Assembly: GCA_903911145.1 (NCBI GenBank)
Contig: CAIWCD010000013.1
Coordinates: forward strand, 186,001-250,000
DNA: 64,000 bases
Origin: an uncultured delta proteobacterium
GTDB lineage: Bacteria > Myxococcota > Myxococcia > Myxococcales > 40CM-4-68-19
Direction: 5' to 3'
Below, piece after piece: positions 1-64,000 of this stretch. The position numbers and the translations under genes were made by a program. The notes below the pieces were generated by a model that saw nothing but the letters and a program-made list of their open reading frames with translations, made no database searches and was not told where the DNA came from. Positions within the stretch are counted from its first letter, which is position 1, and each line of letters starts with the position of its first letter.

Positions 1-1900
1 TCGCGACCAGAACGCCCGCGAGCGCGCCGCCGGCGACCAGTCCTGTCGAGAAGAGGCTGCCAGCGCCGAGTTCCTCGTCGTGGCCGCTCGCTGCCGCCTT
101 GTCCGCGCGGCGATCGACGATCCCCTTGATCGCTCCACCGATCCAGATCGGCAGCGTCGTCGAGAGCGGCAGATATGCGCCGACCGCGAACGACAACGGA
201 GAGACACCGCAGAGTTCAATCGTCACCGCGAGGAAGACGCCGACGAGGACATATTGCCAATCGAGATTGTGCGCGAGCAGGCCGCGAATCAGCGTTGCCA
301 TCAGCGTTCCCTGCGGCGCCGGATAGGTCTCGGTGCCAATCATATGATGAATCCCCTGCGCGGCCGCCGCGGCCGTCGGGGTATCGAGCACGCGCACCGT
401 CAATCCAATCACCAGCGCAGCCGCGACCGCACCGACCATCAGGCCAATCTGCTGAAAGCGCGGCGTCGCACCGACGAGATATCCCGTCTTCAGATCCTGC
501 GACGTCGCGCCGGCGTTCGCCGCGGCAATGCAGACCATTCCGCCCACGCAGAGCGCCATCGGTTGATAGATATCGGCCGTCCAGCCAATGCCGATGAAGA
601 TGAGGCAGGTGGCCATAATCGTCGCGATGGTCATTCCCGAAACAGGGTTGGAGCTCGTGCCGATGATGCCGACGATGCGCGAGGCCACGGTCACGAAGAA
701 GAAGCCAAATACGACGATAAGGATACCGAGGAGGAATCGACCACCGATGGTGCCAGGGAGAAACGGCAGGAACGCCATGATGCAGATCAGCGCAACGCTG
801 CCGCCGAGGACGGTGGAGATCGGAAGATCCCGGTTGGTGCGACGGGCATCAATCACGGCACCCGCGCCGCCGCGCATCGAGGCGAGGCTGCCCTTGAATG
901 AGCTGATGATGGTCGGCATCGTCTTGAGCAGCGTCATGAAGCCGCCCGCCGCAACCGCGCCAGCGCCAATCTGGCGCACATAGGCGAAATAGATCGCGCG
1001 ATTCAAGGCACCGAAAGTCTGCAGAGCAGGATCCCAACCATAGGCGCCTGCCTTGTTGATATCCGCGAGATATCCCAGTTTGACGAGCTGCATCGCAACC
1101 GCTGAGGCGGGCACGAGCGAAGCAAGAAGCGGAATCAGACCGAGCCACGCGAGGACACCACCCGCAACCAGCACACCCGCGATCTTGGGGCCGATGATAT
1201 ATCCGACGCCCATATACTCAGGAGTAATCGCGGCGTTGATGGTGGCGGCCGGGAAGATACGTGACGTTGCTCGGCTGACATATCCGGGCGTATCGCAGAT
1301 GACCTTGAAAATCTGCTGCAGCGTCGCGTAGGCAAAGGCGAAGAAGAGCCCCTGGTATGCGGTCTTCGCGAGTTCGCCGCCCTTCTCTCCCGCGATCAGC
1401 ACCTGCGCGCAGGCAGCACCTTCGGGATAAGGAAGATTGCCGTGCTCGTTGACGATCAGCGCGCGCCGCAGCGGGATCATCATCAGGACGCCGAGCATTC
1501 CGCCAAGCAGCGCGAGCGTGAAGATGGTCCAATAGGAGAAGTATCCGGCGCCAACGCTCTGATGGGTCGAGGGGTCGAGCGCGAGGAAGAGAAATCCCGG
1601 CAGCGTGAAGACAACGCCGGCGGCAATCGACTCGCCCGCCGATCCGATCGTCTGCACGAGATTGTTCTCGAGGATTGTCGATCCGCCGAGCTTCTTGAGC
1701 AGCGAGATCGAGAGCACCGCGATGGGAATCGACGCGGAAACGGTTAATCCCGCCTTGAGCGCGAGATAGACGGTCGACGCACCGAAGATCAACCCGAAGA
1801 GCGCGCCGATGATGATCGCTTTGGGCGTGAATTCGGCGACGTTGTCGGTGTCGGCGATATAGGGCTTATGCTCAGCGGGCGCGGCATTGAGTTCGGACAT
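1..1900 (-). CDS. OPT family oligopeptide transporter, C-terminus beyond window
   Basis: This is a polytopic inner-membrane protein of the oligopeptide transporter (OPT) family, which imports small peptides or metal chelates by proton symport. The translation starts at ATG 1898-1900 ([16 protein letters not shown]) and stays open to the window edge, giving 633 codons; the end is missing. I see many hydrophobic segments and the family-like stretch [10 protein letters not shown] in the second half, plus the usual [20 protein letters not shown] near the N-terminus. Bacterial OPT proteins usually have 600-700 residues, so little is lost. The stop of the next gene upstream (gmd, 1931) is 30 nt away on the same strand, so the two may be co-transcribed, although their functions are unrelated. 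The substrate cannot be told from sequence. Confidence 0.9.
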
Positions 1901-1930
1901 GGGCTCTCTTCGATGCTTGATTAGAGTCGG

Positions 1931-2941
1931 TTACGTCTTGGTGCGCTGGCTCATCCAGTGCTCTTCGCGGGCCAACTCGAGATCAGAGTCGACCATCATC
2001 TTCACGAGAGCGCGGAAATCGGTCTTCGGCTTCCAGCCCAGCTTTGCGCGCGCCTTGCTCGAGTCGCCGCAGAGGTGATCGACCTCTGCTGGACGCAGAT
2101 AGCGCGGGTCGTGGCGGACGAAATCCCGATAATCGAGTCCCAGTTGCGCGAAGGCGACCTCACAGAGTTCGCGGACGCTGTGGCTCTCTCCCGTCGCGAC
2201 CACCCAATCCTCGGCCGTCTCGTGCTGCAGCGCGAGCCACATGGCTTCGACGTAATCACCGGCAAATCCCCAATCGCGCAGTGCATCGAGGTTGCCGAGA
2301 TAGAGCTCCTTCTGGAGCCCGAGTTTAATCCGGCCTGCAGCCCGCGTGATCTTCCGCGTCACGAAGGTCTCTCCCCGCCGCGGACTCTCGTGATTAAACA
2401 GCACGCCATTCACGGCATGGAAGCCATACGCTTCGCGGTAATTGATCGTGATCCAATACGCGTACACCTTCGCGACCGCATACGGAGAGCGCGGGTGGAA
2501 CGGCGTGTTCTCGCCCTGCGGCGGCGGCGCGCTTCCGAACATTTCCGAGGAACTCGCCTGGTAGAAGCGGCTCTTCGTCAGCCCTGTCTCGCGCATTGCT
2601 TCGAGCAGGCGCAGCGCGCCGACGCCCGTCACCTCTGCGGTGTAATCAGGAACATCGAAGCTGACGCGAACGTGGCTCTGCGCACCGAGGTTGTAGATCT
2701 CCTCGGGCTTCACCTGCTGCATCAACAGATTGAGCGAACTGGCGTCATTCAAATCGCCATAGTGCAGCACCAGCCGGCGGTCCTGAACCTGGGGGTCCTG
2801 ATAGAGATGCTCGAGCCGCTGGGTATTAAACGACGAGGAGCGGCGGATGATGCCGTGGACCTCGTATCCCTTCGCGAGAAGCAGTTCGGTGAGATAGCTG
2901 CCGTCCTGCCCGGTAATGCCCGTCACCAATGCGCGCTTCAC
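1931..2941 (-). CDS. gmd: GDP-mannose 4,6-dehydratase
   Basis: Converts GDP-D-mannose to GDP-4-keto-6-deoxy-D-mannose, the first step towards GDP-L-fucose and other deoxyhexoses of surface polysaccharide. The 336-residue protein begins [16 protein letters not shown], with the NADP-binding glycine motif of extended short-chain dehydrogenases, and has the catalytic YxxxK pair in [13 protein letters not shown] chose GTG 2941 because the homologous part starts there and the codon overlaps the fcl stop (GTGA), a typical translational coupling; an upstream start would add 12 unrelated residues. The length is usual for the family. It lies directly downstream of fcl, so both enzymes of the fucose pathway are made together. 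Confidence 0.96.
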
Positions 2942-3915
2942 GCGTGGCTCCTTTGCGCTCCCTGCGCGCGATACCATTCGATCGTCTCGCGCAATCCCTC
3001 TTCAAATCCGACGCGGGCGAGGAATCCGAACCGCTCCGCAGCGCGCTGCACGTCGAGCATCCGCCGCGGCTGTCCGTTCGGCCGCGACGCATCCCATTGA
3101 AGCGTCCCCTGGTATCCGGTCAATCGCCGAATCAGCTCAGCAAGATCGCGAATCGTGATCTCGAATCCAGCTCCGAGATTGACCGGATCGCTGGAGTCAT
3201 ATCGTTCGCAGGCGAGGAGAATCCCCTCGGCGGCGTCGCGCGCATGGAGAAATTCGCGCGAGGCGCTGCCGTCGCCCCAGACGGGAATCGAAGCGTCGCC
3301 GCGCGCCTGCGCCTCGATGCACTTGCGAATCAGCGCGGGAATCACGTGCGACGATTCGAGATCGAAGTTATCGCGCGCGCCATAGAGATTAACCGGGAAG
3401 AGCACGCAGCTATTCAGCCCATACTGCTCGCGGTAGGCCTGCGACTGCACCAGCATCATCTTCTTCGCGAGCCCGTAGGGAGCGTTGGTCTCCTCTGGAT
3501 ATCCATTCCAGATCTCGTCTTCGCGGAATGGAACGGGCGCGAACTTCGGATAAGCGCAGATGGTCCCCAGCGCGACGAGCTTGGGCAGCTTCTGCACCCG
3601 GGCAGCCTCAATCAGCTGCGTGCCCATCATCAGATTTTCGTAGAAGAAGCGCCCCGGATTCTTCTGATTGGCGAGGATTCCACCGACGCGAGCGGCGAGA
3701 TGAATCACCAGCGTCGGCTTGAGCTCCGCGAGCATCCGGCTGGCAGCTCCGGGCTGCACCAGATCGTAATCGCGCGACGAGAGCGGATGGATCGCGCCCG
3801 CTCCGCGCGCACGCAGTCCGTCGACGACATAGCTGCCGAGGAAGCCGGTCCCGCCGGTGATTGCAACGCGAGCGGTCTGCCAGTTGAAGTTATTGGGGGT
3901 CATGTGTGTAGTCAT
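2938..3915 (-). CDS. fcl: GDP-L-fucose synthase (epimerase/reductase)
   Basis: Takes the Gmd product, GDP-4-keto-6-deoxymannose, epimerises it and reduces it with NADPH to GDP-L-fucose. The 325-residue protein has the [11 protein letters not shown] nucleotide-binding motif near the N-terminus, the active-site Tyr and Lys in [11 protein letters not shown], and the family stretch [16 protein letters not shown]. The start ATG 3913-3915 has a GGAG ribosome site 8 nt upstream, and it lies 26 nt inside the 3' end of the FN3 lipoprotein gene. An internal ATG at 3903 is a weaker alternative. The overlap with both neighbours indicates one transcript in the order FN3 lipoprotein, fcl, gmd. Confidence 0.95.
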
Positions 3916-6265
3916 TCCAGCTCCAGGAGAGCGTCCGGCGATTGAGCACGTCGTCGTTCATCTCATGGTTCTGAACCGGCCCCGACGGCCAGTCCGTCTC
4001 CCAGGTGCCGCTGCCTGTATCATGGCCCTTCCATTGAAGCGCGGAGAGAGTGAAGTCGTGATTGGCGAAGGTGACCGCCGCTGTGGACCAGAGGCTGCCT
4101 CCGGAGCTGGTCAGCGGTGCGCCCGTGCCGCCCCCGAACGAGCCGAGCTCCGCGACGTTGCCAAGCACCTCCTTGTTGCTGCTGCTGCCAAGAGGATTGG
4201 AGACCGCAAACGCCAGCTCAACGGTGTGCGTCGCCGAATAGCTCGTCGCATAGGAGAGAAGCGGGAGCGACTCGGAGCTTCCGGAGAGCGTCCAGACCCG
4301 GTCGCTGCCTGCGGCGAATTCGTCCGCGCCAGAGAGGGAGAATTTGAAAAAGAGTTCCTCCGTCGCGCCGCCGAAATTGAATGAACCGGAATAGACGCCA
4401 TCGCCCGCGTGCGCGTCGCCTCCCGTGCCGTCGTCGCGCAGGGCGAAAGCCACATCGGCCAGCGAGTAGCTGAGCGGATGCAGACTGCCCTTGAGCGCGG
4501 GGAGCGCTGCGCTCTGGACAGACATAGTCACGAGCGACGACGCATTGTTGAGCGGACTGACCGACGAAAGCGCCGCGGTGGCGGCGAGGGAGGCGTTCCA
4601 GAGGTTCGCGCCGGGATTGAACGACGCGGTCGCGCTGGCGAAGAATCCAAGCACGTCGATGCCGCCTGGATTCTGCGGCGACAGCGCGTAGGCATATCCA
4701 TTCGTCGAGTTGAGCGCGGCGATCGCGAGCCGCACGCGCGACGGATTGCCAATCGCGGCAGCGGGAATCGCAACCTCATCGATGCCGCTCGCTGCAGCAC
4801 CGTCGAAGCTCGTTGCGCCCTCGAGCGCCGGGCAATGGGAACCCACCGTCGCCGTGGCCGGCTCGAGGATGAGGGCACAACCCGCCGCCGCGTGGAGTTG
4901 CACGCTGGTATTGGCTCCATTCGGGGTCAGTTGCACCACGTAATCGGCCTTGAATGGCCAGATCACCTCGTTGCTTCCAACGCTCGCGGTGCGCCACTCG
5001 CCTGTCGCGTCACTCTCGGGATCGGTATCGATCGCGACCCAGAGTACGTCCTGGTTTGATTGGAGCAGATTTCCTCCGTCGATTGTCCCCATCGCAACCT
5101 GGAGCTGCGTCTGGTTCCAGCTGAACCAGGCACCGACGTTTCCCTGCGCCGAGGCAGCCCCGAGTGCGCTCGCCCGATCCCCGGAGGAGAAATCGAACGC
5201 CCGTCCCGAGAACGCGGTGGCCGCCTGCAGCGACGCTCCCGCGCTTTCGTTGCCCGCAGCGTCGACCGTGGAGACGAGAAGTCGATAGTTCGTCGACGCA
5301 GCCAATCCCGCCATCGAGAATTGCGCTGCCGCGGACGGACTGCTCGGCACCTCCGCGATCACGGGCAGACTCTTCGGATCGCACGTCGTCGATGACGAGC
5401 AGGCGTAGACGCGCGCGGAGACGAAATCGGCATCAGCGGGCGCCACCCAGGAGAGAGCCAGCGACTGCAATGCGGGCACGAGAGAGAGCGAACTGACCTC
5501 GGCCGGCGGCGTCGTGTCGGCCCCGCTGCCCGTCGTGAAATCGGCCACGACCGGCGCGGGCAAAGGCGCGCCGCTCGAGGAAAGCGCGTCGGTGGTGATC
5601 GCGAACTGATAGTGGGTATTCGGAGCGAGAGCTGTTGACGGTGTGACAGAGAATGTCACATTGTCACTTGTCGTCGGTGGAGCAGTGAGCGCGACGCAAT
5701 TCTGATGGCCTTGCGCGATCAACCGCAGCGTCGAGCTGCAGCCGCTTGAGGTCAGGCTGGCCACGCCCGCCGCCTGGTTGAAGGTCACGCGCAGTTGCGC
5801 ACTGAGCGGCACGCCTGTCGCGCCTGCAGCAGGAGACGTCGACAGCACCGCGAAGGTCGTCGCCCCATGCGGGGTGGCCATCACTTCCGTCGAGAGAGCC
5901 CCCTGCGTCGCGAGCCTGCGGGCAGCGACGGCGAATCGATAGGTTGTTCCATCGACGAGGCCGCTCACGGTGAGAAGGAGCGCGGCCCCAGCGTCGACGC
6001 GCAGCGAACCCGACCCGACGGGACCCGCCGAGGCCATTCCGTACTCGACTTCATATCCAGTCGCGCCCCCCACCGACTCCCAGCTCAAGCTCACCGCGTG
6101 ATCTCCAGCGACTGCCGAAAGCCCGATCGGTGCGAGCGGAGGAGAGGCGGTCGCAGAGCTGCACGCGCCGAGCAGGAGCGCGCTGCAGACCGCTCCCAGC
6201 AAGGCCGCGAGGATCTCACGTCCCATCTGCACTGGCCGGATCGGAGCCAACAAATGTGGGTTCAT
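3890..6265 (-). CDS. FN3/Ig-like multidomain surface lipoprotein
   Basis: A predicted lipoprotein of about 791 residues. A signal peptide with lipobox LLLGAC is followed by a fibronectin type III domain (about residues 30-115), a bacterial Ig-like domain (about 120-230, starting [18 protein letters not shown]), and a second FN3 domain ([13 protein letters not shown] onwards). Next comes a beta-rich region resembling carbohydrate-binding or anchor modules, and a C-terminal segment with [17 protein letters not shown], as in choice-of-anchor-X domains. No catalytic residues are evident, so a binding or adhesive role is inferred. The start is uncertain: 6277 and 6226 are in frame, and 6265 gives a sensible signal peptide. 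The 3' end overlaps fcl by 26 nt, tying it to the GDP-fucose genes; whether it is itself fucosylated is only a guess. Confidence 0.75.
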
Positions 6266-6355
6266 GCTCATCACCATGCCTTTGAGACCGGTGCACGCGC
6301 GACGCCCCGATCGTCGCCTTGACACCGCGTGCGCTCACCGGCCATGGAGTGCGCC

Positions 6356-7030
6356 ATGCCGGATATACCAACTCCATCGAGCAGCGTGCCGCACGCGGCG
6401 CCGATCGCCCTCTCTCCGGCGTGGCTCCTCTTCGCGCTGCTCGCGCTCGCCGTGCCGCTCGGCGCGCTCCTCTTGCATCCACGAGTTCCACTTGCGCCCG
6501 CGCCGCTCCCGATGCTCTCGACGCTGCCCGACTTCGCGCTCGTCGATCAGTCGGGCCGGCCGTTCGCGCGCAAGGATCTACTTGGCCGCACGTGGGTCGC
6601 TGACTTCGTGTTCACCAACTGTCCCGACGCCTGCCCGCGCTTGACCGCAACCATGCGCAAGCTCCAGGACTCGCTCTCTGCGGACGAGCGCGCGGGCGCG
6701 ATGGGCCTGCTCTCTCTCTCCGTCGACCCCGCGCGAGACACGCCCGAGGTGATGCGCAAGTACGCCGAGGCCCATGGCGCAGACGTGCGCGTCTGGCGAT
6801 TCCTTACGGGCCCCGACGACGAGATCGAACGCGCAGTCGTGCTCGGATTCAAGCAGGCGATCGAGCCGGCAGGAGACGCGCATACCGCAGCGCTCGACAT
6901 CCTCCACGGCGAGAAGTTCGTCCTCGTCGATGGCGCGGGCCGGATCCGCGGATACTACGATGCCAATGAAGAACCCGAGCTGCAGCGGCTCCTGCGCGAC
7001 GCACGCCAACTGACCCGAGGCGACAAGTGA
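6356..7030 (+). CDS. SCO1/SenC-family copper chaperone
   Basis: A membrane-anchored thioredoxin-fold protein of 224 residues of the SCO1/SenC family, which delivers copper to, or reduces cysteines of, the CuA site of cytochrome c oxidase. One N-terminal transmembrane segment (about residues 20-40) is followed by the SCO domain with the CxxxC copper motif in FTNCPDACP and the conserved His in DILHGEKFVLVD, so all three copper ligands are present. ATG 6356 is preferred over 6344 and 6329 because GGAG at 6346-6349 is well spaced. The stop overlaps the next gene (GTGA), linking it to the DUF420 gene. Confidence 0.9.
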   Translation: MPDIPTPSSSVPHAAPIALSPAWLLFALLALAVPLGALLLHPRVPLAPAPLPMLSTLPDFALVDQSGRPFARKDLLGRTWVADFVFTNCPDACPRLTATMRKLQDSLSADERAGAMGLLSLSVDPARDTPEVMRKYAEAHGADVRVWRFLTGPDDEIERAVVLGFKQAIEPAGDAHTAALDILHGEKFVLVDGAGRIRGYYDANEEPELQRLLRDARQLTRGDK

Positions 7031-7590
7031 CCGAATCTCTCCCGACCGCGCCCAGGGCGGACGATCGCATCTTCTATGTGGTGAACGCGCTCGTCTCTGC
7101 CGCCGCGATCTCGCTGCTGGTCTGGCTGCTGCTGCTGCGCAAACCGACGCCGGGCGAGAGCGCGCTGCTCAGCTTTCTGCCCGCGCTCAACGCGCTGCTC
7201 AACTCGACGTCAGCTGTGCTGCTCGTGCTCGGGCGCGCCGCGATCAAGCGACGCGATCGCAAGCGCCACGCGCAGTTCATGCTCGCGGCCTTCGTGACCT
7301 CCGCGCTCTTTCTCGTCTCGTATCTCGGCTACCACTTCATGCACGGAGACACGCGCTACATCGGCGCGCCCGCCATCCGCGCGGTCTATCTCGCCGTGCT
7401 CGCCAGCCACGTGCTCTTGTCGATCGCCGTGGTGCCGCTGGTGCTGGCCGCGCTCTGGTTCGCTGCGCGCAACGCCTTCGGGCAACACGTCAAGGTCACG
7501 CGCGTGCTCTACCCGATCTGGCTCTACGTCTCCGTCACCGGAGTTGCCGTCTATCTGCTGCTGTATCAACTGCCGCACGGGACGCCGTAG
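7027..7590 (+). CDS. DUF420 membrane protein (YozB/CtaM-like)
   Basis: A 187-residue integral membrane protein with about five transmembrane segments and conserved histidines (LGYHFMHGD and SHVLLSIAVVPLV), matching the DUF420 family. Members such as CtaM support assembly or function of haem-copper oxidases in Gram-positive bacteria. Position supports this: its GTG start overlaps the stop of the SCO1-type copper chaperone gene. No other oxidase subunit lies in the window, so these two form a detached assembly pair. The family call is confident, the exact role less so. Confidence 0.85.
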   Translation: MTESLPTAPRADDRIFYVVNALVSAAAISLLVWLLLLRKPTPGESALLSFLPALNALLNSTSAVLLVLGRAAIKRRDRKRHAQFMLAAFVTSALFLVSYLGYHFMHGDTRYIGAPAIRAVYLAVLASHVLLSIAVVPLVLAALWFAARNAFGQHVKVTRVLYPIWLYVSVTGVAVYLLLYQLPHGTP

Positions 7591-7657
7591 ACAAGCAGCC
7601 ACGCGCTCCCGCTGTTCGCGAGAGGCGGCCCCCGTCAGGCAACAGGTTCCGTCAAGA

Positions 7658-7684
7658 GCGGGCTCGTGGACTTCGCGAGCCCGC
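7658..7684. terminator. GC-rich hairpin between convergent genes
   Basis: The arms GCGGGCTCG (7658-7666) and CGAGCCCGC (7676-7684) pair perfectly around a 9-nt loop. The hairpin lies between the ends of the DUF420 gene (+) and the zinc-ribbon gene (-), where a bidirectional terminator is expected. There is no T tract, so an intrinsic terminator is only possible. Confidence 0.45.
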
Positions 7685-7692
7685 GGCGCGCC

Positions 7693-7941
7693 CTACTCGT
7701 CAGCGGCCGGCTTCTCTTCGACCTCATCCTCGTCGTCGTCCGCCTCTTCCGTCTCGGGCTTCTCTTCAGCCTCTTCGACGGCGCGCGGAGCTGCGGCGCG
7801 CCGGCCCGAAGGCTTGGCGACCGGCTGCTCGCGCTGATCGGTGCCGCACTTCGGGCACGCGGGAATCGGCTTCTTCAAGTCGTAGAACTTCGCTGCGCAC
7901 TTGAAGCAGGTGTATTTGATGCCCAGATCCTTTGCGGCCAT
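7693..7941 (-). CDS. TIGR02300/FYDLN-acid family zinc-ribbon protein
   Basis: A small protein of 82 residues. The N-terminal part has two CxxC pairs (YTCFKCAAKFYDL and PACPKCGTD) that form a zinc ribbon, and the C-terminal half is a highly acidic tail of Glu and Asp. This is the layout of the TIGR02300 / FYDLN acid domain family found in alpha- and deltaproteobacteria; its function is not established. I used ATG 7941 (MAAKDLGIKYTC), where family similarity begins, with a GAGAGGGG stretch about 10 nt upstream. It converges with the DUF420 gene and stands alone in its direction. Confidence 0.85.
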   Translation of the reverse strand: MAAKDLGIKYTCFKCAAKFYDLKKPIPACPKCGTDQREQPVAKPSGRRAAAPRAVEEAEEKPETEEADDDEDEVEEKPAADE

Positions 7942-8032
7942 GTCTTGTCGCCCCTCTCGGAAGTTGGCGGCGGGGCAGATAGACGAGGAGTGCCGGGAAG
8001 TCAACGTCTAGAAGTTTGCGGAGAGCGTGGGA

Positions 8033-8821
8033 ATGAGCGTTCGCAGCGTGTTCATCACTGGTGCGTCATCGGGATTGGGCCGCGGTCTGGCCCTCCATTA
8101 CGCCAACGCAGGCGCCACCGTATTCGCCGCGGCGCGCAGAGTTGCCGAACTCGAATCACTCGCGCAGGAGGTCAGCGCAGGCGCTGGTCGCATCGTCGCT
8201 GTGGCGCTCGACGTCGGCGATCTCGAGGCGCTCTCGTCCTCGATCGCGCGCGCCGAGTCGGAGTCAGGCGGCGCGCTCGATCTCGTCATCGCAAACGCGG
8301 GGATCGGCATCCCCACCGACGCGCGCAATCTCGACTGGCGCGCGGTCGAGCGCGTCTTCCACGTCAACACCAGCGCGGCCTGCACGACCGTCTCCGCCGC
8401 GCTCCCCGCGATGGTCGCGAAGAACACCGGCACCGTCGTCGCCGTCGCGAGCCTCGCCGGATTCCGCGGCATGGCCGGTCACGCCGCCTACTGCGCGAGC
8501 AAGGCCGCGCTGCGCACGTTCATGGAGTCGCTGCGCGTCGACCTGCGCGGCACGGGGGTGCGCGCACTCACGATCTATCCGGGATTCGTGCGCACGGAGA
8601 TGACAGCGAAGAACCGTTTCCCGATGCCGTTCATCCTCGATGCCGACGAGGCGGTGCGCGTGATGGTGCGTGGCATCGCGCGCGGCAAGAGGAGCATCGC
8701 GTATCCGCTCCCGCTCGTACTCGCGACCCGATGGATGGCCACGCTTCCCGACTTCCTCTACGAGTTCATCGCCAGCAAGCTCGCGCCGCAGCGTCTCGCG
8801 AAAAAACGAAAGAGCAACTGA
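8033..8821 (+). CDS. Short-chain dehydrogenase/reductase
   Basis: A classical SDR oxidoreductase of 262 residues. The NAD(P)-binding motif GASSGLGRG is at the N-terminus, followed by VIANAG, and the catalytic Tyr and Lys are in AAYCASKAAL after the SLAG region. The substrate cannot be deduced; PGFVRTEMT is typical of the broad subgroup acting on lipids, polyols or keto-acyl compounds. ATG 8033 is chosen over the in-frame GTG 8027 because of a GGAG about 9 nt upstream. The adenosine-deaminase-like gene follows after 61 nt on the same strand. Confidence 0.9.
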   Translation: MSVRSVFITGASSGLGRGLALHYANAGATVFAAARRVAELESLAQEVSAGAGRIVAVALDVGDLEALSSSIARAESESGGALDLVIANAGIGIPTDARNLDWRAVERVFHVNTSAACTTVSAALPAMVAKNTGTVVAVASLAGFRGMAGHAAYCASKAALRTFMESLRVDLRGTGVRALTIYPGFVRTEMTAKNRFPMPFILDADEAVRVMVRGIARGKRSIAYPLPLVLATRWMATLPDFLYEFIASKLAPQRLAKKRKSN

Positions 8822-8882
8822 CAACTCTTCCTCTTCGCGCGAGTGGGGTTCTCAAGCAGCGCGACCTGTGCAATCTTCAGCC

Positions 8883-9893
8883 ATGCCACGTCCAAAGCGC
8901 GAGCTGATCGATCTCCACATCCACGTCGGCGGCGCAGTCGCCCCGCATATCCTCTGGTCGATTGCCCATAGCCAGGGATTCAAACTCCCCGTCCGCGACT
9001 ATTGGGAGTTCGTCGACCTCGTCACCGCCTCGAGTGACAAGGTCAAGTCGCTCGACGACTATCTGAAGATCCTCCACACCTGGACGGAGAAGATCCAGTC
9101 GAGCCCTGCGGCGATCGAGCGGGCGATCTACGAAATCATCGGCAAGGAGTATCGCGGCAGCGGCGTGACGCGCATGGAGCTGCGCTTCAATCCGATGAAG
9201 CGCAACCTGGGCGGCGAGCGCGATCTCGACCACATCATTCAAGCCGCGATTCGCGGAATGGATCGCGCGGCGCTCGAATACAACTGCCGCATCGGGCTGA
9301 TCTTCTGCCTCGCACGCGAGTTCGACGCGCATATCAACGAGATCATCGTCGAGAAGGCGATCAAGTATCAGAGCTGGGGCGTCGTCGGCATCGACCTCGC
9401 GGGCTCCGAGGAGCACGCGATGGAGCTCGCGCCCGACGAGATGGCGCGCTATTCGGCGCTCTATGCGCGCGCGCGCGCCGCTGGCCTCAAGACCACCGTG
9501 CACACGGGCGAGACGCCGGGCACGGGCGCAGAGGGAGTGCGTGCGGTGATTGAACTGCTGCGGCCCCATCGCATCGGGCACGGAGTACAGGCGGCGTACG
9601 ACGAGAACGCGATGAAGCTGCTCGTCAAACACAAGGTCGCGCTCGAGATCTGCCCGTCGTCGAATCTCTCCACCCACGCTGTTGCCGACTGGAAAGAGAT
9701 GAAGCACGTCGTGCGCACGTTCATCGATCGCGGCGTGCAGATCACCATCAATACCGACGGCCCTTATCTGCTGGGCACGGATATGAAGCGCGAGTTCGAG
9801 TTGTGCGAAAAGCACGGACTGCTCAACGATGAGGAGATCGACCGCTGCCTCGCCACCGCGAAGGACGTGAGCTTCCTCGCCGGCGATTCCTAG
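8883..9893 (+). CDS. Adenosine-deaminase-like metal-dependent deaminase
   Basis: A 336-residue amidohydrolase of the adenosine/AMP deaminase family. Metal ligands and catalytic residues are visible: HIH in LIDLHIHVGG, His and Glu in VHTGE, the His pair in HRIGHG, and Asp in INTDGP. Two residues that contact adenosine in well-studied ADAs are changed. The Asp of the usual HxHLDG motif is Gly here (HIHVGG), and the second Asp of the usual TDDP motif is Gly (TDGP). The chemistry should be hydrolytic deamination, but the substrate may not be adenosine; other family members act on adenine or 6-aminodeoxyfutalosine. Start ATG 8883 begins MPRPKRELIDLH, close to the first motif as in the family. Confidence 0.85.
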   Translation: MPRPKRELIDLHIHVGGAVAPHILWSIAHSQGFKLPVRDYWEFVDLVTASSDKVKSLDDYLKILHTWTEKIQSSPAAIERAIYEIIGKEYRGSGVTRMELRFNPMKRNLGGERDLDHIIQAAIRGMDRAALEYNCRIGLIFCLAREFDAHINEIIVEKAIKYQSWGVVGIDLAGSEEHAMELAPDEMARYSALYARARAAGLKTTVHTGETPGTGAEGVRAVIELLRPHRIGHGVQAAYDENAMKLLVKHKVALEICPSSNLSTHAVADWKEMKHVVRTFIDRGVQITINTDGPYLLGTDMKREFELCEKHGLLNDEEIDRCLATAKDVSFLAGDS

Positions 9894-9986
9894 TCGGACC
9901 TGTCTTGCGCGGGTGTGATCGCGAGCACCATCATCGCGCCGTTTGTTTGCTATGGTCGCCCTCGCCGAACACTCGAGGAGTCCACC

Positions 9987-11897
9987 ATGACGACGGCGTC
10001 GCGTGCAGTTCGCCAGCACCTGCTGCTCTCGCTGCTTCCTCTCGCGGGCGCGATCGCGCTGGCTGCAGGGGGAGCGCGCGCAGACGATTCCAATCGAGTC
10101 GAGCTCAACCGGGTCGAGCTGAATGCGGCGCAGGCGCAATCCGAGTTGCCGCCACTGCCCGGCGAGCCGGCGCCAGCCGCCGCGACAACCGCAACGCAGC
10201 CCGCAGCAGACCTTCCGCCTCCGCCGCTCCCGGTCGATACTTCCCTCTTCGGACCTGGAGACAGCACCGGCTCGATCAATGCGCTCGGCAGCACGGGAGT
10301 AAGCGCGAGAGAGGCGGGCGAGGACGCCGTGCCAGCGAGCGCCAACTGCGCCGCAGGGATGGTGCCCATCATGAAGGAGGACGGAGAGCAGGCCGTCGAC
10401 GCCGACGGAAAGCCGTCGTGCAAGGCGCATCACCCGTTCATCAAGGGCGAACTGACCAACCTCGGCGCGACCAAACTCAAGCTCAAGGACAGCCGCTTTG
10501 GGATCGGCTTTGGATATACGCGCCTCGACGGTTCGAGCTATCTGCACGTCGAGCCGCAGGTCGACCTCGCCTTCGGCAAATTCTCCTTCGGCGTCGGCGT
10601 CCCGCTCAATGTCCGCGCTTATGCCAACGGATTCATCGACGGGGGCGGATTCCACCTGCGCTCGAATGACTTTTCCAGCCCCAGCGACTATGCGCGCATC
10701 GTCCGGTTCATTACCTACGGGGCGAAGGAAGATAACCTCTACCTGAATATCAGCCAGCTCTTCGCGGCCAGCATCGGGCACGGCAGCATCGTCCGCCGCT
10801 ATTCGGGAGAGATCGATCAGAACATCACGCGCGTCGGCGCGCAGCTTGATGCCTACGGCCGCTTCGGCGGATTCGAAGCCTTCATCGGCGACGTCGTCCA
10901 GCCGACGCATTTCATCAGCGGAATGGCGTTCGTCAAACCGCTCGGATTCCTCTCCGGGTCGCTCCTCGACACGCTCGGCCAGACTTCGCTCGGCGTATCG
11001 ACTGCGCTCGATCTGAATGCGCCCTATACACTGTCGCGCATTCCCGGAGGATATCCCCAGGTGGGAAACGACGGGGAACCGATGGTCGATAAGACGCGGA
11101 CCGCGCAGATTATCGGCGGCGATCTCGAGACGAAGATCCTCAAGACGGATTCGGTCGATCTGAAACCGTTCCTCGATTACTCGCGCATGCTGAATATCAC
11201 CGATGACAATCCAACCAGTCCCAAGACAATCAGCGGCGGAGGCGGCGCGACGGTGGGCATCCTCGGCCGGTTCAATATCGGCGACGTCAAGGTGCACGCC
11301 TTCCGCGTCATCGCCGAGGGACGATATTTCGACGGGAACTATCAGCCGGGATACTTCGACACCTTTTATGAGGTGCAGAAGTATCAATACATCACCAGCA
11401 GCGCGTCGATTGGATATGACCCGAAACTCAAGACCATCATGACGCGCGACCCGAGCCAGAAACGCGCCGGGTTCTATGCGGAGTTTGGATACCAGTTCAA
11501 TCAAGGCCTCGCGCTGATGCTGGCCTATGAGAATTCATACCAGGTCAGCGGCCCAGATACCGTCTGCCCACCGGCACCGCAGTTCTGCAACGACCCGAAC
11601 AAAGGGACGCAGAACCTGACCGTGCATATCGAATATCCCGTCTACTCCTGGTTCCAGTTCTTCGCCTCGTTCTACAAGCGCTCGTTCAGCGGTTCGCCGT
11701 TCAATTTCAACAATGGACTCGGCGATAACACGCTCATCTATGGCGCGGCCCGCCTGCATATCCTGCCCATTCTCTTCTTGAACGTTCGTTACTATCGCTC
11801 GTGGCAGGCCGATCCTGTGCTGGGCGAGATGAAGAACGTGCCTGGATTCGAGGCCGACCTCGAGTTTGGATATGAGTTCGATCGCAGCAAGAAGTAG
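9987..11897 (+). CDS. Predicted outer-membrane beta-barrel protein, function unknown
   Basis: A 636-residue secreted protein. The signal peptide ends near AGGARADD, followed by a Pro/Ala-rich low-complexity region (about residues 45-90), a short segment with two Cys (NCAAGMVP, SCKAH), and then about 480 residues of alternating aromatic and polar residues typical of beta strands. It ends in EFGYEFDRSKK rather than a terminal Phe or Trp. I infer an outer-membrane barrel; no named family was recognised. ATG 9987 has an excellent GAGGAG ribosome site at 9975-9980. All six Gly-Tyr pairs use GGA before TAT/TAC, as in other genes of the first 15 kb. Confidence 0.75.
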   Translation: MTTASRAVRQHLLLSLLPLAGAIALAAGGARADDSNRVELNRVELNAAQAQSELPPLPGEPAPAAATTATQPAADLPPPPLPVDTSLFGPGDSTGSINALGSTGVSAREAGEDAVPASANCAAGMVPIMKEDGEQAVDADGKPSCKAHHPFIKGELTNLGATKLKLKDSRFGIGFGYTRLDGSSYLHVEPQVDLAFGKFSFGVGVPLNVRAYANGFIDGGGFHLRSNDFSSPSDYARIVRFITYGAKEDNLYLNISQLFAASIGHGSIVRRYSGEIDQNITRVGAQLDAYGRFGGFEAFIGDVVQPTHFISGMAFVKPLGFLSGSLLDTLGQTSLGVSTALDLNAPYTLSRIPGGYPQVGNDGEPMVDKTRTAQIIGGDLETKILKTDSVDLKPFLDYSRMLNITDDNPTSPKTISGGGGATVGILGRFNIGDVKVHAFRVIAEGRYFDGNYQPGYFDTFYEVQKYQYITSSASIGYDPKLKTIMTRDPSQKRAGFYAEFGYQFNQGLALMLAYENSYQVSGPDTVCPPAPQFCNDPNKGTQNLTVHIEYPVYSWFQFFASFYKRSFSGSPFNFNNGLGDNTLIYGAARLHILPILFLNVRYYRSWQADPVLGEMKNVPGFEADLEFGYEFDRSKK

Positions 11898-11924
11898 CCT
11901 CTCCCTTCATTGCTGGAGCAACGC

Positions 11925-12407
11925 TTGATCGACTCGCCCGCCGTCGTGCAGTTGCCCGCGCAATGCATCGCGGTGTTGCGCTTGACCACGCCCAGAACGG
12001 AGATCCGCAACGTCATGATGCCGGCGCGGAACGAACTATTCGCGGCGCTCAAGACGCAGGGAGTGGTTCCGCTCGGCGCTTGGTTCACGCATCACTTGCG
12101 AATGGACCCGGAACTCTTCGATCTGGAACTCGGCGTCCCTGTCGCAACGAGTATCGAGAGCACAGGGAGGGTGCGGGCAAGCCTGCGCCCCGCCATGCGC
12201 GCGGCCCGGACGGTCTATCGCGGTGGATATGAAGGCCTCGGCACCGCGTGGGGCGAGTTCGAGGATTGGATTGTCGCATCGAATCTGCGCAGCGCCCCCG
12301 ACCTCTGGGAGTGCTACGCGATAGGTCCGGAGTCCAGTGAACAACCGGGCGACTGGCGCACCGAATTCACGCGGCCGCTCCTCGATACTACGGTCGATAT
12401 CTCCTAA
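11925..12407 (+). CDS. GyrI-like/AraC effector-binding domain protein
   Basis: A stand-alone domain of about 160 residues resembling the GyrI-like small-molecule binding (SHS2) fold: an N-terminal strand VVQLPAQCIAVLRLTTPRTEI and the typical ending GDWRTEFTRPLL. Such proteins bind, and sometimes hydrolyse, hydrophobic small molecules, or act as multidrug sensors without a DNA-binding domain. The start TTG 11925 is chosen because GGAG sits 8 nt upstream; TTG 11910 is also in frame. It follows the outer-membrane protein gene closely, and its stop overlaps the stop of the convergent HD gene by 3 nt. Confidence 0.7.
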   Translation: MIDSPAVVQLPAQCIAVLRLTTPRTEIRNVMMPARNELFAALKTQGVVPLGAWFTHHLRMDPELFDLELGVPVATSIESTGRVRASLRPAMRAARTVYRGGYEGLGTAWGEFEDWIVASNLRSAPDLWECYAIGPESSEQPGDWRTEFTRPLLDTTVDIS

Positions 12408-14956
12408 TCGCCGCGGCGCCGATGCAGGTCGATCACCGCCTCGATACTCGGCTTTGAATCGAGCGGCGGTATCACCCGCAGCGTCGGCACGACTGCGCGC
12501 AGCACGGGCGGCGGCGTCGACAAGCCGCCTGCATGGATCGCCAGGAGCGTATCGACGAAGGCTTTCTTGATCCGCGCCAGATCGCGCAAGGTCAGATCGC
12601 ACTCGTCGAACTGGTTGTCCTGCACCACGGTGGAAATGGCGTGCTCGACAATTGCGCCGAGTTTCTCCGCCGCCTCCTCGGGCGTACCTTCGATGGCAGC
12701 GGGAGCCGTGGCGACAACGATATCGCCAATCATCACCATCGCCGTCTCGCGGCTCTGCGGCTTGGGACCGATATATCGATAATCAGTTTCGTTCGGCGCA
12801 GGCTGTCCCATCCGCTCGGCGTCTGATCTGGCCTTGTGGAAGAAGTATCCAATCAGCCGCGTGCCGTGATGCTGCGAGATGAAATCGATGATGACGCCAG
12901 GAAGTCGGGCCTGCACGGCAAGCTGCACTCCGTCGGCAACGTGCCGGCGAATCAGCTCAGCACTGTTGAGCGGCGTGAGCGCATCGTGGCGATTCTCCGA
13001 CTTCTGGTTCTCGCCGAAGTAGAGCGGATTCTTGCCCTTGCCGATGTCGTGATAGTACGCGCCGACCCGCGCCAGGAGCGGGTTTGCGCCGATCTCTCGC
13101 GCCGCGGCCTCGACCATCGCGCCGAGAACGATGCTGTGATGATAGGTGCCCGGCGCCTGCACGATGAGGTCTTTCAAGACCGGGTGATTGAAGCTCGCGA
13201 GCATCAGCAGGCGGCTGTCCGTGACGGCGCCGAAGATCGATTCGCAGAGAGGCGCGAGCACCAGCACCAGCAGCGGAGTGAGGAGAGCGCCACCCACGAA
13301 CGCGCCCGCGACAGAGGCTGCAGTCTCGACTGTGAAGAGGCGCACCTGGATGAGCGCGAAGGCGGCCACCAGCGCCATCTGCGCTGCCGCGGTCCAGAGT
13401 CCGGCGCGAAAGACTGCGGCGCGGCTCCCGGCGTGACCGACACGATCAGCAGCGACGATGCCGACGACGAGGGCCGCGACCGCAGGCTGCAGTCCGCCGC
13501 CCGCGAGTACGCCGCAGAGGGGCGCGAACGCCGCCGTCCAGATCAGCGCAGCCTCGCTGAAGAGCAGATACCGCACCAGCATCGAGCCAGCGGCGAGAGG
13601 AATGAGCGCGGCGAGAAACTCGGCGACGATCTGGCTCTGCGGAGCGCGCAGGGAAAACATGTCGCGGAGCAGATCGTGCAGGCGATCGATGCCGGCGAGT
13701 GAGCCGCGCACGATGAGCAACTGGAGCACGAGCATCGTCGAGAGCAGCAGAATATCGCGGCTCCGCAGACGGAACTTGCGGACATTGCGGCGACCGAACG
13801 CGAAGAGCGCCGCGCAGACGAGCGCCGCGAAGAGCGCGCTGCCCCAGCGAACCTGCTCGGCGCCTGCGCTCTTGCCGGCCTCCCGCAGCGCGCGGAAGGC
13901 GAGCAGATGCTGCTTGGTGATCACCTCGCCGTCGCCGACGATCCGCTCGCCCTTCTTGATCTGGAGGATCACGTCGCGGACCGACGAGCGCTTCTCCTCG
14001 ATGCGGCGGCGCGTCTCGGCGTCGTCGTAGGCGAGGTTCGGGCGCAGTGCACGCCGCACGAGCTGCGATGCGGCCTTGCGCAACGCTGGAGGCAAATCGC
14101 TGAGCTGATCGGGAGCGAGCCGATCGACCTCGGCGCGCACCTGCGCGAGGTCTCCGATGCGATCGATGTCGCGCACCAGTTTCTCCGCGCCGCCCGAAGA
14201 GGAGAAGCCACGCGCATCTCCCGAGACAATGCGAACCGTGATCGCGCGCTCGCGATCGGCGTTGAGCAACTGCCTCTCCGCGACGGCATATCCAACCGAC
14301 ACCAGCCCCGCGAGGCGCACCGCCTCGTGCTCGACAGTCGCATCGAATCCCGCACGCGCGAGCTCGAGGTAATCCTCGTCGTCGATGACCTCCTGAAGCG
14401 CCTTGGTGAACTCGTCCTTGTCGGCCTCGAGTGCGCGCAGCAGCTCCGCCTCTTCGGGTAGCGCCTTGTGCTTGCCTGCCGTCGCGAGATGAGCGCGTTC
14501 CGCCTGTGCCGCCGCCACGCGAGCCGCCTTCGCCGCATTGCCAGCGAGCCAGCGTTCGATCGCTGCGCGCCCCTCTGCGAACGATGCGCCGATGCGCGCC
14601 TCGAGCACAGTCGCCGAGGTCGCGTCGAAGTCGTACACGGGCGAGACCGAACGCGCGGCCTCCTCCCGCTTCTGCGCCGTCGTCTCGGGATCGAGCACGT
14701 CGTAATCGCGGCTGGCCTTGATGGTGGCGGTCGCGAGCTGCCCAAGCTTGTCGTCGCCGGGGATCTCGGGAGTCAGCCGCGCGGGAGTCAGCACGAGCGC
14801 GGCGAGAACAACAACGAGCAATAGCAGCCAGAGCCCGAGCAGGCGCCGCACGCTGCGCACCCGCATCAGGCGCCGCCACCAGAGCGGCGCGCCGGGGACG
14901 CCAGCGAGCGAGTCGATCACCGCGCGCGTTGTCTCTGGATCGAAGGAGGAGGCCAT
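12404..14956 (-). CDS. 7TM-HD family membrane phosphodiesterase (PgpH-type)
   Basis: A polytopic protein of 850 residues with the architecture of PgpH/YqfF: one N-terminal membrane segment (LLGLWLLLLVVVLAALV), an extracytoplasmic 7TMR-HDED domain, a block of about seven membrane helices, and a cytoplasmic HD domain. The HD motif is in GAYYHDIGKGKNP near residue 635; further metal ligands are in GTYHHSIV and ISQHHGT. The Listeria PgpH homologue hydrolyses the second messenger c-di-AMP. I used ATG 14956; the frame extends to a TTG at 14995. In many genomes this gene sits next to phoH and ybeY. Here phoH lies 2.9 kb upstream on the same strand, with two other genes between, and ybeY is absent. 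Confidence 0.9.
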   Translation of the reverse strand: MASSFDPETTRAVIDSLAGVPGAPLWWRRLMRVRSVRRLLGLWLLLLVVVLAALVLTPARLTPEIPGDDKLGQLATATIKASRDYDVLDPETTAQKREEAARSVSPVYDFDATSATVLEARIGASFAEGRAAIERWLAGNAAKAARVAAAQAERAHLATAGKHKALPEEAELLRALEADKDEFTKALQEVIDDEDYLELARAGFDATVEHEAVRLAGLVSVGYAVAERQLLNADRERAITVRIVSGDARGFSSSGGAEKLVRDIDRIGDLAQVRAEVDRLAPDQLSDLPPALRKAASQLVRRALRPNLAYDDAETRRRIEEKRSSVRDVILQIKKGERIVGDGEVITKQHLLAFRALREAGKSAGAEQVRWGSALFAALVCAALFAFGRRNVRKFRLRSRDILLLSTMLVLQLLIVRGSLAGIDRLHDLLRDMFSLRAPQSQIVAEFLAALIPLAAGSMLVRYLLFSEAALIWTAAFAPLCGVLAGGGLQPAVAALVVGIVAADRVGHAGSRAAVFRAGLWTAAAQMALVAAFALIQVRLFTVETAASVAGAFVGGALLTPLLVLVLAPLCESIFGAVTDSRLLMLASFNHPVLKDLIVQAPGTYHHSIVLGAMVEAAAREIGANPLLARVGAYYHDIGKGKNPLYFGENQKSENRHDALTPLNSAELIRRHVADGVQLAVQARLPGVIIDFISQHHGTRLIGYFFHKARSDAERMGQPAPNETDYRYIGPKPQSRETAMVMIGDIVVATAPAAIEGTPEEAAEKLGAIVEHAISTVVQDNQFDECDLTLRDLARIKKAFVDTLLAIHAGGLSTPPPVLRAVVPTLRVIPPLDSKPSIEAVIDLHRRRGD

Positions 14957-15016
14957 GGGCGCGGGATAATCCGCCCGAAGAGAGAGCGTGCGCAAGCGAC
15001 GGCTGACCCATCTGCG

Positions 15017-16300
15017 TCAGCGCGCCCGAGACTCTGCTTGCAACTCTTCATTCAATGCGCGGGCGAGTGCGTTCAGTTCGCTCGGCGCGACATACGCCTG
15101 CGCAGCAACGCGAACGAGTCGCTTCTGCGCAGTCGGCCACGGGAAGACCGGCGCTTCTATCCGATGATTCGCCAGCAGACGCGATGCGAGCGGATCCCAG
15201 CCGATGAAGCGAGGATGCGGCTGCTCGCCCCTCGGCCGGTCCGGTAACGGAACCGATGCGAGCGCTCCAATCATCTCGGGCGGCGCGGGACGTTCGCACC
15301 CAACCGCCGCGCAGAGGAGCTTCTGCCCCTCGAGCGCGAGCGCGTGGTTGCGCTTCTGCAGTTCGTCGAGGCCTCCCGGAAAGAGTCCGCCGAGAAATTT
15401 GATCGCGCTCGGGATGCAGAGCCACGGCGTCGCGTCGACCGTCCCGACGAGATCCCAGAGCAGGCGGAAGCGCGAGCGATCGGTGCGCGTCGAGTTGAGC
15501 CCGTGGCCCAGTGTCCAGGGAAGGATCGCGGGAATCTCCAACGGCAACGATGAACGAAGATCGCTCACGACCGCTCCTGGCGCGGCCTTGCGCTGCTTGT
15601 CGCGGCGCACGTGGAGAAACGCGGAGCCCTTCGGCGTGCAGAGCCACTTGTGACAATTGCCCGTGTAGTACGCCGCAGAGATCGCATCAAGCGCGAGCGG
15701 AATCATGCCGGGAGCGTGCGCGCCATCGACGAGCACCTCGACGCCGCGCGCACCAAGAGCCCGGACGATCTCCGCGATGGGGAAGACGAGCCCGGTCGCC
15801 GAGGTGATGTGATCGATGAGCGCGAGGCGCGTGCGCGGCGTCGCCGCCGACAGGATTGCGGCGGTGACCTGCTCCGGCGTCGAGAGAGGAAACGGCACCT
15901 CGGCAACCACGATGCGAGCGCCCTGCTCGACTGCGAACTGCAGCGTGTTGCGGCAGGAGTTGTAGACGTGGTTGGTCGTGAGGATCTCGTCGCCGGGAGA
16001 AAACTGAAGCGAACGGATCACGCAGGCGACGCCGGTGCTCGCGTTCGGAACAAAGCAGAGATCGTCCGCGTCCGCGCCCAGCAAGGTCGCGAGCGCACTC
16101 CGCGATCCATCGAGCAGGCGTTCGAGGTCGCGAAAGAACTGGAGCGGCTGCCTCTCGAGCCGGGCCCGCAACGCGCTCTGCTCCTCGAGCACGACGCGCG
16201 GACAGGCTCCGAACGAGCCGTGATTGAGAAATCGCACGTCTGGATCGAGCGTCCAGTGCGCCCGCAGCGCGCGTGCCTCGTCGTCTGTTGGCAGCGTCAT
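15017..16300 (-). CDS. Class V aminotransferase (isopenicillin N epimerase-like)
   Basis: A PLP-dependent enzyme of 427 residues. It starts FLNHGSFGACPRVV, typical of the isopenicillin-N-epimerase/cysteine-desulfurase-like branch. The PLP-binding Asp lies in LVDGAHAPGM and the Schiff-base Lys in GNCHKWLCTPKG. No sulfurtransferase Cys loop is apparent, so a racemase, epimerase or lyase activity on an amino acid or peptide is more likely than desulfuration; the substrate is unknown. ATG 16300 overlaps the stop of the upstream thioredoxin-like gene by one base (TGATG), indicating coupled translation. Confidence 0.85.
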   Translation of the reverse strand: MTLPTDDEARALRAHWTLDPDVRFLNHGSFGACPRVVLEEQSALRARLERQPLQFFRDLERLLDGSRSALATLLGADADDLCFVPNASTGVACVIRSLQFSPGDEILTTNHVYNSCRNTLQFAVEQGARIVVAEVPFPLSTPEQVTAAILSAATPRTRLALIDHITSATGLVFPIAEIVRALGARGVEVLVDGAHAPGMIPLALDAISAAYYTGNCHKWLCTPKGSAFLHVRRDKQRKAAPGAVVSDLRSSLPLEIPAILPWTLGHGLNSTRTDRSRFRLLWDLVGTVDATPWLCIPSAIKFLGGLFPGGLDELQKRNHALALEGQKLLCAAVGCERPAPPEMIGALASVPLPDRPRGEQPHPRFIGWDPLASRLLANHRIEAPVFPWPTAQKRLVRVAAQAYVAPSELNALARALNEELQAESRAR

Positions 16301-17784
16301 CACCGCACCGCACCGCTTCGCAAACTCGCGAGCTCCTTCTCAAGCGCTGCCTCCGATTCGGGCCGCCGCTGCGTAGTGGGCAGCCCGCGCAGCACCTCGA
16401 GTTCCTCGCGCAGCACCGCATCGCGAGGCTTGCCATCCGCCGCGAGAATTCTGGCTTTCAGCGCGAGGATTCCGACGCGGCGCTGGCCTTTCGTCATGAG
16501 GGCCAGCGCGCGATCGACCGCTCCCAGAGCGGCCGGGAGCTTCATCTCCTCGAGCAGCACGCGCGCGAGCCGGGCGGGCGGATTGTAGTCCTGCGGCAGC
16601 TCCTTCTCGCGCGACGCGAGAAGTGCCTCTGCCTTCGCGGGCTCACCCAGCGCGAGATAACAGTCGGTCCGATGGGCATCGAAGGTTGCCGCTGTCTCGG
16701 CATCGGGAGCCATGCGGGCCGCCTCTTCGAGCAGCTGCGCGCGTCGGCGCTGCGTCGCCTGCGCCGCCGCGTCGTCGCCCGCGTCGTGCTGCAACGCGGA
16801 GAGAGACGACTGCACATCGCTGCGATCATCCACCGAGAACGGGATCGATGGATCATCAGTCCAGGCCTTGAGCCGCGCGGTCGCGCGCGCGATCAGCTCC
16901 TTCGCATCCTTGCCATCCTTGAGCGGCTGCGCGCAGCTCGCGATCGTCGCCGCGAAGTCCGCGCCGACGGAATTCCCCGGCATCGCATCGAGTTCCTCGA
17001 GGCCCAGCTTGATGCAGTCGATTGCCCCCTGCGTTCCACCGTGCGCGAGCGCACCCGCAAGCAGATCGAGGCGGCCCGCCCGCGCCCCGTCGCTCGCGAC
17101 CGTCAATTCCGCGGCCCGCCGGAATGCGCTCGCCGCCGCGGCATAGTCGCGCTTGATCGCCGCGAGGTCTCCCGCACGCTGCTGCTTTGCCGCCAGGCTT
17201 TCCGCCGGGCCGCCCCGCTTCGCCTGGTACGCCAGCACGCCCGCCTGCACGAATCCGCGCATCTCATTCGCCGAACCCGAGCCGAGCCAGCGCCCGAGGA
17301 TCTGCTCGTCGTCAGGATCGATGATCAGAAACGTTGGCAATCCCTCGGCGGGAAACGTCTCGACGAACCCGCGGTTCTTCTCCTGCTCCGTCTCGATCGA
17401 GAGCCAGACCACCGCGTCGTTCACCGCGCGCAGTCCAACATCGGGCAGCACAAACGCGCGCATCGAGAGGCAGGCATGGCACCAGGTGGCCCAACTATCG
17501 ACGAAGAGCGGCCGCTTGCTCGCCTTGGCCTCCGCGCGGGCGGCGGCATAGTCATCCTCGATAAACCGGATTCGCGAGGGCCAGCGCGAAGCGCGCGCAT
17601 CGGCCACGGGCGCGGCCTTCCCGATCGCCGAGCCTGTTGAGGCCGTCTCCGGAGCTGTGTGCGGCATCGTCAGCACCGGAGCCTGGGCACTGGTCGTCGC
17701 ACAGGCAGAGAAGAGAGACACCGCGCCCAGTGCGGCAGCGAGCGATCGCCCTGCGTGGCGCGTCACCATCGACTTGAGAAGCAT
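16300..17784 (-). CDS. Thioredoxin-domain lipoprotein with TPR-like C-terminus
   Basis: A predicted lipoprotein of 494 residues. A signal peptide with lipobox LFSAC is followed by a thioredoxin-like domain at about residues 70-190 containing WATWCHAC (CHAC active site) and the cis-Pro region EGLPTFLIID. This resembles the DsbD C-terminal / thioredoxin_7 group that handles periplasmic disulfides. The rest (about 220-490) is helical repeats of the TPR type. ATG 17784 gives a clean lipoprotein signal; ATG 17769 is also possible, and an upstream start at 17865 would add a poor leader. It is coupled to the aminotransferase gene downstream and lies 78 nt after phoH. Confidence 0.8.
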   Translation of the reverse strand: MLLKSMVTRHAGRSLAAALGAVSLFSACATTSAQAPVLTMPHTAPETASTGSAIGKAAPVADARASRWPSRIRFIEDDYAAARAEAKASKRPLFVDSWATWCHACLSMRAFVLPDVGLRAVNDAVVWLSIETEQEKNRGFVETFPAEGLPTFLIIDPDDEQILGRWLGSGSANEMRGFVQAGVLAYQAKRGGPAESLAAKQQRAGDLAAIKRDYAAAASAFRRAAELTVASDGARAGRLDLLAGALAHGGTQGAIDCIKLGLEELDAMPGNSVGADFAATIASCAQPLKDGKDAKELIARATARLKAWTDDPSIPFSVDDRSDVQSSLSALQHDAGDDAAAQATQRRRAQLLEEAARMAPDAETAATFDAHRTDCYLALGEPAKAEALLASREKELPQDYNPPARLARVLLEEMKLPAALGAVDRALALMTKGQRRVGILALKARILAADGKPRDAVLREELEVLRGLPTTQRRPESEAALEKELASLRSGAVR

Positions 17785-17849
17785 GTTCGAATCCGTTTCG
17801 CGGCACCCGACCAGATATGTTGAGTGCCAATCAAATTGCTTTGCATACC

Positions 17850-17861
17850 AATGATTGGTGT

Positions 17862-17868
<7 letters not shown>
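17850..17868. repeat. 19-bp direct repeat, copy 1, at the 3' end of phoH
   Basis: The 19-nt sequence AATGATTGGTGTTCAAAGC recurs exactly at 42471-42489 in the same orientation. Here it overlaps the phoH stop codon (minus strand) and carries a perfect interrupted palindrome, ACCAAT-G-ATTGGT, just at and before its left end. Both copies sit just past the 3' end of one minus-strand gene and upstream of the next. It is AT-rich for this DNA. Confidence 0.6.
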
Positions 17869-18827
<959 letters not shown>

Positions 18828-18845
18828 TGATGCGCGCAACTCTAA

Positions 18846-19973
18846 TCAATCGAGCGGGGGCAGCAAGACAAACCCATTCGCGGACCGGCGATAGACGTAG
18901 GGCGCCGAGAATGGATAGCGAAGGTCGCACGCGTCGATGAGCCGTTCGTCGACGAGCTCCTGAAGCGTCGCCGGATATTCGCCGTGCTCGAGTTTGTGCA
19001 GCTCGAGCGCCGCCTCGAGACGCTGCTGCTGCGCGCGACCGATGAGCTGCCGGGCCGAGCTCGCGCCGGCCGAAGGATGCCTGACGACTGCTCCGGAAGA
19101 GGCGTCGCCGCACAATTGTCGAGAGATCGCGAACATGGCGCAGAAGCAAGCGACACCCACCGCGATGCGCAGCAGCCAGCCGCTGCGAGCCAGTGCTCGG
19201 CCGCCCGCAGCGAGATCCTTCATCGCGGAGAGGCCACCGCGCGCGGGAGCAACCAGCTCGAGATAGCCCCAGAAGATCAGCTCGTGCATCGAGCGCAGCG
19301 CTTCGAAATCTCCGAGGCGGGACAGGTCGGCGATCGATTGCAGCGCGCGGCCGGGCTCGGCGAGCTCGGCGATGCGCGTGTGATGCTCATTGAGCCGGGC
19401 GCCACTGCGCGCCGCGCTTCCATTCATCGACGGCAACGGCTTGATCAGCCGCAGCGTCGCCTCGCGCAACGGCAGCGCGGCCCGCACGGCCGGCCATTCG
19501 TCGCTCCGGCGAAATCCTTCGAGGAGAATCGCCTCTGCGCGAATCGGCTCGAACGGATGCCGCCCCGCCTCGACGTCGCCCTGGCTGAACTCGTAGGTGC
19601 CGCTCTTCCAATCGAAAAGTCGATACGCCGTCTCACTCGTCTGCAGTTGCGCCATCTGCACGAGATCCGCTTCGGCGATCGCGCCGAGGTCGACGAGGAT
19701 GTCGCCGAGCCTCTTGAGCGAGCGCTTCTGCTGCGAGAGCGCGTCCTCGAGAACCTGATCGGTGATGAGATTGGCGCGCACCAGCATCCTGCCGAGAAAT
19801 CGATCCGACTTGCGGCTCGCATCGGTCGCGCCGACAACGTTCCCGTCGATGAACCCGATCTCGACCTCATCGGCGCCGTTCTTCAAGACGAGCGTGCCGC
19901 TCTTCTGCTGGTTGCCGATCAGCTGAAGAATATCCGCGATGCTGAAATCTTTGAGCGTGCCGGAGAGCGCCAT
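18846..19973 (-). CDS. DUF4388 (PATAN-like) membrane-anchored protein
   Basis: A 375-residue protein. It starts MALSGTLKDFSIADILQLIG with the N-terminal DUF4388/PATAN module of deltaproteobacterial regulatory proteins, followed by a helical GspE_N-like region (LGRMLVRANLITDQVLEDAL). A single membrane helix (WLLRIAVGVACFCAMFAI) lies near residue 285, and the C-terminal tail (LHKLEHGEYPATLQELVDERLI) looks like the pseudopilin-type segment of type II secretion proteins. A role in signalling or polar assembly is suggested only by domain composition. The ATG overlaps the stop of the TPR gene upstream (TAATG). Confidence 0.8.
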   Translation of the reverse strand: MALSGTLKDFSIADILQLIGNQQKSGTLVLKNGADEVEIGFIDGNVVGATDASRKSDRFLGRMLVRANLITDQVLEDALSQQKRSLKRLGDILVDLGAIAEADLVQMAQLQTSETAYRLFDWKSGTYEFSQGDVEAGRHPFEPIRAEAILLEGFRRSDEWPAVRAALPLREATLRLIKPLPSMNGSAARSGARLNEHHTRIAELAEPGRALQSIADLSRLGDFEALRSMHELIFWGYLELVAPARGGLSAMKDLAAGGRALARSGWLLRIAVGVACFCAMFAISRQLCGDASSGAVVRHPSAGASSARQLIGRAQQQRLEAALELHKLEHGEYPATLQELVDERLIDACDLRYPFSAPYVYRRSANGFVLLPPLD

Positions 19974-21985
19974 TACTCCTCCGCTCGCTGGTGCGCGAGG
20001 AGATCGCGCAGGCCGACCAGATAGAGCAGCACCACCAGCGGCGCGGTAATTCCCACGCGGGCAAGCGCGAGACCGGAATTGATGATGCTGGGGTCGTGGA
20101 CCAACCCGCGCAAGAGCACGAAGTTCGCGCAGACGATGCCCGTCAGCACGAGGAGACAGGCGCCGAAGAGCGGCCGCCCCATCAGGATCTGGGGAGCGCC
20201 CGAGAGAATCGCTGCCCCGCGCAGCAGCAGCTTGCGCCGCCAGCGGAAGCGCGCGACGGCGGCCTCCTTGCGGCCACGCTCGATGGGCTCGACATTGCTG
20301 CGGCGGATGAAGACGTTGACGCACTGGGCGCAAAGCGCCTCGCTCGGACGCGCATCGACGTCGCACCGCTTGCAGACTTCACGTCCGCACTTCTCGCATC
20401 GCGCGCACGGCCTGAGCGCTGCGCCCATCCGATGCAGCGCGATGAGCAGCAACGCACCAAGCAGAGGGAGAATCGGCGCCAGCTCCATGCGCGTAAAGCC
20501 TCCCGAGAGCGTGCGCGAGAGCTCGATCACCGGCTGCGCGCGGAGGAACTCAGCGTCTTCAAGAGCGCGGAGACTCGACGCCGGCAACCGCACATCCATG
20601 ACGAAGCGATTTGCCTTGCGATTGACCTGCAACTGGCCGCCCGTGAACGCTTCGACCGTCGCGCGGTCGAGCGCGAGCGCGCGGGTCTGCTCGGCCTGCA
20701 CCCGCTCGAGAGCCTCGACGCCGCCGATGCCCAGTGCGCGAGAGAGATTGAAATGGGCCTCCGCGAATCCATCTTGAAGCTCGATCGCCTGGCTGTACTG
20801 CGCAGTCGCCTTGTCTGCCGCACCGAGGAGCAGTTCGACGTTGCCGAGATTGTTGTGCGCCGCAGCCAGACTCTCACTCGACAAGCCCGTCGCCTCGAGC
20901 GCGCGCGTGTAGAGCCGTTCGGCGGTGAGGAGATCCCCTTCGCGCTTGGCCCTCCTCGCCAGCGCGAAGGAGACGGGAAACTCAGGCGTGGACTGCTCCA
21001 GCCGATTCGACAACCGCGCCAGAGCCGCCGCAGACCCCTCACCACGCTCGACATTCCACAGGTCAGCAGCTGGACCCGCGAACGAGAGATCGCCCGCGAT
21101 GCGCTGCACCGCGAATGGGCTCGCCGCGACGCCGAGCAGAATGACGACGCCGACACCCAACTCGCGAGCGCTCGCATAGAGCGTGCACGCAAGCAGGAGC
21201 GTGCAGAACATCGGGACCGGTCCGAGTTCGACGAGCAGCGGGAGCAGGAGCAGCGCGGCCGCGAGCACATTGGTCTGCCAGGTGCGCGCGCCATTCGGGA
21301 AAAGATGGTGCACGTCGTGAAAGTAGAGCGACGCGTAGCGAACGAAGAGCAGCAGAGTAAAGAGAGCGCTCGCGATCAGCAGACCGAGCAGGAGGATCGC
21401 ACCGAGATTTACACGCAGCGCAGACGCAGCGCGCGCATCGCGAGTGACGGCCGAGGCGGCTTCGCCCGCGGAATGCAGAGCCGCACGGAGGCTCGCGGGC
21501 TCGAACGAGAAGGAGGCACGGGCCTGGCAGAGATGGGCCTCCGCGAAGTCGGGAGCAAACGCGATCGCGCGCGCGCACCGGCTGAGTGCCAGCGAGTTGG
21601 AGCCGGCCGCGAGCGCCCCGTCCGCCTCATGGATCAGCGCAGCCGAGATGGTGAAGAGATTGTCGATCGCGAGCTCGTCCTTGAGCTGGCCTATGCGCTG
21701 CTCCTCGTCGTCCGCGCGACGCTCATCGCGATCGCGCAGATAGCCGAGGCGCAGCGCCCAGTGGACGGCGATCTGATCGAACTTCTCCTGCGGCAGAGTG
21801 AGGCCAAACCGCATCGCGCCGAGCGCCGACTCCGCGTCGTCGATGCCGTTGTCGCCCGCGCCCAGAGCGGTCGCGCCGCTCTTGACTTGCGGCACAGGAG
21901 CGGCGCCCACCGCGCCAGCGACCAGCGCAAGCGACAGACCGATTGTGCAAGCGCGAGCGCGGGCGTGGCCGCGAAGGTCGATCAC
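19973..21985 (-). CDS. TPR membrane protein with zinc-ribbon segment
   Basis: A protein of about 670 residues. A signal peptide (TIGLSLALVAGAVGAAP) leads into a helical region, then several membrane helices (LLGLLIASALFTLLLFV; LLAAALLLLPLLVEL; ALGVGVVILLG-like) and TPR-like repeats around LYTRALEATGLSSESLAAAHNNLGNVELL. A cysteine cluster, CARCEKCGREVCKRCDVDARPSEALCAQC-like (about residue 555-585), probably binds zinc, and two C-terminal helices follow. I chose GTG 21985 because it begins the signal peptide; the open frame runs further upstream without resemblance to protein. The function is unknown. It is translationally coupled to the DUF4388 gene, and the two probably work together at the membrane. 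Confidence 0.75.
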   Translation of the reverse strand: MIDLRGHARARACTIGLSLALVAGAVGAAPVPQVKSGATALGAGDNGIDDAESALGAMRFGLTLPQEKFDQIAVHWALRLGYLRDRDERRADDEEQRIGQLKDELAIDNLFTISAALIHEADGALAAGSNSLALSRCARAIAFAPDFAEAHLCQARASFSFEPASLRAALHSAGEAASAVTRDARAASALRVNLGAILLLGLLIASALFTLLLFVRYASLYFHDVHHLFPNGARTWQTNVLAAALLLLPLLVELGPVPMFCTLLLACTLYASARELGVGVVILLGVAASPFAVQRIAGDLSFAGPAADLWNVERGEGSAAALARLSNRLEQSTPEFPVSFALARRAKREGDLLTAERLYTRALEATGLSSESLAAAHNNLGNVELLLGAADKATAQYSQAIELQDGFAEAHFNLSRALGIGGVEALERVQAEQTRALALDRATVEAFTGGQLQVNRKANRFVMDVRLPASSLRALEDAEFLRAQPVIELSRTLSGGFTRMELAPILPLLGALLLIALHRMGAALRPCARCEKCGREVCKRCDVDARPSEALCAQCVNVFIRRSNVEPIERGRKEAAVARFRWRRKLLLRGAAILSGAPQILMGRPLFGACLLVLTGIVCANFVLLRGLVHDPSIINSGLALARVGITAPLVVLLYLVGLRDLLAHQRAEE

Positions 21986-22078
21986 GCGGCGCACCCTAGC
22001 AGGCCAACTGCGCTCGCTCCATTCCACAATTGGCCTCGCGCAGCGAACACCCGATCGAGCGTGGTAGATGCGTCGCCC

Positions 22079-22942
22079 ATGACCGCGAACACGAACGATC
22101 CGCTCGCGCGCTCCCAGCAAGCCTGTGCGCGCCTTCTTCGCATCATGGACCAGCTGCGCGGCCCCGATGGTTGCCCGTGGGACCGAGAGCAGACGCTGCG
22201 CTCGCTGACGCCCTATCTGCTCGAAGAAGCGCACGAGGTGATCGAGGCGATCGAGAGCGGCGACCACGAGAATCACCGCGAGGAGCTCGGCGATCTGCTC
22301 TTTCAGGTGGTCTTCCAGTCGCGCATCACGCGCGAGGAGGGTCGCTTCGATTTCGCGGACGTCTGCGACGGCATCTCCGACAAGCTGACCCGCCGCCATC
22401 CGCACGTGTTCGGCGAGACGACCGTGAGCGGCTCAGCTGAGGTGCTGAAGAACTGGGAGCTCATCAAGGCCGAGGAGAGAAAGGCTCGCGGGGATAAGCC
22501 GCGCTCTGCAATCGGGGGCGTGCCAGCCGGCCTGCCTGCGCTGGTCCGCGCCGAACGAATCACTGACAAGGCGTCGGCCGTGGGGTTCGACTGGAGCCGC
22601 ACCGCGGACGTGCTGGCGAAGGTGCGCGAGGAGCTGGGTGAACTCGAGCGTGAACTCGCGCCGGAGGGAGGAGCCGCTCCCGACCGCGCGCGCATCGAGG
22701 CAGAATTGGGAGACCTGCTCTTCTCGCTGGCCAATCTCGGGCGCTTCGTCAAGGTCCATCCCGAGGAGGCGCTGCGTGGAACCGTGCGGCGTTTTGAGGC
22801 GCGCTTTCATCACATCGAATCGCGCCTGGCCGCGTCCGGACGCACTCCGCGCGATTCCACGCTGGCCGAGATGGATGCATTTTGGAATGAGGCAAAAGAG
22901 CTTGAGCGCGCACAACCGGCACGCAGCCTGCCTGGGGCTTGA
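22079..22942 (+). CDS. mazG: Nucleoside triphosphate pyrophosphohydrolase MazG
   Basis: An all-alpha NTP-PPase of 287 residues that hydrolyses nucleoside triphosphates to monophosphates, cleaning aberrant nucleotides and influencing the stringent response. The N-terminal MazG domain carries the signature GPDGCPWDREQT and the metal-binding EExxE..ExxD helices (LLEEAHEVIEAI and REELGDLLFQVVFQ). A second copy of the metal-binding helices lies in the C-terminal half (KVREELGELEREL ... EAELGDLLFSLANL), as in full-length E. coli-type MazG. ATG 22079 starts MTANTNDPLARS. Confidence 0.95.
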   Translation: MTANTNDPLARSQQACARLLRIMDQLRGPDGCPWDREQTLRSLTPYLLEEAHEVIEAIESGDHENHREELGDLLFQVVFQSRITREEGRFDFADVCDGISDKLTRRHPHVFGETTVSGSAEVLKNWELIKAEERKARGDKPRSAIGGVPAGLPALVRAERITDKASAVGFDWSRTADVLAKVREELGELERELAPEGGAAPDRARIEAELGDLLFSLANLGRFVKVHPEEALRGTVRRFEARFHHIESRLAASGRTPRDSTLAEMDAFWNEAKELERAQPARSLPGA

Positions 22943-23104
22943 TGTTGCGCGGCCTCGAACTCGCACCGTGCAACTCCGCGAAAGACTCAACGTTCTGGGT
23001 TGGTGCGACTTTCCCCAACCCTCGAAACCGCCTGTGGGCAACTTGTGGACGGGGCGAAATCCCTTCCCTTTTGGTCGCGGTGAGTTGCCGAAATTACGCA
23101 CTCA

Positions 23105-23150
23105 AAGCATCTTCGACGAGCTCCATTTTTCCTCGTCGTAATCGATGCTT
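23105..23150. other. Two-tier intergenic hairpin
   Basis: The outer arms AAGCATC (23105-23111) and GATGCTT (23144-23150) and the inner arms CGACGAG (23114-23120) and CTCGTCG (23132-23138) pair perfectly, separated by a 2/5-nt internal loop and capped by an 11-nt loop containing TTTTT. It stands 160 nt after mazG and 270 nt before rpsT, and may be part of a small RNA or a leader. Confidence 0.45.
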
Positions 23151-23351
23151 GCAGGATCCGGGAAAACCGCAAATGCTCGACCCGCAAATCCCTGATGCCT
23201 CATTATCGATTTATCCCCAGAGGAGTGGACAACGTGTGGGCGAACAATCCGCGGATTGAACTGATTGGCTGTCTGGATTCCGTTCACTCTCGCGGATGAA
23301 TATTCCTAAGAACCATCCTGCGCGGCGACGATTTGAAGGCAATCGCGGGCG

Positions 23352-23380
23352 TTGACAGTGCGCCCCCGCGGTGCTATCTG
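23352..23380 (+). promoter_or_regulatory. Probable sigma70-type promoter of rpsT
   Basis: A perfect -35 box TTGACA (23352-23357) is separated by 17 nt from a -10-like TATCTG (23375-23380). Transcription would start near 23387, giving a leader of about 38 nt before the GTG start of rpsT. Confidence 0.6.
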
Positions 23381-23424
23381 CGCCGTCCCTTTTTGCCCAA
23401 CGTTTTTCCAGAGCGAGCAACCCA

Positions 23425-23697
23425 GTGGCCAATACGAAATCCGCAGAGAAGGCGAACCGCCAGTCGACCAAGCACCGCGCGCGCAACTCGCACGCCAACT
23501 CGACGCTGCGCACCTCCGTCCGCAAGTTTCGCGACACGCTCGAAGGCGCCGATGCCGCCGCCGTGACGACGGGCCTCAAGGCCGCCGTGCGCGAGATCGC
23601 CAAGGCCGCCAGCAAGGGCATCATCCACAAGTCGCAGGCCGCGCGCCGCATCTCGCGCTTGAGCAAGGCCGCGCACGCGAAGAGCGTCGCGAAGTAG
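23425..23697 (+). CDS. rpsT: 30S ribosomal protein bS20
   Basis: A primary rRNA-binding protein of the 30S subunit, binding 16S rRNA near its 5' domain. The 90-residue product starts with the family signature VANTKSAEKANRQSTKHRARN, is rich in Lys, Arg and Ala, and has the usual length. Translation starts at GTG 23425; rare initiation codons are typical for rpsT and relate to its autoregulation in E. coli. A good promoter lies 45 nt upstream. It converges with lptE. Confidence 0.96.
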   Translation: MANTKSAEKANRQSTKHRARNSHANSTLRTSVRKFRDTLEGADAAAVTTGLKAAVREIAKAASKGIIHKSQAARRISRLSKAAHAKSVAK

Positions 23698-23772
23698 TTG
23701 CAGCGGCGCCGCGGCAGTCGCACGCGGCGCATCACCAAGGTGTGCAGCGCCGGACCGCAGAGGTCTGGCGCG

Positions 23773-24282
23773 CTACCTCCCCGCAAGCTCCATCCGCTCG
23801 AGCGCTTCGCGAACCAGCTTGTCCGCGAGGCGCCGCAACGCCGTGCGCCGATTCGCCTCGGTGCCGAGCACGTCGATGCCTTGCAGGTAATCCTCGCCCG
23901 CGCTCGCGTTGTCCTCGTAGAGCAGGCCATCCGCTCCGACGATGCGCAACCGCACGTCAGCCGCGAGATGAAACGCAGACGCGCCCGTCGCGCCGAGAGC
24001 GCTCGGGTAGTCGTGCAACGCGCGCAGGTCGCCCTGCAGCGAAGCGGCGCTCGAGTCGCCCTCCACCGCGAGTCGCCCGTGGGCCGCGAGCGCATCGCGC
24101 ATTGCGCCGGCAAAGAGACCGCCGACGTCGGCGAAGGCAGTCTGGTTGGTGAACGGCGCCACCGCGAGGGACTTTCCTCCACCTGGCAATGGCGCACCGC
24201 GAGCCAGCGAATATCCGCAAGAGTCGAGCGCCCCGAGCAGCAGGAGCGCGGCCGCGGCGCGACTGAATGAGCGCTCATTCAT
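23773..24282 (-). CDS. lptE: LPS-assembly lipoprotein LptE
   Basis: An outer-membrane lipoprotein of 169 residues that plugs the LptD barrel and helps deliver lipopolysaccharide to the cell surface. The lipoprotein signal (AAAALLLLGALDSC) leads directly into CGYSL, the typical first mature residues of LptE. The body has the LptE pattern: SLAVAPFTNQTAF, then ALAAHGRLAV, and the helical end LADKLVREALERM. ATG 24282 has AAGGAG about 9 nt upstream. It follows leuS by 57 nt on the same strand, the usual leuS-lptE order. Confidence 0.88.
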   Translation of the reverse strand: MNERSFSRAAAALLLLGALDSCGYSLARGAPLPGGGKSLAVAPFTNQTAFADVGGLFAGAMRDALAAHGRLAVEGDSSAASLQGDLRALHDYPSALGATGASAFHLAADVRLRIVGADGLLYEDNASAGEDYLQGIDVLGTEANRRTALRRLADKLVREALERMELAGR

Positions 24283-24339
24283 TCTCGTGCGCTCCTTCCC
24301 GGATTCACGCGCGGCCGCCATGGAAGCGGACGCGCGCGA

Positions 24340-26901
24340 TCAGCCGATGACCACGAAGTTGACGAGCCGCTTGGGGATGACGACGACCTTCTTGATCGTC
24401 TTGCCTGCGATCCAGACGCGCACTTTCGGATCGTGCGTCGCGACCTCGCGGACCTCGTCATCCGTGGCGCCGGCTGCGACCTGGATTTCGCTGCGCAGCT
24501 TCCCGTTGACCTGCACGGCGATCTGGAAGACGTCGTCGACGACCAACGCAGCTTCGGCGACGGGCCACGCTGCCAGCGACAACTCGGGGATCTCCTTCGC
24601 TGGGACGCCCTCGTGCAGCGCAGCCCAGAGCTCCTCGGCGGCGTGCGGTGCGAATGGCGCGAGCAGCTGCGCCAGGCTTGCGAGGCACTCAAAGAGCGCG
24701 CCCTGTGCAGCGGAGTCGGTCGCGTCGAGCTCAGCGGCGGCGTTCGACAACTCCATCAGCGACGAGATGCCGGTATTGAACTGGAGCCGCTCGAGCTGCT
24801 GCGTCACGCGCGCGATCGTCTTGTGCGTGCGCCTGCGAAGTTCGAGCGCCGTCCCATGCGAATCGATCTTGGCCGCGCCCAGCGCAGCCCGCGCGCTCGC
24901 CACGCCCTCGCTGCCCATCTTCGTCAGCGCGCCGTGGAACAACCGGAAGAGGCGGATGAGGAAGCGATGCTGTCCTTCGATCTGGTCGTCGCTCCAGTCC
25001 ATGTCCTTCTCGGCCGGGGCCGCGAAGAGCATGAAGAGGCGCGCGGTGTCGGCTCCGTAGCGGGTGATGATGTCGCGGGGCGAGACGGCGTTGCCCTTGC
25101 TCTTCGACATCTTCTCGCCATCGCGGCCCTTGACGATCCCCTGCGTGACGAGGCGCTGCGCCGGCTCGCTGACCGCGCAGAGACCGAGCTCGTGCATCAC
25201 CATCGTCCAGAAGCGGAAGTAGAGCAGGTGCATGACCGCGTGCTCAGGACCGCCGACGTAGACGTCGATCGGCATGAAGCGATCGGCGTCCTTGCGCGAG
25301 AACGGCGCCTTCGTCTCGTGCGGCGAGAGATAGCGCGCCCAGTACCAGGTCGAGTCGACGAACGTATCCATCGTCTCGGCCTCGCGGCGCGCGGGCCCAT
25401 TGCACTTCGGGCAGGTCGTCTTGATCCAGTCGTGGACCTTCGCGAGCGGCGGCTCGCCCTTGCCCGTCAGCACTTCCTTGACGTCGATGTCGGGCAGCAC
25501 CACCGGCAGCTGCGCGTCGGGCACGGGAATGCCCTTGTGCTCGGGATCGCACGACTCGCAGTAGACGATCGGGATCGGCGTGCCCCAGTAGCGCTGCCGC
25601 GAAACGCCCCAATCGCGCAGATGGTAATTGACCGTCGGCTTTCCCACGCCGCGCCGCTGCGCCTCGGCCGCGATCGCCAGGCGCGCCTGTGCGCTCGGCA
25701 TCCCGCTGAACTCAGCGGAGTCGAAGAGCAGGCCCTGCGCGGTGAAGGCCTTCTTGGTATCGACCACGCGCTTCTTGCCGACCAGCGTGATCTCCTCGCC
25801 AGTCGCCTCGCGGATCACGTAGCTGATCGGCAGGTCGTATTTCTTGGCGAACTCGAAGTCGCGCTCGTCGTGCGCGGGAACGCTCATGACTGCGCCGGTG
25901 CCGTAGCCAGAGAGGACGAAGTTGGCCGCCCAGACCGGGATCTCCGCACCCGTGAAGGGATTGCGCGCGGTGAGGCCCGTGAAGATTCCCTGCTTCTCAG
26001 CAGCGGCAGCGCCTGCGCCGTCGCGTTTGGCCGCGATGCGACACTCCCTCGCGAAGGACGAGATCTGCTCCTGCTTGTCGGCGGGCGCGAGCGCGAGAAC
26101 GGGGTGGTCCGGCGCCACGGCCATATACGTCGCGCCGAATATCGTGTCGGCGCGCGTGGTGAAGACGCGGATGGAGGCCTTGCTGCTCGCGTTGGCGACC
26201 TCGAAGTCGATCTCGAGACCGTCAGAGCGGCCGATCCAGTTGCGCTGCATCGCGATGATGCGCTCAGGCCAGTCGAGCGTCTTGAGACCCTCGAGCAGTT
26301 TGTCCGCGTAGGCCGTGATGCGGAACGCCCACTCGGGGATCTCGCGCTCCTCGACGACCGACGAGCAGCGCCAGCACTGCCCCTCCTCGACCTGCTCGTT
26401 GGCGAGCACGGTGTTGCACGAGGGGCAGAAGTTCACGCGCGCGATGCGGCGATAGACGATGCCGCGCTCGAGCATGCGCAGGAAGAACCACTGATTCCAG
26501 CGGTAGTAGGCCGGGTCGCTGGTGGCGATCTCTCGCGACCAGTCGACGGAGATGCCGAGCCTCACGACATCGGTCTTGAACGACGCGATGTTCTTCGGCG
26601 TGCGGATGGCCGGATGCACGCCCTCCTTGATCGCGGCGTTCTCGGCGGGCAGACCGAACGAGTCCCAGCCGAACGGGTGCAGCACGTCCATGCCCTTCTT
26701 GCGGTAGTAGCGCGCGAGCACGTCGGTGATCGAGTAGACGCGCGCGTGCCCCATGTGCATCTCGCCCGAGGGGTACGGGAGCATGGCGAGGACGTAGTAC
26801 TTGGGCGCGCCTTCGCGCGATCCGGCGCGGAAGAGATCCTTCGCGGCCCAATGCTCCTGCCACTTCGACTCGAACGTCTGCGGCTCGTAGCGGTCCTGCA
26901 C
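24340..26901 (-). CDS. leuS: Leucyl-tRNA synthetase
   Basis: Class I aminoacyl-tRNA synthetase charging tRNA-Leu; 853 residues, the usual bacterial length. Visible elements: PYPSGEMHMGHARVYSI with the HIGH-type motif (HMGH), a zinc cluster CPSCNTVLANEQV...CWRC, the editing domain with TTRADTIFGATYMAVAPDHP, the KMSKS motif in GEKMSKSKGNAVSP, and the C-terminal anticodon-binding and editing-associated region. It starts at GTG 26901 (VQDRYEPQ). The 5' untranslated region and the first codons are imperfectly repeated at 29.06-29.12 kb. It probably forms an operon with lptE. Confidence 0.97.
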   Translation of the reverse strand: MQDRYEPQTFESKWQEHWAAKDLFRAGSREGAPKYYVLAMLPYPSGEMHMGHARVYSITDVLARYYRKKGMDVLHPFGWDSFGLPAENAAIKEGVHPAIRTPKNIASFKTDVVRLGISVDWSREIATSDPAYYRWNQWFFLRMLERGIVYRRIARVNFCPSCNTVLANEQVEEGQCWRCSSVVEEREIPEWAFRITAYADKLLEGLKTLDWPERIIAMQRNWIGRSDGLEIDFEVANASSKASIRVFTTRADTIFGATYMAVAPDHPVLALAPADKQEQISSFARECRIAAKRDGAGAAAAEKQGIFTGLTARNPFTGAEIPVWAANFVLSGYGTGAVMSVPAHDERDFEFAKKYDLPISYVIREATGEEITLVGKKRVVDTKKAFTAQGLLFDSAEFSGMPSAQARLAIAAEAQRRGVGKPTVNYHLRDWGVSRQRYWGTPIPIVYCESCDPEHKGIPVPDAQLPVVLPDIDVKEVLTGKGEPPLAKVHDWIKTTCPKCNGPARREAETMDTFVDSTWYWARYLSPHETKAPFSRKDADRFMPIDVYVGGPEHAVMHLLYFRFWTMVMHELGLCAVSEPAQRLVTQGIVKGRDGEKMSKSKGNAVSPRDIITRYGADTARLFMLFAAPAEKDMDWSDDQIEGQHRFLIRLFRLFHGALTKMGSEGVASARAALGAAKIDSHGTALELRRRTHKTIARVTQQLERLQFNTGISSLMELSNAAAELDATDSAAQGALFECLASLAQLLAPFAPHAAEELWAALHEGVPAKEIPELSLAAWPVAEAALVVDDVFQIAVQVNGKLRSEIQVAAGATDDEVREVATHDPKVRVWIAGKTIKKVVVIPKRLVNFVVIG

Positions 26902-26948
26902 GTGTTCGTCCTGCCTCTCTTAAAAATGGCCGCGGAGTTTACATCAAG
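26891..26948 (-). repeat. Direct repeat 1: leuS leader and first codons
   Basis: A 58-nt stretch covering the leuS start codon and its leader is nearly repeated at 29062-29118, with a few mismatches and one 1-nt indel. It contains the leuS promoter-like elements TTGATG and TTTAAG spaced by 17 nt (minus strand). The two copies flank the membrane protein gene at 27.1-28.96 kb. Confidence 0.7.
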
Positions 26949-27105
26949 CGGGGGGTTGTGGCGGTGAATCGTAGGGGCGCCTCAGCGCAAAGCAGCGGCG
27001 GCGCCAAGATGATCACCCCACCTCGAAACGAGCGTCCTCGTTTGCGTGCTCGAGCGCAGGTGGCGCGCAGTTCACCGCCGGCACTGTGCGCCCTGCTCGT
27101 GTGGC

Positions 27106-28959
27106 CTACTGGGGAGGAGGAAGCAGCATCATGCGCCGGGTATCGGTGATGAAGCCGAGCTTCAATCGGCTCACCTCGTTCGGCGGGACGGCGAGCCAGG
27201 GATGCCACTCGCGCCAGGTGCCGGCCAACGTCTCGGGCGACGCGGGATAGAGCCTGCGCGGGTAGAGCGCGTAATTCGAAATGAAGTAGTTCTCGGTGCC
27301 GATCAGTGCACCAGAGGCCGCTGGAGCGACGTGCGCATCGACCGAGCGTGCGAAGGCCCAGGATGGATCACGCAGGTAGTAGCCGGCGCCCATCGTCCCC
27401 TTGCTCGACATCTGGTCGAGTTCCCGCTTGGTGGCTTTCATCGAATCGACAAAGGACGCCCCCCAGCCGAAACAACAGGCCGCGAGCGCGCACGCGATGA
27501 TGACGGAGGTCGTTCGCGAGAGGCGGCGCGGCGCGATGATGCTCGCGCCGACCAGCACCGCAAATGCAAGCGGCGGGAATGCGGGCGCGAGGATCCGTCC
27601 GAGCGTCACCTGGTAGAGATCCGAACCCCAAGGCGTGACCAGGTAGATGCAGAAGAAGGCAGCCATCACGACGGTGAACCAGCTCAGCGAGAGAAGCGCC
27701 AGGGAGGCACTGCGGCGGATCGCGGGATCGGGATCGCGCAACCGCCAGAGGCAAGCGGCGAGGATCGGTGGCGCCACCAGCAGCGTCGCAAGCCATTGCG
27801 AGCCCGTCAGCATGTCGCGCCAGCCGCGCCAGATTGCCGGCCACATCGTGAGGCCGCGTGTCCAAGCCTGCGGGTCCAGGAGACGGCTCGGATAGTTTTC
27901 GTGCCGCTGCGGGAGGTGGACGAACACTGCAATCCAGACAGCACCGAGGAGGATCGCCGGCCCGATGTACCTCAGCTGGCGCAGCCGTTGCCGCAACGGC
28001 CCCGCTCGAAACGACGCCAGGACAAAGAGCGTGTGCAGGCCGATGAACGCGAGGCCGAGCATCATCCCTTCGTTCTTGGTGAAGAGCAGACCGAAGAGAA
28101 AGATCGGCAACCGCGCAAAGTCGCCCGCGAACAGCGACGACGTGATCACTGCGGAGAACAACAGGACGATCAGGTCGACATGACCGTCCATGTTCTGATT
28201 CGGCCCAGCGACGAGCGGGATGAGCCCGAGCAACGCGACGTTTGCGGCGCAGGCATAGAGGTCGCGGCCGGTTGCCCGGCGCATATCCCCGAAGACGATC
28301 GACAGCGTCGCCAGCCACGCGATCGATTCCCAGATCTTCACCCAGTCATCGCGGAACGAGCCGGTCAAGCGGAAGAAGTATGAGTAGAGCAGCGGCGCCA
28401 GCAGCGGGTAATCGGGGTGCGTGCCCGCCCAGACCGGCTCCTTGACGTAGTGGCTGTCGAACAGGCACTCGCACGCGAGCACCTTGCCGTGGAAGGCCCA
28501 GATGGCGGTCAGGTCGGATCCGAGCGGCATCGCGACTGCGACCAGACGCAGCGAGAGCGGCAGGCCGATCACGAGCATCAAGAGGCCAAGCCAGCGGGAG
28601 CGGGCGCTCAGAGAAACATCCGGAGCGGGAGTCGCGGCGGTCACTCGATTCGGGTTCGCGCGCCGCAGCGCCCAGAGGGACACTGCGCCCGCTGCGACGC
28701 CGGTGAACGCGACCAGACCAGCCTCGTGGCAAAAGCCGGAGATGGTGCCGGTGAGCAAGAGCAGCGAAACAATGGCGACGCCGTTCAAGAACGCGTGCGC
28801 GACGCTGAAGCGGCCAAAGAAGCGGCGCAGTGCGACCTCTACGCAGAGGCCCCAGCCGAGAATCCCGCAGACGCCAAGTATGCAGCCTTCCGCCAGCCGC
28901 AGCGCCGGCGCGTCGAGTGCGTCTTGCAATGACGCCTGGCAGATATCGACGGCGATCAC
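27106..28959 (-). CDS. Polytopic membrane protein, glycosyltransferase GT-C-like
   Basis: A 617-residue protein with a dozen or so hydrophobic segments. An Asp-containing loop (MPLGSDLTAIWAFHGK) near the start of the second quarter, the ANPNRV.../GTHPDYPLLAPLLYSYFF region and the periplasmic-looking C-terminal tail recall GT-C fold transferases such as mannosyl- or arabinosyltransferases, which use lipid-linked sugars at the outer face of the inner membrane. The motif evidence is weak, so glycosyltransferase is an inference. The start GTG 28959 is uncertain. It is flanked by the imperfect direct repeats derived from the leuS 5' region. A 157-nt spacer before leuS shows no gene. Confidence 0.6.
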   Translation of the reverse strand: MIAVDICQASLQDALDAPALRLAEGCILGVCGILGWGLCVEVALRRFFGRFSVAHAFLNGVAIVSLLLLTGTISGFCHEAGLVAFTGVAAGAVSLWALRRANPNRVTAATPAPDVSLSARSRWLGLLMLVIGLPLSLRLVAVAMPLGSDLTAIWAFHGKVLACECLFDSHYVKEPVWAGTHPDYPLLAPLLYSYFFRLTGSFRDDWVKIWESIAWLATLSIVFGDMRRATGRDLYACAANVALLGLIPLVAGPNQNMDGHVDLIVLLFSAVITSSLFAGDFARLPIFLFGLLFTKNEGMMLGLAFIGLHTLFVLASFRAGPLRQRLRQLRYIGPAILLGAVWIAVFVHLPQRHENYPSRLLDPQAWTRGLTMWPAIWRGWRDMLTGSQWLATLLVAPPILAACLWRLRDPDPAIRRSASLALLSLSWFTVVMAAFFCIYLVTPWGSDLYQVTLGRILAPAFPPLAFAVLVGASIIAPRRLSRTTSVIIACALAACCFGWGASFVDSMKATKRELDQMSSKGTMGAGYYLRDPSWAFARSVDAHVAPAASGALIGTENYFISNYALYPRRLYPASPETLAGTWREWHPWLAVPPNEVSRLKLGFITDTRRMMLLPPPQ

Positions 28960-29061
28960 GCTGCGCGCACCGAGAGCGGGCGATCGAACGAAGCGTCCGG
29001 ACTCGGGCAGGTCTGGCCAACCCGACGGCCACCGACCGCGCGCCTTCTCTGCTGCTCGTCA

Positions 29062-29118
29062 CGGTCCTGCACGCGTTCGTCCTGCCTCTCTGAAAAAGGG
29101 GGCGCACCTTACATCAAG
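29062..29118 (-). repeat. Direct repeat 2: degenerate copy of the leuS leader
   Basis: Reads like the leuS 5' region (GGCAGGACGAAC then GTGCAGGACCG) upstream of the membrane protein gene. The similarity continues weakly for about 15 nt into what would be the leuS coding sequence, then stops. The short frame opening at GTG 29072 ends after about 38 codons, so it is a fragment rather than a gene. The surrounding 28960-29213 intergenic region holds nothing else I can name. Confidence 0.65.
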
Positions 29119-29213
29119 GGAGCGGGCGTCCAGCGAATTGTCGAGCGCGCTGCGGCTCCTCCAACGGGGCGGTGAAAGGCGAGACCAACACGCCCTGCCA
29201 TCCTGTGAAAGCA

Positions 29214-31301
29214 CTACTCCGCACGGGCATGCAGAATCACGTCGCCGACCTGCAGAGCGTCGAGCACATCCTCGCCGCCCTCGAGTTGGCCCGCGATCGT
29301 GTAGCGCCCATCGAGATGCGGTTGCGCTCCGTGGCAGAGGAAGAACTGCGAGCCGCCCGTCTCCGGCCCGGACGTCGCGATGCCGAGCGTTCCTCGCGTG
29401 AAGTGAAGCGCGGTGTGCTCGTCGGGGAGCGCGAAGCCGGGGCCGCCCTCGCCGTCGCCGAGGGGATCGCCGCCCTGCGCGACGAAATCGGGGACGACGC
29501 GGTGGAAGGAGAGCCCGTCGTAGAAGCCGCGGTTGGCGAGCATCGAGAGGGCGACGGAGGTGAGCGGCGCCTCTCCGTCGTCGGCGAAGAGGTGGACGCG
29601 CAACTCGCCCGCGCTGGTGGTGAGGATGAGCGTGTGAGCGCGCGGGCCGCTCCCAGGGCGGCCGAGCGCTGCTTCGGGAACGATCGCCGGGACCGGTGCG
29701 CGCGAATTTGCCGACGCCGGGGGTGTCGCAGAGGAGTCCGCAGCCGCATGTTCGTGGGAAGCAGCGAAGAGTGTTCCGAGCGCCGAGAGAGTGTCGGCGC
29801 GAGGGTCTCCAGCGCTTGGTCCCGGAGGCAGCGAGAAGCGCGCGGCCGCGCGGGTGGCAGGCGAGAGCGCTGCGCGGGCAGCCTGCGGATCTTTGGCAAG
29901 GGTGCTCGCCGCACTGCCGACGACGTACGGATCGGAGTCGTCGAGCAGCGCGATCAGGACGGGCGCGAACGCAAGCGACGCGGAGCCGGCGGCGGCGCTG
30001 CGCACGCGCGGATCGGGATCGTGCAGAGCTTTGAAGAGCAGGAGCCCTGCTGCGCTCTCGGTGTGATCGCCCGCGAGTTCAGCAGCGAGCGAGGCGGTTC
30101 GAAAGCGGGAGCGCCACTCAACCTCGAGGCCAACAGCGCACTGGGGCGTCTCGAGGAGCGCGTTGGCAGAGCGGTCCCGCGCATCGGCGGCGGCGCAACG
30201 AATTGCGGCAGTGGCCGCGGGAGTTGGTGCCGAGAGATCGCGAGGAGCAGGCATCGCGTCGCGCGAAAGCTTGAGTTGGGCAGCGCTCTCAAAGAGCTGA
30301 ACGAGTGGGTGGGCCCAGCGCGCGTCGGCAACGGTGTGCGACTCGCGCAACCGTTCGGCGGCCGCTCCGATCGCAGCAGAGATCAGCGCAGAGCCGCGCG
30401 GAGCCTCGGCGAGCGCGCGCGCGGCCTCGACGTGGACGCGCCAGTCAGGTTCAGTGGGAGGGTCGAGCAACGGCGCCAGATCCTCGGCGTCGAGGCCTTG
30501 TTTGCCCGCCGCGCGCGCAGCCGTCGCACGCGTCTCAGCTTCAAGATCGCGGAGCGCAGAAAGCAGCGACGCGTGCTGGGCTGCATCGAGCGGACCTCCG
30601 CGCGGGATGCGGCCGAGCGCATAGGCGGCCGCTCGGCGCACCTCGCTCTCTCCTCGTTGCATCGCAGTCCAAAGAGCCGCGCGCGCAGCGGTCGCGACCA
30701 GCACATCGGCTCCCTTCTCGCCGAGGCGCGCGAGAGCACCGAGGGAGAATCCAGACGCTGCAGCAAGAGGAGCCGATCCAGCAAGAGCCGACGCGAGCGC
30801 GGAGAGAGAATCGGCTCCGCGCGCAGCAGAGCCCATTGCACGCGCGGCCGCGACAGACGCGGGGCAGCGCTTCTGCACGCAATCACGCAGCAGCGCCTCA
30901 GCGTCGGGCCGATGCGCCGCCGCGGAGGGCATCCGCCCGAGCGCCCACGCAGCAAGCGCGCCGTCATCTCCGGCTGAGGAGAGGAGCACACCGAGATCAG
31001 CGATGGCCTCTGCGTCGGCGATGCGACCGACCGCCAGAGCTGCACGCGCACGCACTTCGCGGGAGCCATCGCGCAAGAGCGCGCGCACCTCCGCGCTGGA
31101 GATTCGTGCAGCCTCAGCGACAGCGCAACGCGAGTTCGCCTCGTCGAGCGATGTCTGCGCAACGTGAGCGGAGGAAGCGTCGGAACGCAGCTCGGCCGCG
31201 CCAGAAGCGGCCTTGCGGAGGTTCGTGTTATTTGTACACGAACCCCCAAGCAGGCTGGACAGCAGCAGCGCGGCTGCGCCGCAAGTTCTCGCAGACCGCA
31301 C
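29214..31301 (-). CDS. HEAT-repeat lipoprotein fused to cyclophilin-type prolyl isomerase
   Basis: A predicted lipoprotein of 695 residues. Lipobox LLGGSC is followed by about 500 residues of Ala-rich helical HEAT/PBS-like repeats (for example VRALLRDGSREVRARAALAVGRIADAEAI). The C-terminal 150 residues form a cyclophilin domain with the catalytic Arg region FHRVVPDFVAQGGDP, GSQFF and HLDGRYTIAGQL, so the active site looks intact. It should catalyse cis-trans isomerisation of proline peptide bonds in exported proteins, with the repeats as scaffold. The start is GTG 31301. A small membrane protein gene ends 15 nt upstream, and the 5'-nucleotidase gene precedes that, so the three form one transcription unit. 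Confidence 0.88.
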   Translation of the reverse strand: MRSARTCGAAALLLSSLLGGSCTNNTNLRKAASGAAELRSDASSAHVAQTSLDEANSRCAVAEAARISSAEVRALLRDGSREVRARAALAVGRIADAEAIADLGVLLSSAGDDGALAAWALGRMPSAAAHRPDAEALLRDCVQKRCPASVAAARAMGSAARGADSLSALASALAGSAPLAAASGFSLGALARLGEKGADVLVATAARAALWTAMQRGESEVRRAAAYALGRIPRGGPLDAAQHASLLSALRDLEAETRATAARAAGKQGLDAEDLAPLLDPPTEPDWRVHVEAARALAEAPRGSALISAAIGAAAERLRESHTVADARWAHPLVQLFESAAQLKLSRDAMPAPRDLSAPTPAATAAIRCAAADARDRSANALLETPQCAVGLEVEWRSRFRTASLAAELAGDHTESAAGLLLFKALHDPDPRVRSAAAGSASLAFAPVLIALLDDSDPYVVGSAASTLAKDPQAARAALSPATRAAARFSLPPGPSAGDPRADTLSALGTLFAASHEHAAADSSATPPASANSRAPVPAIVPEAALGRPGSGPRAHTLILTTSAGELRVHLFADDGEAPLTSVALSMLANRGFYDGLSFHRVVPDFVAQGGDPLGDGEGGPGFALPDEHTALHFTRGTLGIATSGPETGGSQFFLCHGAQPHLDGRYTIAGQLEGGEDVLDALQVGDVILHARAE

Positions 31302-31316
31302 CGTGCGCGCTCCCGA

Positions 31317-31646
31317 CTACCTGGCCGCGGGAGCAGTCGCAGCAGGCGCTGCAGGAGCGACAGGAACCGCTGGAACCGCGGGCGCACCGACCGGAGCCGG
31401 CGGCGCCGCCGGAACCGCAGGAGGAGCAGCCGCGGCCTTTGCCTGTGCTGCCGTCACGTCCGCGAGCGCCGACGAGAGCGCGCCCACCTCCGCACGCAAC
31501 CCGGCGATCTGCGCCTGCTGCCCTGCCATCGCGGGAACGAGCAGCACCCACGAGCCCACAGAGAACACCACGCACGCGATCAGCACCGAGATCAGCGTGT
31601 TGAGCACCAGCGCCCGTCCGGGCGGCATCGTCTTGTCGTCGGCCAT
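31317..31646 (-). CDS. Small single-span membrane protein with coiled coil and Pro/Ala tail
   Basis: A 109-residue protein. One membrane helix (LNTLISVLIACVVFSVGSWVLLV, about residues 15-37) is followed by a short coiled coil (QQAQIAGLRAEVGALSSALADV) and a 45-residue tail made almost only of Ala, Pro and Val. I do not recognise a family. ATG 31646 lies 8 nt after the stop of the 5'-nucleotidase gene. Its order between two exported-protein genes suggests an envelope function. The tail would probably span into the periplasm. Confidence 0.65.
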   Translation of the reverse strand: MADDKTMPPGRALVLNTLISVLIACVVFSVGSWVLLVPAMAGQQAQIAGLRAEVGALSSALADVTAAQAKAAAAPPAVPAAPPAPVGAPAVPAVPVAPAAPAATAPAAR

Positions 31647-31654
31647 GTCGGTCC

Positions 31655-33754
31655 TCACTTGCAGAGCGGGCCGGAGCAGATCGCGCGCGTCGAGGCGCTG
31701 CCCGCGGACTGCGTGTCGTCGTAGATCGGAGGAAGCGTCCCGCCGCCCAATTCGTCGAGAGCGCGCAGATAGCCGCCGAGCGCTTCCCACTCCTTGATCT
31801 CGACCACGACGCCGGGAGCGAGCGTCGCGTACTCGATGGCGTCGATCGGGGTCGCGAGCGCGGCACCGGTCGTCGGATCCTTGAGGTGGACGCCAGCGAG
31901 CGACGCGAACGTGGCGACATAGAGATTGCTCGTCGCGCTGTAGAGGCCGAGCGGGTTCGCGAGGTAGCCGGTTGGCGACACGTGCAGCACAGCCGGGTCG
32001 GTGCTGAAGAGCAGCGTGCCCTCCGTGCTGCAGGCGTCGAGCTTGCTGTGATCCTTCATCTGCCGGATCTCGGTGACGCGCCCGTTGGTCGGGTCGAGCG
32101 CCGAGCCCGACGCGTTGAACATCGGGCGGCTCGTGTCGTACTTGAAGCAGAAGCCGGAGGGCACGAGGAAGTCATCGGCGTAGTTGTCGTTGAGGTACGC
32201 GATGCCGGCCGTGACCTCGAAGGCGGCCTTGATCTCCGCGAGGAAGATGCCGAAGCGCGTGAGCGGATAGCCGGGCAGTCCGGACGGCGATGCACCCAGC
32301 GGAACGCTCTGGAAGAGATCCGCGAAGGAGATCTTGTGGGCCGCGTTGGGGACGATGTCGCCGCGCAGAACACCGGCGGCCTCGACGGAGAGGTCGGTCG
32401 GCCCCGTGGCGCTGTCGCTGGCGAGGAGCATCGCATCGGCGGCAACGCGCAGGAGCGCCGTCTCCTTCTGCGACGCGCCCTGGTGGATCGTGTAGCCGCT
32501 CGTCGCGATCGGCGCGAACGCGAGCTTGCCGACGTGCGCCGGATCCGCCGTGAGGATCTCGCCGGCCGTGATCGACGCGGTGTACTGGAGGTACGAGATG
32601 TTCCCGAGCGCGGCCACCTTGGCGTTTTCGATCGCGCCGTAGACGCCGGAGACAAACGCGGCGGTCGTCGTGTCACCGACCGTGGTGTCGTCGATCGGCA
32701 CGGTGGTCGAGTGGGCCATGTCGAACGTCACCGGAGTCAGATCGTTCGCGGCCGCGCCCAGCTTGACCGTCATCGCGATGCGTCCGTAGTGATCGCCGTA
32801 GCGGCCCGCCTGCTGGATGAGGACCTGCCGGCCCGTCTTCGGGTTGGTGACGAGCGTCGCGGGATAGTTCGTGTGCGTGTGTCCGCTGACGATGACGTCG
32901 ATTCCACCGACGTTCTCGGCGATCTGCTGGTCCTCGCCCTGCGCCGCTGCGGCGGGATTCACGCCCGAGTGGCTGAGCGCGACGACGAGGTCGACCTTCT
33001 CGACTGCGCGCAGATGGTTCACCAGCGGCTGGAGCTGATCGTAGAGCGCGCCGAGTGCGCCGGCGACGTCGTTGTCGGCACCGCTCGAGTCGGTCGTGAA
33101 CTTCACCGGAGCCTTGAGCGGCGCGACCTGCGCGGCGTTGATGCCCATGATGCCGACGAAGCCGACCTTGATGCCGCCCGCGGTGGTGACGACCCAGGTG
33201 CGGTGGATCGGCAGGCTCGGGTCGGTGCCAGTCTCGTCGAAGAGAGCCGCGAGAGCAGCGTCGCCGCCGGTGCCGCTGAACTGGATGTTGCTCGAGACGA
33301 TCGCCGGCAGGCCGATGGAGCCCGCTGCCTTGGCCGCGCTGATAGAGGCGGCGAGCGAGGCGGGACCGTAGTCGAACTCGTGGTTGCCGAACGTCGTCAC
33401 GTTGTAGCCGAGCAGCGCGAGCGACTGGTAGTCGGGCGCACCGGCGATGAAGCCGAGCTGCGCGACAGTGCCCATCGCGTTGTCTCCCGCGGAGACGGCG
33501 AGAACGTCCGCGCCCGCGCTCTTGGCTGCTGCGCGCTCATTGGCGAAGAGAACCGCGCGTCGAGCAAGTCCGCCCTTGATCGAGCCGGTGCCGGCGGTGG
33601 TCGGCGCGGGAAAGTCGACGGACTCGGGGCCTTCGCCGACGAGGTGCGAGTGCTCGTCGTTGGTGTGGAGGATGACGAGCGACTTGCTCGTCTGGTTGCT
33701 CCCGCAGGCCGCGGCGAGAGTGGCAGCGCAGATGACGAACCATCGAGATGACAT
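31655..33754 (-). CDS. 5'-nucleotidase/2',3'-cyclic phosphodiesterase family lipoprotein
   Basis: A 699-residue lipoprotein (lipobox LAAAC) of the UshA/5'-nucleotidase family, which dephosphorylates extracellular nucleotides to supply nucleosides and phosphate. The calcineurin-like metallophosphatase domain has all blocks: LVILHTNDEHSHL, SAGDNAMG, FGNHEFDYG, ALSHSGVN and VSGHTHTNY. The C-terminal nucleotide-binding domain (5_nucleotid_C) begins around AKVAALGNISYLQYTASI. ATG 33754 has AAGGA about 7 nt upstream; the frame extends further but without a signal peptide. It heads the unit with the small membrane protein and the HEAT-cyclophilin gene. Confidence 0.92.
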   Translation of the reverse strand: MSSRWFVICAATLAAACGSNQTSKSLVILHTNDEHSHLVGEGPESVDFPAPTTAGTGSIKGGLARRAVLFANERAAAKSAGADVLAVSAGDNAMGTVAQLGFIAGAPDYQSLALLGYNVTTFGNHEFDYGPASLAASISAAKAAGSIGLPAIVSSNIQFSGTGGDAALAALFDETGTDPSLPIHRTWVVTTAGGIKVGFVGIMGINAAQVAPLKAPVKFTTDSSGADNDVAGALGALYDQLQPLVNHLRAVEKVDLVVALSHSGVNPAAAAQGEDQQIAENVGGIDVIVSGHTHTNYPATLVTNPKTGRQVLIQQAGRYGDHYGRIAMTVKLGAAANDLTPVTFDMAHSTTVPIDDTTVGDTTTAAFVSGVYGAIENAKVAALGNISYLQYTASITAGEILTADPAHVGKLAFAPIATSGYTIHQGASQKETALLRVAADAMLLASDSATGPTDLSVEAAGVLRGDIVPNAAHKISFADLFQSVPLGASPSGLPGYPLTRFGIFLAEIKAAFEVTAGIAYLNDNYADDFLVPSGFCFKYDTSRPMFNASGSALDPTNGRVTEIRQMKDHSKLDACSTEGTLLFSTDPAVLHVSPTGYLANPLGLYSATSNLYVATFASLAGVHLKDPTTGAALATPIDAIEYATLAPGVVVEIKEWEALGGYLRALDELGGGTLPPIYDDTQSAGSASTRAICSGPLCK

Positions 33755-33836
33755 GGGAGATCCTTGAGCAGGCGTCCACGAAACGAGAGGGCCGGCAACT
33801 GACCGACGCGGCACGCAGCTGTCAAGAGCGGGTGCG

Positions 33837-34709
33837 TCAGGAAGCGGCGTGCCCGAGCGCATGCGGATCGCGCTCGCCCGCGCGGACAGCGATCGGGAGC
33901 AGATTCTCGCGCGGCGGAATCGGGCAATTGAAGTGCGTAGAGAAGGCGCAACTCGGGTTGTAGGCCGTGTTGAAATCGAGCAGCCAGCGATCACCCGTGG
34001 CGTCAAGCGGCCGCGGTTCGAGATAGCGGCCGACGGGGTAGCTCTCTGCTCCCGACGTCGCGTCGCGAAAGAAGATCGAGATGCCCGCTTCGTCGGCGCC
34101 CGGCTCGAGCAGGCGCAGCGCGGTCAACTCGTGCGGCGCTCCCTGCAGCGAAAACATCAGCGTGCCCAGTCGCAGCGCGCGCCTGCGCTGCCCGCGCGTC
34201 GAGAGCACGACCTCCTCGCGCAACGTTGCATCGCGGCGCAAGCGGGCCTCGACGCGAGAGGCAATATCGGGCTCGAACCAGACAGGCGGCGCGGGCGCGA
34301 CGAGGTGCGGGCTCTGCGGATCCGAGACGAGCACCGCGGGGAAGTTCTGGTGCGAGAAGCGCAGCAGATAGCGCCCCAAGCGGATGCGGCCTCCAGGCGG
34401 GATGCGCGCCTCGCGCCGCTCCGCGCCCTCCCCTCGCGCCTCAAGGATGAGGAAGCTGGTGTTCCAATCGACCGACTTCAGGACGAACGTGTCTGCCTCG
34501 ACATGGGCGCTCAGTTGGTGCAGCGCAAGACCCTCGAGTTGCGCGCTGCAGTCGCTCGCGCTTCCGAAGACGAGCGGCACAGTGCCCGCGAACTCGTAGC
34601 GCCCGACCACCGCATAGGGACTCCTCTGCGGATCGGCAAAGGCCCGCGTCGTCACTCCGCGCGAGCGCGCCAGTTCCTGCCGCCACGCGGCCTCGTTGAA
34701 TGCGCGCAT
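33837..34709 (-). CDS. DUF1684 domain protein
   Basis: A 290-residue protein ending in the family hallmark DFNTAYNPSCAFSTHFNCPIPPRENLLPIAVRAGE, near which the other conserved elements lie (RYEFAGTVPLVF upstream and GAESYPVGRYL before it). DUF1684 proteins are widespread, cytosolic and of unknown function, with a beta-rich fold. The start is uncertain: ATG 34709 is used, and TTG 34727 would add six residues. It is divergent from the MacA-like gene, sharing a 114-nt promoter region, and stands 82 nt upstream of the 5'-nucleotidase gene on the same strand. Confidence 0.85.
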   Translation of the reverse strand: MRAFNEAAWRQELARSRGVTTRAFADPQRSPYAVVGRYEFAGTVPLVFGSASDCSAQLEGLALHQLSAHVEADTFVLKSVDWNTSFLILEARGEGAERREARIPPGGRIRLGRYLLRFSHQNFPAVLVSDPQSPHLVAPAPPVWFEPDIASRVEARLRRDATLREEVVLSTRGQRRRALRLGTLMFSLQGAPHELTALRLLEPGADEAGISIFFRDATSGAESYPVGRYLEPRPLDATGDRWLLDFNTAYNPSCAFSTHFNCPIPPRENLLPIAVRAGERDPHALGHAAS

Positions 34710-34823
34710 GTCCGCATTGAACGACAAACCAGAGCGTCCGTCACGCCCTCATCGTTACGCGCGCGTTTCGTCAGGGGCGGTTGCGTTGACCGCCCATCGG
34801 CACACCGATAGAAGCCCGCCCGC

Positions 34824-36253
34824 ATGCGACCGATTCGACCGCGACCTGCTCCGCTGCCCGTCCGACCTCTGCGGGCTCACGCGCTCTTCGTCGCGCTGAT
34901 CGCGCTCGCCGGATGCAACCGCCAGCACGCGGCCCAGTACCGCACCGACAGCACGGATCGCGGGGCCATCGTCGAACAGGTCTCGGCGACCGGAGATGTC
35001 GAAGCGATCGTCTCGGTGAACATCGGCAGCCAAGTCTCGGGCACGATCAGCAAGCTCTACGTCGATTTCAACTCGGTCGTAAAGAAGGGGCAACTGCTCG
35101 CCGACATCGATCCGCGCGTCTTCAAGGCGGCGCTCGAGCGCGCAGAGGCTGGTCTTGCGGCAGCGAGGGCGAACGTCGCCAAGGCGCAGGCGATGCTCGA
35201 CGATGCCACCCGGCAGGAGAAGCGCGCGCGCGACCTGCTCGCCCAGCAGCTCGATTCGCAGGCCGACGTGGACACCGCCATGTCCCTGCGTGAGCAGGAC
35301 GCGGCGAACCTTCTCTCGACGAAAGCCGCGGTGCTGCAGGCGAAGGCCGATCGCGACACGGCCGCGGCCAACCTGGTGTTCACGCACATCGTCAGCCCGA
35401 TCGACGGCGTGGTGATCTCGCGCACGGTCGACGTCGGCGTGACCGTCGCCGCTTCGATGACGGTCGCGACCCTCTTCACCATCGCGAACGATCTGACCAA
35501 GATGCAGATCCTCGCGAACATCGACGAAGCGGACGTCGGCAAGGTGCTCGAGGGATTGCCGGCCCGTTTCTCTGTCGACGCGTGGCCCGGCGAGGAGTTC
35601 ATCGGGACCATCCGCGAGGTGCGGCAGTCGCCGAACACGATCAACAACGTGGTGACGTACGCGGCGGTCATCGACGCACCGAATCCGAAGCGCAAGCTCA
35701 AGCCGGGAATGACCGCGTCGGTGCAGATCACGACGGCGCACAGAGAGAGCGTCGTGCGCGTGCCCAATGCGGCGCTGCGCTTCAAGCCCTCGGCGCCGCT
35801 CGAGGGCGCGCCGCGTGACTCGAAGGACCGTGCGGAGAAGAGCGACGCCGCGCCGACTGCGCGCGAAGGTGCGCCGCGTCCGGTGGGCGAGCGTGGGCAG
35901 TGGTCCGCCGAGGATCGCGCCAGGTGGGCGAGCGGCGATCACCCGCATCATCGGCGCGACGACGCACAGAGCGCAGACGGCGGTACCGACGCTGCGGACT
36001 TGAAGCGCGCCGACGCGAGTGACGAGCCGAAGCAGCCCAGTCGCAGCGGCCGTCTCTACAAGCTCGTCGAGGGCAAACCGCAGCTCGCGCGCGTGCGCCT
36101 CGGGCTCCAGGATTCGCAGCACACCGAGGTGCTCGAGGGGATCGGCGATGGCGAGACGGTGATCGTCGGCGAGATCGGAACTTCGCAGTCGGCCGCTCCG
36201 GCGAGTCTGATGGGTGGACAGCGGCCTCCTGGCGGTGGCGGCGGGCGGCACTG

Positions 36254-36254
<1 letters not shown>
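34824..36254 (+). CDS. MacA-like periplasmic adaptor subunit
   Basis: A membrane-fusion (HlyD/MacA type) adaptor of 476 residues that joins an inner-membrane ABC exporter to an outer-membrane channel. It has a lipobox (LIALAGC), a biotinyl-lipoyl-like domain split by an alpha-helical hairpin (SQVSGTISKLYVDFNSVVKKGQLL ... FTHIVSPIDGVVISRTVDVG), and a beta-barrel region ending in VRVPNAALRFKP. A polar, charged insert of about 90 residues (about 335-425, including DHPHHRRDD) precedes the last domain; its role is unknown. The stop overlaps the next ATG (TGATG), and the three genes 34824-38304 are one operon. Confidence 0.92.
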
Positions 36255-37080
<826 letters not shown>

Positions 37081-37084
<4 letters not shown>

Positions 37085-38304
37085 ACATCTTCGCGTCGCT
37101 GCGGACCGCTCTGCGCGCGCTGCGCAAGAACATGCTGCGCTCGCTGCTCGCGATGCTCGGCATCGTCATCGCGGTGGCCGCGGTCGTCGCGACCGTGGCG
37201 ATCGGCGAAGGCGCCAAGCAGCAGGTCGCCGATCAGATGGCCTCGCTGGGCGCGAACTTATTGATGGTGATGCCCGGCTCGATCAGCTCGAAGGGCGTGG
37301 CCACGGGCGCGGGCGCGACGCAGAACCTGACCCGCGCGGACGGCGCCGCTATCGAAAAGGAAGTCACTTCCGCCGCACAAGTAGCTCCGCTCAATCGCTC
37401 GAACGGGCAGGTCATCTACGGCGATTCGAACTGGTACACGACCATCCAGGGCACGACCGCGGCGTTCCTGGAAATCCGCCAGTGGCAGATTGCTCAGGGC
37501 GAGATGTTCGGTCGCGAAGAGGATGCGGCGGGCGCGAAGGTCTGCGTGCTCGGACAGACCGTGGTCGACAAGCTCTTCGGCGATTCGAATCCGATCGGCG
37601 TGCAGATCCGCGTCAAGCACGTGCCCTGCAAGGTCGTCGGCGTGCTCGCGGCGAAGGGCCAGGGCTCGTGGGGGCAGGATCAGGATGACGTCGTCCTGAT
37701 GCCGTGGACGACGCTCGTGCACCGCATCAACGGCTCTGCTGCGGACACGGTGCAGCAGTTGATGGTCTCGGCGCGCGGCCCCGACCTCGTCGACGCCACG
37801 CAGAAGGACATCGAGAGCCTGCTCAAGCAGCGCCACCACATTGCAGAAGAGGGCGAGCCCGACTTCATGGTGCGCAATCTCGCCGAGATGCAGAACGCGG
37901 CGAACGCGCAGGCGACGACGCTCTCGGTGCTGCTGGCGAGCGTCGCGCTCATCTCGCTCCTGGTCGGCTCGATCGGGATCGCCAACGTCATGCTCGTCTC
38001 GGTGACGGAGCGCACGAGGGAGATCGGCATCCGGATGGCCGTGGGCGGGCGCGGGCGCGACGTGCTCTTGCAGTTCCTCACCGAGGCGGTCGTGCTCGCG
38101 GTGGTCGGCGGGATCATCGGACTCGCGCTCGGCGTGGGGCTCGCGCGCTGGATGGCCGCGCAGCAGGGATGGCCGGCGGTCATCTCGACGACAGTGATGG
38201 GCGCGACGCTCGTGCTCGCGGGTGCAGCGGGCGTGATCGCGGGCTTCTATCCGGCGCTGCGCGCGTCGCGACTCGATCCGATCGAGGCACTGCGGTTCGA
38301 GTAG
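37081..38304 (+). CDS. MacB-type ABC transporter permease
   Basis: The 407-residue permease has a membrane helix near the N-terminus ([24 protein letters not shown]), a large periplasmic MacB_PCD domain of about 240 residues, and three C-terminal helices of the FtsX type ending in [18 protein letters not shown], the standard family ending. It belongs to the mechanotransmitting MacB/LolC fold that moves substrates out of the periplasm rather than across the inner membrane. GTG 37081 overlaps the ATPase stop. The outer-membrane partner is not in the window. Confidence 0.94.
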
Positions 38305-38332
38305 CCCCGCTCGGGACCTGATCGCTGACGCC

Positions 38333-39103
38333 TCAACTGAACGTCGCGAGCACCGGCGCGTGGTCGCTCGCGCCCGTCCCTGCCCGCTCTTCGCGATCCA
38401 CCTCGGCGCCCGTGCAGCGCGCCGCGAGCGAGGCGGTCGTCCAGATGTGATCGATGCGCAGGCCGTTGTCGCGCGGGAACGAGCCCGCCCGGTAGTCCCA
38501 CCACGAGTAGACGTTGCCCTGCTGGTGCAGCCGGAACGCGTCGGTGAAACCGAATGCGCGCACCGTCTCGAGGCGAGCCCGCACCTCGGGCGCATAGAGC
38601 ACCGTCGTCTCCCACTGCGCCGGGTCGTGGACATCGCGCGCTTCGGGCGCGACGTTGAAGTCTCCACAGAGCGCGAGCGGCTCGCCCGGAACTGCGTTGA
38701 GTGCCAACCATCTATTCAAGCGATTGAGCCACTCCATCTTGTACGCGTGCTTCTCGCTCCCGAGCGACTGGCCGTTGGGCACGTAGGCCGAGATGAACCG
38801 CACACCGCCCGCGCGCGCAGAGACAAGCCTGGCCTGCTCGGGAGCGTCTCCATCGCCGCCGTCGGCGAGGCCCAGCTTCACGTCGGTGAGCGGCTCGCGC
38901 GAGAGAATCGCGACCCCGTTGTAGGTCTTCTGGCCCACGGCCGCGACGTGCCAGCCCTCCTCGGCGAGAAACTTCGGCAACTGCGAAAGCTCGCACTTGA
39001 GCTCCTGCAGACAGACGACGTCCGGCTTCTTCCTCTCGAGAAACGCGCGCAGTCGCGCCTCGCGGGCGCGGATCGAATTCACATTCCAGGTCGCGAGCAG
39101 CAT
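38333..39103 (-). CDS. xthA: Exodeoxyribonuclease III
   Basis: AP endonuclease/3' exonuclease of 256 residues that incises abasic sites in base excision repair. Motifs of the endonuclease/exonuclease/phosphatase fold are present: ATWNVNSIRAR, the metal-binding Glu in CLQELKC, SAYVPNG, LCGDFNVAPEARDVHDP, and RIDHIW with the terminal SDHAPV. ATG 39103 is chosen because AAAGGTG lies 8 nt upstream; GTG 39112 is also in frame. It is divergent from lexA across a 108-nt region that holds a possible LexA operator, so it may belong to the SOS response here. Confidence 0.93.
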   Translation of the reverse strand: MLLATWNVNSIRAREARLRAFLERKKPDVVCLQELKCELSQLPKFLAEEGWHVAAVGQKTYNGVAILSREPLTDVKLGLADGGDGDAPEQARLVSARAGGVRFISAYVPNGQSLGSEKHAYKMEWLNRLNRWLALNAVPGEPLALCGDFNVAPEARDVHDPAQWETTVLYAPEVRARLETVRAFGFTDAFRLHQQGNVYSWWDYRAGSFPRDNGLRIDHIWTTASLAARCTGAEVDREERAGTGASDHAPVLATFS

Positions 39104-39148
39104 CGGCTTCACCTTTATTTGAGTCGCGTCAAGCTGAAAACTTGACCA

Positions 39149-39165
39149 GTGCGCACCCGTTCAGT
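39149..39165. promoter_or_regulatory. Possible LexA operator between xthA and lexA
   Basis: A 17-nt sequence ending CCCGTTCAGT fits the published Myxococcus LexA pattern (CTRHAMRYBYGTTCAGS) at 14 of 17 positions by my count. A second GTTCAG at 39182-39187 has poorer flanks. The site is 47 nt before the lexA start and 46 nt before the xthA start, well placed to control both. Confidence 0.5.
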
Positions 39166-39211
39166 AGCGTCGCCCGCAGTTGTTCAGGTGGCCATTCGAA
39201 CGGAGCAAGCA

Positions 39212-39982
39212 ATGTCGGAGTCTCTCACGGAGCGCCAGCAGAAGATTCTCACCTTCATCAAGGAGAGCATCCAGCAGCAAGGCTACCCCCCGACGATCCG
39301 CGAGATCGGCATCGCGTTTGGAATCCGCTCGACGAACGGCGTGAACGATCATCTCAAGGCGCTCGAGCGCAAGGGCTACCTGCTGCGCGGCGAGCTCAAG
39401 AGCCGCGCTCTCTCCGTGATCGACGGAGGCGCTGCAGCCGAGCGGATCATCCACGAGGTCGACGAAGGCGACGTGCGCCACCACGCGGTGAACGGCGCCA
39501 GCGCAAGCTTCCAGCGACCGACCGGCCGCTTCCCTTCCCTGCGCCGTGCGCCTGAACTGGAGCTGGCCGACCTTGGTGACATCGTCGAGATCCCGGTCGT
39601 CGGCAAAGTGGCCGCAGGCGCGCCGATCCTCGCCGCAGAGAACATCACCGACCACGTGCGCATCGACAGCTTTCTCCTCGGAGACAAGGCGAGCGCGCGC
39701 AAGGTCTTCGCGCTCAAGGTCACCGGCGACAGCATGATCGGCGACGGCATCCTCGACGGCGACTACATCTTCGTGCGCAAGCAGCTGCACGCGACGCCGG
39801 GCGAGATCGTCGTCGCGCTCATCGAGGAGGAAGCGACCGTCAAGCGCTACTACCCAGAGGGAGATCGCATCCGCTTCCAGCCGTCGAACCCACGCCTGAA
39901 GCCCATCTACGTCGCGCGCGAGGATTTCCGCGAGACGCAGATCATCGGGATCGTGGTGGGCGTGTATCGGCGCGTGCACTGA
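39212..39982 (+). CDS. lexA: LexA repressor
   Basis: The SOS repressor, which cleaves itself when RecA filaments form. The 256-residue protein has an N-terminal winged helix starting LTERQQKILTFIKE, the Ala-Gly cleavage site in VGKVAAGAPIL, the nucleophile Ser in VTGDSMIGDG and the general-base Lys in EEEATVKRYYPEG. A linker of about 60 residues between the DNA-binding and protease domains is longer than in the roughly 200-residue E. coli protein. ATG 39212 (MSESLTERQ) with GGAG 7 nt upstream is preferred to the longer frame beginning at 39149. Confidence 0.96.
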   Translation: MSESLTERQQKILTFIKESIQQQGYPPTIREIGIAFGIRSTNGVNDHLKALERKGYLLRGELKSRALSVIDGGAAAERIIHEVDEGDVRHHAVNGASASFQRPTGRFPSLRRAPELELADLGDIVEIPVVGKVAAGAPILAAENITDHVRIDSFLLGDKASARKVFALKVTGDSMIGDGILDGDYIFVRKQLHATPGEIVVALIEEEATVKRYYPEGDRIRFQPSNPRLKPIYVAREDFRETQIIGIVVGVYRRVH

Positions 39983-39986
39983 GAAT

Positions 39987-40092
39987 GGCCGGCCGCTGGA
40001 CCCGATCATCTTTTCCGTGCTCGCTGCTCGCAAGCCCGCATGGGGCTTGCTGTGCGGCTCCGCGCGCAAAAGATGATCGGGCTCCGCCGGCC
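39987..40092. repeat. Nested hairpin element, copy 1
   Basis: Perfect arms pair in order: GGCCGGC (39987-39993) with GCCGGCC (40086-40092), then CCCGATCATCTTTT (40001-40014) with AAAAGATGATCGGG (40068-40081), then GCAAGCCC (40030-40037) with GGGCTTGC (40043-40050) around a 5-nt loop. A fourth small stem lies in the right half (40051-40067). The block TTTTCCGTGCTCGCTGCTCG (40011-40030) is found again, reverse-complemented, in the element at 41.9 kb. It stands between the 3' ends of lexA (+) and the small Cys-rich gene (-). Confidence 0.8.
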
Positions 40093-40238
40093 TTGTGAAC
40101 TCGCGATCCACGGGGAGAGCAAGCGGGGGAAGCGAAATGCGCGTGCGCGAAATGCTCGGGAGACAGGTCGATGGAGTGAGTGAGCGCGTGCGGTTTTTTG
40201 CGTCGCTGCTTGCGATGTCGTGGCGGCTCGAGCGGCAC

Positions 40239-40442
40239 TCAGCGCTTTCGCCCGAGGGGCGGCTGCACCTCCGGCAGCTCCTGCGCGCGAAAGAGCGGGC
40301 AGCGCAGGACCGGTTGCCGCGGGTATTTGTCGGGCAGGAGCGGGCAGAGAATGAAGAGGCTGTGAGCCGTGCGCACGTAGCGGGGCGGAGCGGCGCACCG
40401 GTGGCAAAGGCTTTCTCGAAACGGCAGCGCATCGTCGCTCAT
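40239..40442 (-). CDS. Small cysteine-rich protein, possible zinc binder
   Basis: A 67-residue protein starting MSDDALPFRESLCHRCAAPPRY. It has a CxxC pair and two further Cys in ILCPLLPDKYPRQPVLRCPLF, a spacing suggestive of a small zinc-binding fold. It resembles a compact conserved family I recall from deltaproteobacteria (ESLCHRC ... YPxQPVxxC), but I cannot name it. ATG 40440-40442 is the only reasonable start. It is divergent from the lipoprotein-hydrolase gene and converges with lexA across the first nested hairpin. The 147-nt stretch between hairpin and stop (40093-40238) shows only a direct repeat of GCGAAATGC and a T run. Confidence 0.65.
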   Translation of the reverse strand: MSDDALPFRESLCHRCAAPPRYVRTAHSLFILCPLLPDKYPRQPVLRCPLFRAQELPEVQPPLGRKR

Positions 40443-40575
40443 GTCTTCGCGCACTCTCGCATCCCGGTGGGGCGGCGTCGCAAGCGGTGAGCGCGTGGGC
40501 ATCGGTCGATTGGCGACCATTCTGCTCGAAATGACGGATGCACTGCCCGGTCCTCGATCTGGCATCTGGTACCGC

Positions 40576-41499
40576 ATGCGAACTCCGATGGCTGCGCTGG
40601 CTGGCGCTGTTCTCGCTCTCTCGCTGGCGGCGTGCAGTGGCGCCGAGACCGACGCGGACGACGCATCGCTCGAGACAGCGCCGCTGGCTGCGAGCCCGGC
40701 GCGTCGCAACTTCTTCACGCTCACCAATGCGCCGTTTGCGGACACGAGGCATGCGACCGCTCTCGTCTACCTCCCTCGTGGATTCAATCCCGCAGGCCCG
40801 CTCAATCTGGTCGTGCATTTCCACGGCTGGGCGAACTGCATCGAGAACGACGGAGAGGCAACTGGCACCGCCTGCACGCCAGGCGGGCCAGTGCGCACGC
40901 CGCACAACTACATCGCGCAACTCGACGCGAGCGGTGCCAATGCCGCGCTGGTCCTGATCGAGCGCGCGTATGACCAGTCATCGTCTGCTGATGGCAAGCT
41001 CTCGCAGAGCGGATTCTTCCGCGCGATGATCGACGAACTTCTCCCGCACATCGGAGCGCTCGCGGGCCGCACCTACGCCGAATCAGACGTCGGCGAAATC
41101 GCGCTCTCGAGCCACTCGGGCGGATATCTCGCCGTCGCCGACGCGCTCTCCGCGGGCGGGCTGACCAACAAGATCCACACCGTGATGCTCTTTGATTCGC
41201 TCTACGGAAACCTCGCGCAGTACGAGGCGTGGCTGCGGCCGAACCTCGGCAAGATCCGCTTCTCGCTCGTCTACACCGACGGCGGCGGCACGCTCGCGAA
41301 CAGCCAGGCGCTCGCCGCGCTGGTCAAGCAGTGGCTCGCCGCTGCGCACCTGCCGGCATCCACGCTCATCGACGACCGCACCACCTCGACGTTCACCGAC
41401 GCTCAGTTTGCGACGCCGATCATCTTCAAGCACAGCGCGCTCGCGCACGATGCGACGGCCTCGTACTACTTCTCGCGCTTCGTGCGCCACGCGTTCTGA
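40576..41499 (+). CDS. Alpha/beta-hydrolase-like lipoprotein
   Basis: A predicted lipoprotein of 307 residues (lipobox LSLAAC). The sequence LVVHFHGWANCIE resembles the oxyanion-hole strand, SSHSGGYLAVADAL is a serine-hydrolase elbow, VMLFDSLYG may hold the acid, and the C-terminus carries His residues (FKHSALAHDATASYYFSRF). It is therefore probably a secreted esterase or depolymerase, although not a close match to a named family. The start ATG 40576 gives a clean lipoprotein signal; an earlier start at 40441 would precede it with unlikely sequence. A second small lipoprotein gene follows after 55 nt on the same strand. Confidence 0.7.
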   Translation: MRTPMAALAGAVLALSLAACSGAETDADDASLETAPLAASPARRNFFTLTNAPFADTRHATALVYLPRGFNPAGPLNLVVHFHGWANCIENDGEATGTACTPGGPVRTPHNYIAQLDASGANAALVLIERAYDQSSSADGKLSQSGFFRAMIDELLPHIGALAGRTYAESDVGEIALSSHSGGYLAVADALSAGGLTNKIHTVMLFDSLYGNLAQYEAWLRPNLGKIRFSLVYTDGGGTLANSQALAALVKQWLAAAHLPASTLIDDRTTSTFTDAQFATPIIFKHSALAHDATASYYFSRFVRHAF

Positions 41500-41554
41500 G
41501 CGCTCGTCTGCAACTTCGAATTCGCCGACTCCACTCACCAACCTCGAGGCTCCG

Positions 41555-41842
41555 ATGAACCGTTTCGCCGCTGTTGTTGTGCTGGGCTGCTGTGTCGCGT
41601 GCGGCGGCATGATGGCGAATCTCAAAACCGAGCGCCAAGCCGACCTCCGCCAGCGCGCATCGTTCGATCTCGGATGTACGGCAGACAAGCTCGAGATCAC
41701 TCCGCTCGACGATGCGGCCCGCTCGCACGGTGGCGGCACTACGGGCGTGCGCGGCTGCGACAAGCAAGCAACATACGTCTGGGACGCCTACGGCACCGGA
41801 TGGATCATGAACAACGACGGCAAGGGCGCGCCGCACCGATAG
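41555..41842 (+). CDS. Small conserved lipoprotein
   Basis: A 95-residue lipoprotein with lipobox CCVAC at residues 12-16. The mature part has a compact motif FDLGCTADKLEITPLDD ... TTGVRGCDKQATYVWDA, in which two Cys are probably disulfide-bonded. I know similar short lipoproteins from Myxococcota, but no function is established. ATG 41555 has GAGG about 7 nt upstream. It lies between the hydrolase lipoprotein gene and the second nested-hairpin element. Confidence 0.7.
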   Translation: MNRFAAVVVLGCCVACGGMMANLKTERQADLRQRASFDLGCTADKLEITPLDDAARSHGGGTTGVRGCDKQATYVWDAYGTGWIMNNDGKGAPHR

Positions 41843-41880
41843 GCCTCATTCAGCGACAGCCACGAAGGTCTCTGCGCCCC

Positions 41881-41999
41881 CACTCGATCCACTTCGCGGA
41901 GACATAGGCCGGCGGGAGCCCGGTCTCCTGTTACGCGCGCAGCCGCGCAGGTACCCAATTTGGGTACCGAGCAGCGAGCACGGAAAAATGGATCGAGTG
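41881..41999. repeat. Nested hairpin element, copy 2 (inverted relative to copy 1)
   Basis: Outer arms CACTCGATCCA (41881-41891) and TGGATCGAGTG (41989-41999) pair perfectly. Inside are GGAGAC (41898-41903) with GTCTCC (41923-41928), and a 19-nt palindrome GGTACCCAA-T-TTGGGTACC (41950-41968). On the minus strand it carries the same 20-nt block as copy 1 (at 41968-41987), followed by a variable hairpin and a second block (41934-41949) matching copy 1 at 14 of 16 positions. The stems differ in sequence from copy 1. It lies between the 3' ends of the small lipoprotein (+) and HTH (-) genes. Confidence 0.8.
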
Positions 42000-42019
42000 T
42001 GCTGACCGGATCTTCGCCG

Positions 42020-42442
42020 CTACTTCTTCCACAACAGCATGATCGCGCACATCGCCACCGTGGCGAGAATGACCAACCAGACCATCGGGTCGCGTGAGAT
42101 CCGCTGCGGCAGCCGCCAGAGAAGTTCGAGGGGACGCAGCGCACGGTCGATCGAATCGGGCGGTCGCGGCGGCGGAGGCAGCGTGCGCGGAGGCAATCCC
42201 GAGAGCCACTCTTCGTAACGAAGCGATACCTCCTCGGGATCGAGGCCGATCGCGAGAGCCACCGCGCGCACGTACTGCAGCGCATACGAGCGATCGCCGA
42301 GAGGGGACGTGTCGTCCTCCTCGAGCGCCTCGACCACGCGCACGGGCAGCCGCGTCTCGCGCACCACTTCGTCGAGCGTGAGCGCCCGCAGTTCGCGGCT
42401 GCGCTTGAGCCACGCACCGAAGCTCTGCGCGCTGTCGATCAC
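42020..42442 (-). CDS. RodZ-like HTH protein with C-terminal membrane helix
   Basis: A 140-residue protein. The N-terminus is a helix-turn-helix of the HTH_25/RodZ type (SFGAWLKRSRELRALTLDEVVRETRLPVRVVEALEEDD), followed by a proline-rich linker and a single C-terminal membrane helix (PMVWLVILATVAMCAIMLLW). It lacks the periplasmic domain of full RodZ, so it is a truncated or related scaffold protein; in RodZ the same HTH binds MreB rather than DNA. The start is GTG 42442 with GAGGAG 8 nt upstream. It lies 55 nt after the PilF-like gene, whose 3' flank holds the second 19-bp repeat. Confidence 0.8.
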   Translation of the reverse strand: MIDSAQSFGAWLKRSRELRALTLDEVVRETRLPVRVVEALEEDDTSPLGDRSYALQYVRAVALAIGLDPEEVSLRYEEWLSGLPPRTLPPPPRPPDSIDRALRPLELLWRLPQRISRDPMVWLVILATVAMCAIMLLWKK

Positions 42443-42470
42443 GCGAGACTCCTCGAAGCGGCCCCGGAAG

Positions 42471-42489
42471 AATGATTGGTGTTCAAAGC
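42471..42489. repeat. 19-bp direct repeat, copy 2
   Basis: An exact copy of 17850-17868 (AATGATTGGTGTTCAAAGC), in the same orientation. It lies between the stop of the PilF-like gene and the start of the HTH gene, 8 nt beyond the stop codon. The extra palindromic half present at copy 1 is missing here. Confidence 0.6.
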
Positions 42490-42497
42490 ATCTCGCA

Positions 42498-43694
42498 CTA
42501 CGGGGATCCCATGCCGCGCAGGAGCTTCTTGCACTCGCCGGCAGTATTCAGATCCTTCTCCTTGCCGAGCTCGACACAGCGATTGAGCGCAGTGCGGGCC
42601 TCGGCAGCCTGTCCTCGGCGCGCAAAGATCGACGCCTGCTGCAGCTGCGCGTCGGCCGCCTCGGGGCAGGCATCGGCGTAGCGCGAGTAGGAATCGATCG
42701 CGTCATCGAGCGCGCCCTTCTCCGCGAAGATCGCGCCGAGTTGCCGCCAGCCCTTGCAATACTTCGGCGCGACGAGCAGCGCGGCCCGGAGTTGCGCGAT
42801 GGCGCGATCGGTCGCGCCGGTCTTGTAGAGCGCCCACGCGAGATTGCACTCCGCCGACGTGCGCTGCCCATAGAGCGGGTTGTTGATCGCCTTCTGGAAA
42901 TGCGGGATCGCGTCGGTGAAGCGGCCGCGCGAGAGCAGAAACGCGCCGTAGTTCGTCTCGGCCTCGGAGAAATCATCCTTCAGCTCGAGCGCCTGCTTGA
43001 ACTCCGCCTCCGCCTCGGGAAATCGCCCGAGCGAGAATCCGTAGACGAGGCCGAGCGCGTTGTGGATCTGCGGCATCTCGGGGTTCTCCTTCGCTGCCTG
43101 GAGATACTCCGCGAGCGCCCCCTGCGCGTCGCCCTGGTTCATCTGATTTGTGCCGAGGTCGTAGTGGATCTCGGCCGCCTTCTCGCGCTGCTCTGCGGTC
43201 GGACCGCTGCAGCCCGCCAGCAGCACGCACGCGAAGACCGCGAACGCCGCGAAGAGCCGCGCCACCTGCGTGAGCGGATCGGTCGCGAGCTTGCGATCGA
43301 CCGCCTTGAGCTTCTCTTTCGCGGACGGCGCACGAAACGCGGAGAGCCGCGCTGCGAGCTGTCCGCGCGCTTTGTTGTCCATCTGCGGCCAGCCGGTGCC
43401 GTCGAGGATGAAGCCCATACTTTCGGCGAAATGCATCGCCTCGTCGATCGCAGCCGCCAGCGCCCCCTTCGCGACCGACTCCGATGCGTAGATGACGTTC
43501 TCCTGGGCTTCAATCAGCGTCAGCACGACGAGAACACGATGCCCGCCCGATTCGTCGACGGCCACGACCGCTGCCTGCGCGGCCTGCGCTGCGCGGCCCG
43601 TGGGTTGAACGAGCGGCTGGTTGGTCGACTCGAAGAGATCGATGACCGACGAAACCGCAGCGATGTGCGTGCGCGACGGATCCTCAAGCAGCAT
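42498..43694 (-). CDS. PilF/Tgl-like TPR protein with an unusual N-terminal extension
   Basis: A 398-residue frame. The C-terminal 230 residues are six or so TPR repeats (YDLGTNQMNQGDAQGALAEY; LYGQRTSAECNLAWALYKTG) like PilF/Tgl, the outer-membrane lipoprotein that helps assemble the type IV pilus secretin. The preceding residues 144-163 read VARLFAAFAVFACVLLAGCSG, a perfect lipoprotein signal placed in the middle. Residues 1-143 form a separate module (GGHRVLVVLTLIEAQENVIYASE) that I cannot name but have seen as its own protein. Either two proteins are fused, or PilF initiates internally at GTG 43265; no stop separates them. I annotate from ATG 43694. Confidence 0.75.
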   Translation of the reverse strand: MLLEDPSRTHIAAVSSVIDLFESTNQPLVQPTGRAAQAAQAAVVAVDESGGHRVLVVLTLIEAQENVIYASESVAKGALAAAIDEAMHFAESMGFILDGTGWPQMDNKARGQLAARLSAFRAPSAKEKLKAVDRKLATDPLTQVARLFAAFAVFACVLLAGCSGPTAEQREKAAEIHYDLGTNQMNQGDAQGALAEYLQAAKENPEMPQIHNALGLVYGFSLGRFPEAEAEFKQALELKDDFSEAETNYGAFLLSRGRFTDAIPHFQKAINNPLYGQRTSAECNLAWALYKTGATDRAIAQLRAALLVAPKYCKGWRQLGAIFAEKGALDDAIDSYSRYADACPEAADAQLQQASIFARRGQAAEARTALNRCVELGKEKDLNTAGECKKLLRGMGSP

Positions 43695-43756
43695 CTGCTT
43701 CTCTTTCGCAATCTTGAGTGCGCGAGAGGAGTCTCGCAGCAGCGAATGAGCGGACT

Positions 43757-44308
43757 TCAGCGAGCCTGGATGGTGAACTCTTCGTTCACGTTTTCCGTCT
43801 CGGCCGCAGTGCGCTTGTAATCGAGCATCGGCGCATCGATCATCACGTTGCCACCGCCCGTCTGCCCTTCGCCGACGATCACCTTCAGATATGCGGCCGC
43901 AGACGTGGAGCGGCGCCCGCCCTCGACGTGCTTGGTCGCGGCGATGAGCACCTTGTTCGGCCCCGGCGTGAGCAGCTTGGAGATGTCGACGACGATCTGA
44001 TCGTCAGTGGACTTCACCTTCCGCACCCACTTCGAGTTGATGAAGATGTCGACATCGTACTGGGCGAGCGCGGCGTCCTTCTGCTCTGTCACCAGCCAGT
44101 ACTGCTTCGAAACCGCACCCGGAGCCGCAGCGGCAGGCGGCTGGCCGGTCGGCGACTCGACCTGGTAGCCCGGGCAGTCGAGATAGACATCGCCGCGATC
44201 GTCGATCTTCACCGCGCGGCACTTCTCGAATGACTGGCCGCGAACGCCGTCAATGTTGACGCCATTGAGGAAGAGAGTCGCAAGCACGGGGATGAGGCGC
44301 AGGATCAT
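43757..44308 (-). CDS. Exported protein of unknown function
   Basis: A 183-residue protein. The N-terminal hydrophobic segment (ILRLIPVLATLFLNGVNIDGV) serves as signal peptide; the mature part has a small beta domain (KCRAVKIDDRGDVYLDCPGYQ), a Pro/Ala linker and a carboxypeptidase-regulatory-like or PEGA-like beta domain (KQYWLVTEQKDAALAQYDVDIFINSKWVRKV). This looks like a periplasmic protein common in Myxococcota; I know no assigned role. ATG 44308 is clear. It lies 62 nt upstream of the PilF-like frame on the same strand, which suggests a shared transcript. Confidence 0.65.
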   Translation of the reverse strand: MILRLIPVLATLFLNGVNIDGVRGQSFEKCRAVKIDDRGDVYLDCPGYQVESPTGQPPAAAAPGAVSKQYWLVTEQKDAALAQYDVDIFINSKWVRKVKSTDDQIVVDISKLLTPGPNKVLIAATKHVEGGRRSTSAAAYLKVIVGEGQTGGGNVMIDAPMLDYKRTAAETENVNEEFTIQAR

Positions 44309-44391
44309 TTTGGGTCACTCCGAGGGGCGGAGCCTCGTCGCAAAAGTGAGGCAGGTCAAGATTCCAGTTCAGGCGGACAGCTGTACACGCG

Positions 44392-45555
44392 CTAGTCGAC
44401 CTTGCGATCGATGATCGTCGTGATGCCCATTCCGTAGCCGATGCAGAGCGTGATGAGCGCGCGCCGCTCGCCGCGACGTTCGAGTTCGTGCAGCGCTGTA
44501 GCGAGCAGCATCGCGCCCGTAGCGCCGAGCGGATGCCCGAGCGCGATCGCGCCGCCGTTGACGTTGATCTTCTCCATCGGGATGCCCAGCTCCTGCGCGA
44601 CCAGCAGCGGCACCGGCGCGAAGGCCTCGTTGATCTCGAAGAGATCGATGTCGGCGATCGAGAGATCGGCCTGCGCGAGCGCCTTCTTCGTCGAGGGAAT
44701 CGGACCGGTGAGCATCAGCACCGGATCGCTTCCCGCCACCGCCATCGAGACGATGCGGGCGCGCGCCTTCAGGCCGAGCGCACGCGCGCGCGACTTGTTC
44801 GCGATGACAACCGCGGACGCGCCATCGACGATGCCCGAGCTGTTGCCCGCGTGGAGCACCCCATCGTCCTTGAACGAGGGCTTCAGCTTCGCGAGCGAGT
44901 CGGCTGTCGTCCCGGCGCGAGGATGCTCGTCGTTCGCGAACGACCGCGGCTCTCCGCCCTCCTGCGGCACGAGAATCGGAATGATCTCCTTCGCGAATCG
45001 CCCCTCGGAGATCGCGAACGCGGCCTTGTCCTGGCTCTGCGCGGCGAACTCGTCGCACTGCCTGCGCGTGAATCCCCACTTGCTCGCGATCATCTCCGCC
45101 GAAATCCCCTGCGGAACGAGGTCGGGCCAGTGCTGCATCAGGCCCGGAGAAGCAGGCCCATCGCCGCCGAGCGCGTCGGAGCCCATCGGCATGCGCGTCA
45201 TGTGCTCGACGCCGCCGCCGATCACCAACTGCGCCGCGCCGCTCATCACCGCCTGCGCGCCGAAGTTCACCGCCTGCAGACCCGAGCCGCAGAAGCGATT
45301 CACCGTCGCACCCGGGATCTCGAGCGGCAGGCCCGCCGCGAGCACGGCGCCGCGCGCGATGTTCAAGCCCTGCTCGCCCACCTGCGTGACGCAGCCGAGA
45401 ATGACGTCGTCGACATCCTTCGCGTTCACGCCGGCACGCGCGAGCGCCGCGGCGAGAGTCTGCGCGGCGAGGTCGACAGGGTGAAGCGGAGAGAGAGAAC
45501 CCTTGCGCTTGCCGCGAGCCGTGCGCACCGCATCGACGATGACCGCTTCAATCAT
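44392..45555 (-). CDS. Acetyl-CoA acetyltransferase (thiolase)
   Basis: A thiolase of 387 residues that condenses or cleaves acyl-CoA with acetyl-CoA, in fatty acid oxidation or ketone metabolism. The nucleophile Cys is in VNRFCGSGLQAV, the His motif in NVNGGAIALGHPLGATGA, and the second Cys in TLCIGYGMG, close to the C-terminus as expected. ATG 45555 (MIEAVIVDAVRTARG) has GAGGAG 7 nt upstream; the frame runs 58 codons further without sense. It lies downstream of purA by 192 nt and near the BKACE and crotonase genes, with which it may share acyl-CoA substrates. Confidence 0.93.
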   Translation of the reverse strand: MIEAVIVDAVRTARGKRKGSLSPLHPVDLAAQTLAAALARAGVNAKDVDDVILGCVTQVGEQGLNIARGAVLAAGLPLEIPGATVNRFCGSGLQAVNFGAQAVMSGAAQLVIGGGVEHMTRMPMGSDALGGDGPASPGLMQHWPDLVPQGISAEMIASKWGFTRRQCDEFAAQSQDKAAFAISEGRFAKEIIPILVPQEGGEPRSFANDEHPRAGTTADSLAKLKPSFKDDGVLHAGNSSGIVDGASAVVIANKSRARALGLKARARIVSMAVAGSDPVLMLTGPIPSTKKALAQADLSIADIDLFEINEAFAPVPLLVAQELGIPMEKINVNGGAIALGHPLGATGAMLLATALHELERRGERRALITLCIGYGMGITTIIDRKVD

Positions 45556-45747
45556 TGGACTCTCCTCGTTGCCACGTGTGAGCGACCGGGCCTGCTCTTC
45601 CCGTTCGCGATCCCGCTCTGCTTCATTGTTGGTGATGCGCGGCCGCTCGCGTGGGACGCCGCGCCCGCCGGTGAACGAGATGCCGATGCCCTCGACGATT
45701 CCACTTCCCTGCCAGGTTCGCTTCGGCACGTCTCGCCCTGCTCTCGT

Positions 45748-47216
<1,469 letters not shown>

Positions 47217-47248
47217 TTCTTCACGTCGTCGCAGCGCGCGCTCTTGTT

Positions 47249-48109
47249 TCAGGCAAGGGAAAGAAGCCTGCGGGCCGTCTCGACGTTCGCCGGTTCTCTG
47301 CCGATGTCGCGGGCCATGCGAGCGACTTTGGCGACGAGATCGCCGTTGCTCTTGGCCATCTCCTTGCCGCTGGTGTCGAGATAGAAGTTGTCCTCGAGGC
47401 CGACGCGGACGTTGCCGCCGAGTGCGAGCGATGCGCCGGCCATGCGCCAGCCTTCGTGCGAGACGCCGAACGCCTTCCAGGTGCAACCGGGAGCGACCGC
47501 CTGGGCCTCGCGGGCCATCGTGACGAGATTCTCGGTCGTCGCCCGCACACCTCCCAGGACGCCCATGACGAAGGAGAAATCGAGCGGGGCCTTGAGCAGG
47601 CCGAGGTCGAGCAGCGGCGTGACGGAAGTGACGTGGCCGACGTCGAACGTCTCGAGTTCCGGCTTGACGTTGGCCTCGTTCATTACTTGCAGAAGATAAC
47701 TAATATCACTGAACGGATTCTCGAAGACGAACTCGAAGACGAACGCTTTGCGCTTCTCGCTGTACTTCGCGTAGTTCATCGAGCCCATGTTGAGCGCGCC
47801 GATGGGCGGCTTGACGTCGCGGATGTGCGCGACGCGGTTCTCCATCGCGCCGGCGCCGCCCGTCGAGAAGTTGATGATCACCGGGCAGCGCGCTTCGATC
47901 TCCTTGCGGATCGCGGCGTAGATCGCGGGCTCGAACGTCGGCCCGCCGTCGTCTGTGCGCGCGTGGATGTGCACGACGGCAGCGCCCGCTTCATAGGCCC
48001 GGCGCGCCTCCTCGGCGATCTCGGCGGGCGTGTAGGGGACCCAGGGGCACTGCGCGCGGGTGGCGAGGACGCCGGTGAGTGCGCACGTGATGATGACGGG
48101 ATCGGACAT
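47249..48109 (-). CDS. BKACE family beta-keto acid cleavage enzyme (DUF849)
   Basis: A zinc-dependent TIM-barrel enzyme of 286 residues of the BKACE family (formerly DUF849), which transfers or cleaves beta-keto acids with acetyl-CoA, as 3-keto-5-aminohexanoate cleavage enzyme does in lysine fermentation. Metal ligands appear in VVHIHARTDDG and in VRVGLEDNFYL; the barrel strands PVIITCALTG and PVIINFSTGG are typical. The specificity varies widely between family members and cannot be assigned. ATG 48109 is used; an extension to 48154 has no similarity. Co-directional with enoyl-CoA hydratase 48 nt upstream. Confidence 0.9.
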   Translation of the reverse strand: MSDPVIITCALTGVLATRAQCPWVPYTPAEIAEEARRAYEAGAAVVHIHARTDDGGPTFEPAIYAAIRKEIEARCPVIINFSTGGAGAMENRVAHIRDVKPPIGALNMGSMNYAKYSEKRKAFVFEFVFENPFSDISYLLQVMNEANVKPELETFDVGHVTSVTPLLDLGLLKAPLDFSFVMGVLGGVRATTENLVTMAREAQAVAPGCTWKAFGVSHEGWRMAGASLALGGNVRVGLEDNFYLDTSGKEMAKSNGDLVAKVARMARDIGREPANVETARRLLSLA

Positions 48110-48157
48110 GGGGCTCTCTGGGGTGTTGGGCTTTGGGCTTTGGGAGAAAAACAAGAG

Positions 48158-48964
48158 CTAACGGCCGGTGAAACTCGCGGGGCGCTTCTCGAGGAATGCG
48201 GAGAGGCCCTCCATCGCATCCTCGGCAAGCGCGTTGATCGACAGTTGCGAGGCGAGCGATTCGAGCGCGGCTTCGTAGGGCATCGATTCGGCGAGGCGAA
48301 ACGCGCGGCGGCCGAGGCGCAGCGTGATTGGACTCTTCGCGCAGAGCAGATCGAGCAGCGTCTGCGTCTGGGCAGCGAGCTCTACGCGTGGCACTGCTCG
48401 CGTAATGAGACCGAGGCTCTGCGCCTCGCCGGCGCTCACTTTGCGGCCCGTCAGAGTGAGATCGAGTGCTGCCCGACGACCGACGCAGCGAAGAATCGGC
48501 GCGAGCGCCATGTACGGGAAGATCCCGACGTCGACCTCGGGCGTGCCGAACTTCGCGTCATCAGCGGCGATGGCGAAGTCGCAAGCGCAGACGAGGCCGA
48601 GCCCTCCGGCCAGCGCGATTCCGTTGACCTGCGCGACGAGTGGCTTGCCCAGCTTGTCGATCTCACCGAGCAGAAGCGCATAGGCGCGCCTCGCCTCGTG
48701 CGCAGCGAGCAGACCCGCCTCGCCCGCAGCCGCCGCTGAGCCAAGATCGGCTCCCGCGCAGAAGGCCTTCTCGCCCGCGCCGGTCAACAGGATCACGCGC
48801 ACTGCCGGATCGGCATCGGCGCGCTGGAGCGCAGCCCGCAAGAGCGCGATGAGCTCGGGCGAGAGCGCGTTGCGCGATGAGGGGCGGTTGAGCGCCAGCG
48901 CACGAACGGCGCCGCGCGACTCTTCGAGGAGAACTGCGGGGATCGTCTCGGTGGCGTCGGACAC
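48158..48964 (-). CDS. Enoyl-CoA hydratase/isomerase family protein
   Basis: A crotonase-fold enzyme of 268 residues. The oxyanion-hole segments are visible as KAFCAGADL and NGIALAGGLGLVCACDFAIA, and the catalytic Glu region as GTPEVDVGIFP. The segment with Tyr/Met instead of the second Glu (PYMALAPILRCVG) is seen in several crotonase branches, so hydratase, isomerase or hydrolase activity cannot be told apart. It ends in KRPASFTGR, the usual family ending. GTG 48964 is the start. It lies upstream of the BKACE gene and so may process the same CoA esters. Confidence 0.9.
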   Translation of the reverse strand: MSDATETIPAVLLEESRGAVRALALNRPSSRNALSPELIALLRAALQRADADPAVRVILLTGAGEKAFCAGADLGSAAAAGEAGLLAAHEARRAYALLLGEIDKLGKPLVAQVNGIALAGGLGLVCACDFAIAADDAKFGTPEVDVGIFPYMALAPILRCVGRRAALDLTLTGRKVSAGEAQSLGLITRAVPRVELAAQTQTLLDLLCAKSPITLRLGRRAFRLAESMPYEAALESLASQLSINALAEDAMEGLSAFLEKRPASFTGR

Positions 48965-49016
48965 GGCGCGGGAGAGTGGCCGCGCGCGCGCTGGGCGTCA
49001 AGCAAACCGTTCTGCC

Positions 49017-51257
49017 ATGACCGCAAGTGCCGTCGCTGCTATTGAACGTGGCTCGATGGACGCACGCACGCAGAGCGCACTCCTCGCCGCTGTCGTCTCG
49101 TTCGCGCTGGCGATCGCGATGCTGCTGCGCCAGGGCCGCACGCGCCTCTGGACTGCATTCGCGCTGCTCAACTTCTCGATCCTCGCCTACGAACTCGGCG
49201 AGTTTCTCCACGGCATCCTGCATGCCGATGGATGGCAGCGGATCACGCTCGGCGCGGCCGGTGTTGTGCCCTCGGCGCTGCTCGCGTTCCTCTTCGAATT
49301 TCAGGGAGAGACCAGCCGCCGAGGCGCGCTGCTCAAACGCCTCGCCTTCGCGACGTCCGCCCTCACGCTGGGCCTCGCCGTCTCGCCGTTCGCTCTCATC
49401 CCGGCCGCGCAGGTCACTGTCGCGAGCGCGGTCTTCGTCCAGCTCACCGCCTCGGTCTCCCTGCTCTACGCGCGCATGCGCCGCGCGCAGAGCCGCACTG
49501 AGCGCGCGCGCCTCTTCTACCTCTGGGTCGGCGCCGCGCTGTGCGTGGGCCTGACGTTCGGCGAGCTGCTCATCAAGATGGCCGGCTGGCCGCCGCCGCC
49601 ATTCGCCAATGTCGCGCTCACCGTCTATCTCTACTTCCTCTCGCAGACGATCCAGCGACACCGCCTGCTCGATCTCAACGAGCTGCTCGGAAAGATCGTG
49701 GTGCTCGCGAGCGTGGGACTTGTGCTCGCAGCGATCTATGGACTGCTCGTGCGATGGACCGGTGGTGCCTCGACGGGACTGTTCCTCTTCAACACGCTCG
49801 TCGCCTCATTCGTGATCCTCATTCTCTTCGAGCCGCTCAAGGCCAAGGTCGAGGAGCGTGTACTCGCTCTCTTCTTCGCCGAGCGGCACCAACTGGTGAT
49901 GGCGCTGCACGCCCTGCGCGCGAAGGCTGCTGCGGTGGTCGACGTGCGGCAGCTCGCGCAGGTCGTGCTCGACGGGCTCTACGAAACCCGGCGCGTGACG
50001 CACGCGTCGCTCTACCTGCTCGCCGATGACGGTCTCGGCTACAAGCGGCTCGATCACCGTGGCCCGGCCCCTGCTCCGTACATCGATCTCGCGACGCTCG
50101 GTGCGCTCGTGCAGAGCGCGCTCGCGGGGCAGAAGGCGCTGCTGGTGGAGCTGATTGAGCGACGCCTCGGAGAGCTGCGGCTGTTACTTCCCGACGAGGT
50201 GCAGTCGCGCCCGCCCGAAGAAGCGAACGCCAACGATCGCCCGCCGGATGCGAATCAGAACTCGGCGCTGGCCGAGGAGCGTGCGCGCCTTTCAGAGATC
50301 GGTGCAGCCATGGCAGCGATGCGCGCAGGCGTCGCGATCCCGCTGATGGCCGGCCAGCGAGTGGTGGGCTTCCTCTGCCTGCTCGACGATCGCGTCGCCG
50401 AGGCCTTCGCTTCGGACGAACTCGCCGCGATGCTCGAGGTCGCCGATCAGGCCGCGCTCACCATTGAGAACAGCCGCCTCTACGAGCGCATGAAGGAGCG
50501 CGATCGCCTCGCCGCACTCGGCGAAATGGCAGCGGGCCTTGCGCACGAGATCCGAAATCCTCTCGGCGCGATCAAAGGCGCCGCGCAGTATCTCGATCCC
50601 AAACAGTTGCCGCCCGGAGACAGCGAGATCCTCGGCATCATCGTCGAAGAGGTGAACCGGCTCGACAGCGTCGTCGCGCAGTTCCTCGACTACTCGCGCC
50701 CGTTCCCCAGCGTCGGCACCAGCGACCGCTTCACACCGACCGATCTCAACGACGTCATCGGGCGCACACTCAAGCTGCTCGAGCCGACGCTGCCCGTCGG
50801 CGTGAAGATCGTGAGCGAGCTCGGTCCGCAGCTCCCGCCCATCCTGGGCGACGCGGAGCAACTCAAGCAGGTCTTCATCAACCTCGCGCTCAACGCCGTG
50901 CAGGCGATGCCCGACGGCGGCACGCTGACGGTGCGGACGCGCAGGCCTGTGCAGCCGCTCGAGATGGCCCTCTCCGATGCGCTTCCGCGCTACGCGGCCG
51001 ATCTTGTCGAGGTCCGCTTCTCCGACACGGGCGCGGGAATCCCCGAGGAGGCGAAGGACCGGATCTTCATCCCGTTCTACACGACGAAGACGAAGGGCAC
51101 GGGCCTCGGACTCGCCATCACCCAGCGGATCGTCAAGGGACACGGCGGAACGATCGAAGTGCAGAGCCGCATCGGCGAGGGCACTGAGTTCGTCCTGCGC
51201 TTCCCAAGCGCGAGCGCACTTGACACCGCGGGCAAATTGGGGTTGGCGCAGAACTGA
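49017..51257 (+). CDS. Membrane histidine kinase with GAF domain
   Basis: A sensor kinase of 746 residues. The N-terminal third has about eight hydrophobic segments and resembles the 7TM-type sensor of HisKA kinases. A GAF domain at about residues 300-490 follows, then a HisKA dimerisation helix with the phospho-acceptor in AAGLAHEIRNPLGAIKG, an N-box (INLALNAVQAM), G1 (FSDTGAGIPEEAKDRIF) and G2 (GTGLGLAI). The kinase core is complete. No response regulator lies beside it. ATG 49017 is used; the in-frame ATG 49056 would begin closer to the first membrane segment and is equally likely. Converges with a HAD gene. Confidence 0.92.
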   Translation: MTASAVAAIERGSMDARTQSALLAAVVSFALAIAMLLRQGRTRLWTAFALLNFSILAYELGEFLHGILHADGWQRITLGAAGVVPSALLAFLFEFQGETSRRGALLKRLAFATSALTLGLAVSPFALIPAAQVTVASAVFVQLTASVSLLYARMRRAQSRTERARLFYLWVGAALCVGLTFGELLIKMAGWPPPPFANVALTVYLYFLSQTIQRHRLLDLNELLGKIVVLASVGLVLAAIYGLLVRWTGGASTGLFLFNTLVASFVILILFEPLKAKVEERVLALFFAERHQLVMALHALRAKAAAVVDVRQLAQVVLDGLYETRRVTHASLYLLADDGLGYKRLDHRGPAPAPYIDLATLGALVQSALAGQKALLVELIERRLGELRLLLPDEVQSRPPEEANANDRPPDANQNSALAEERARLSEIGAAMAAMRAGVAIPLMAGQRVVGFLCLLDDRVAEAFASDELAAMLEVADQAALTIENSRLYERMKERDRLAALGEMAAGLAHEIRNPLGAIKGAAQYLDPKQLPPGDSEILGIIVEEVNRLDSVVAQFLDYSRPFPSVGTSDRFTPTDLNDVIGRTLKLLEPTLPVGVKIVSELGPQLPPILGDAEQLKQVFINLALNAVQAMPDGGTLTVRTRRPVQPLEMALSDALPRYAADLVEVRFSDTGAGIPEEAKDRIFIPFYTTKTKGTGLGLAITQRIVKGHGGTIEVQSRIGEGTEFVLRFPSASALDTAGKLGLAQN

Positions 51258-51272
51258 CGCGCAAGAGGCTTT

Positions 51273-51983
51273 CTACTCGGCGCTGATCACCGACCAACCG
51301 CGAACGGCCGCCTCGGTGGCCAGGGCGTTTCCAGTCGAGGGCGCAACGGCGACCGCCACCCGCGCCGCATTGAGCATCGCCAGGTCGCCCGTGTTCGAGT
51401 CACCACACGAAAGCGCGAGAGGCAGCCACCGCGCCTTCGTGAGCGCCTCGACTTTGCCCTGCGCGTACGTCACTGGCCCCGCAAGCTCAGCCGTCAAAAG
51501 ACCGCCCGGCCCCTCGAGAACAGTCATGCCGAGGCAGCGCTCGACCGGAACTCCCGCGAGAGGAACCGCAGCGCGGACGATCTCGATCGGGCTCGCCGAG
51601 ACGATGCAGGGAACAAGACCGCTCTCTCGGCACAGAGCCAGAAGAGCCTGCGTCGCGGCGATCAGGCGGGGCGCGACCCATTCGCGCGAGAGCTTCTCGG
51701 CTTCGTGGGAAAGGGCCGAGCGGGACAGCCCGGCCTGGAGCTGCGCGGCGTACGCAAATCCCGCAGCGCGATCCACGGCGACGCGCGCCTCGTAGGCCTC
51801 GAAGGGATCGCAGCCGTCGGGAAGACGAATCCACCCGAGCGCACAGAGGTGCTTGAGAAACGCCTCGCCGACATCATCGCGCCAGAGCGTTCCGTCGGCG
51901 TCGAACGCAGCCGCCGCGCCGGGGAGAGCCCGCCCGGCCTCACGAACTGCGGTGATGAGTTGAGGCGGGAGCAGCGTACGCAA
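51273..51983 (-). CDS. HAD-superfamily phosphatase (SerB-like HAD-IB)
   Basis: A 236-residue phosphohydrolase. Motif I is AAFDADGTLW (nucleophile Asp), motif II is CIVSASP, and motif IV is ALSCGDSNTGDLAML. The cap insertion lies between motifs I and II, as in subclass IB, which includes phosphoserine phosphatase and phosphocholine/phosphoethanolamine phosphatases. The substrate is not clear. It starts at TTG 51983 with GGAG 8 nt upstream. It lies 21 nt upstream, in transcription terms downstream, of the HEAT A gene (stop 52005), so it may be read through from the protease/HEAT cluster. Confidence 0.8.
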   Translation of the reverse strand: MRTLLPPQLITAVREAGRALPGAAAAFDADGTLWRDDVGEAFLKHLCALGWIRLPDGCDPFEAYEARVAVDRAAGFAYAAQLQAGLSRSALSHEAEKLSREWVAPRLIAATQALLALCRESGLVPCIVSASPIEIVRAAVPLAGVPVERCLGMTVLEGPGGLLTAELAGPVTYAQGKVEALTKARWLPLALSCGDSNTGDLAMLNAARVAVAVAPSTGNALATEAAVRGWSVISAE

Positions 51984-52004
51984 AGGCCTGCTCCCGAGTT
52001 GCGA

Positions 52005-52607
52005 TTACTTGCCGAAGCAAGCGTCCATCGCGGGACCAAACCGGAGGCGCATCTCTTCGTTCGCGGTCTTGACCTGCGTGCGAATCGAAGAGCAGGTCGC
52101 AGGCGCGTGCTTGACCATCACCAGCGCCGCCACCGAACGAACCCGGCTGTCCTTGGCGTTCTTCATCATCGGCGACAGCTGCGCGATCATCTCATTCTCG
52201 GGCAGCAGATAGCCGATGCCGCGAATCGCCGCGTAGCGCACCACGAACGGCTCCTGCTCATTGTTCGCGATCGTCTTGAACAGCTCGACACGGCTCGTCC
52301 CGATCGCGCTGAGACCATCAATCGCCTTCGCACGACGCGTCGGCAGGCTCCCGCCGTTGAGGACCTCGAGCAGAGGAGTCTCGGCGCGAATCCCGAGGGC
52401 CTTCCACTGCGCCAGGCTGATCGACGTGTCGATGCTGCCGAGGAACGCACTCACCTGCCCGCGGATATCGTCGTCCGTCAGGCTCGGGTCCGGCTGCGCG
52501 TCAGCGCTTGGCGCGGGCACGAACGGACGCTTGTGGAGCTGCGGAGCGGCCATGACCGCCGACGAGAGGAGCGCGAGAAGAGAGGCCAAAGCCAAGCGGG
52601 ACATCAT
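52005..52607 (-). CDS. Exported HEAT-repeat protein A
   Basis: A 200-residue secreted protein. A signal peptide (MMSRLALASLLALLSSAVMAA) is followed by Pro-rich sequence and about four HEAT-like helical repeats (FVVRYAAIRGIGYLLPENEM; SRVRSVAALVMVKH). It is a clear paralogue of HEAT B (54883-55455): both have LGSIDT/LGTIDT, W K-LG-RAE, RRAKAIDGLS and end DACF. A single Cys pair (TCSS ... DACFGK) may bond. Function unknown; it directly follows protease A with 36 nt between them. ATG 52607 has GGGAG 7 nt upstream. A chaperone, inhibitor or substrate-recruiting role for the neighbouring protease is only inferred. Confidence 0.8.
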   Translation of the reverse strand: MMSRLALASLLALLSSAVMAAPQLHKRPFVPAPSADAQPDPSLTDDDIRGQVSAFLGSIDTSISLAQWKALGIRAETPLLEVLNGGSLPTRRAKAIDGLSAIGTSRVELFKTIANNEQEPFVVRYAAIRGIGYLLPENEMIAQLSPMMKNAKDSRVRSVAALVMVKHAPATCSSIRTQVKTANEEMRLRFGPAMDACFGK

Positions 52608-52643
52608 ATTGATTCTCCCTGAGTGCAGATTGCGGCGCGACAT

Positions 52644-54800
52644 TTAGTGAACGACCGGGTTGGAGCGAGCAATCTGGCCCTGCTGCTGCGAAACGGTGGC
52701 CTTCGATGCAGCCGGATCGAGCAGCCAGAACATGAGGTAGTCACCGCCACCGCACGCCCCGCTCGTCTTGGTGCACGCCCCTCCCTGCAGCTGCGTCGGG
52801 GAGCCCGAGGGGCAGACACCGACGAACCCGGTCTGCGAGGTCGGATCGTAGCAGCACTTGGCTGCCGTCGCGCCAACGCAGCTGCTCGTGCAGCTGCACT
52901 CCGGCGTGTCGGTGATGGGGTCCCAGTTGCTCCCGACCGCTTCAGTCGTGTGGTAGAGGCCCATCCAGTGGCCACCTTCGTGCGCCGCGATGTAAGCAAC
53001 TTCGTCGGCACCGCAGTTCCAGTTGGGCGCGCCCGTGCAGAGATTCGTGGCCCCGCCCGCAAGATTCGTGGCCGAGATGTCGGCCGCGTTCATCACCGCA
53101 CCCGTGTGCACCGAACCGCTGAACCCCGACGGAGCTGGGATGGCGCCGTCGATGCCCACGACCATTGATCCACCCGTCGGCTCCGCGCCGTTGGCAAGGA
53201 TCGAGTCGACGAAGAAGAAGTTGAGCGTGTTCCCCGCCTGCGCGAGCGTGAACATCTGGTCGAGGCCGTCGCACGCACCGGTGTGAGCCGCATCCACTGC
53301 TCCGGCACCGTTGTTCAACTGGCCCTGCGCGTTGATCGCGCCGCCGTATGCGGCCTTCGCCCAGGCAGGCAGATCGTAGAAGGTCACCGTACCGACGCAG
53401 ATCCCAAGATTCGCGTAGATACCCGCCAGCGTCTTCACGAACCGCTGAACGCTCGTGTTGGCCGGGGCACCCGAGGCAGTGAGATCCGTCGTCGCGAGGT
53501 AGATGGCAATGTCAAGCTTGCCGGTCGCAGAGATGGCCGGCTTCGTCACCACCGAAATGTCGTAGGTGCCAGCGTCGCTTCCACCAGAGCAGCCGATGCC
53601 ATTGGCCGGGTCGGTGTACAGGCCTTCCGCGCACGCATAGGCGTCGTCCGCGAGGGAGAACGACCAGTTGCCAGCCGCGTACCCAGCGGTCGAGTCCTGA
53701 ACTCCCTGCGACGTGTTCGGGATGATGAACGCGCTCGTGACTGCTTCGGGAAGTAGCCCGAGCGTCCCGTACTGCGCGTGATACGTCGTCGTGTCGAGGT
53801 TCGAGCCGCCGTCCGGGAGGTTCGGATAGAAGTTGTTCTCGAACCAGTCGTCTCCCGCCGGAGTCGTCACGGTCGTCGGCAGCACGCCGTTGGTCGTCGG
53901 GCGATTGAGCACGCAATCATGCGAGGTGCTGTTGCAGGTTCCCCCGGCGTTCGTGCACTGGGTCGTGGCGGCCGGCGAGGCGCAAAAACCTGCGAACGTC
54001 TCGATCAGCGTAAAGGTCGGGTTGGCGTTAATCGTTGCGGTGCTCTGCGAGACGATCGAGATCGAGCCCGTTGCCGCAGGGACGTTGAACGTCACCGTGT
54101 CGCCGACCTTCTTCGTGCCGATGTGGTTCACGGTCGTGCCGTTCGCATAGACGGACGAGGCCGGTGCGGCGATGACAGGCGTCTGGCAGGTCGAAGGCTT
54201 CGACGACGGGAAGTTGCCGGTGCCTGCGACGATCGTGGGCGCAGTGCAGACTGCGGGAGATCCGCCACCGGAGCCGCCCGCGCTGCCGCCGCCCGAGCCA
54301 CCCGCGCTGCCGCCGCCCGAGCCACCCGCGCTGCCGCCACCGGAACCACCGCCGCTGCCACCACCTGAACCACCGCCGCTGCTCGTGCAATACCCCGAAG
54401 GCGTGCAGGTGTGCCCGAATCCGGCGCAGCAGACGTAGCCGCTGCGGCAGTCGGCCGCCGTGAGGCAGTCCTCAAGGCAGGCGCTGACAGCCGCGTTCGT
54501 CTGGGTCAGGTCCGCGCACTTCGATCCCGATGGGCAGGCGGACGATCCGCAGGACGAGGAGCAGTAGCCGCTCGGAAATCCCGACGTCGCGACGAGGCAG
54601 CTGAGCGGAGAGGCGCAATCAGCCCTCGACGAGCAGGCCGAACCGAGCGTCCCACTCGCCCCGATCTCGCACGTTCCATTCACGCAGGTTTGGCTCGTGG
54701 GGCACTGCGCGTTCGAGGTGCAGGTGGGGGTGCCGCTGCCGGAACAGGCTGCGGCAAGCAGAGCAGGAAGCAGAATGATGGTCTTGGTGAATGCGCGCAT
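52644..54800 (-). CDS. Secreted metzincin-like metalloprotease A with Cys-rich repeats and Gly-Ser linker
   Basis: A 718-residue lipoprotein (lipobox LLAAAC). After the lipid anchor come cysteine-rich EGF- or Dickkopf-like modules (CTSNAQCPTSQTCVNGTC), a Gly-Ser linker of about 40 residues, a beta-rich domain, and the catalytic domain. The catalytic domain carries HEGGHWMGLYH (codons 52950-52982), the zinc-binding HExxHxxGxxH of metzincins, with the general-base Glu intact. A downstream CGGGDYLMFWLL may supply the Met-turn. It probably cleaves proteins at or beyond the cell surface. Many Cys in the catalytic half suggest disulfides. HEAT A follows on the same strand. Together with copies B and C it forms a tandem family. 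Confidence 0.85.
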   Translation of the reverse strand: MRAFTKTIILLPALLAAACSGSGTPTCTSNAQCPTSQTCVNGTCEIGASGTLGSACSSRADCASPLSCLVATSGFPSGYCSSSCGSSACPSGSKCADLTQTNAAVSACLEDCLTAADCRSGYVCCAGFGHTCTPSGYCTSSGGGSGGGSGGGSGGGSAGGSGGGSAGGSGGGSAGGSGGGSPAVCTAPTIVAGTGNFPSSKPSTCQTPVIAAPASSVYANGTTVNHIGTKKVGDTVTFNVPAATGSISIVSQSTATINANPTFTLIETFAGFCASPAATTQCTNAGGTCNSTSHDCVLNRPTTNGVLPTTVTTPAGDDWFENNFYPNLPDGGSNLDTTTYHAQYGTLGLLPEAVTSAFIIPNTSQGVQDSTAGYAAGNWSFSLADDAYACAEGLYTDPANGIGCSGGSDAGTYDISVVTKPAISATGKLDIAIYLATTDLTASGAPANTSVQRFVKTLAGIYANLGICVGTVTFYDLPAWAKAAYGGAINAQGQLNNGAGAVDAAHTGACDGLDQMFTLAQAGNTLNFFFVDSILANGAEPTGGSMVVGIDGAIPAPSGFSGSVHTGAVMNAADISATNLAGGATNLCTGAPNWNCGADEVAYIAAHEGGHWMGLYHTTEAVGSNWDPITDTPECSCTSSCVGATAAKCCYDPTSQTGFVGVCPSGSPTQLQGGACTKTSGACGGGDYLMFWLLDPAASKATVSQQQGQIARSNPVVH
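54260..54378. repeat. Gly-Ser linker coding repeat in protease A
   Basis: Tandem near-repeats of about 12-15 nt, encoding GGGS and AGGS units on the minus strand. They form the flexible linker between the Cys-rich and catalytic parts. Such repeats can change length by slippage or recombination. Confidence 0.8.
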
Positions 54801-54882
54801 CGTCTCGTCTCTCGAGGCATTGCCCGGCGAACGCTCGCCGAGGAAAAAGCGGGAGGGCTATAGCAGATTTTGATTCGAGCAA

Positions 54883-55455
54883 CTAACGCGCGAAGCAGGC
54901 GTCGACAGCGCGGCCGAACTCGCCCTGGACTTCGCTGGCCTCGCGCGCGACCTGCGCACGAACCAGAGGACACGCCTCGGAGGGGATGCGCTTGGCGAGC
55001 TGCTCTCCAGCGAGCGAACGCACGCTCGCGTTCTGCGACTTCTCAAGCAGCGGACGCAGCGCCGCGAGCAGCGCACCATCGGTCGTCACCCGCGCGAGAC
55101 CACGGATCGCCGCGAGCCGGACGTTGAGCGTCTCGTTCTCATCCGCGGAGATGCGCTCGCAAAGCTGCTTCGCGCTCGGTCCGCCGATGATCGACAACCC
55201 GTCAATCGCCTTGGCCCGCCGCGAGGGCAGCGTCTTTCCGTTGATGATCTCGAGGAGAACCGGCTCGGCACGCACGCCGAGTCGCTTCCAGCGCGTCTGC
55301 TCGATCGGCGTGTCGATGGTGCCCAGGTACGAGCGCACGCTCGACTGGATCTGCTCGACCGTCAGAGTGTTGTCCGGCTCTCCCGACAGCGGTGCAGGCT
55401 GCCCGGAAGTCGCGGAGTGCATTGCAAGAAGTGCACAGAGAAGAAAGGAGGTCAT
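54883..55455 (-). CDS. Exported HEAT-repeat protein B
   Basis: A 190-residue secreted protein with signal peptide MTSFLLCALLAMHSATSG and HEAT-like repeats (VRLAAIRGLARVTTDGALL; SVRSLAGEQLAKRI). It is homologous to HEAT A over its whole length: SSVRSYLGTIDTPIEQTRWKRLGVRAEP..LLEIINGK matches VSAFLGSIDTSISLAQWKALGIRAE..LLEVLNGG. It follows protease B by 30 nt and precedes protease A by 82 nt. The duplicated protease-HEAT unit suggests that each HEAT protein works with its own protease. Confidence 0.8.
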   Translation of the reverse strand: MTSFLLCALLAMHSATSGQPAPLSGEPDNTLTVEQIQSSVRSYLGTIDTPIEQTRWKRLGVRAEPVLLEIINGKTLPSRRAKAIDGLSIIGGPSAKQLCERISADENETLNVRLAAIRGLARVTTDGALLAALRPLLEKSQNASVRSLAGEQLAKRIPSEACPLVRAQVAREASEVQGEFGRAVDACFAR

Positions 55456-55485
55456 GGCTGGCTCCGAGTTGATTCTGCCGTGCGC

Positions 55486-57474
55486 TTATTGGACGACCGG
55501 ATTGGCGCGGATGATCTGGCCCTGCTGCGGAGAGATGTTGCCCACTGCGTTGCTGTCGAGCAGCCAGAACATCAGGTAGTCGCCGCCGCCGCACTTTCCG
55601 CTGGTCGCCGAGTCATCGGTGCACTCGGTGCCCTGAACGTAACCATCGGGGCTGCTTCCCGGAGTTCCGTTGCCCTTGTCGCACGTCGTTGCGCACTGGG
55701 GCGTGTCGGAGACGGGGTCGAACACCGTGCCGTCGGCTTCGGTCGTGTGGTACAGGCCCATGAAGTGGCCGCCTTCGTGTGCCGCGATATAGGCGACCAG
55801 GTCCGCACCGCAATTGTTGAAGTCGATGGCCCCGCTGCACGCGTTTTGCGTCGCGGCGCCATCAACGTCCGTCGCGTTGACAACCGCGCCGCTGTGAATC
55901 GTCCCTGCCGCTGAAGCAGGACCCGGGATCGCACCGTCGATACCGACGATGACGCCGCCGCCGCTGTTGGTGCTGCTCACGAGGTTGTCGACGAAGAAGA
56001 GGTTGATCCCGTCCGACGCGCCAGCAGAGAGCGTGAACATCTGGTCGAGATCGTTGCAGGGACCGGTGCTGTCGATTCCCAGGTTGTGATAGGCGCTCTG
56101 CGCCCAGGCCGGCACGTCGTAGAAAGTCACCTTGTCGAGGCAGAGTCCGGCGCGAGCGTAGACCGTCGCCAGCGTCCTGAGCATGCGAGCGTAACCGGCA
56201 TCCGTGATGGCCTTGGCCGCCGTGTTGGTCGTGCTGACGATGAAGATGTTGAGATTCACCTTGCCCGTCGAGCCAGCGGTCGGCTTGGTCAAGATCGTCA
56301 CGTCGTAGGTCTGTCCCGTCTGCGCTCCAGTCTTGCACTGGCCGCCGAGCGGACCGTTGCCTGCGCACTCCGACGCGAGATCGCTGACGGTGAACGACCA
56401 GAGACCGGGGGCGTATCCTGCCGCCTCGTGCGTCAATCCCTTCGAGGTGTTCGGGAGCGTGAGCGTGGCGTTCTCGGGCTGGCCACCCTCGAGGTAGCCT
56501 TCGAGCGTCGAGAAGTCCGTCACCGACGAGGTGAACTCGTCCGACAGATTGAAATAGTTCGTGCCGCTCGAATCATTCAGCGCGGAGGGGGCGAGAATGT
56601 TGGGGATGGTCAGATCCGCGCCGCCATTCGGGTTGGCGACGGTGACGGAGTCGGACGGACTTGCGCTCGACGCCTGCTGGATGATGCTGATGGTTCCGAT
56701 GTTCGGACGAACAGTGAAATTAACGGTCGAGCCAACCGCAACGTGAGGATAGTGCTCGCGCTCGAAAGTCGGCATGTTCGGGGTCACCACCGGATGCTGG
56801 CAGCTGGCCGGCTTTGATGCGACTCCGAGAGAGCCGCCGTTCACGAGGGTCGGCTGCGTGCAACTGCCCCCCGAGCCACCGCCGCTGCCTCCACCCGACC
56901 CACCAGCGCTGCCGCCACCCGAGCCACCGGCGCTGCCGCCACCGGAGCCGCCCGCGCTGCCGCCCGCGCTGCCGCCACCAGAGCCGCCCGCACTGCCGCC
57001 GCCAGATCCACCGCCCGAACCGTTGCACACGGCCGTGGGAACGCAGGTCTGACCGAAACCCGCGCAGCAGGTGTATCCTCTGCGGCAATCGCTGGGAAAG
57101 TTGCAGCTCTCGGTGCAGGCTTTGCCGATCGAGCCGCCGAGATTGCTGCAGATCGACTGGGACGGGCAGATGTGCCCTGCGCAGCCCTCGGAGCAGTAGC
57201 CGGCCGGAAAACCGCTCGAGGCGAGGATGCAGTCGCCCGAGGCGCAGTTGCTGTTCGACGTGCAGGCCGTGCCGATTGCGCCGCTGCCGCTTCCGCCTCC
57301 GCTGCCACCGCCGGAGCCGCCGCCGTTGCCGAGCGTGCAGACGCCGTTCGAGCAGACCTGGCCGGTCGCGCACTGCGCATTCGACGAGCAGACCGGGACC
57401 CCGTTGCCACTGCTACAGGCGGCGAGGAATAGGCTTACGAGCACCGAACCCAGTTGCCACTGTCGCATCGTCAT
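55486..57474 (-). CDS. Secreted metzincin-like metalloprotease B with Cys-rich repeats and Gly-Ser linker
   Basis: A paralogue of protease A with 662 residues and the same order of parts: lipobox LFLAAC, CSSNAQCATGQVCSNGVC module, a short GGGS run, a second Cys-rich module, the long Gly-Ser linker (56869-57020), a beta domain and the catalytic domain with HEGGHFMGLYH (55747-55779). It shares VTFYDVPAWAQ, VGIDGAIPGP and CGGGDYLMFWLLD with A. ATG 57474 (MTMRQWQ) has GAGG upstream; the longer frame from 57669 is not protein-like. HEAT B follows 30 nt downstream. 212 nt separate it from the end of protease C, enough for its own promoter. Confidence 0.85.
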   Translation of the reverse strand: MTMRQWQLGSVLVSLFLAACSSGNGVPVCSSNAQCATGQVCSNGVCTLGNGGGSGGGSGGGSGSGAIGTACTSNSNCASGDCILASSGFPAGYCSEGCAGHICPSQSICSNLGGSIGKACTESCNFPSDCRRGYTCCAGFGQTCVPTAVCNGSGGGSGGGSAGGSGGGSAGGSAGGSGGGSAGGSGGGSAGGSGGGSGGGSGGSCTQPTLVNGGSLGVASKPASCQHPVVTPNMPTFEREHYPHVAVGSTVNFTVRPNIGTISIIQQASSASPSDSVTVANPNGGADLTIPNILAPSALNDSSGTNYFNLSDEFTSSVTDFSTLEGYLEGGQPENATLTLPNTSKGLTHEAAGYAPGLWSFTVSDLASECAGNGPLGGQCKTGAQTGQTYDVTILTKPTAGSTGKVNLNIFIVSTTNTAAKAITDAGYARMLRTLATVYARAGLCLDKVTFYDVPAWAQSAYHNLGIDSTGPCNDLDQMFTLSAGASDGINLFFVDNLVSSTNSGGGVIVGIDGAIPGPASAAGTIHSGAVVNATDVDGAATQNACSGAIDFNNCGADLVAYIAAHEGGHFMGLYHTTEADGTVFDPVSDTPQCATTCDKGNGTPGSSPDGYVQGTECTDDSATSGKCGGGDYLMFWLLDSNAVGNISPQQGQIIRANPVVQ
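56869..57020. repeat. Gly-Ser linker coding repeat in protease B
   Basis: A tandem array of short units encoding GGGS, AGGS and related motifs, longer than the one in protease A. A shorter run of the same type lies at 57290-57325 near the N-terminus of the gene. Confidence 0.8.
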
Positions 57475-57686
57475 CTTGGGACCTCGTCGCAGCGCTGCCT
57501 GAACTTCGAGTTGCCGGTCGTACCAGACGTCAAGCAAACGACGCTCGGTCAAGCGACCGAGGCCCGCCAGTGCACCGGTGGGACACCGACCGACATTTCC
57601 TCGAGTGAAAGTCGTCAATTCGCGAGTCACCGTTTCGAACATCGCGAGCGCGGGGTCACGCGCATACACGCCATCTCGAACGAGTT

Positions 57687-59813
57687 CTATTGTGCGAGGA
57701 GATTGCTGCGCATGACTGCTCCCTGCTGTGCAGAGAGTTTGCCCTGCGAGAGGCTCGGGTCGAGGAACCAGAACATCAGATCATCTCCGCCGCCGCAGGT
57801 TGTGCCGCCCGCGAGGCAGTCTCTCGCCTCGACGTAGGTGGGGTTCGAGCTTGCGCCGCACGCGGCTTTCCGCGCGCCGGTGGTGCAGTCGGTACAACTG
57901 CAGGTCGACGTGTCGGAGAGCGGGTCGTAGAAGTCTCCTGTCGCTTCGGTCGTGTGGTAGAGGCCCATCCAGTGGCCGCCCTCGTGCGCGGCGATGTAAG
58001 CCACGAGGTCTGCGCCGCAGTGCTGGAGATCGATCCCGCCTGAACAACTGCCGGCGTTCAGATCTGCCGCGCTCACCGCCGCCCCGCTATGAATCGTGCC
58101 GCCCAACGTGGACGGGCCTGGGATGGTTCCGTCAAGGCCGACCACACTTCCGCCCGCGCTCGTCGAACTGATCTGCTCGACGAGGAAATAGTTGAGTGTG
58201 TTGCCCGCGCGCGCGAGCGTGAACATCTGGCTCAGGTCGTCACAGGGGCCGAGTTTGTCCGCGCTGATGCCGGTCGCGTATCGGGCCTGCGCCCACGCCG
58301 GGACGTCGTAGAATGTGACCGTTCCGAGGCAAAGACCGGCCTGGGCGTAGAGCGCCGCGAGAGTCGTGAGCATCCGCTGGACGTGCGAACTGCTCGCGGC
58401 GTTTGCCGCCGTGAGGCCCTGAGCGCCGACGAGATAGAACGCGATGTCAAGAGTCGCACTGCTCGCCGGCGCGCCGCGCTTGACGAGGACGCTCACGTCG
58501 TAGAGTCCATCGGACGAGCCGCCGTCGCAGTTGTTGGTGTTGAGGCACTCGGCTGCGTAGTCGTTGACAAGGAACAACCAGGTGCCGGCAGGCAGGCCAC
58601 CATCAGAAAATACGAGTCCGGCGGTCGTATTTGGAAACGTCATCACGCCCGTCGCTGGAGAGTCGGTCTGGTAGTAGACGGGCACGGTCGAGAGATCAGT
58701 CGGAAGCGCTGCGCTGTCGTTGTAGATCACCGTGCCGCTCGGCGTCGTGAGCTGCGTCGGGACGACCGTGTTGTCGAGAGGGCGGCCCTGGTAGCTGATC
58801 GACGCTCGTGCGCTGATCGCCTGCGAGATGATGCTGATCGACGCCGCTTGCGCGGGGACCTGAAACTGCACCTTGTCCCCGACCGTGCGTGCGCCAAAAC
58901 GCTGCACCATCTCTGCGGGGAGAGTGCTCGCCGCGACCGGTTCGATGCAGAACGGCGGCGCGCTGGCCGGGCCTGCTGTGCCTCCCGAGACGAGCAGCGG
59001 AGTCGCGCCAGAACCGCATGCCCTCTGGCCGATCACCTGTGTTGTGCAAACAAAGGTCGTGCCCGTAGGAGCCGCGCAGCCGTAGCCCGTGCGACAGGAC
59101 GCGGCGGTCTGACAGGTCGGCAGGCAGAGCGGTCCCTGATCCGTGATGACGCACTGGCCGTTCGAGGGGCAGGTCGTCGCGTCGCTCATCGAGCAGGCGC
59201 GCGTGCAGGCACCACCGGGGAAATCAGCTCCGAAGCGGCAATGCTCGCCGCTCGCGCAGCTTCCCGGAGTGCAGGCCGCGCCGAGGCCAGCGCTCGCGCT
59301 CGAGGAGAGGCCGGCAGCGGGACAGAGTGACGACGGAAGGCACGCGCCGCCCAGCGTCGCGCACGCGGCCCAGCCTTCGCGGCAGGCGCCGCCGTCGCCG
59401 ATGGTCGGAACGCAGATCTGCGCGTTCACGGGCGTCGCGCGCAGGTCTGCGCAGATCGTGTTCGATGGACACGAACCTGTCGCGCACGACTGCGCGCAGA
59501 GTCCGCCAGAGAGACCAGTCCCATCAAGCGCGCAAAAGAGGTCGCTCTCGCACTGCGCAGAGGAGTAGCAAGACGCCCCGACGGTCTGCACGGGACCCGC
59601 GTCGACGGTCTCGCAGGTGCCGAGTCGGCAGACCTCACCGACGTTGCACTGGGTGTCGGAGTTGCAGAGTTCGGGCGCCTGGCAAATCCCTGCGCGGCAG
59701 ACTTCGCCGAGCGTGCACTGGCTATCGGCGCTGCAGAAGCGGCTGCTCTTGTGGCAGGCAGGAACTGCGACAGAGAGAATCGCAGCGAACGCGGAGAGTC
59801 GGGAGAGGGTCAC
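57687..59813 (-). CDS. Secreted metzincin-like metalloprotease C with extended Cys-rich region
   Basis: The third paralogue, 708 residues. The lipoprotein signal ends VPACHKSS. It lacks the Gly-Ser linker and instead has more Cys-rich modules (CSADSQCTLGEVC, CNSDTQCNVGEVC, CYSSAQCESDLFC and others up to residue 270). The catalytic domain follows, with HEGGHWMGLYH (57954-57986), VTFYDVPAWAQ and CGGGDDLMFWFLD conserved. It starts at GTG 59813. No HEAT gene follows; protease B is next, 212 nt on. This may be the founder or the most diverged copy. Confidence 0.85.
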   Translation of the reverse strand: MTLSRLSAFAAILSVAVPACHKSSRFCSADSQCTLGEVCRAGICQAPELCNSDTQCNVGEVCRLGTCETVDAGPVQTVGASCYSSAQCESDLFCALDGTGLSGGLCAQSCATGSCPSNTICADLRATPVNAQICVPTIGDGGACREGWAACATLGGACLPSSLCPAAGLSSSASAGLGAACTPGSCASGEHCRFGADFPGGACTRACSMSDATTCPSNGQCVITDQGPLCLPTCQTAASCRTGYGCAAPTGTTFVCTTQVIGQRACGSGATPLLVSGGTAGPASAPPFCIEPVAASTLPAEMVQRFGARTVGDKVQFQVPAQAASISIISQAISARASISYQGRPLDNTVVPTQLTTPSGTVIYNDSAALPTDLSTVPVYYQTDSPATGVMTFPNTTAGLVFSDGGLPAGTWLFLVNDYAAECLNTNNCDGGSSDGLYDVSVLVKRGAPASSATLDIAFYLVGAQGLTAANAASSSHVQRMLTTLAALYAQAGLCLGTVTFYDVPAWAQARYATGISADKLGPCDDLSQMFTLARAGNTLNYFLVEQISSTSAGGSVVGLDGTIPGPSTLGGTIHSGAAVSAADLNAGSCSGGIDLQHCGADLVAYIAAHEGGHWMGLYHTTEATGDFYDPLSDTSTCSCTDCTTGARKAACGASSNPTYVEARDCLAGGTTCGGGDDLMFWFLDPSLSQGKLSAQQGAVMRSNLLAQ

Positions 59814-59899
59814 GTTTCGACCTTATCAGCTCTCGACCCGCGCCTCGTGCGTTCACGACAAAGAACGCACGAGGTTGGGACACGGCGAGACAGCGGCGA

Positions 59900-60445
59900 C
59901 TAGAGGCCCGCGTCGTATGCCATCGACAGAGACAGCTTCAGATCGACCGCGAAGTCAGCGGTCATGCCACCGGTCGTCGAGCCCTTGATGAACGCGGAGC
60001 AAAGCCCCGTGCCCTTCACGGTCGACAGCGCGAACGCGTCGAGCGCGGGCGTTCCGAGGAGGTGAATGCTGCTGCCCTGCGTGATCGGGAATGCGGTGAG
60101 TGCACCGACCAGAACGTCCTGCGAGCCATCCGCCGCACCGCCGTCGGGACGAAGAACGAGCGTGCCCGTCACCGTCGCAATCGTGTTGTCGGACTGAACC
60201 GCCGAGATGGTCATGTCGACGGAGCCGATGGTGAGGTCCTGAATGTTCGCCTTGTGCGCCTGGATGTCGGACTGCTTGGTGAGGTCGATGGCGACCGCAC
60301 TGTTGATGGTGTTGGTCGTCTCAACAGCGTGCACGGCCTGTCCCGTGACCGCATAGGTGAAGTTGAGATTGACGACGCACGCAGTGAGCGCGGCGAGAGC
60401 GAAGAGGCTGGGAACAGTTGCGCGGCGGAAGGTCGAGCGGGTCAT
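59900..60445 (-). CDS. Lipoprotein of unknown function
   Basis: A 181-residue predicted lipoprotein (lipobox ALTAC). The mature part is mainly beta strands (VNLNFTYAVTGQAVHAVET; IQDLTIGSVDMTISAVQSDNTIATVTGTLVLR), without recognisable motifs. ATG 60445 has GGAGA about 9 nt upstream; the frame continues upstream without a signal. It lies between the PHP gene and protease C on the same strand, and may be a further exported part of that cluster or an independent gene. Confidence 0.65.
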   Translation of the reverse strand: MTRSTFRRATVPSLFALAALTACVVNLNFTYAVTGQAVHAVETTNTINSAVAIDLTKQSDIQAHKANIQDLTIGSVDMTISAVQSDNTIATVTGTLVLRPDGGAADGSQDVLVGALTAFPITQGSSIHLLGTPALDAFALSTVKGTGLCSAFIKGSTTGGMTADFAVDLKLSLSMAYDAGL

Positions 60446-60515
60446 GGACGTGTCTCCGTGTCGGATGGGCAGATCCGTCATGGCACGAACGCAGGCAGTG
60501 CACCAGTGTCCGGGA

Positions 60516-61352
60516 TCACATGTCGCGGGCGTACCTCGCCGCGCGAGCCTCCAGCGCGGCGAATCGGTCGGCGTCGAGATACCGGTCGCCGAGCTTTCGA
60601 TCAGGCTGGACGCGGGGGCCGTGGAAGTCGCTGCCTCCAGTGATGAGCATCCCGAGAGCACCGGCCCAGCGCTCGTAGGCCGCAACCTGGCTCGGCACAT
60701 GCTCCGGATGGTTCGCCTCGACCGCATCCAGCGCGGCCTCGGAGAGCGTCTTGAGCTCCTGCTGCGAGACACGATTGGCACCCGGATGCGCGAGGCTCGC
60801 GGTGCCGCCCGCGCGATGGACCAGCGCGATCGCCGCGGCCGCGCTCATCTTGCGCCGCTCGACATGCAGCGGGCGATCGTCAGCGAGCCAGCGCGAGAAC
60901 GCCTCCTTCATGCTCGAGGCGTAGCCTTTGGCGACCAACACGTGGGCCAGATGCGGGCGGCCGAGATTGTCTCCACCGCTCTGCGCGATCACCTCGTCGA
61001 GCGAGATCTTCAATCCCTCGGCCTGCGCCTTGGCCACCATCCGCTCCATCCGCTCACGCCGTTCATCGAGCAGACCTTGCGACAACTCGAGCAGCGCTGC
61101 GGATTCCGGGTCGAGCAAGTGCCCGAGGATGTGCACCTCGCGCCCATGAAAATCCGCAGAGAGTTCGATGCCCGGAACGAGCCGCAAACCCACGCCCAGT
61201 GCGGCCGCGCGCGCTTCCGCGATTCCGCTCACGGTGTCGTGATCGGTGACCGCGAGGACGCCGATGCCCGCCGCGGCCGCGAGCGCGAGCAGCTCCTGCG
61301 AGGTGTATTGGCCATCGCTGTGTCGGGTGTGCGAGTGGAGATCGATGAGCAC
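60516..61352 (-). CDS. PHP-domain phosphoesterase (RNase AM/YciV-like)
   Basis: A metal-dependent phosphoesterase of 278 residues. The PHP domain motifs are all present: IDLHSHTRHSDGQY, AVTDHDTVSG, VPGIELSADF, HILGHLL, SLAHPGANR and GGSDFHG. YciV-type members remove 5' nucleotides from short RNA or dephosphorylate 3',5'-nucleoside bisphosphates, which is the best guess here. The start is GTG 61352, directly before LIDLHSHT. It is divergent from the Rrf2 gene with 65 nt between them. Confidence 0.9.
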   Translation of the reverse strand: MLIDLHSHTRHSDGQYTSQELLALAAAAGIGVLAVTDHDTVSGIAEARAAALGVGLRLVPGIELSADFHGREVHILGHLLDPESAALLELSQGLLDERRERMERMVAKAQAEGLKISLDEVIAQSGGDNLGRPHLAHVLVAKGYASSMKEAFSRWLADDRPLHVERRKMSAAAAIALVHRAGGTASLAHPGANRVSQQELKTLSEAALDAVEANHPEHVPSQVAAYERWAGALGMLITGGSDFHGPRVQPDRKLGDRYLDADRFAALEARAARYARDM

Positions 61353-61417
61353 GGTTGTCCTCTGGTTTGCAGAGTGTGCGGTTGACGGGCCGAAAGAGCG
61401 AGCGTTATGTCGCAGGC

Positions 61418-61882
61418 ATGCAGCACGTCCTCCAGATCAGCCGCAAGATCGATTACGCCCTGCGCGCGCTGATCTATCTGGCCACGCTTCCCGAGTCGCA
61501 GGTCTCGACGATGCAGGACATCGCCGAGGCGCTCGATCTGCCGCGGGAGTTCCTCGCCAAGATCCTCAAGGCGCTGAGTGCGCGCGGGCTTGTTCGCGCA
61601 CTGCGCGGCGCTCGCGGCGGTTACCAGTTGGCGAAGCAACCGCGAGACATCTCGTTTCTCGACGCGATCGAGGCGGCGGGAGGGCCCGTGCAGATCAACG
61701 TCTGCCTCGACCACAAAGATCGCTGCGACGTCAGTGCCAACTGCTCGATGTACAGCGTCTGGAAGGCCGGGCAGGACAAGATGCTCGAGGTCTATCGCAA
61801 CACGACGCTCTCGGAGTTGGCTCTGCCCGCGCACGCCAAGCAGGCGCTGGTGCCGATGCGGTTGGTCCGGCGCAGCAGTTAG
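61418..61882 (+). CDS. Rrf2-family transcriptional regulator
   Basis: A 154-residue DNA-binding regulator. An N-terminal winged helix (ISRKIDYALRALIYLATLPESQVSTMQDIAEALDLP) is followed by the conserved GLVRALRGARGGYQLAK wing, and then three Cys (NVCLDHKDRCDVSANCSMY) spaced CX6CX5C, which should hold an Fe-S cluster. IscR, NsrR and RsrR are relatives; the target cannot be decided. ATG 61418 is chosen because the family N-terminus MQHVLQISRKIDYAL begins there. TTGACG and TATGTC boxes with an 18-nt spacer lie just upstream, 7 nt from the start, so the mRNA may be leaderless. Confidence 0.92.
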   Translation: MQHVLQISRKIDYALRALIYLATLPESQVSTMQDIAEALDLPREFLAKILKALSARGLVRALRGARGGYQLAKQPRDISFLDAIEAAGGPVQINVCLDHKDRCDVSANCSMYSVWKAGQDKMLEVYRNTTLSELALPAHAKQALVPMRLVRRSS

Positions 61883-61905
61883 ACCGTTGACGTCCGTTCC
61901 GGAAG

Positions 61906-62349
61906 CTACTTCTTTCCGCCGTGGATGTGCGGCTTGCGCGTCCACGCAATCAGCGCCAGACGCAGGCTCTGCCGATGGGCCGGCCACTCGAGCAGCGCGT
62001 CGGCTTCGTCGCTGCGGACCCAGCGGAAAGCGATGTGCTCGTCCGAGATGGTCGGCTCCGCACCAGCCTCGGCGCGCAGCAGGAACGCGTGCTCGCGCAT
62101 GGGCCCACGGCGCGCATCTTCGTAGCCGTGCGCGAAATTCAGGCTCGACAGCGGGCCCGTGATCTTCGTCTCCTCGTGCGCCTCGCGCAGTGCCGAAGCC
62201 TCAGGCGTCTCGCCTCCATCGGCCTTGCCCGTCACTGGATGCAGGCCACCGCCGCGCTTCTTCGGCCGCTCAAGCAGCAGCACCTCGGGGCCCAGCGCCG
62301 ACGGGCGAACGATCCAGACCAGCGCCTTCTCGCGGGGAGATCTATGCAT
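61906..62349 (-). CDS. Nudix hydrolase
   Basis: A 147-residue pyrophosphohydrolase. The Nudix box reads GKADGGETPEASALREAHEETKI, with all metal-binding Glu of REUxEE; the usual Gly after it is Lys, a minor change. The N-terminal Trp-Ile strand VWIVRPSALGPEVLLLERP and the C-terminal IAFRWV strand complete the fold. Substrate unknown (NTPs or dinucleoside polyphosphates are common). ATG 62349 (MHRSPREKALV) is used; no good ribosome site is visible. It is convergent with the Rrf2 gene and divergent from the aminotransferase gene. Confidence 0.85.
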   Translation of the reverse strand: MHRSPREKALVWIVRPSALGPEVLLLERPKKRGGGLHPVTGKADGGETPEASALREAHEETKITGPLSSLNFAHGYEDARRGPMREHAFLLRAEAGAEPTISDEHIAFRWVRSDEADALLEWPAHRQSLRLALIAWTRKPHIHGGKK

Positions 62350-62440
62350 GGCGGCAGAATATCCTGCGTGGTACAGGTGCGCCGTTTTTCGCGTCGGGAC
62401 GTCTTGAACTGGCGCGCATTCTGGGGGAGTGCGAGGGCGC

Positions 62441-63730
62441 ATGGACAAGCTTCCCGTCGATCTCGAATCAGGTGACCCGCGTCGCGGGCTCGCCAGCATG
62501 GCACGCGGACTCGTCGGCTCCGAGATCCTCAAGATCGCCGCTGAGATTCGCGCCAAGCAGGCTGCGGGCGCGACGATCTGCAACCTGACGGTCGGCGACT
62601 TCTCCTCGAAGGAGTTCCCGATCCCAAAAGCGCTTCTCGATGGAACCGTGCGCGCTCTGCAGGCGGGCGAGACGAACTATCCGCCGTCCGATGGCGTGCT
62701 GAAGCTGCGAGAGGCCGTGCGCGACGACTTCCGCACGCGACTGCACATCGACGTGCCGGTCGAGTCGGTGGTGATCGCGGGAGGCTCGCGTCCCATCATC
62801 TACGCGGCCTACACGGCGCTGATCGAACCGGGCGATGTCGTCGTCTATCCGGTGCCGAGCTGGAACAACAATCACTACGTCCATCTCTCCGGCGCGCGCG
62901 GGATCGCGGTGCCCTGCTCCGCTGAGGATGGCTTCCTGCCCACGGCCCGCCTGCTCGAGCCGCACATCAAGGAAGCGCGCCTGCTCGCGCTCTGCACGCC
63001 CCTCAATCCGGCGGGCACAGTGCTCGCGCCAGAAGAGGTCAAGAGGATCGGCGAGATGCTCGTCGCGGAGAACAAGCGTCGAGAGCCGCTCGGGCAGAAG
63101 CCGCTCTACCTGCTCTACGATCAGGTCTACTGGCAGATCACGTTCGGCAACGCGCAGCACACGACGCCCGTGGCGCTCGTTCCCGAGTGCGCGCCCTATG
63201 TGATCTTCGTCGACGGCATCTCCAAGGCGTTCGCCTCGACGGGAGTACGCGTCGGTTGGGGCGTCGGCCCGCGCGCGGTGATCGGCGCGATGCGCGACAT
63301 CCTCGGTCACGTCGGCGCCTGGGCCCCCCGCGCAGAGCAGGTCGCGACCGCCGAACTCCTGCGCGACTCGGGCGAGCGCCAGCGTTACTCGGCCTGGCTG
63401 CTCGACGGCCTGCAGGCGCGGCTCAACAAGCTCTACAACGGATTCACCGCGATGGCCGCCGCGGGCCTCCCCGTGCGCGCGATCGCTCCGCAAGGCGCGA
63501 TCTATCTCTCCGTGCAGGTCTCGCTGATCGGCAAGAAGGGCATGCTGACGAACGATGCCATCCGCCGATATCTCCTCGACGAGGCGGGCTTTGGCGTGGT
63601 GCCGTTCCAGGCCTTCGGGCTGCAGGGCGAGACCGGCTGGTTCCGCTTGAGCGTCGGCGCGGTGAGCGAGAAGGAGATCGAGCAGGCTCTTCCGCGCGTC
63701 GAGGCTGCGCTGCGCCGGGCGCTCGAGTAA
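62441..63730 (+). CDS. Class I/II PLP-dependent aminotransferase
   Basis: An aminotransferase of 429 residues of the fold-type I aspartate-aminotransferase family. The PLP-binding features are TNYPPSDGVLKLREAV, CTPLNPAGTV (with the substrate-binding Asn), YDQVYWQ, and the Schiff-base Lys in FVDGISKAFASTGVRVGW. The substrate is not clear. ATG 62441 is chosen over GTG 62429 because GAGGG lies 6 nt upstream. The stop is followed by the palindrome-rich convergent spacer. Confidence 0.9.
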   Translation: MDKLPVDLESGDPRRGLASMARGLVGSEILKIAAEIRAKQAAGATICNLTVGDFSSKEFPIPKALLDGTVRALQAGETNYPPSDGVLKLREAVRDDFRTRLHIDVPVESVVIAGGSRPIIYAAYTALIEPGDVVVYPVPSWNNNHYVHLSGARGIAVPCSAEDGFLPTARLLEPHIKEARLLALCTPLNPAGTVLAPEEVKRIGEMLVAENKRREPLGQKPLYLLYDQVYWQITFGNAQHTTPVALVPECAPYVIFVDGISKAFASTGVRVGWGVGPRAVIGAMRDILGHVGAWAPRAEQVATAELLRDSGERQRYSAWLLDGLQARLNKLYNGFTAMAAAGLPVRAIAPQGAIYLSVQVSLIGKKGMLTNDAIRRYLLDEAGFGVVPFQAFGLQGETGWFRLSVGAVSEKEIEQALPRVEAALRRALE

Positions 63731-63746
63731 TCCAGCGCTGGCGAAT

Positions 63747-63788
63747 CGAATATTCGCTTCACCGAATATTCGCATCTACGAATATTCA
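63747..63788. repeat. Three 10-bp palindromes at 16-bp spacing
   Basis: CGAATATTCG occurs at 63747-63756 and 63763-63772, and CGAATATTCA at 63779-63788, each 16 bp after the previous. The spacers differ. In this GC-rich DNA such regular AT-rich palindromes are conspicuous. They lie in the spacer after the aminotransferase gene and before the end of the convergent lipoprotein gene. Confidence 0.75.
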
Positions 63789-63790
63789 AC

Positions 63791-63822
63791 GCGGGATATC
63801 ACCGTCGATCGGGATATCCCGC
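63791..63822. terminator. Hairpin in the convergent spacer
   Basis: The arms GCGGGATATC (63791-63800) and GATATCCCGC (63813-63822) pair perfectly around a 12-nt loop. Located between convergent gene ends, 13 nt from the stop of the right-hand gene. No T run follows, so intrinsic termination is only a possibility. Confidence 0.5.
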
Positions 63823-63834
63823 GCGCTCGAGCGA

Positions 63835-64000
63835 CTATCCGCTGCAGGTGCTCAGCGTTCCGATCGAGCAGAACTGCGTCGGGGTCAGCGAGCAGGCCGG
63901 CGCGCCGAACGTGCCGCTGAGATGGCCGCTGGCACCGAAGTGCACATCGTAGCTCCCGCTGATCACACCGCCGCTGATCGACGTCACGCTGATGGTGCCG
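63835..64000 (-). CDS. C-terminus of a secreted protein of unknown function
   Basis: The last 54 residues of a minus-strand gene that continues beyond the window: TISVTSISGGVISGSYDVHF ... PACSLTPTQFCSIGTLSTC, ending at TAG 63835-63837. The pattern of beta strands and paired Cys resembles the C-termini of myxobacterial surface lipoproteins. The start lies outside. Confidence 0.6.
   Translation of the reverse strand, partial: GTISVTSISGGVISGSYDVHFGASGHLSGTFGAPACSLTPTQFCSIGTLSTCSG

What the first reader, a model, noticed from the sequence alone, without database searches (positions are those of the whole stretch)
52005..59813. Tandem cassettes of secreted metzincin-like proteases with dedicated HEAT-repeat partners
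Three paralogous lipoproteins of about 660-720 residues, each with HEGGHxMGLYH, a shared VTFYDxPAWA motif, and a CGGGDxLMFW segment, lie in a row on one strand. Copies B and A are each followed within 36 nt by a paralogous exported HEAT-repeat protein, so a protease-plus-HEAT unit was duplicated. Known metzincin operons do not, to my knowledge, carry such a HEAT partner; an inhibitor, chaperone or substrate-presenting role is plausible. A predatory or developmental role at the cell surface is possible.
Basis: partly seen in the sequence, partly recalled or inferred. Interest (0 to 1): 0.75.

Follow-up and report, generated by a model that had tools for sequence, protein, structure and literature searches.

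The report
Leptolysin-like protease with paired HEAT protein
A myxobacterium-like genome carries three exported zinc proteases in a row, and two of them (like about 60% of their relatives in several bacterial phyla) are followed directly by a small exported helical-repeat protein that structure prediction docks onto the protease, which suggests a widespread and so far undescribed protein that restrains or escorts this family of enzymes.

Summary
Three paralogous lipoprotein metzincins (A, B, C) lie in a row with HEGGHxMGLYH, VTFYDxPAWA and CGGGDxLMFW. B and A are followed after 30 and 36 nt by paralogous exported HEAT proteins. The proteases are leptolysin-like members of the pappalysin (M43) branch: 63 of 67 relatives match the leptolysin model, and ulilysin is the closest solved sequence. 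The pairing is general. In 195 genomes of the phylum, 44 of 53 HEAT hits in protease-bearing genomes lie beside a protease, all on the same strand. It recurs in Bradymonadales, SAR324, Magnetococcales and Bdellovibrionota, with the HEAT gene 3' or, in one branch, 5'. Protease and HEAT trees share 17 of 45 splits (chance 0.17). AlphaFold2 of two natural in-frame read-through pairs, from distant lineages and in opposite order, gives pTM 0.87 and 0.89, where a free-floating HEAT domain would give about 0.69 and 0.64. The HEAT protein therefore most likely binds its protease. I favour a periplasmic inhibitor, as with BamI or the potempins; a folding or secretion escort is the main rival. About 38% of proteases lack the partner, and Myxococcaceae keep an orphan HEAT relative. 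No paper found describes the pair. Predation or development is untested.

The parts
57687..59813 (-). Protease C: lipoprotein with Cys-rich N-terminal repeats, leptolysin-like metzincin domain at the C-terminus; no HEAT partner of its own
   Evidence: NF047970 E 1.7e-16 over 472-706; sister of the unpaired protease of G008
55486..57474 (-). Protease B: lipoprotein, Cys-rich module, GGS linker, beta-rich N-terminal domain, leptolysin-like metzincin domain
   Evidence: AF2; Foldseek best: PAPP-A; leptolysin E 2e-15
54883..55455 (-). HEAT-B: exported HEAT-repeat partner, 190 aa, 30 nt after protease B and in the same frame
   Evidence: (AF2 read-through model, pTM 0.87)
52644..54800 (-). Protease A: as B
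   Evidence: (leptolysin profile hit on A at 5.2e-6)
52005..52607 (-). HEAT-A: exported HEAT-repeat partner, 200 aa, 36 nt after protease A
52950..52982 (-). Extended zinc-binding motif HEGGHWMGLYH of protease A (B: 55747-55779, C: 57954-57986)
   Evidence: zinc ligands and Glu invariant in A8
52725..52754 (-). Met-turn segment CGGGDYLMFW of protease A (B: 55564-55593, C: 57768-57797)
   Evidence: corresponds to leptolysin NLMF Met-turn (PMC9445424)
52905..52922 (-). DPxxDT motif of protease A (B: 55702-55719, C: 57909-57926), matching the calcium-site D...T of pappalysins
   Evidence: leptolysin 416D/421T in PMC9445424
51273..51983 (-). HAD-family hydrolase 21 nt after HEAT-A; neighbour conserved in the window's own family only, probably not part of the module

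Best explanation
This is a two-gene module: an exported, lipid-anchored, leptolysin-like pappalysin protease, and a small exported HEAT-repeat protein, probably made from the same transcript, that binds it. Most likely the HEAT protein is a dedicated inhibitor. It holds the freshly exported enzyme silent in the periplasm and releases it (by dissociation, by degradation, or by staying behind) once the protease reaches the outer membrane or the outside. In the window the unit B+HEAT-B / A+HEAT-A has been duplicated beside an older unpaired copy, C. Shown: paralogy, family, gene pairing, co-inheritance. Predicted: physical docking. Inferred: co-transcription, inhibition, place of action and trigger of release.
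For: Family: 63/67 relatives match NF047970 leptolysin, the profile's best solved match is ulilysin, E 2e-10, and the folds are metzincin plus HEAT. Pairing: 44/53 HEAT hits in protease genomes adjacent, 44/44 same strand, usual gap 0-61 nt; 50 of 51 HEAT-bearing loci among 80 have the HEAT gene against the protease; in 20 whole genomes, excluding the seed loci, 11/16 strong HEAT hits adjacent against 0/16 weak ones. Pairing survives different neighbourhoods and both gene orders. Trees share 17/45 splits, Mantel r 0.71, 0 of 5000 permutations. Docking: pTM 0.87 for B+HEAT-B and 0.89 for a distant pair in reverse order, against about 0.69 and 0.64 expected if the HEAT domain floated. Inhibitor over foldase: leptolysin is active without any partner once refolded and shows no self-processing (PMC9445424); BamI, from the gene next to mep72, binds that metzincin and relieves its toxicity (PMC4334185); potempins precede and inhibit KLIKK proteases (PMC7296668), which include the pappalysin mirolysin; 26/69 proteases do without the partner, easier for an inhibitor than an obligate foldase.
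Against: No activity data. pTM is not an interface score, and no negative-control fusion was run. Recombinant leptolysin formed inclusion bodies and needed pressure refolding (PMC9445424), which would also suit a foldase. Orphan HEAT relatives persist in Myxococcaceae without the protease, so the wider HEAT family has some other role there.
Confidence: 0.5

Rival explanations
1. The HEAT protein is a dedicated periplasmic folding or secretion chaperone (like CpaB for CpaA or Lif for LipA): it binds the protease and is needed for it to fold or to cross the outer membrane.
For: Same anatomy as cpaA-cpaB, where the adjacent partner is required for secretion of a metallopeptidase (PMC4713064); leptolysin expressed alone formed inclusion bodies; pairing and docking evidence.
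Against: About 38% of proteases have no HEAT neighbour and no recurrent substitute; known T2SS chaperones are membrane-anchored, whereas these have cleavable signal peptides or lipoboxes.
Confidence: 0.27
2. The HEAT protein is a permanent subunit that sets substrate choice or tethers the enzyme (adaptor or exosite).
For: HEAT solenoids are common protein-binding scaffolds; the closest solved sequences include artificial alphaRep binders; docking predicted.
Against: No conserved third component; no fusion of the two in 80 loci, which would be expected sometimes for a permanent subunit.
Confidence: 0.14
3. Passive neighbours: the genes are co-inherited but the proteins do not touch.
For: Part of the synteny in the window's own family is general (HAD and histidine kinase conserved too).
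Against: Pairing kept in other neighbourhoods, in other phyla, in both orders, and in repeated units within one genome; two confident docked models.
Confidence: 0.06

Closest known systems
Leptolysin (Leptospira, NF047970; M43B pappalysin)
   Same: Same catalytic family: HExxHxxGxxH, NLMF/xLMFW Met-turn, D..DT calcium motif; the model aligns over the whole C-terminal 235 aa
   Different: About 60 bits against a 950-bit equivalog cut-off; different N-terminal half (Cys-rich repeats, GGS linker, lipobox); whether leptolysin has a HEAT neighbour could not be checked here
Ulilysin / mirolysin (pappalysins)
   Same: Metzincin fold and motifs; profile E 2e-10 and 6e-7
   Different: Zymogens with an N-terminal pro-segment that is cut off (PMC6949598 abstract; PMC9445424); mirolysin has a potempin, not a HEAT partner
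Potempins with KLIKK proteases (Tannerella forsythia)
   Same: Small exported protein encoded next to a secreted protease and specific for it (PMC7296668; PMC4404884)
   Different: Potempins precede the protease, are lipoproteins, share no significant similarity with each other and are not HEAT proteins as far as known; the proteases carry a KLIKK C-terminus
Mep72-BamI and AprA-AprI (Pseudomonas)
   Same: Metzincin with adjacent exported binder; BamI binds Mep72 and relieves its toxicity (PMC4334185)
   Different: Other protease family and, from general knowledge, a beta-barrel inhibitor, not HEAT
CpaA-CpaB (Acinetobacter)
   Same: Metallopeptidase with adjacent dedicated partner (PMC4713064)
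   Different: CpaB is a membrane-anchored SRPBCC-like chaperone
PopC-PopD (Myxococcus xanthus)
   Same: Myxobacterial secreted protease held by a partner (PMC6434023)
   Different: PopC is a subtilisin-like protease and PopD is not a HEAT protein (general knowledge)

Membership tests
Metzincin clan | HExxHxxGxxH zinc motif | tested here: met
   All three copies; invariant H, E, H, G, H in 67 relatives
Metzincin clan | Met-turn downstream | tested here: met
   xLMFW in all three, matching leptolysin NLMF; invariant M in A8
Metzincin clan | Fold of catalytic domain | tested here: met
   Foldseek: PAPP-A, ADAMs, snake metzincins, fragilysin; ulilysin
Pappalysins (M43) | Sequence relation to M43 members | tested here: met
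   42/67 relatives match Peptidase_M43 at E<=1e-3; ulilysin best solved match
Pappalysins (M43) | Pfam PF05572 gathering score | tested here: not met
   Of the three window proteases only B is listed, 16.1 bits against 23
Pappalysins (M43) | Cysteine-switch or autolytic pro-segment | not tested
   Many cysteines; no coordinates to inspect
Leptolysin (NF047970 equivalog) | Curated cut-off 950 bits | tested here: not met
   About 60 bits: same branch, not leptolysin itself
HEAT-repeat proteins (PF13646) | Gathering score of HEAT_2 | tested here: met
   35.3 and 36.1 bits against 27.7; 37 of 46 relatives match
KLIKK/potempin systems | KLIKK C-terminus on the protease | tested here: not met
   Proteases end NPVVH, NPVVQ, NLLAQ
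KLIKK/potempin systems | Partner inhibits the neighbouring protease | not testable with these tools
   Needs an activity assay
T2SS membrane chaperones (CpaB/LipB) | Uncleaved N-terminal membrane anchor on partner | tested here: inconclusive
   By a heuristic, cleavable signal peptides or lipoboxes in most recognisable cases (24 and 6 of 51); no dedicated program run

The most novel reading that the evidence does not exclude
A cross-phylum family of natural HEAT-repeat proteins that act as dedicated inhibitors of pappalysin-type metzincins, co-inherited with their target as a two-gene module.
Probability: 0.42. Interest if true: 0.75.

Novelty: new variant of a known kind. Interest (0 to 1): 0.6.

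Why it matters
Protease plus adjacent dedicated binder is a known design, but a HEAT-repeat partner for a pappalysin-type metzincin appears undescribed, at least in the held library: no paper there joins 'leptolysin' or 'pappalysin' with 'HEAT repeat'. If the partner inhibits, it is a new inhibitor fold for the enzyme class that includes leptolysin and human PAPP-A, and it gives a simple way to find which of many unannotated secreted metzincins are kept under control and how. The in-frame gene pairs and repeated units (four proteases, each beside a HEAT gene, in Lujinxingia vulgaris) make specificity tests easy.

Tried and rejected
HEAT partner as local accident: rejected. Missing HEAT of protease C hidden in the C-B gap: 212 nt, no HEAT hit. 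Single-sequence search of solved structures with protease A: dominated by matches to the GGS linker, uninformative; the profile search worked. Replacement partner in HEAT-less loci: none recurrent overall; downstream genes are unrelated, e.g. LpxK-like, SDR, aldo-keto reductase. Protease-HEAT fusions: none in 80 loci. Promoters and terminators: no more than chance. A HEAT-A + HAD in-frame fusion as a negative control was considered, but it has a linker of only about eight residues and only two HAD relatives among the usable loci; the second fold job went to a distant, reversed pair instead. One row of A6 and A7 (L119 HEAT) was cut in the wrong frame; it was left out of the tree comparison. Leptospira genomes could not be reached, so leptolysin's own neighbour is unknown.

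Full report
WHAT IS THERE. On the - strand, in transcription order, lie protease C (57687-59813), protease B (55486-57474), HEAT-B (54883-55455), protease A (52644-54800) and HEAT-A (52005-52607). The three proteases share the extended zinc motif, the VTFYDxPAWA segment, a DPxxDT motif and the CGGGDxLMFW segment. A and B have a lipobox, a Cys-rich module, a (GGS)n linker, a beta-rich domain and a C-terminal metzincin domain. C has more Cys-rich repeats in place of the linker, and a weaker lipobox. The genome (G000, 5.3 Mb, 99% complete) has exactly three such proteases and two such HEAT proteins.

FAMILY. Pfam gives only sub-threshold metzincin hits. NCBIfam leptolysin NF047970 matches C with E 1.7e-16 over its last 235 residues and all three copies in a six-frame search. 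Of 67 relatives, 63 match leptolysin and 42 match Peptidase_M43 at E<=1e-3. A profile of the family finds ulilysin (2e-10) and mirolysin (6e-7) first among solved structures. Foldseek of the models gives PAPP-A, ADAM/adamalysin, fragilysin and ulilysin. The Met-turn of leptolysin is NLMF (PMC9445424), which corresponds to xLMFW here. The enzymes therefore belong to the leptolysin-like branch of the pappalysins. They are not leptolysin itself, since the 950-bit equivalog cut-off is far from met.

THE PARTNER. HEAT-A and HEAT-B pass the Pfam HEAT_2 threshold. Homologues keep five invariant and ten nearly invariant columns in a 29-sequence alignment of the order. Export signals are visible in most cases whose start can be recognised: 24 ordinary signal peptides, 6 lipoboxes, 21 not recognised (a heuristic; some HEAT entries include out-of-frame sequence). 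For the proteases the same heuristic found lipoboxes in 71 of 85.

HOW GENERAL IS THE PAIRING. In the window's order (145 genomes), protease hits occur in 39 genomes and HEAT hits in 25, and the HEAT gene lies directly 3' of a protease in nearly all complete loci, including weaker cases first missed. In the window's own family a HAD hydrolase and a histidine kinase are also kept nearby; in the Anaeromyxobacter-type family they are not, yet the pair stays together. A scan of one genome per species found 80 loci in Myxococcota, Bradymonadales-type bacteria, SAR324, Magnetococcales and other Pseudomonadota, Bdellovibrionota (Oligoflexia), Planctomycetota, Nitrospirota and Nitrospinota. 51 of them carry a HEAT hit, and in 50 of those it lies against the protease on the same strand; in the Nitrospirota and Nitrospinota loci and most Planctomycetota loci no adjacent HEAT was found. 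In the phylum survey (195 genomes) there were 69 protease and 134 HEAT hits; in protease-bearing genomes 44 of 53 HEAT hits are adjacent, all 44 on the same strand, and 43 of 69 proteases have such a neighbour. As a test outside the seeded loci, the whole genomes behind 20 of them were searched: leaving the seed loci out, 11 of 16 strong HEAT hits lie beside a further protease copy, while 0 of 16 weak (generic) HEAT hits do. Lujinxingia vulgaris has four proteases, each beside a HEAT gene.

GENE ORDER AND HISTORY. Most HEAT genes are 3' of the protease; one branch and a few others have them 5' (the order label needs 3 changes on the protease tree). The presence of the partner is clustered on the tree but needs 13 changes, so it has been lost or gained repeatedly. 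Trees of the two proteins built from 48 pairs share 17 of 45 splits (mean 0.17 when shuffled, at most 1), and the distances correlate with r 0.71 (0 of 5000 permutations as high), also for groups that mix phyla. Vertical descent contributes to this; together with adjacency it says that the two genes travel as a unit. Within the window, proteases A and B are sisters (93/78), C is sister to the unpaired upstream protease of the sister genome (97/95), and HEAT-A and HEAT-B are sisters (unresolved in the smaller set). So a protease+HEAT unit did duplicate, beside an older unpaired copy. In G009 a fragment of a second protease and a HEAT copy with stops lie together, as if a unit had decayed as a whole.

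PHYSICAL CONTACT (PREDICTED). B and HEAT-B are in the same reading frame, so the DNA read through the stop gives a natural single chain. AlphaFold2 on it gave mean pLDDT 87.5 and pTM 0.87, with a disordered linker of about 30-40 residues. A second pair from a distant lineage with the opposite gene order (L157, HEAT first) gave pLDDT 91.0 and pTM 0.89 with a 24-residue disordered linker. If the HEAT domain floated freely the pTM would be about 0.69 and 0.64; the observed values need an inter-domain error of a few angstroms or less.

FUNCTION. Three roles fit a small exported binder made with an exported protease: inhibitor, escort or chaperone, and permanent subunit. I favour inhibitor. Leptolysin works without any partner after refolding and showed no self-processing (PMC9445424), so outside control would be useful. 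Many family members lack the partner (26 of 69), which is easier for an inhibitor than for an obligate foldase. The closest functional parallels are inhibitors or detoxifiers: BamI (PMC4334185) and potempins (PMC7296668). Against this, leptolysin fell into inclusion bodies, and CpaA-CpaB shows the chaperone option with the same gene layout (PMC4713064). The HEAT family also has a life of its own: nearly every Myxococcaceae genome keeps a relative without any such protease, mostly in a separate part of the tree.

KNOWN OR NEW. The enzyme is a new member of a known branch; the design (protease plus adjacent dedicated binder) is known; the HEAT fold as partner of a pappalysin-type metzincin, and its spread over phyla, I found nowhere in the held papers. 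The library is incomplete, so this is not proof of absence. Hence 'new variant of a known kind', interest 0.6. Predation or development was not tested.

Noticed in passing
window 54370-54700 (N-terminal part of protease A); L004 (G000:C32:4923-5315): The Cys-rich N-terminal module of protease A is 70% identical to that of a lipoprotein elsewhere in the genome whose C-terminus is unrelated and carries a CxxCH haem-type motif; about a dozen further lipoproteins share such modules or the GGS linker with other C-terminal domains. It looks like an exchangeable display module.
   Followed up: partly
L201-L214 (Myxococcaceae genomes): Nearly every Myxococcaceae genome keeps one orphan HEAT relative without a leptolysin-like protease, usually between a HAD-like phosphatase gene (MRPTVLLFDIDGTL) and a divergent lipoprotein gene with a VWA-like VDKSGSM motif.
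   Followed up: partly
window 51273-51983 and 48849-51257; L082, L084, L086, L091, L093, L094, L110, L111: A HAD hydrolase and a convergent histidine kinase are conserved next to the pair in the window's family only.
   Followed up: no
L084 6440-6924: A decayed protease+HEAT unit (protease fragment and HEAT with two stops) lies just upstream of an intact unit in G009.
   Followed up: no
genomes G195 (L159), G200 (L150), G201 (L172), G214 (L187): Several genomes hold 4-6 leptolysin-like proteases, some paired and some tandem without partner; in Lujinxingia vulgaris all four lie beside a HEAT gene.
   Followed up: partly
L128, L135, L141 (Nitrospirota and Nitrospinota): HEAT-less leptolysin-like proteases sit upstream of an LpxK-like gene in all three, a different conserved neighbourhood.
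   Followed up: no
L184: A record titled Klebsiella pneumoniae (MAG LH-05nov19-24) carries a pair that clusters with environmental MAGs of other groups; probably a mislabelled bin.
   Followed up: no
L099 and L100 (G086): One genome has the protease and its HEAT relative on different contigs, neither beside the other; the HEAT gene follows a metallophosphatase-like gene.
   Followed up: no
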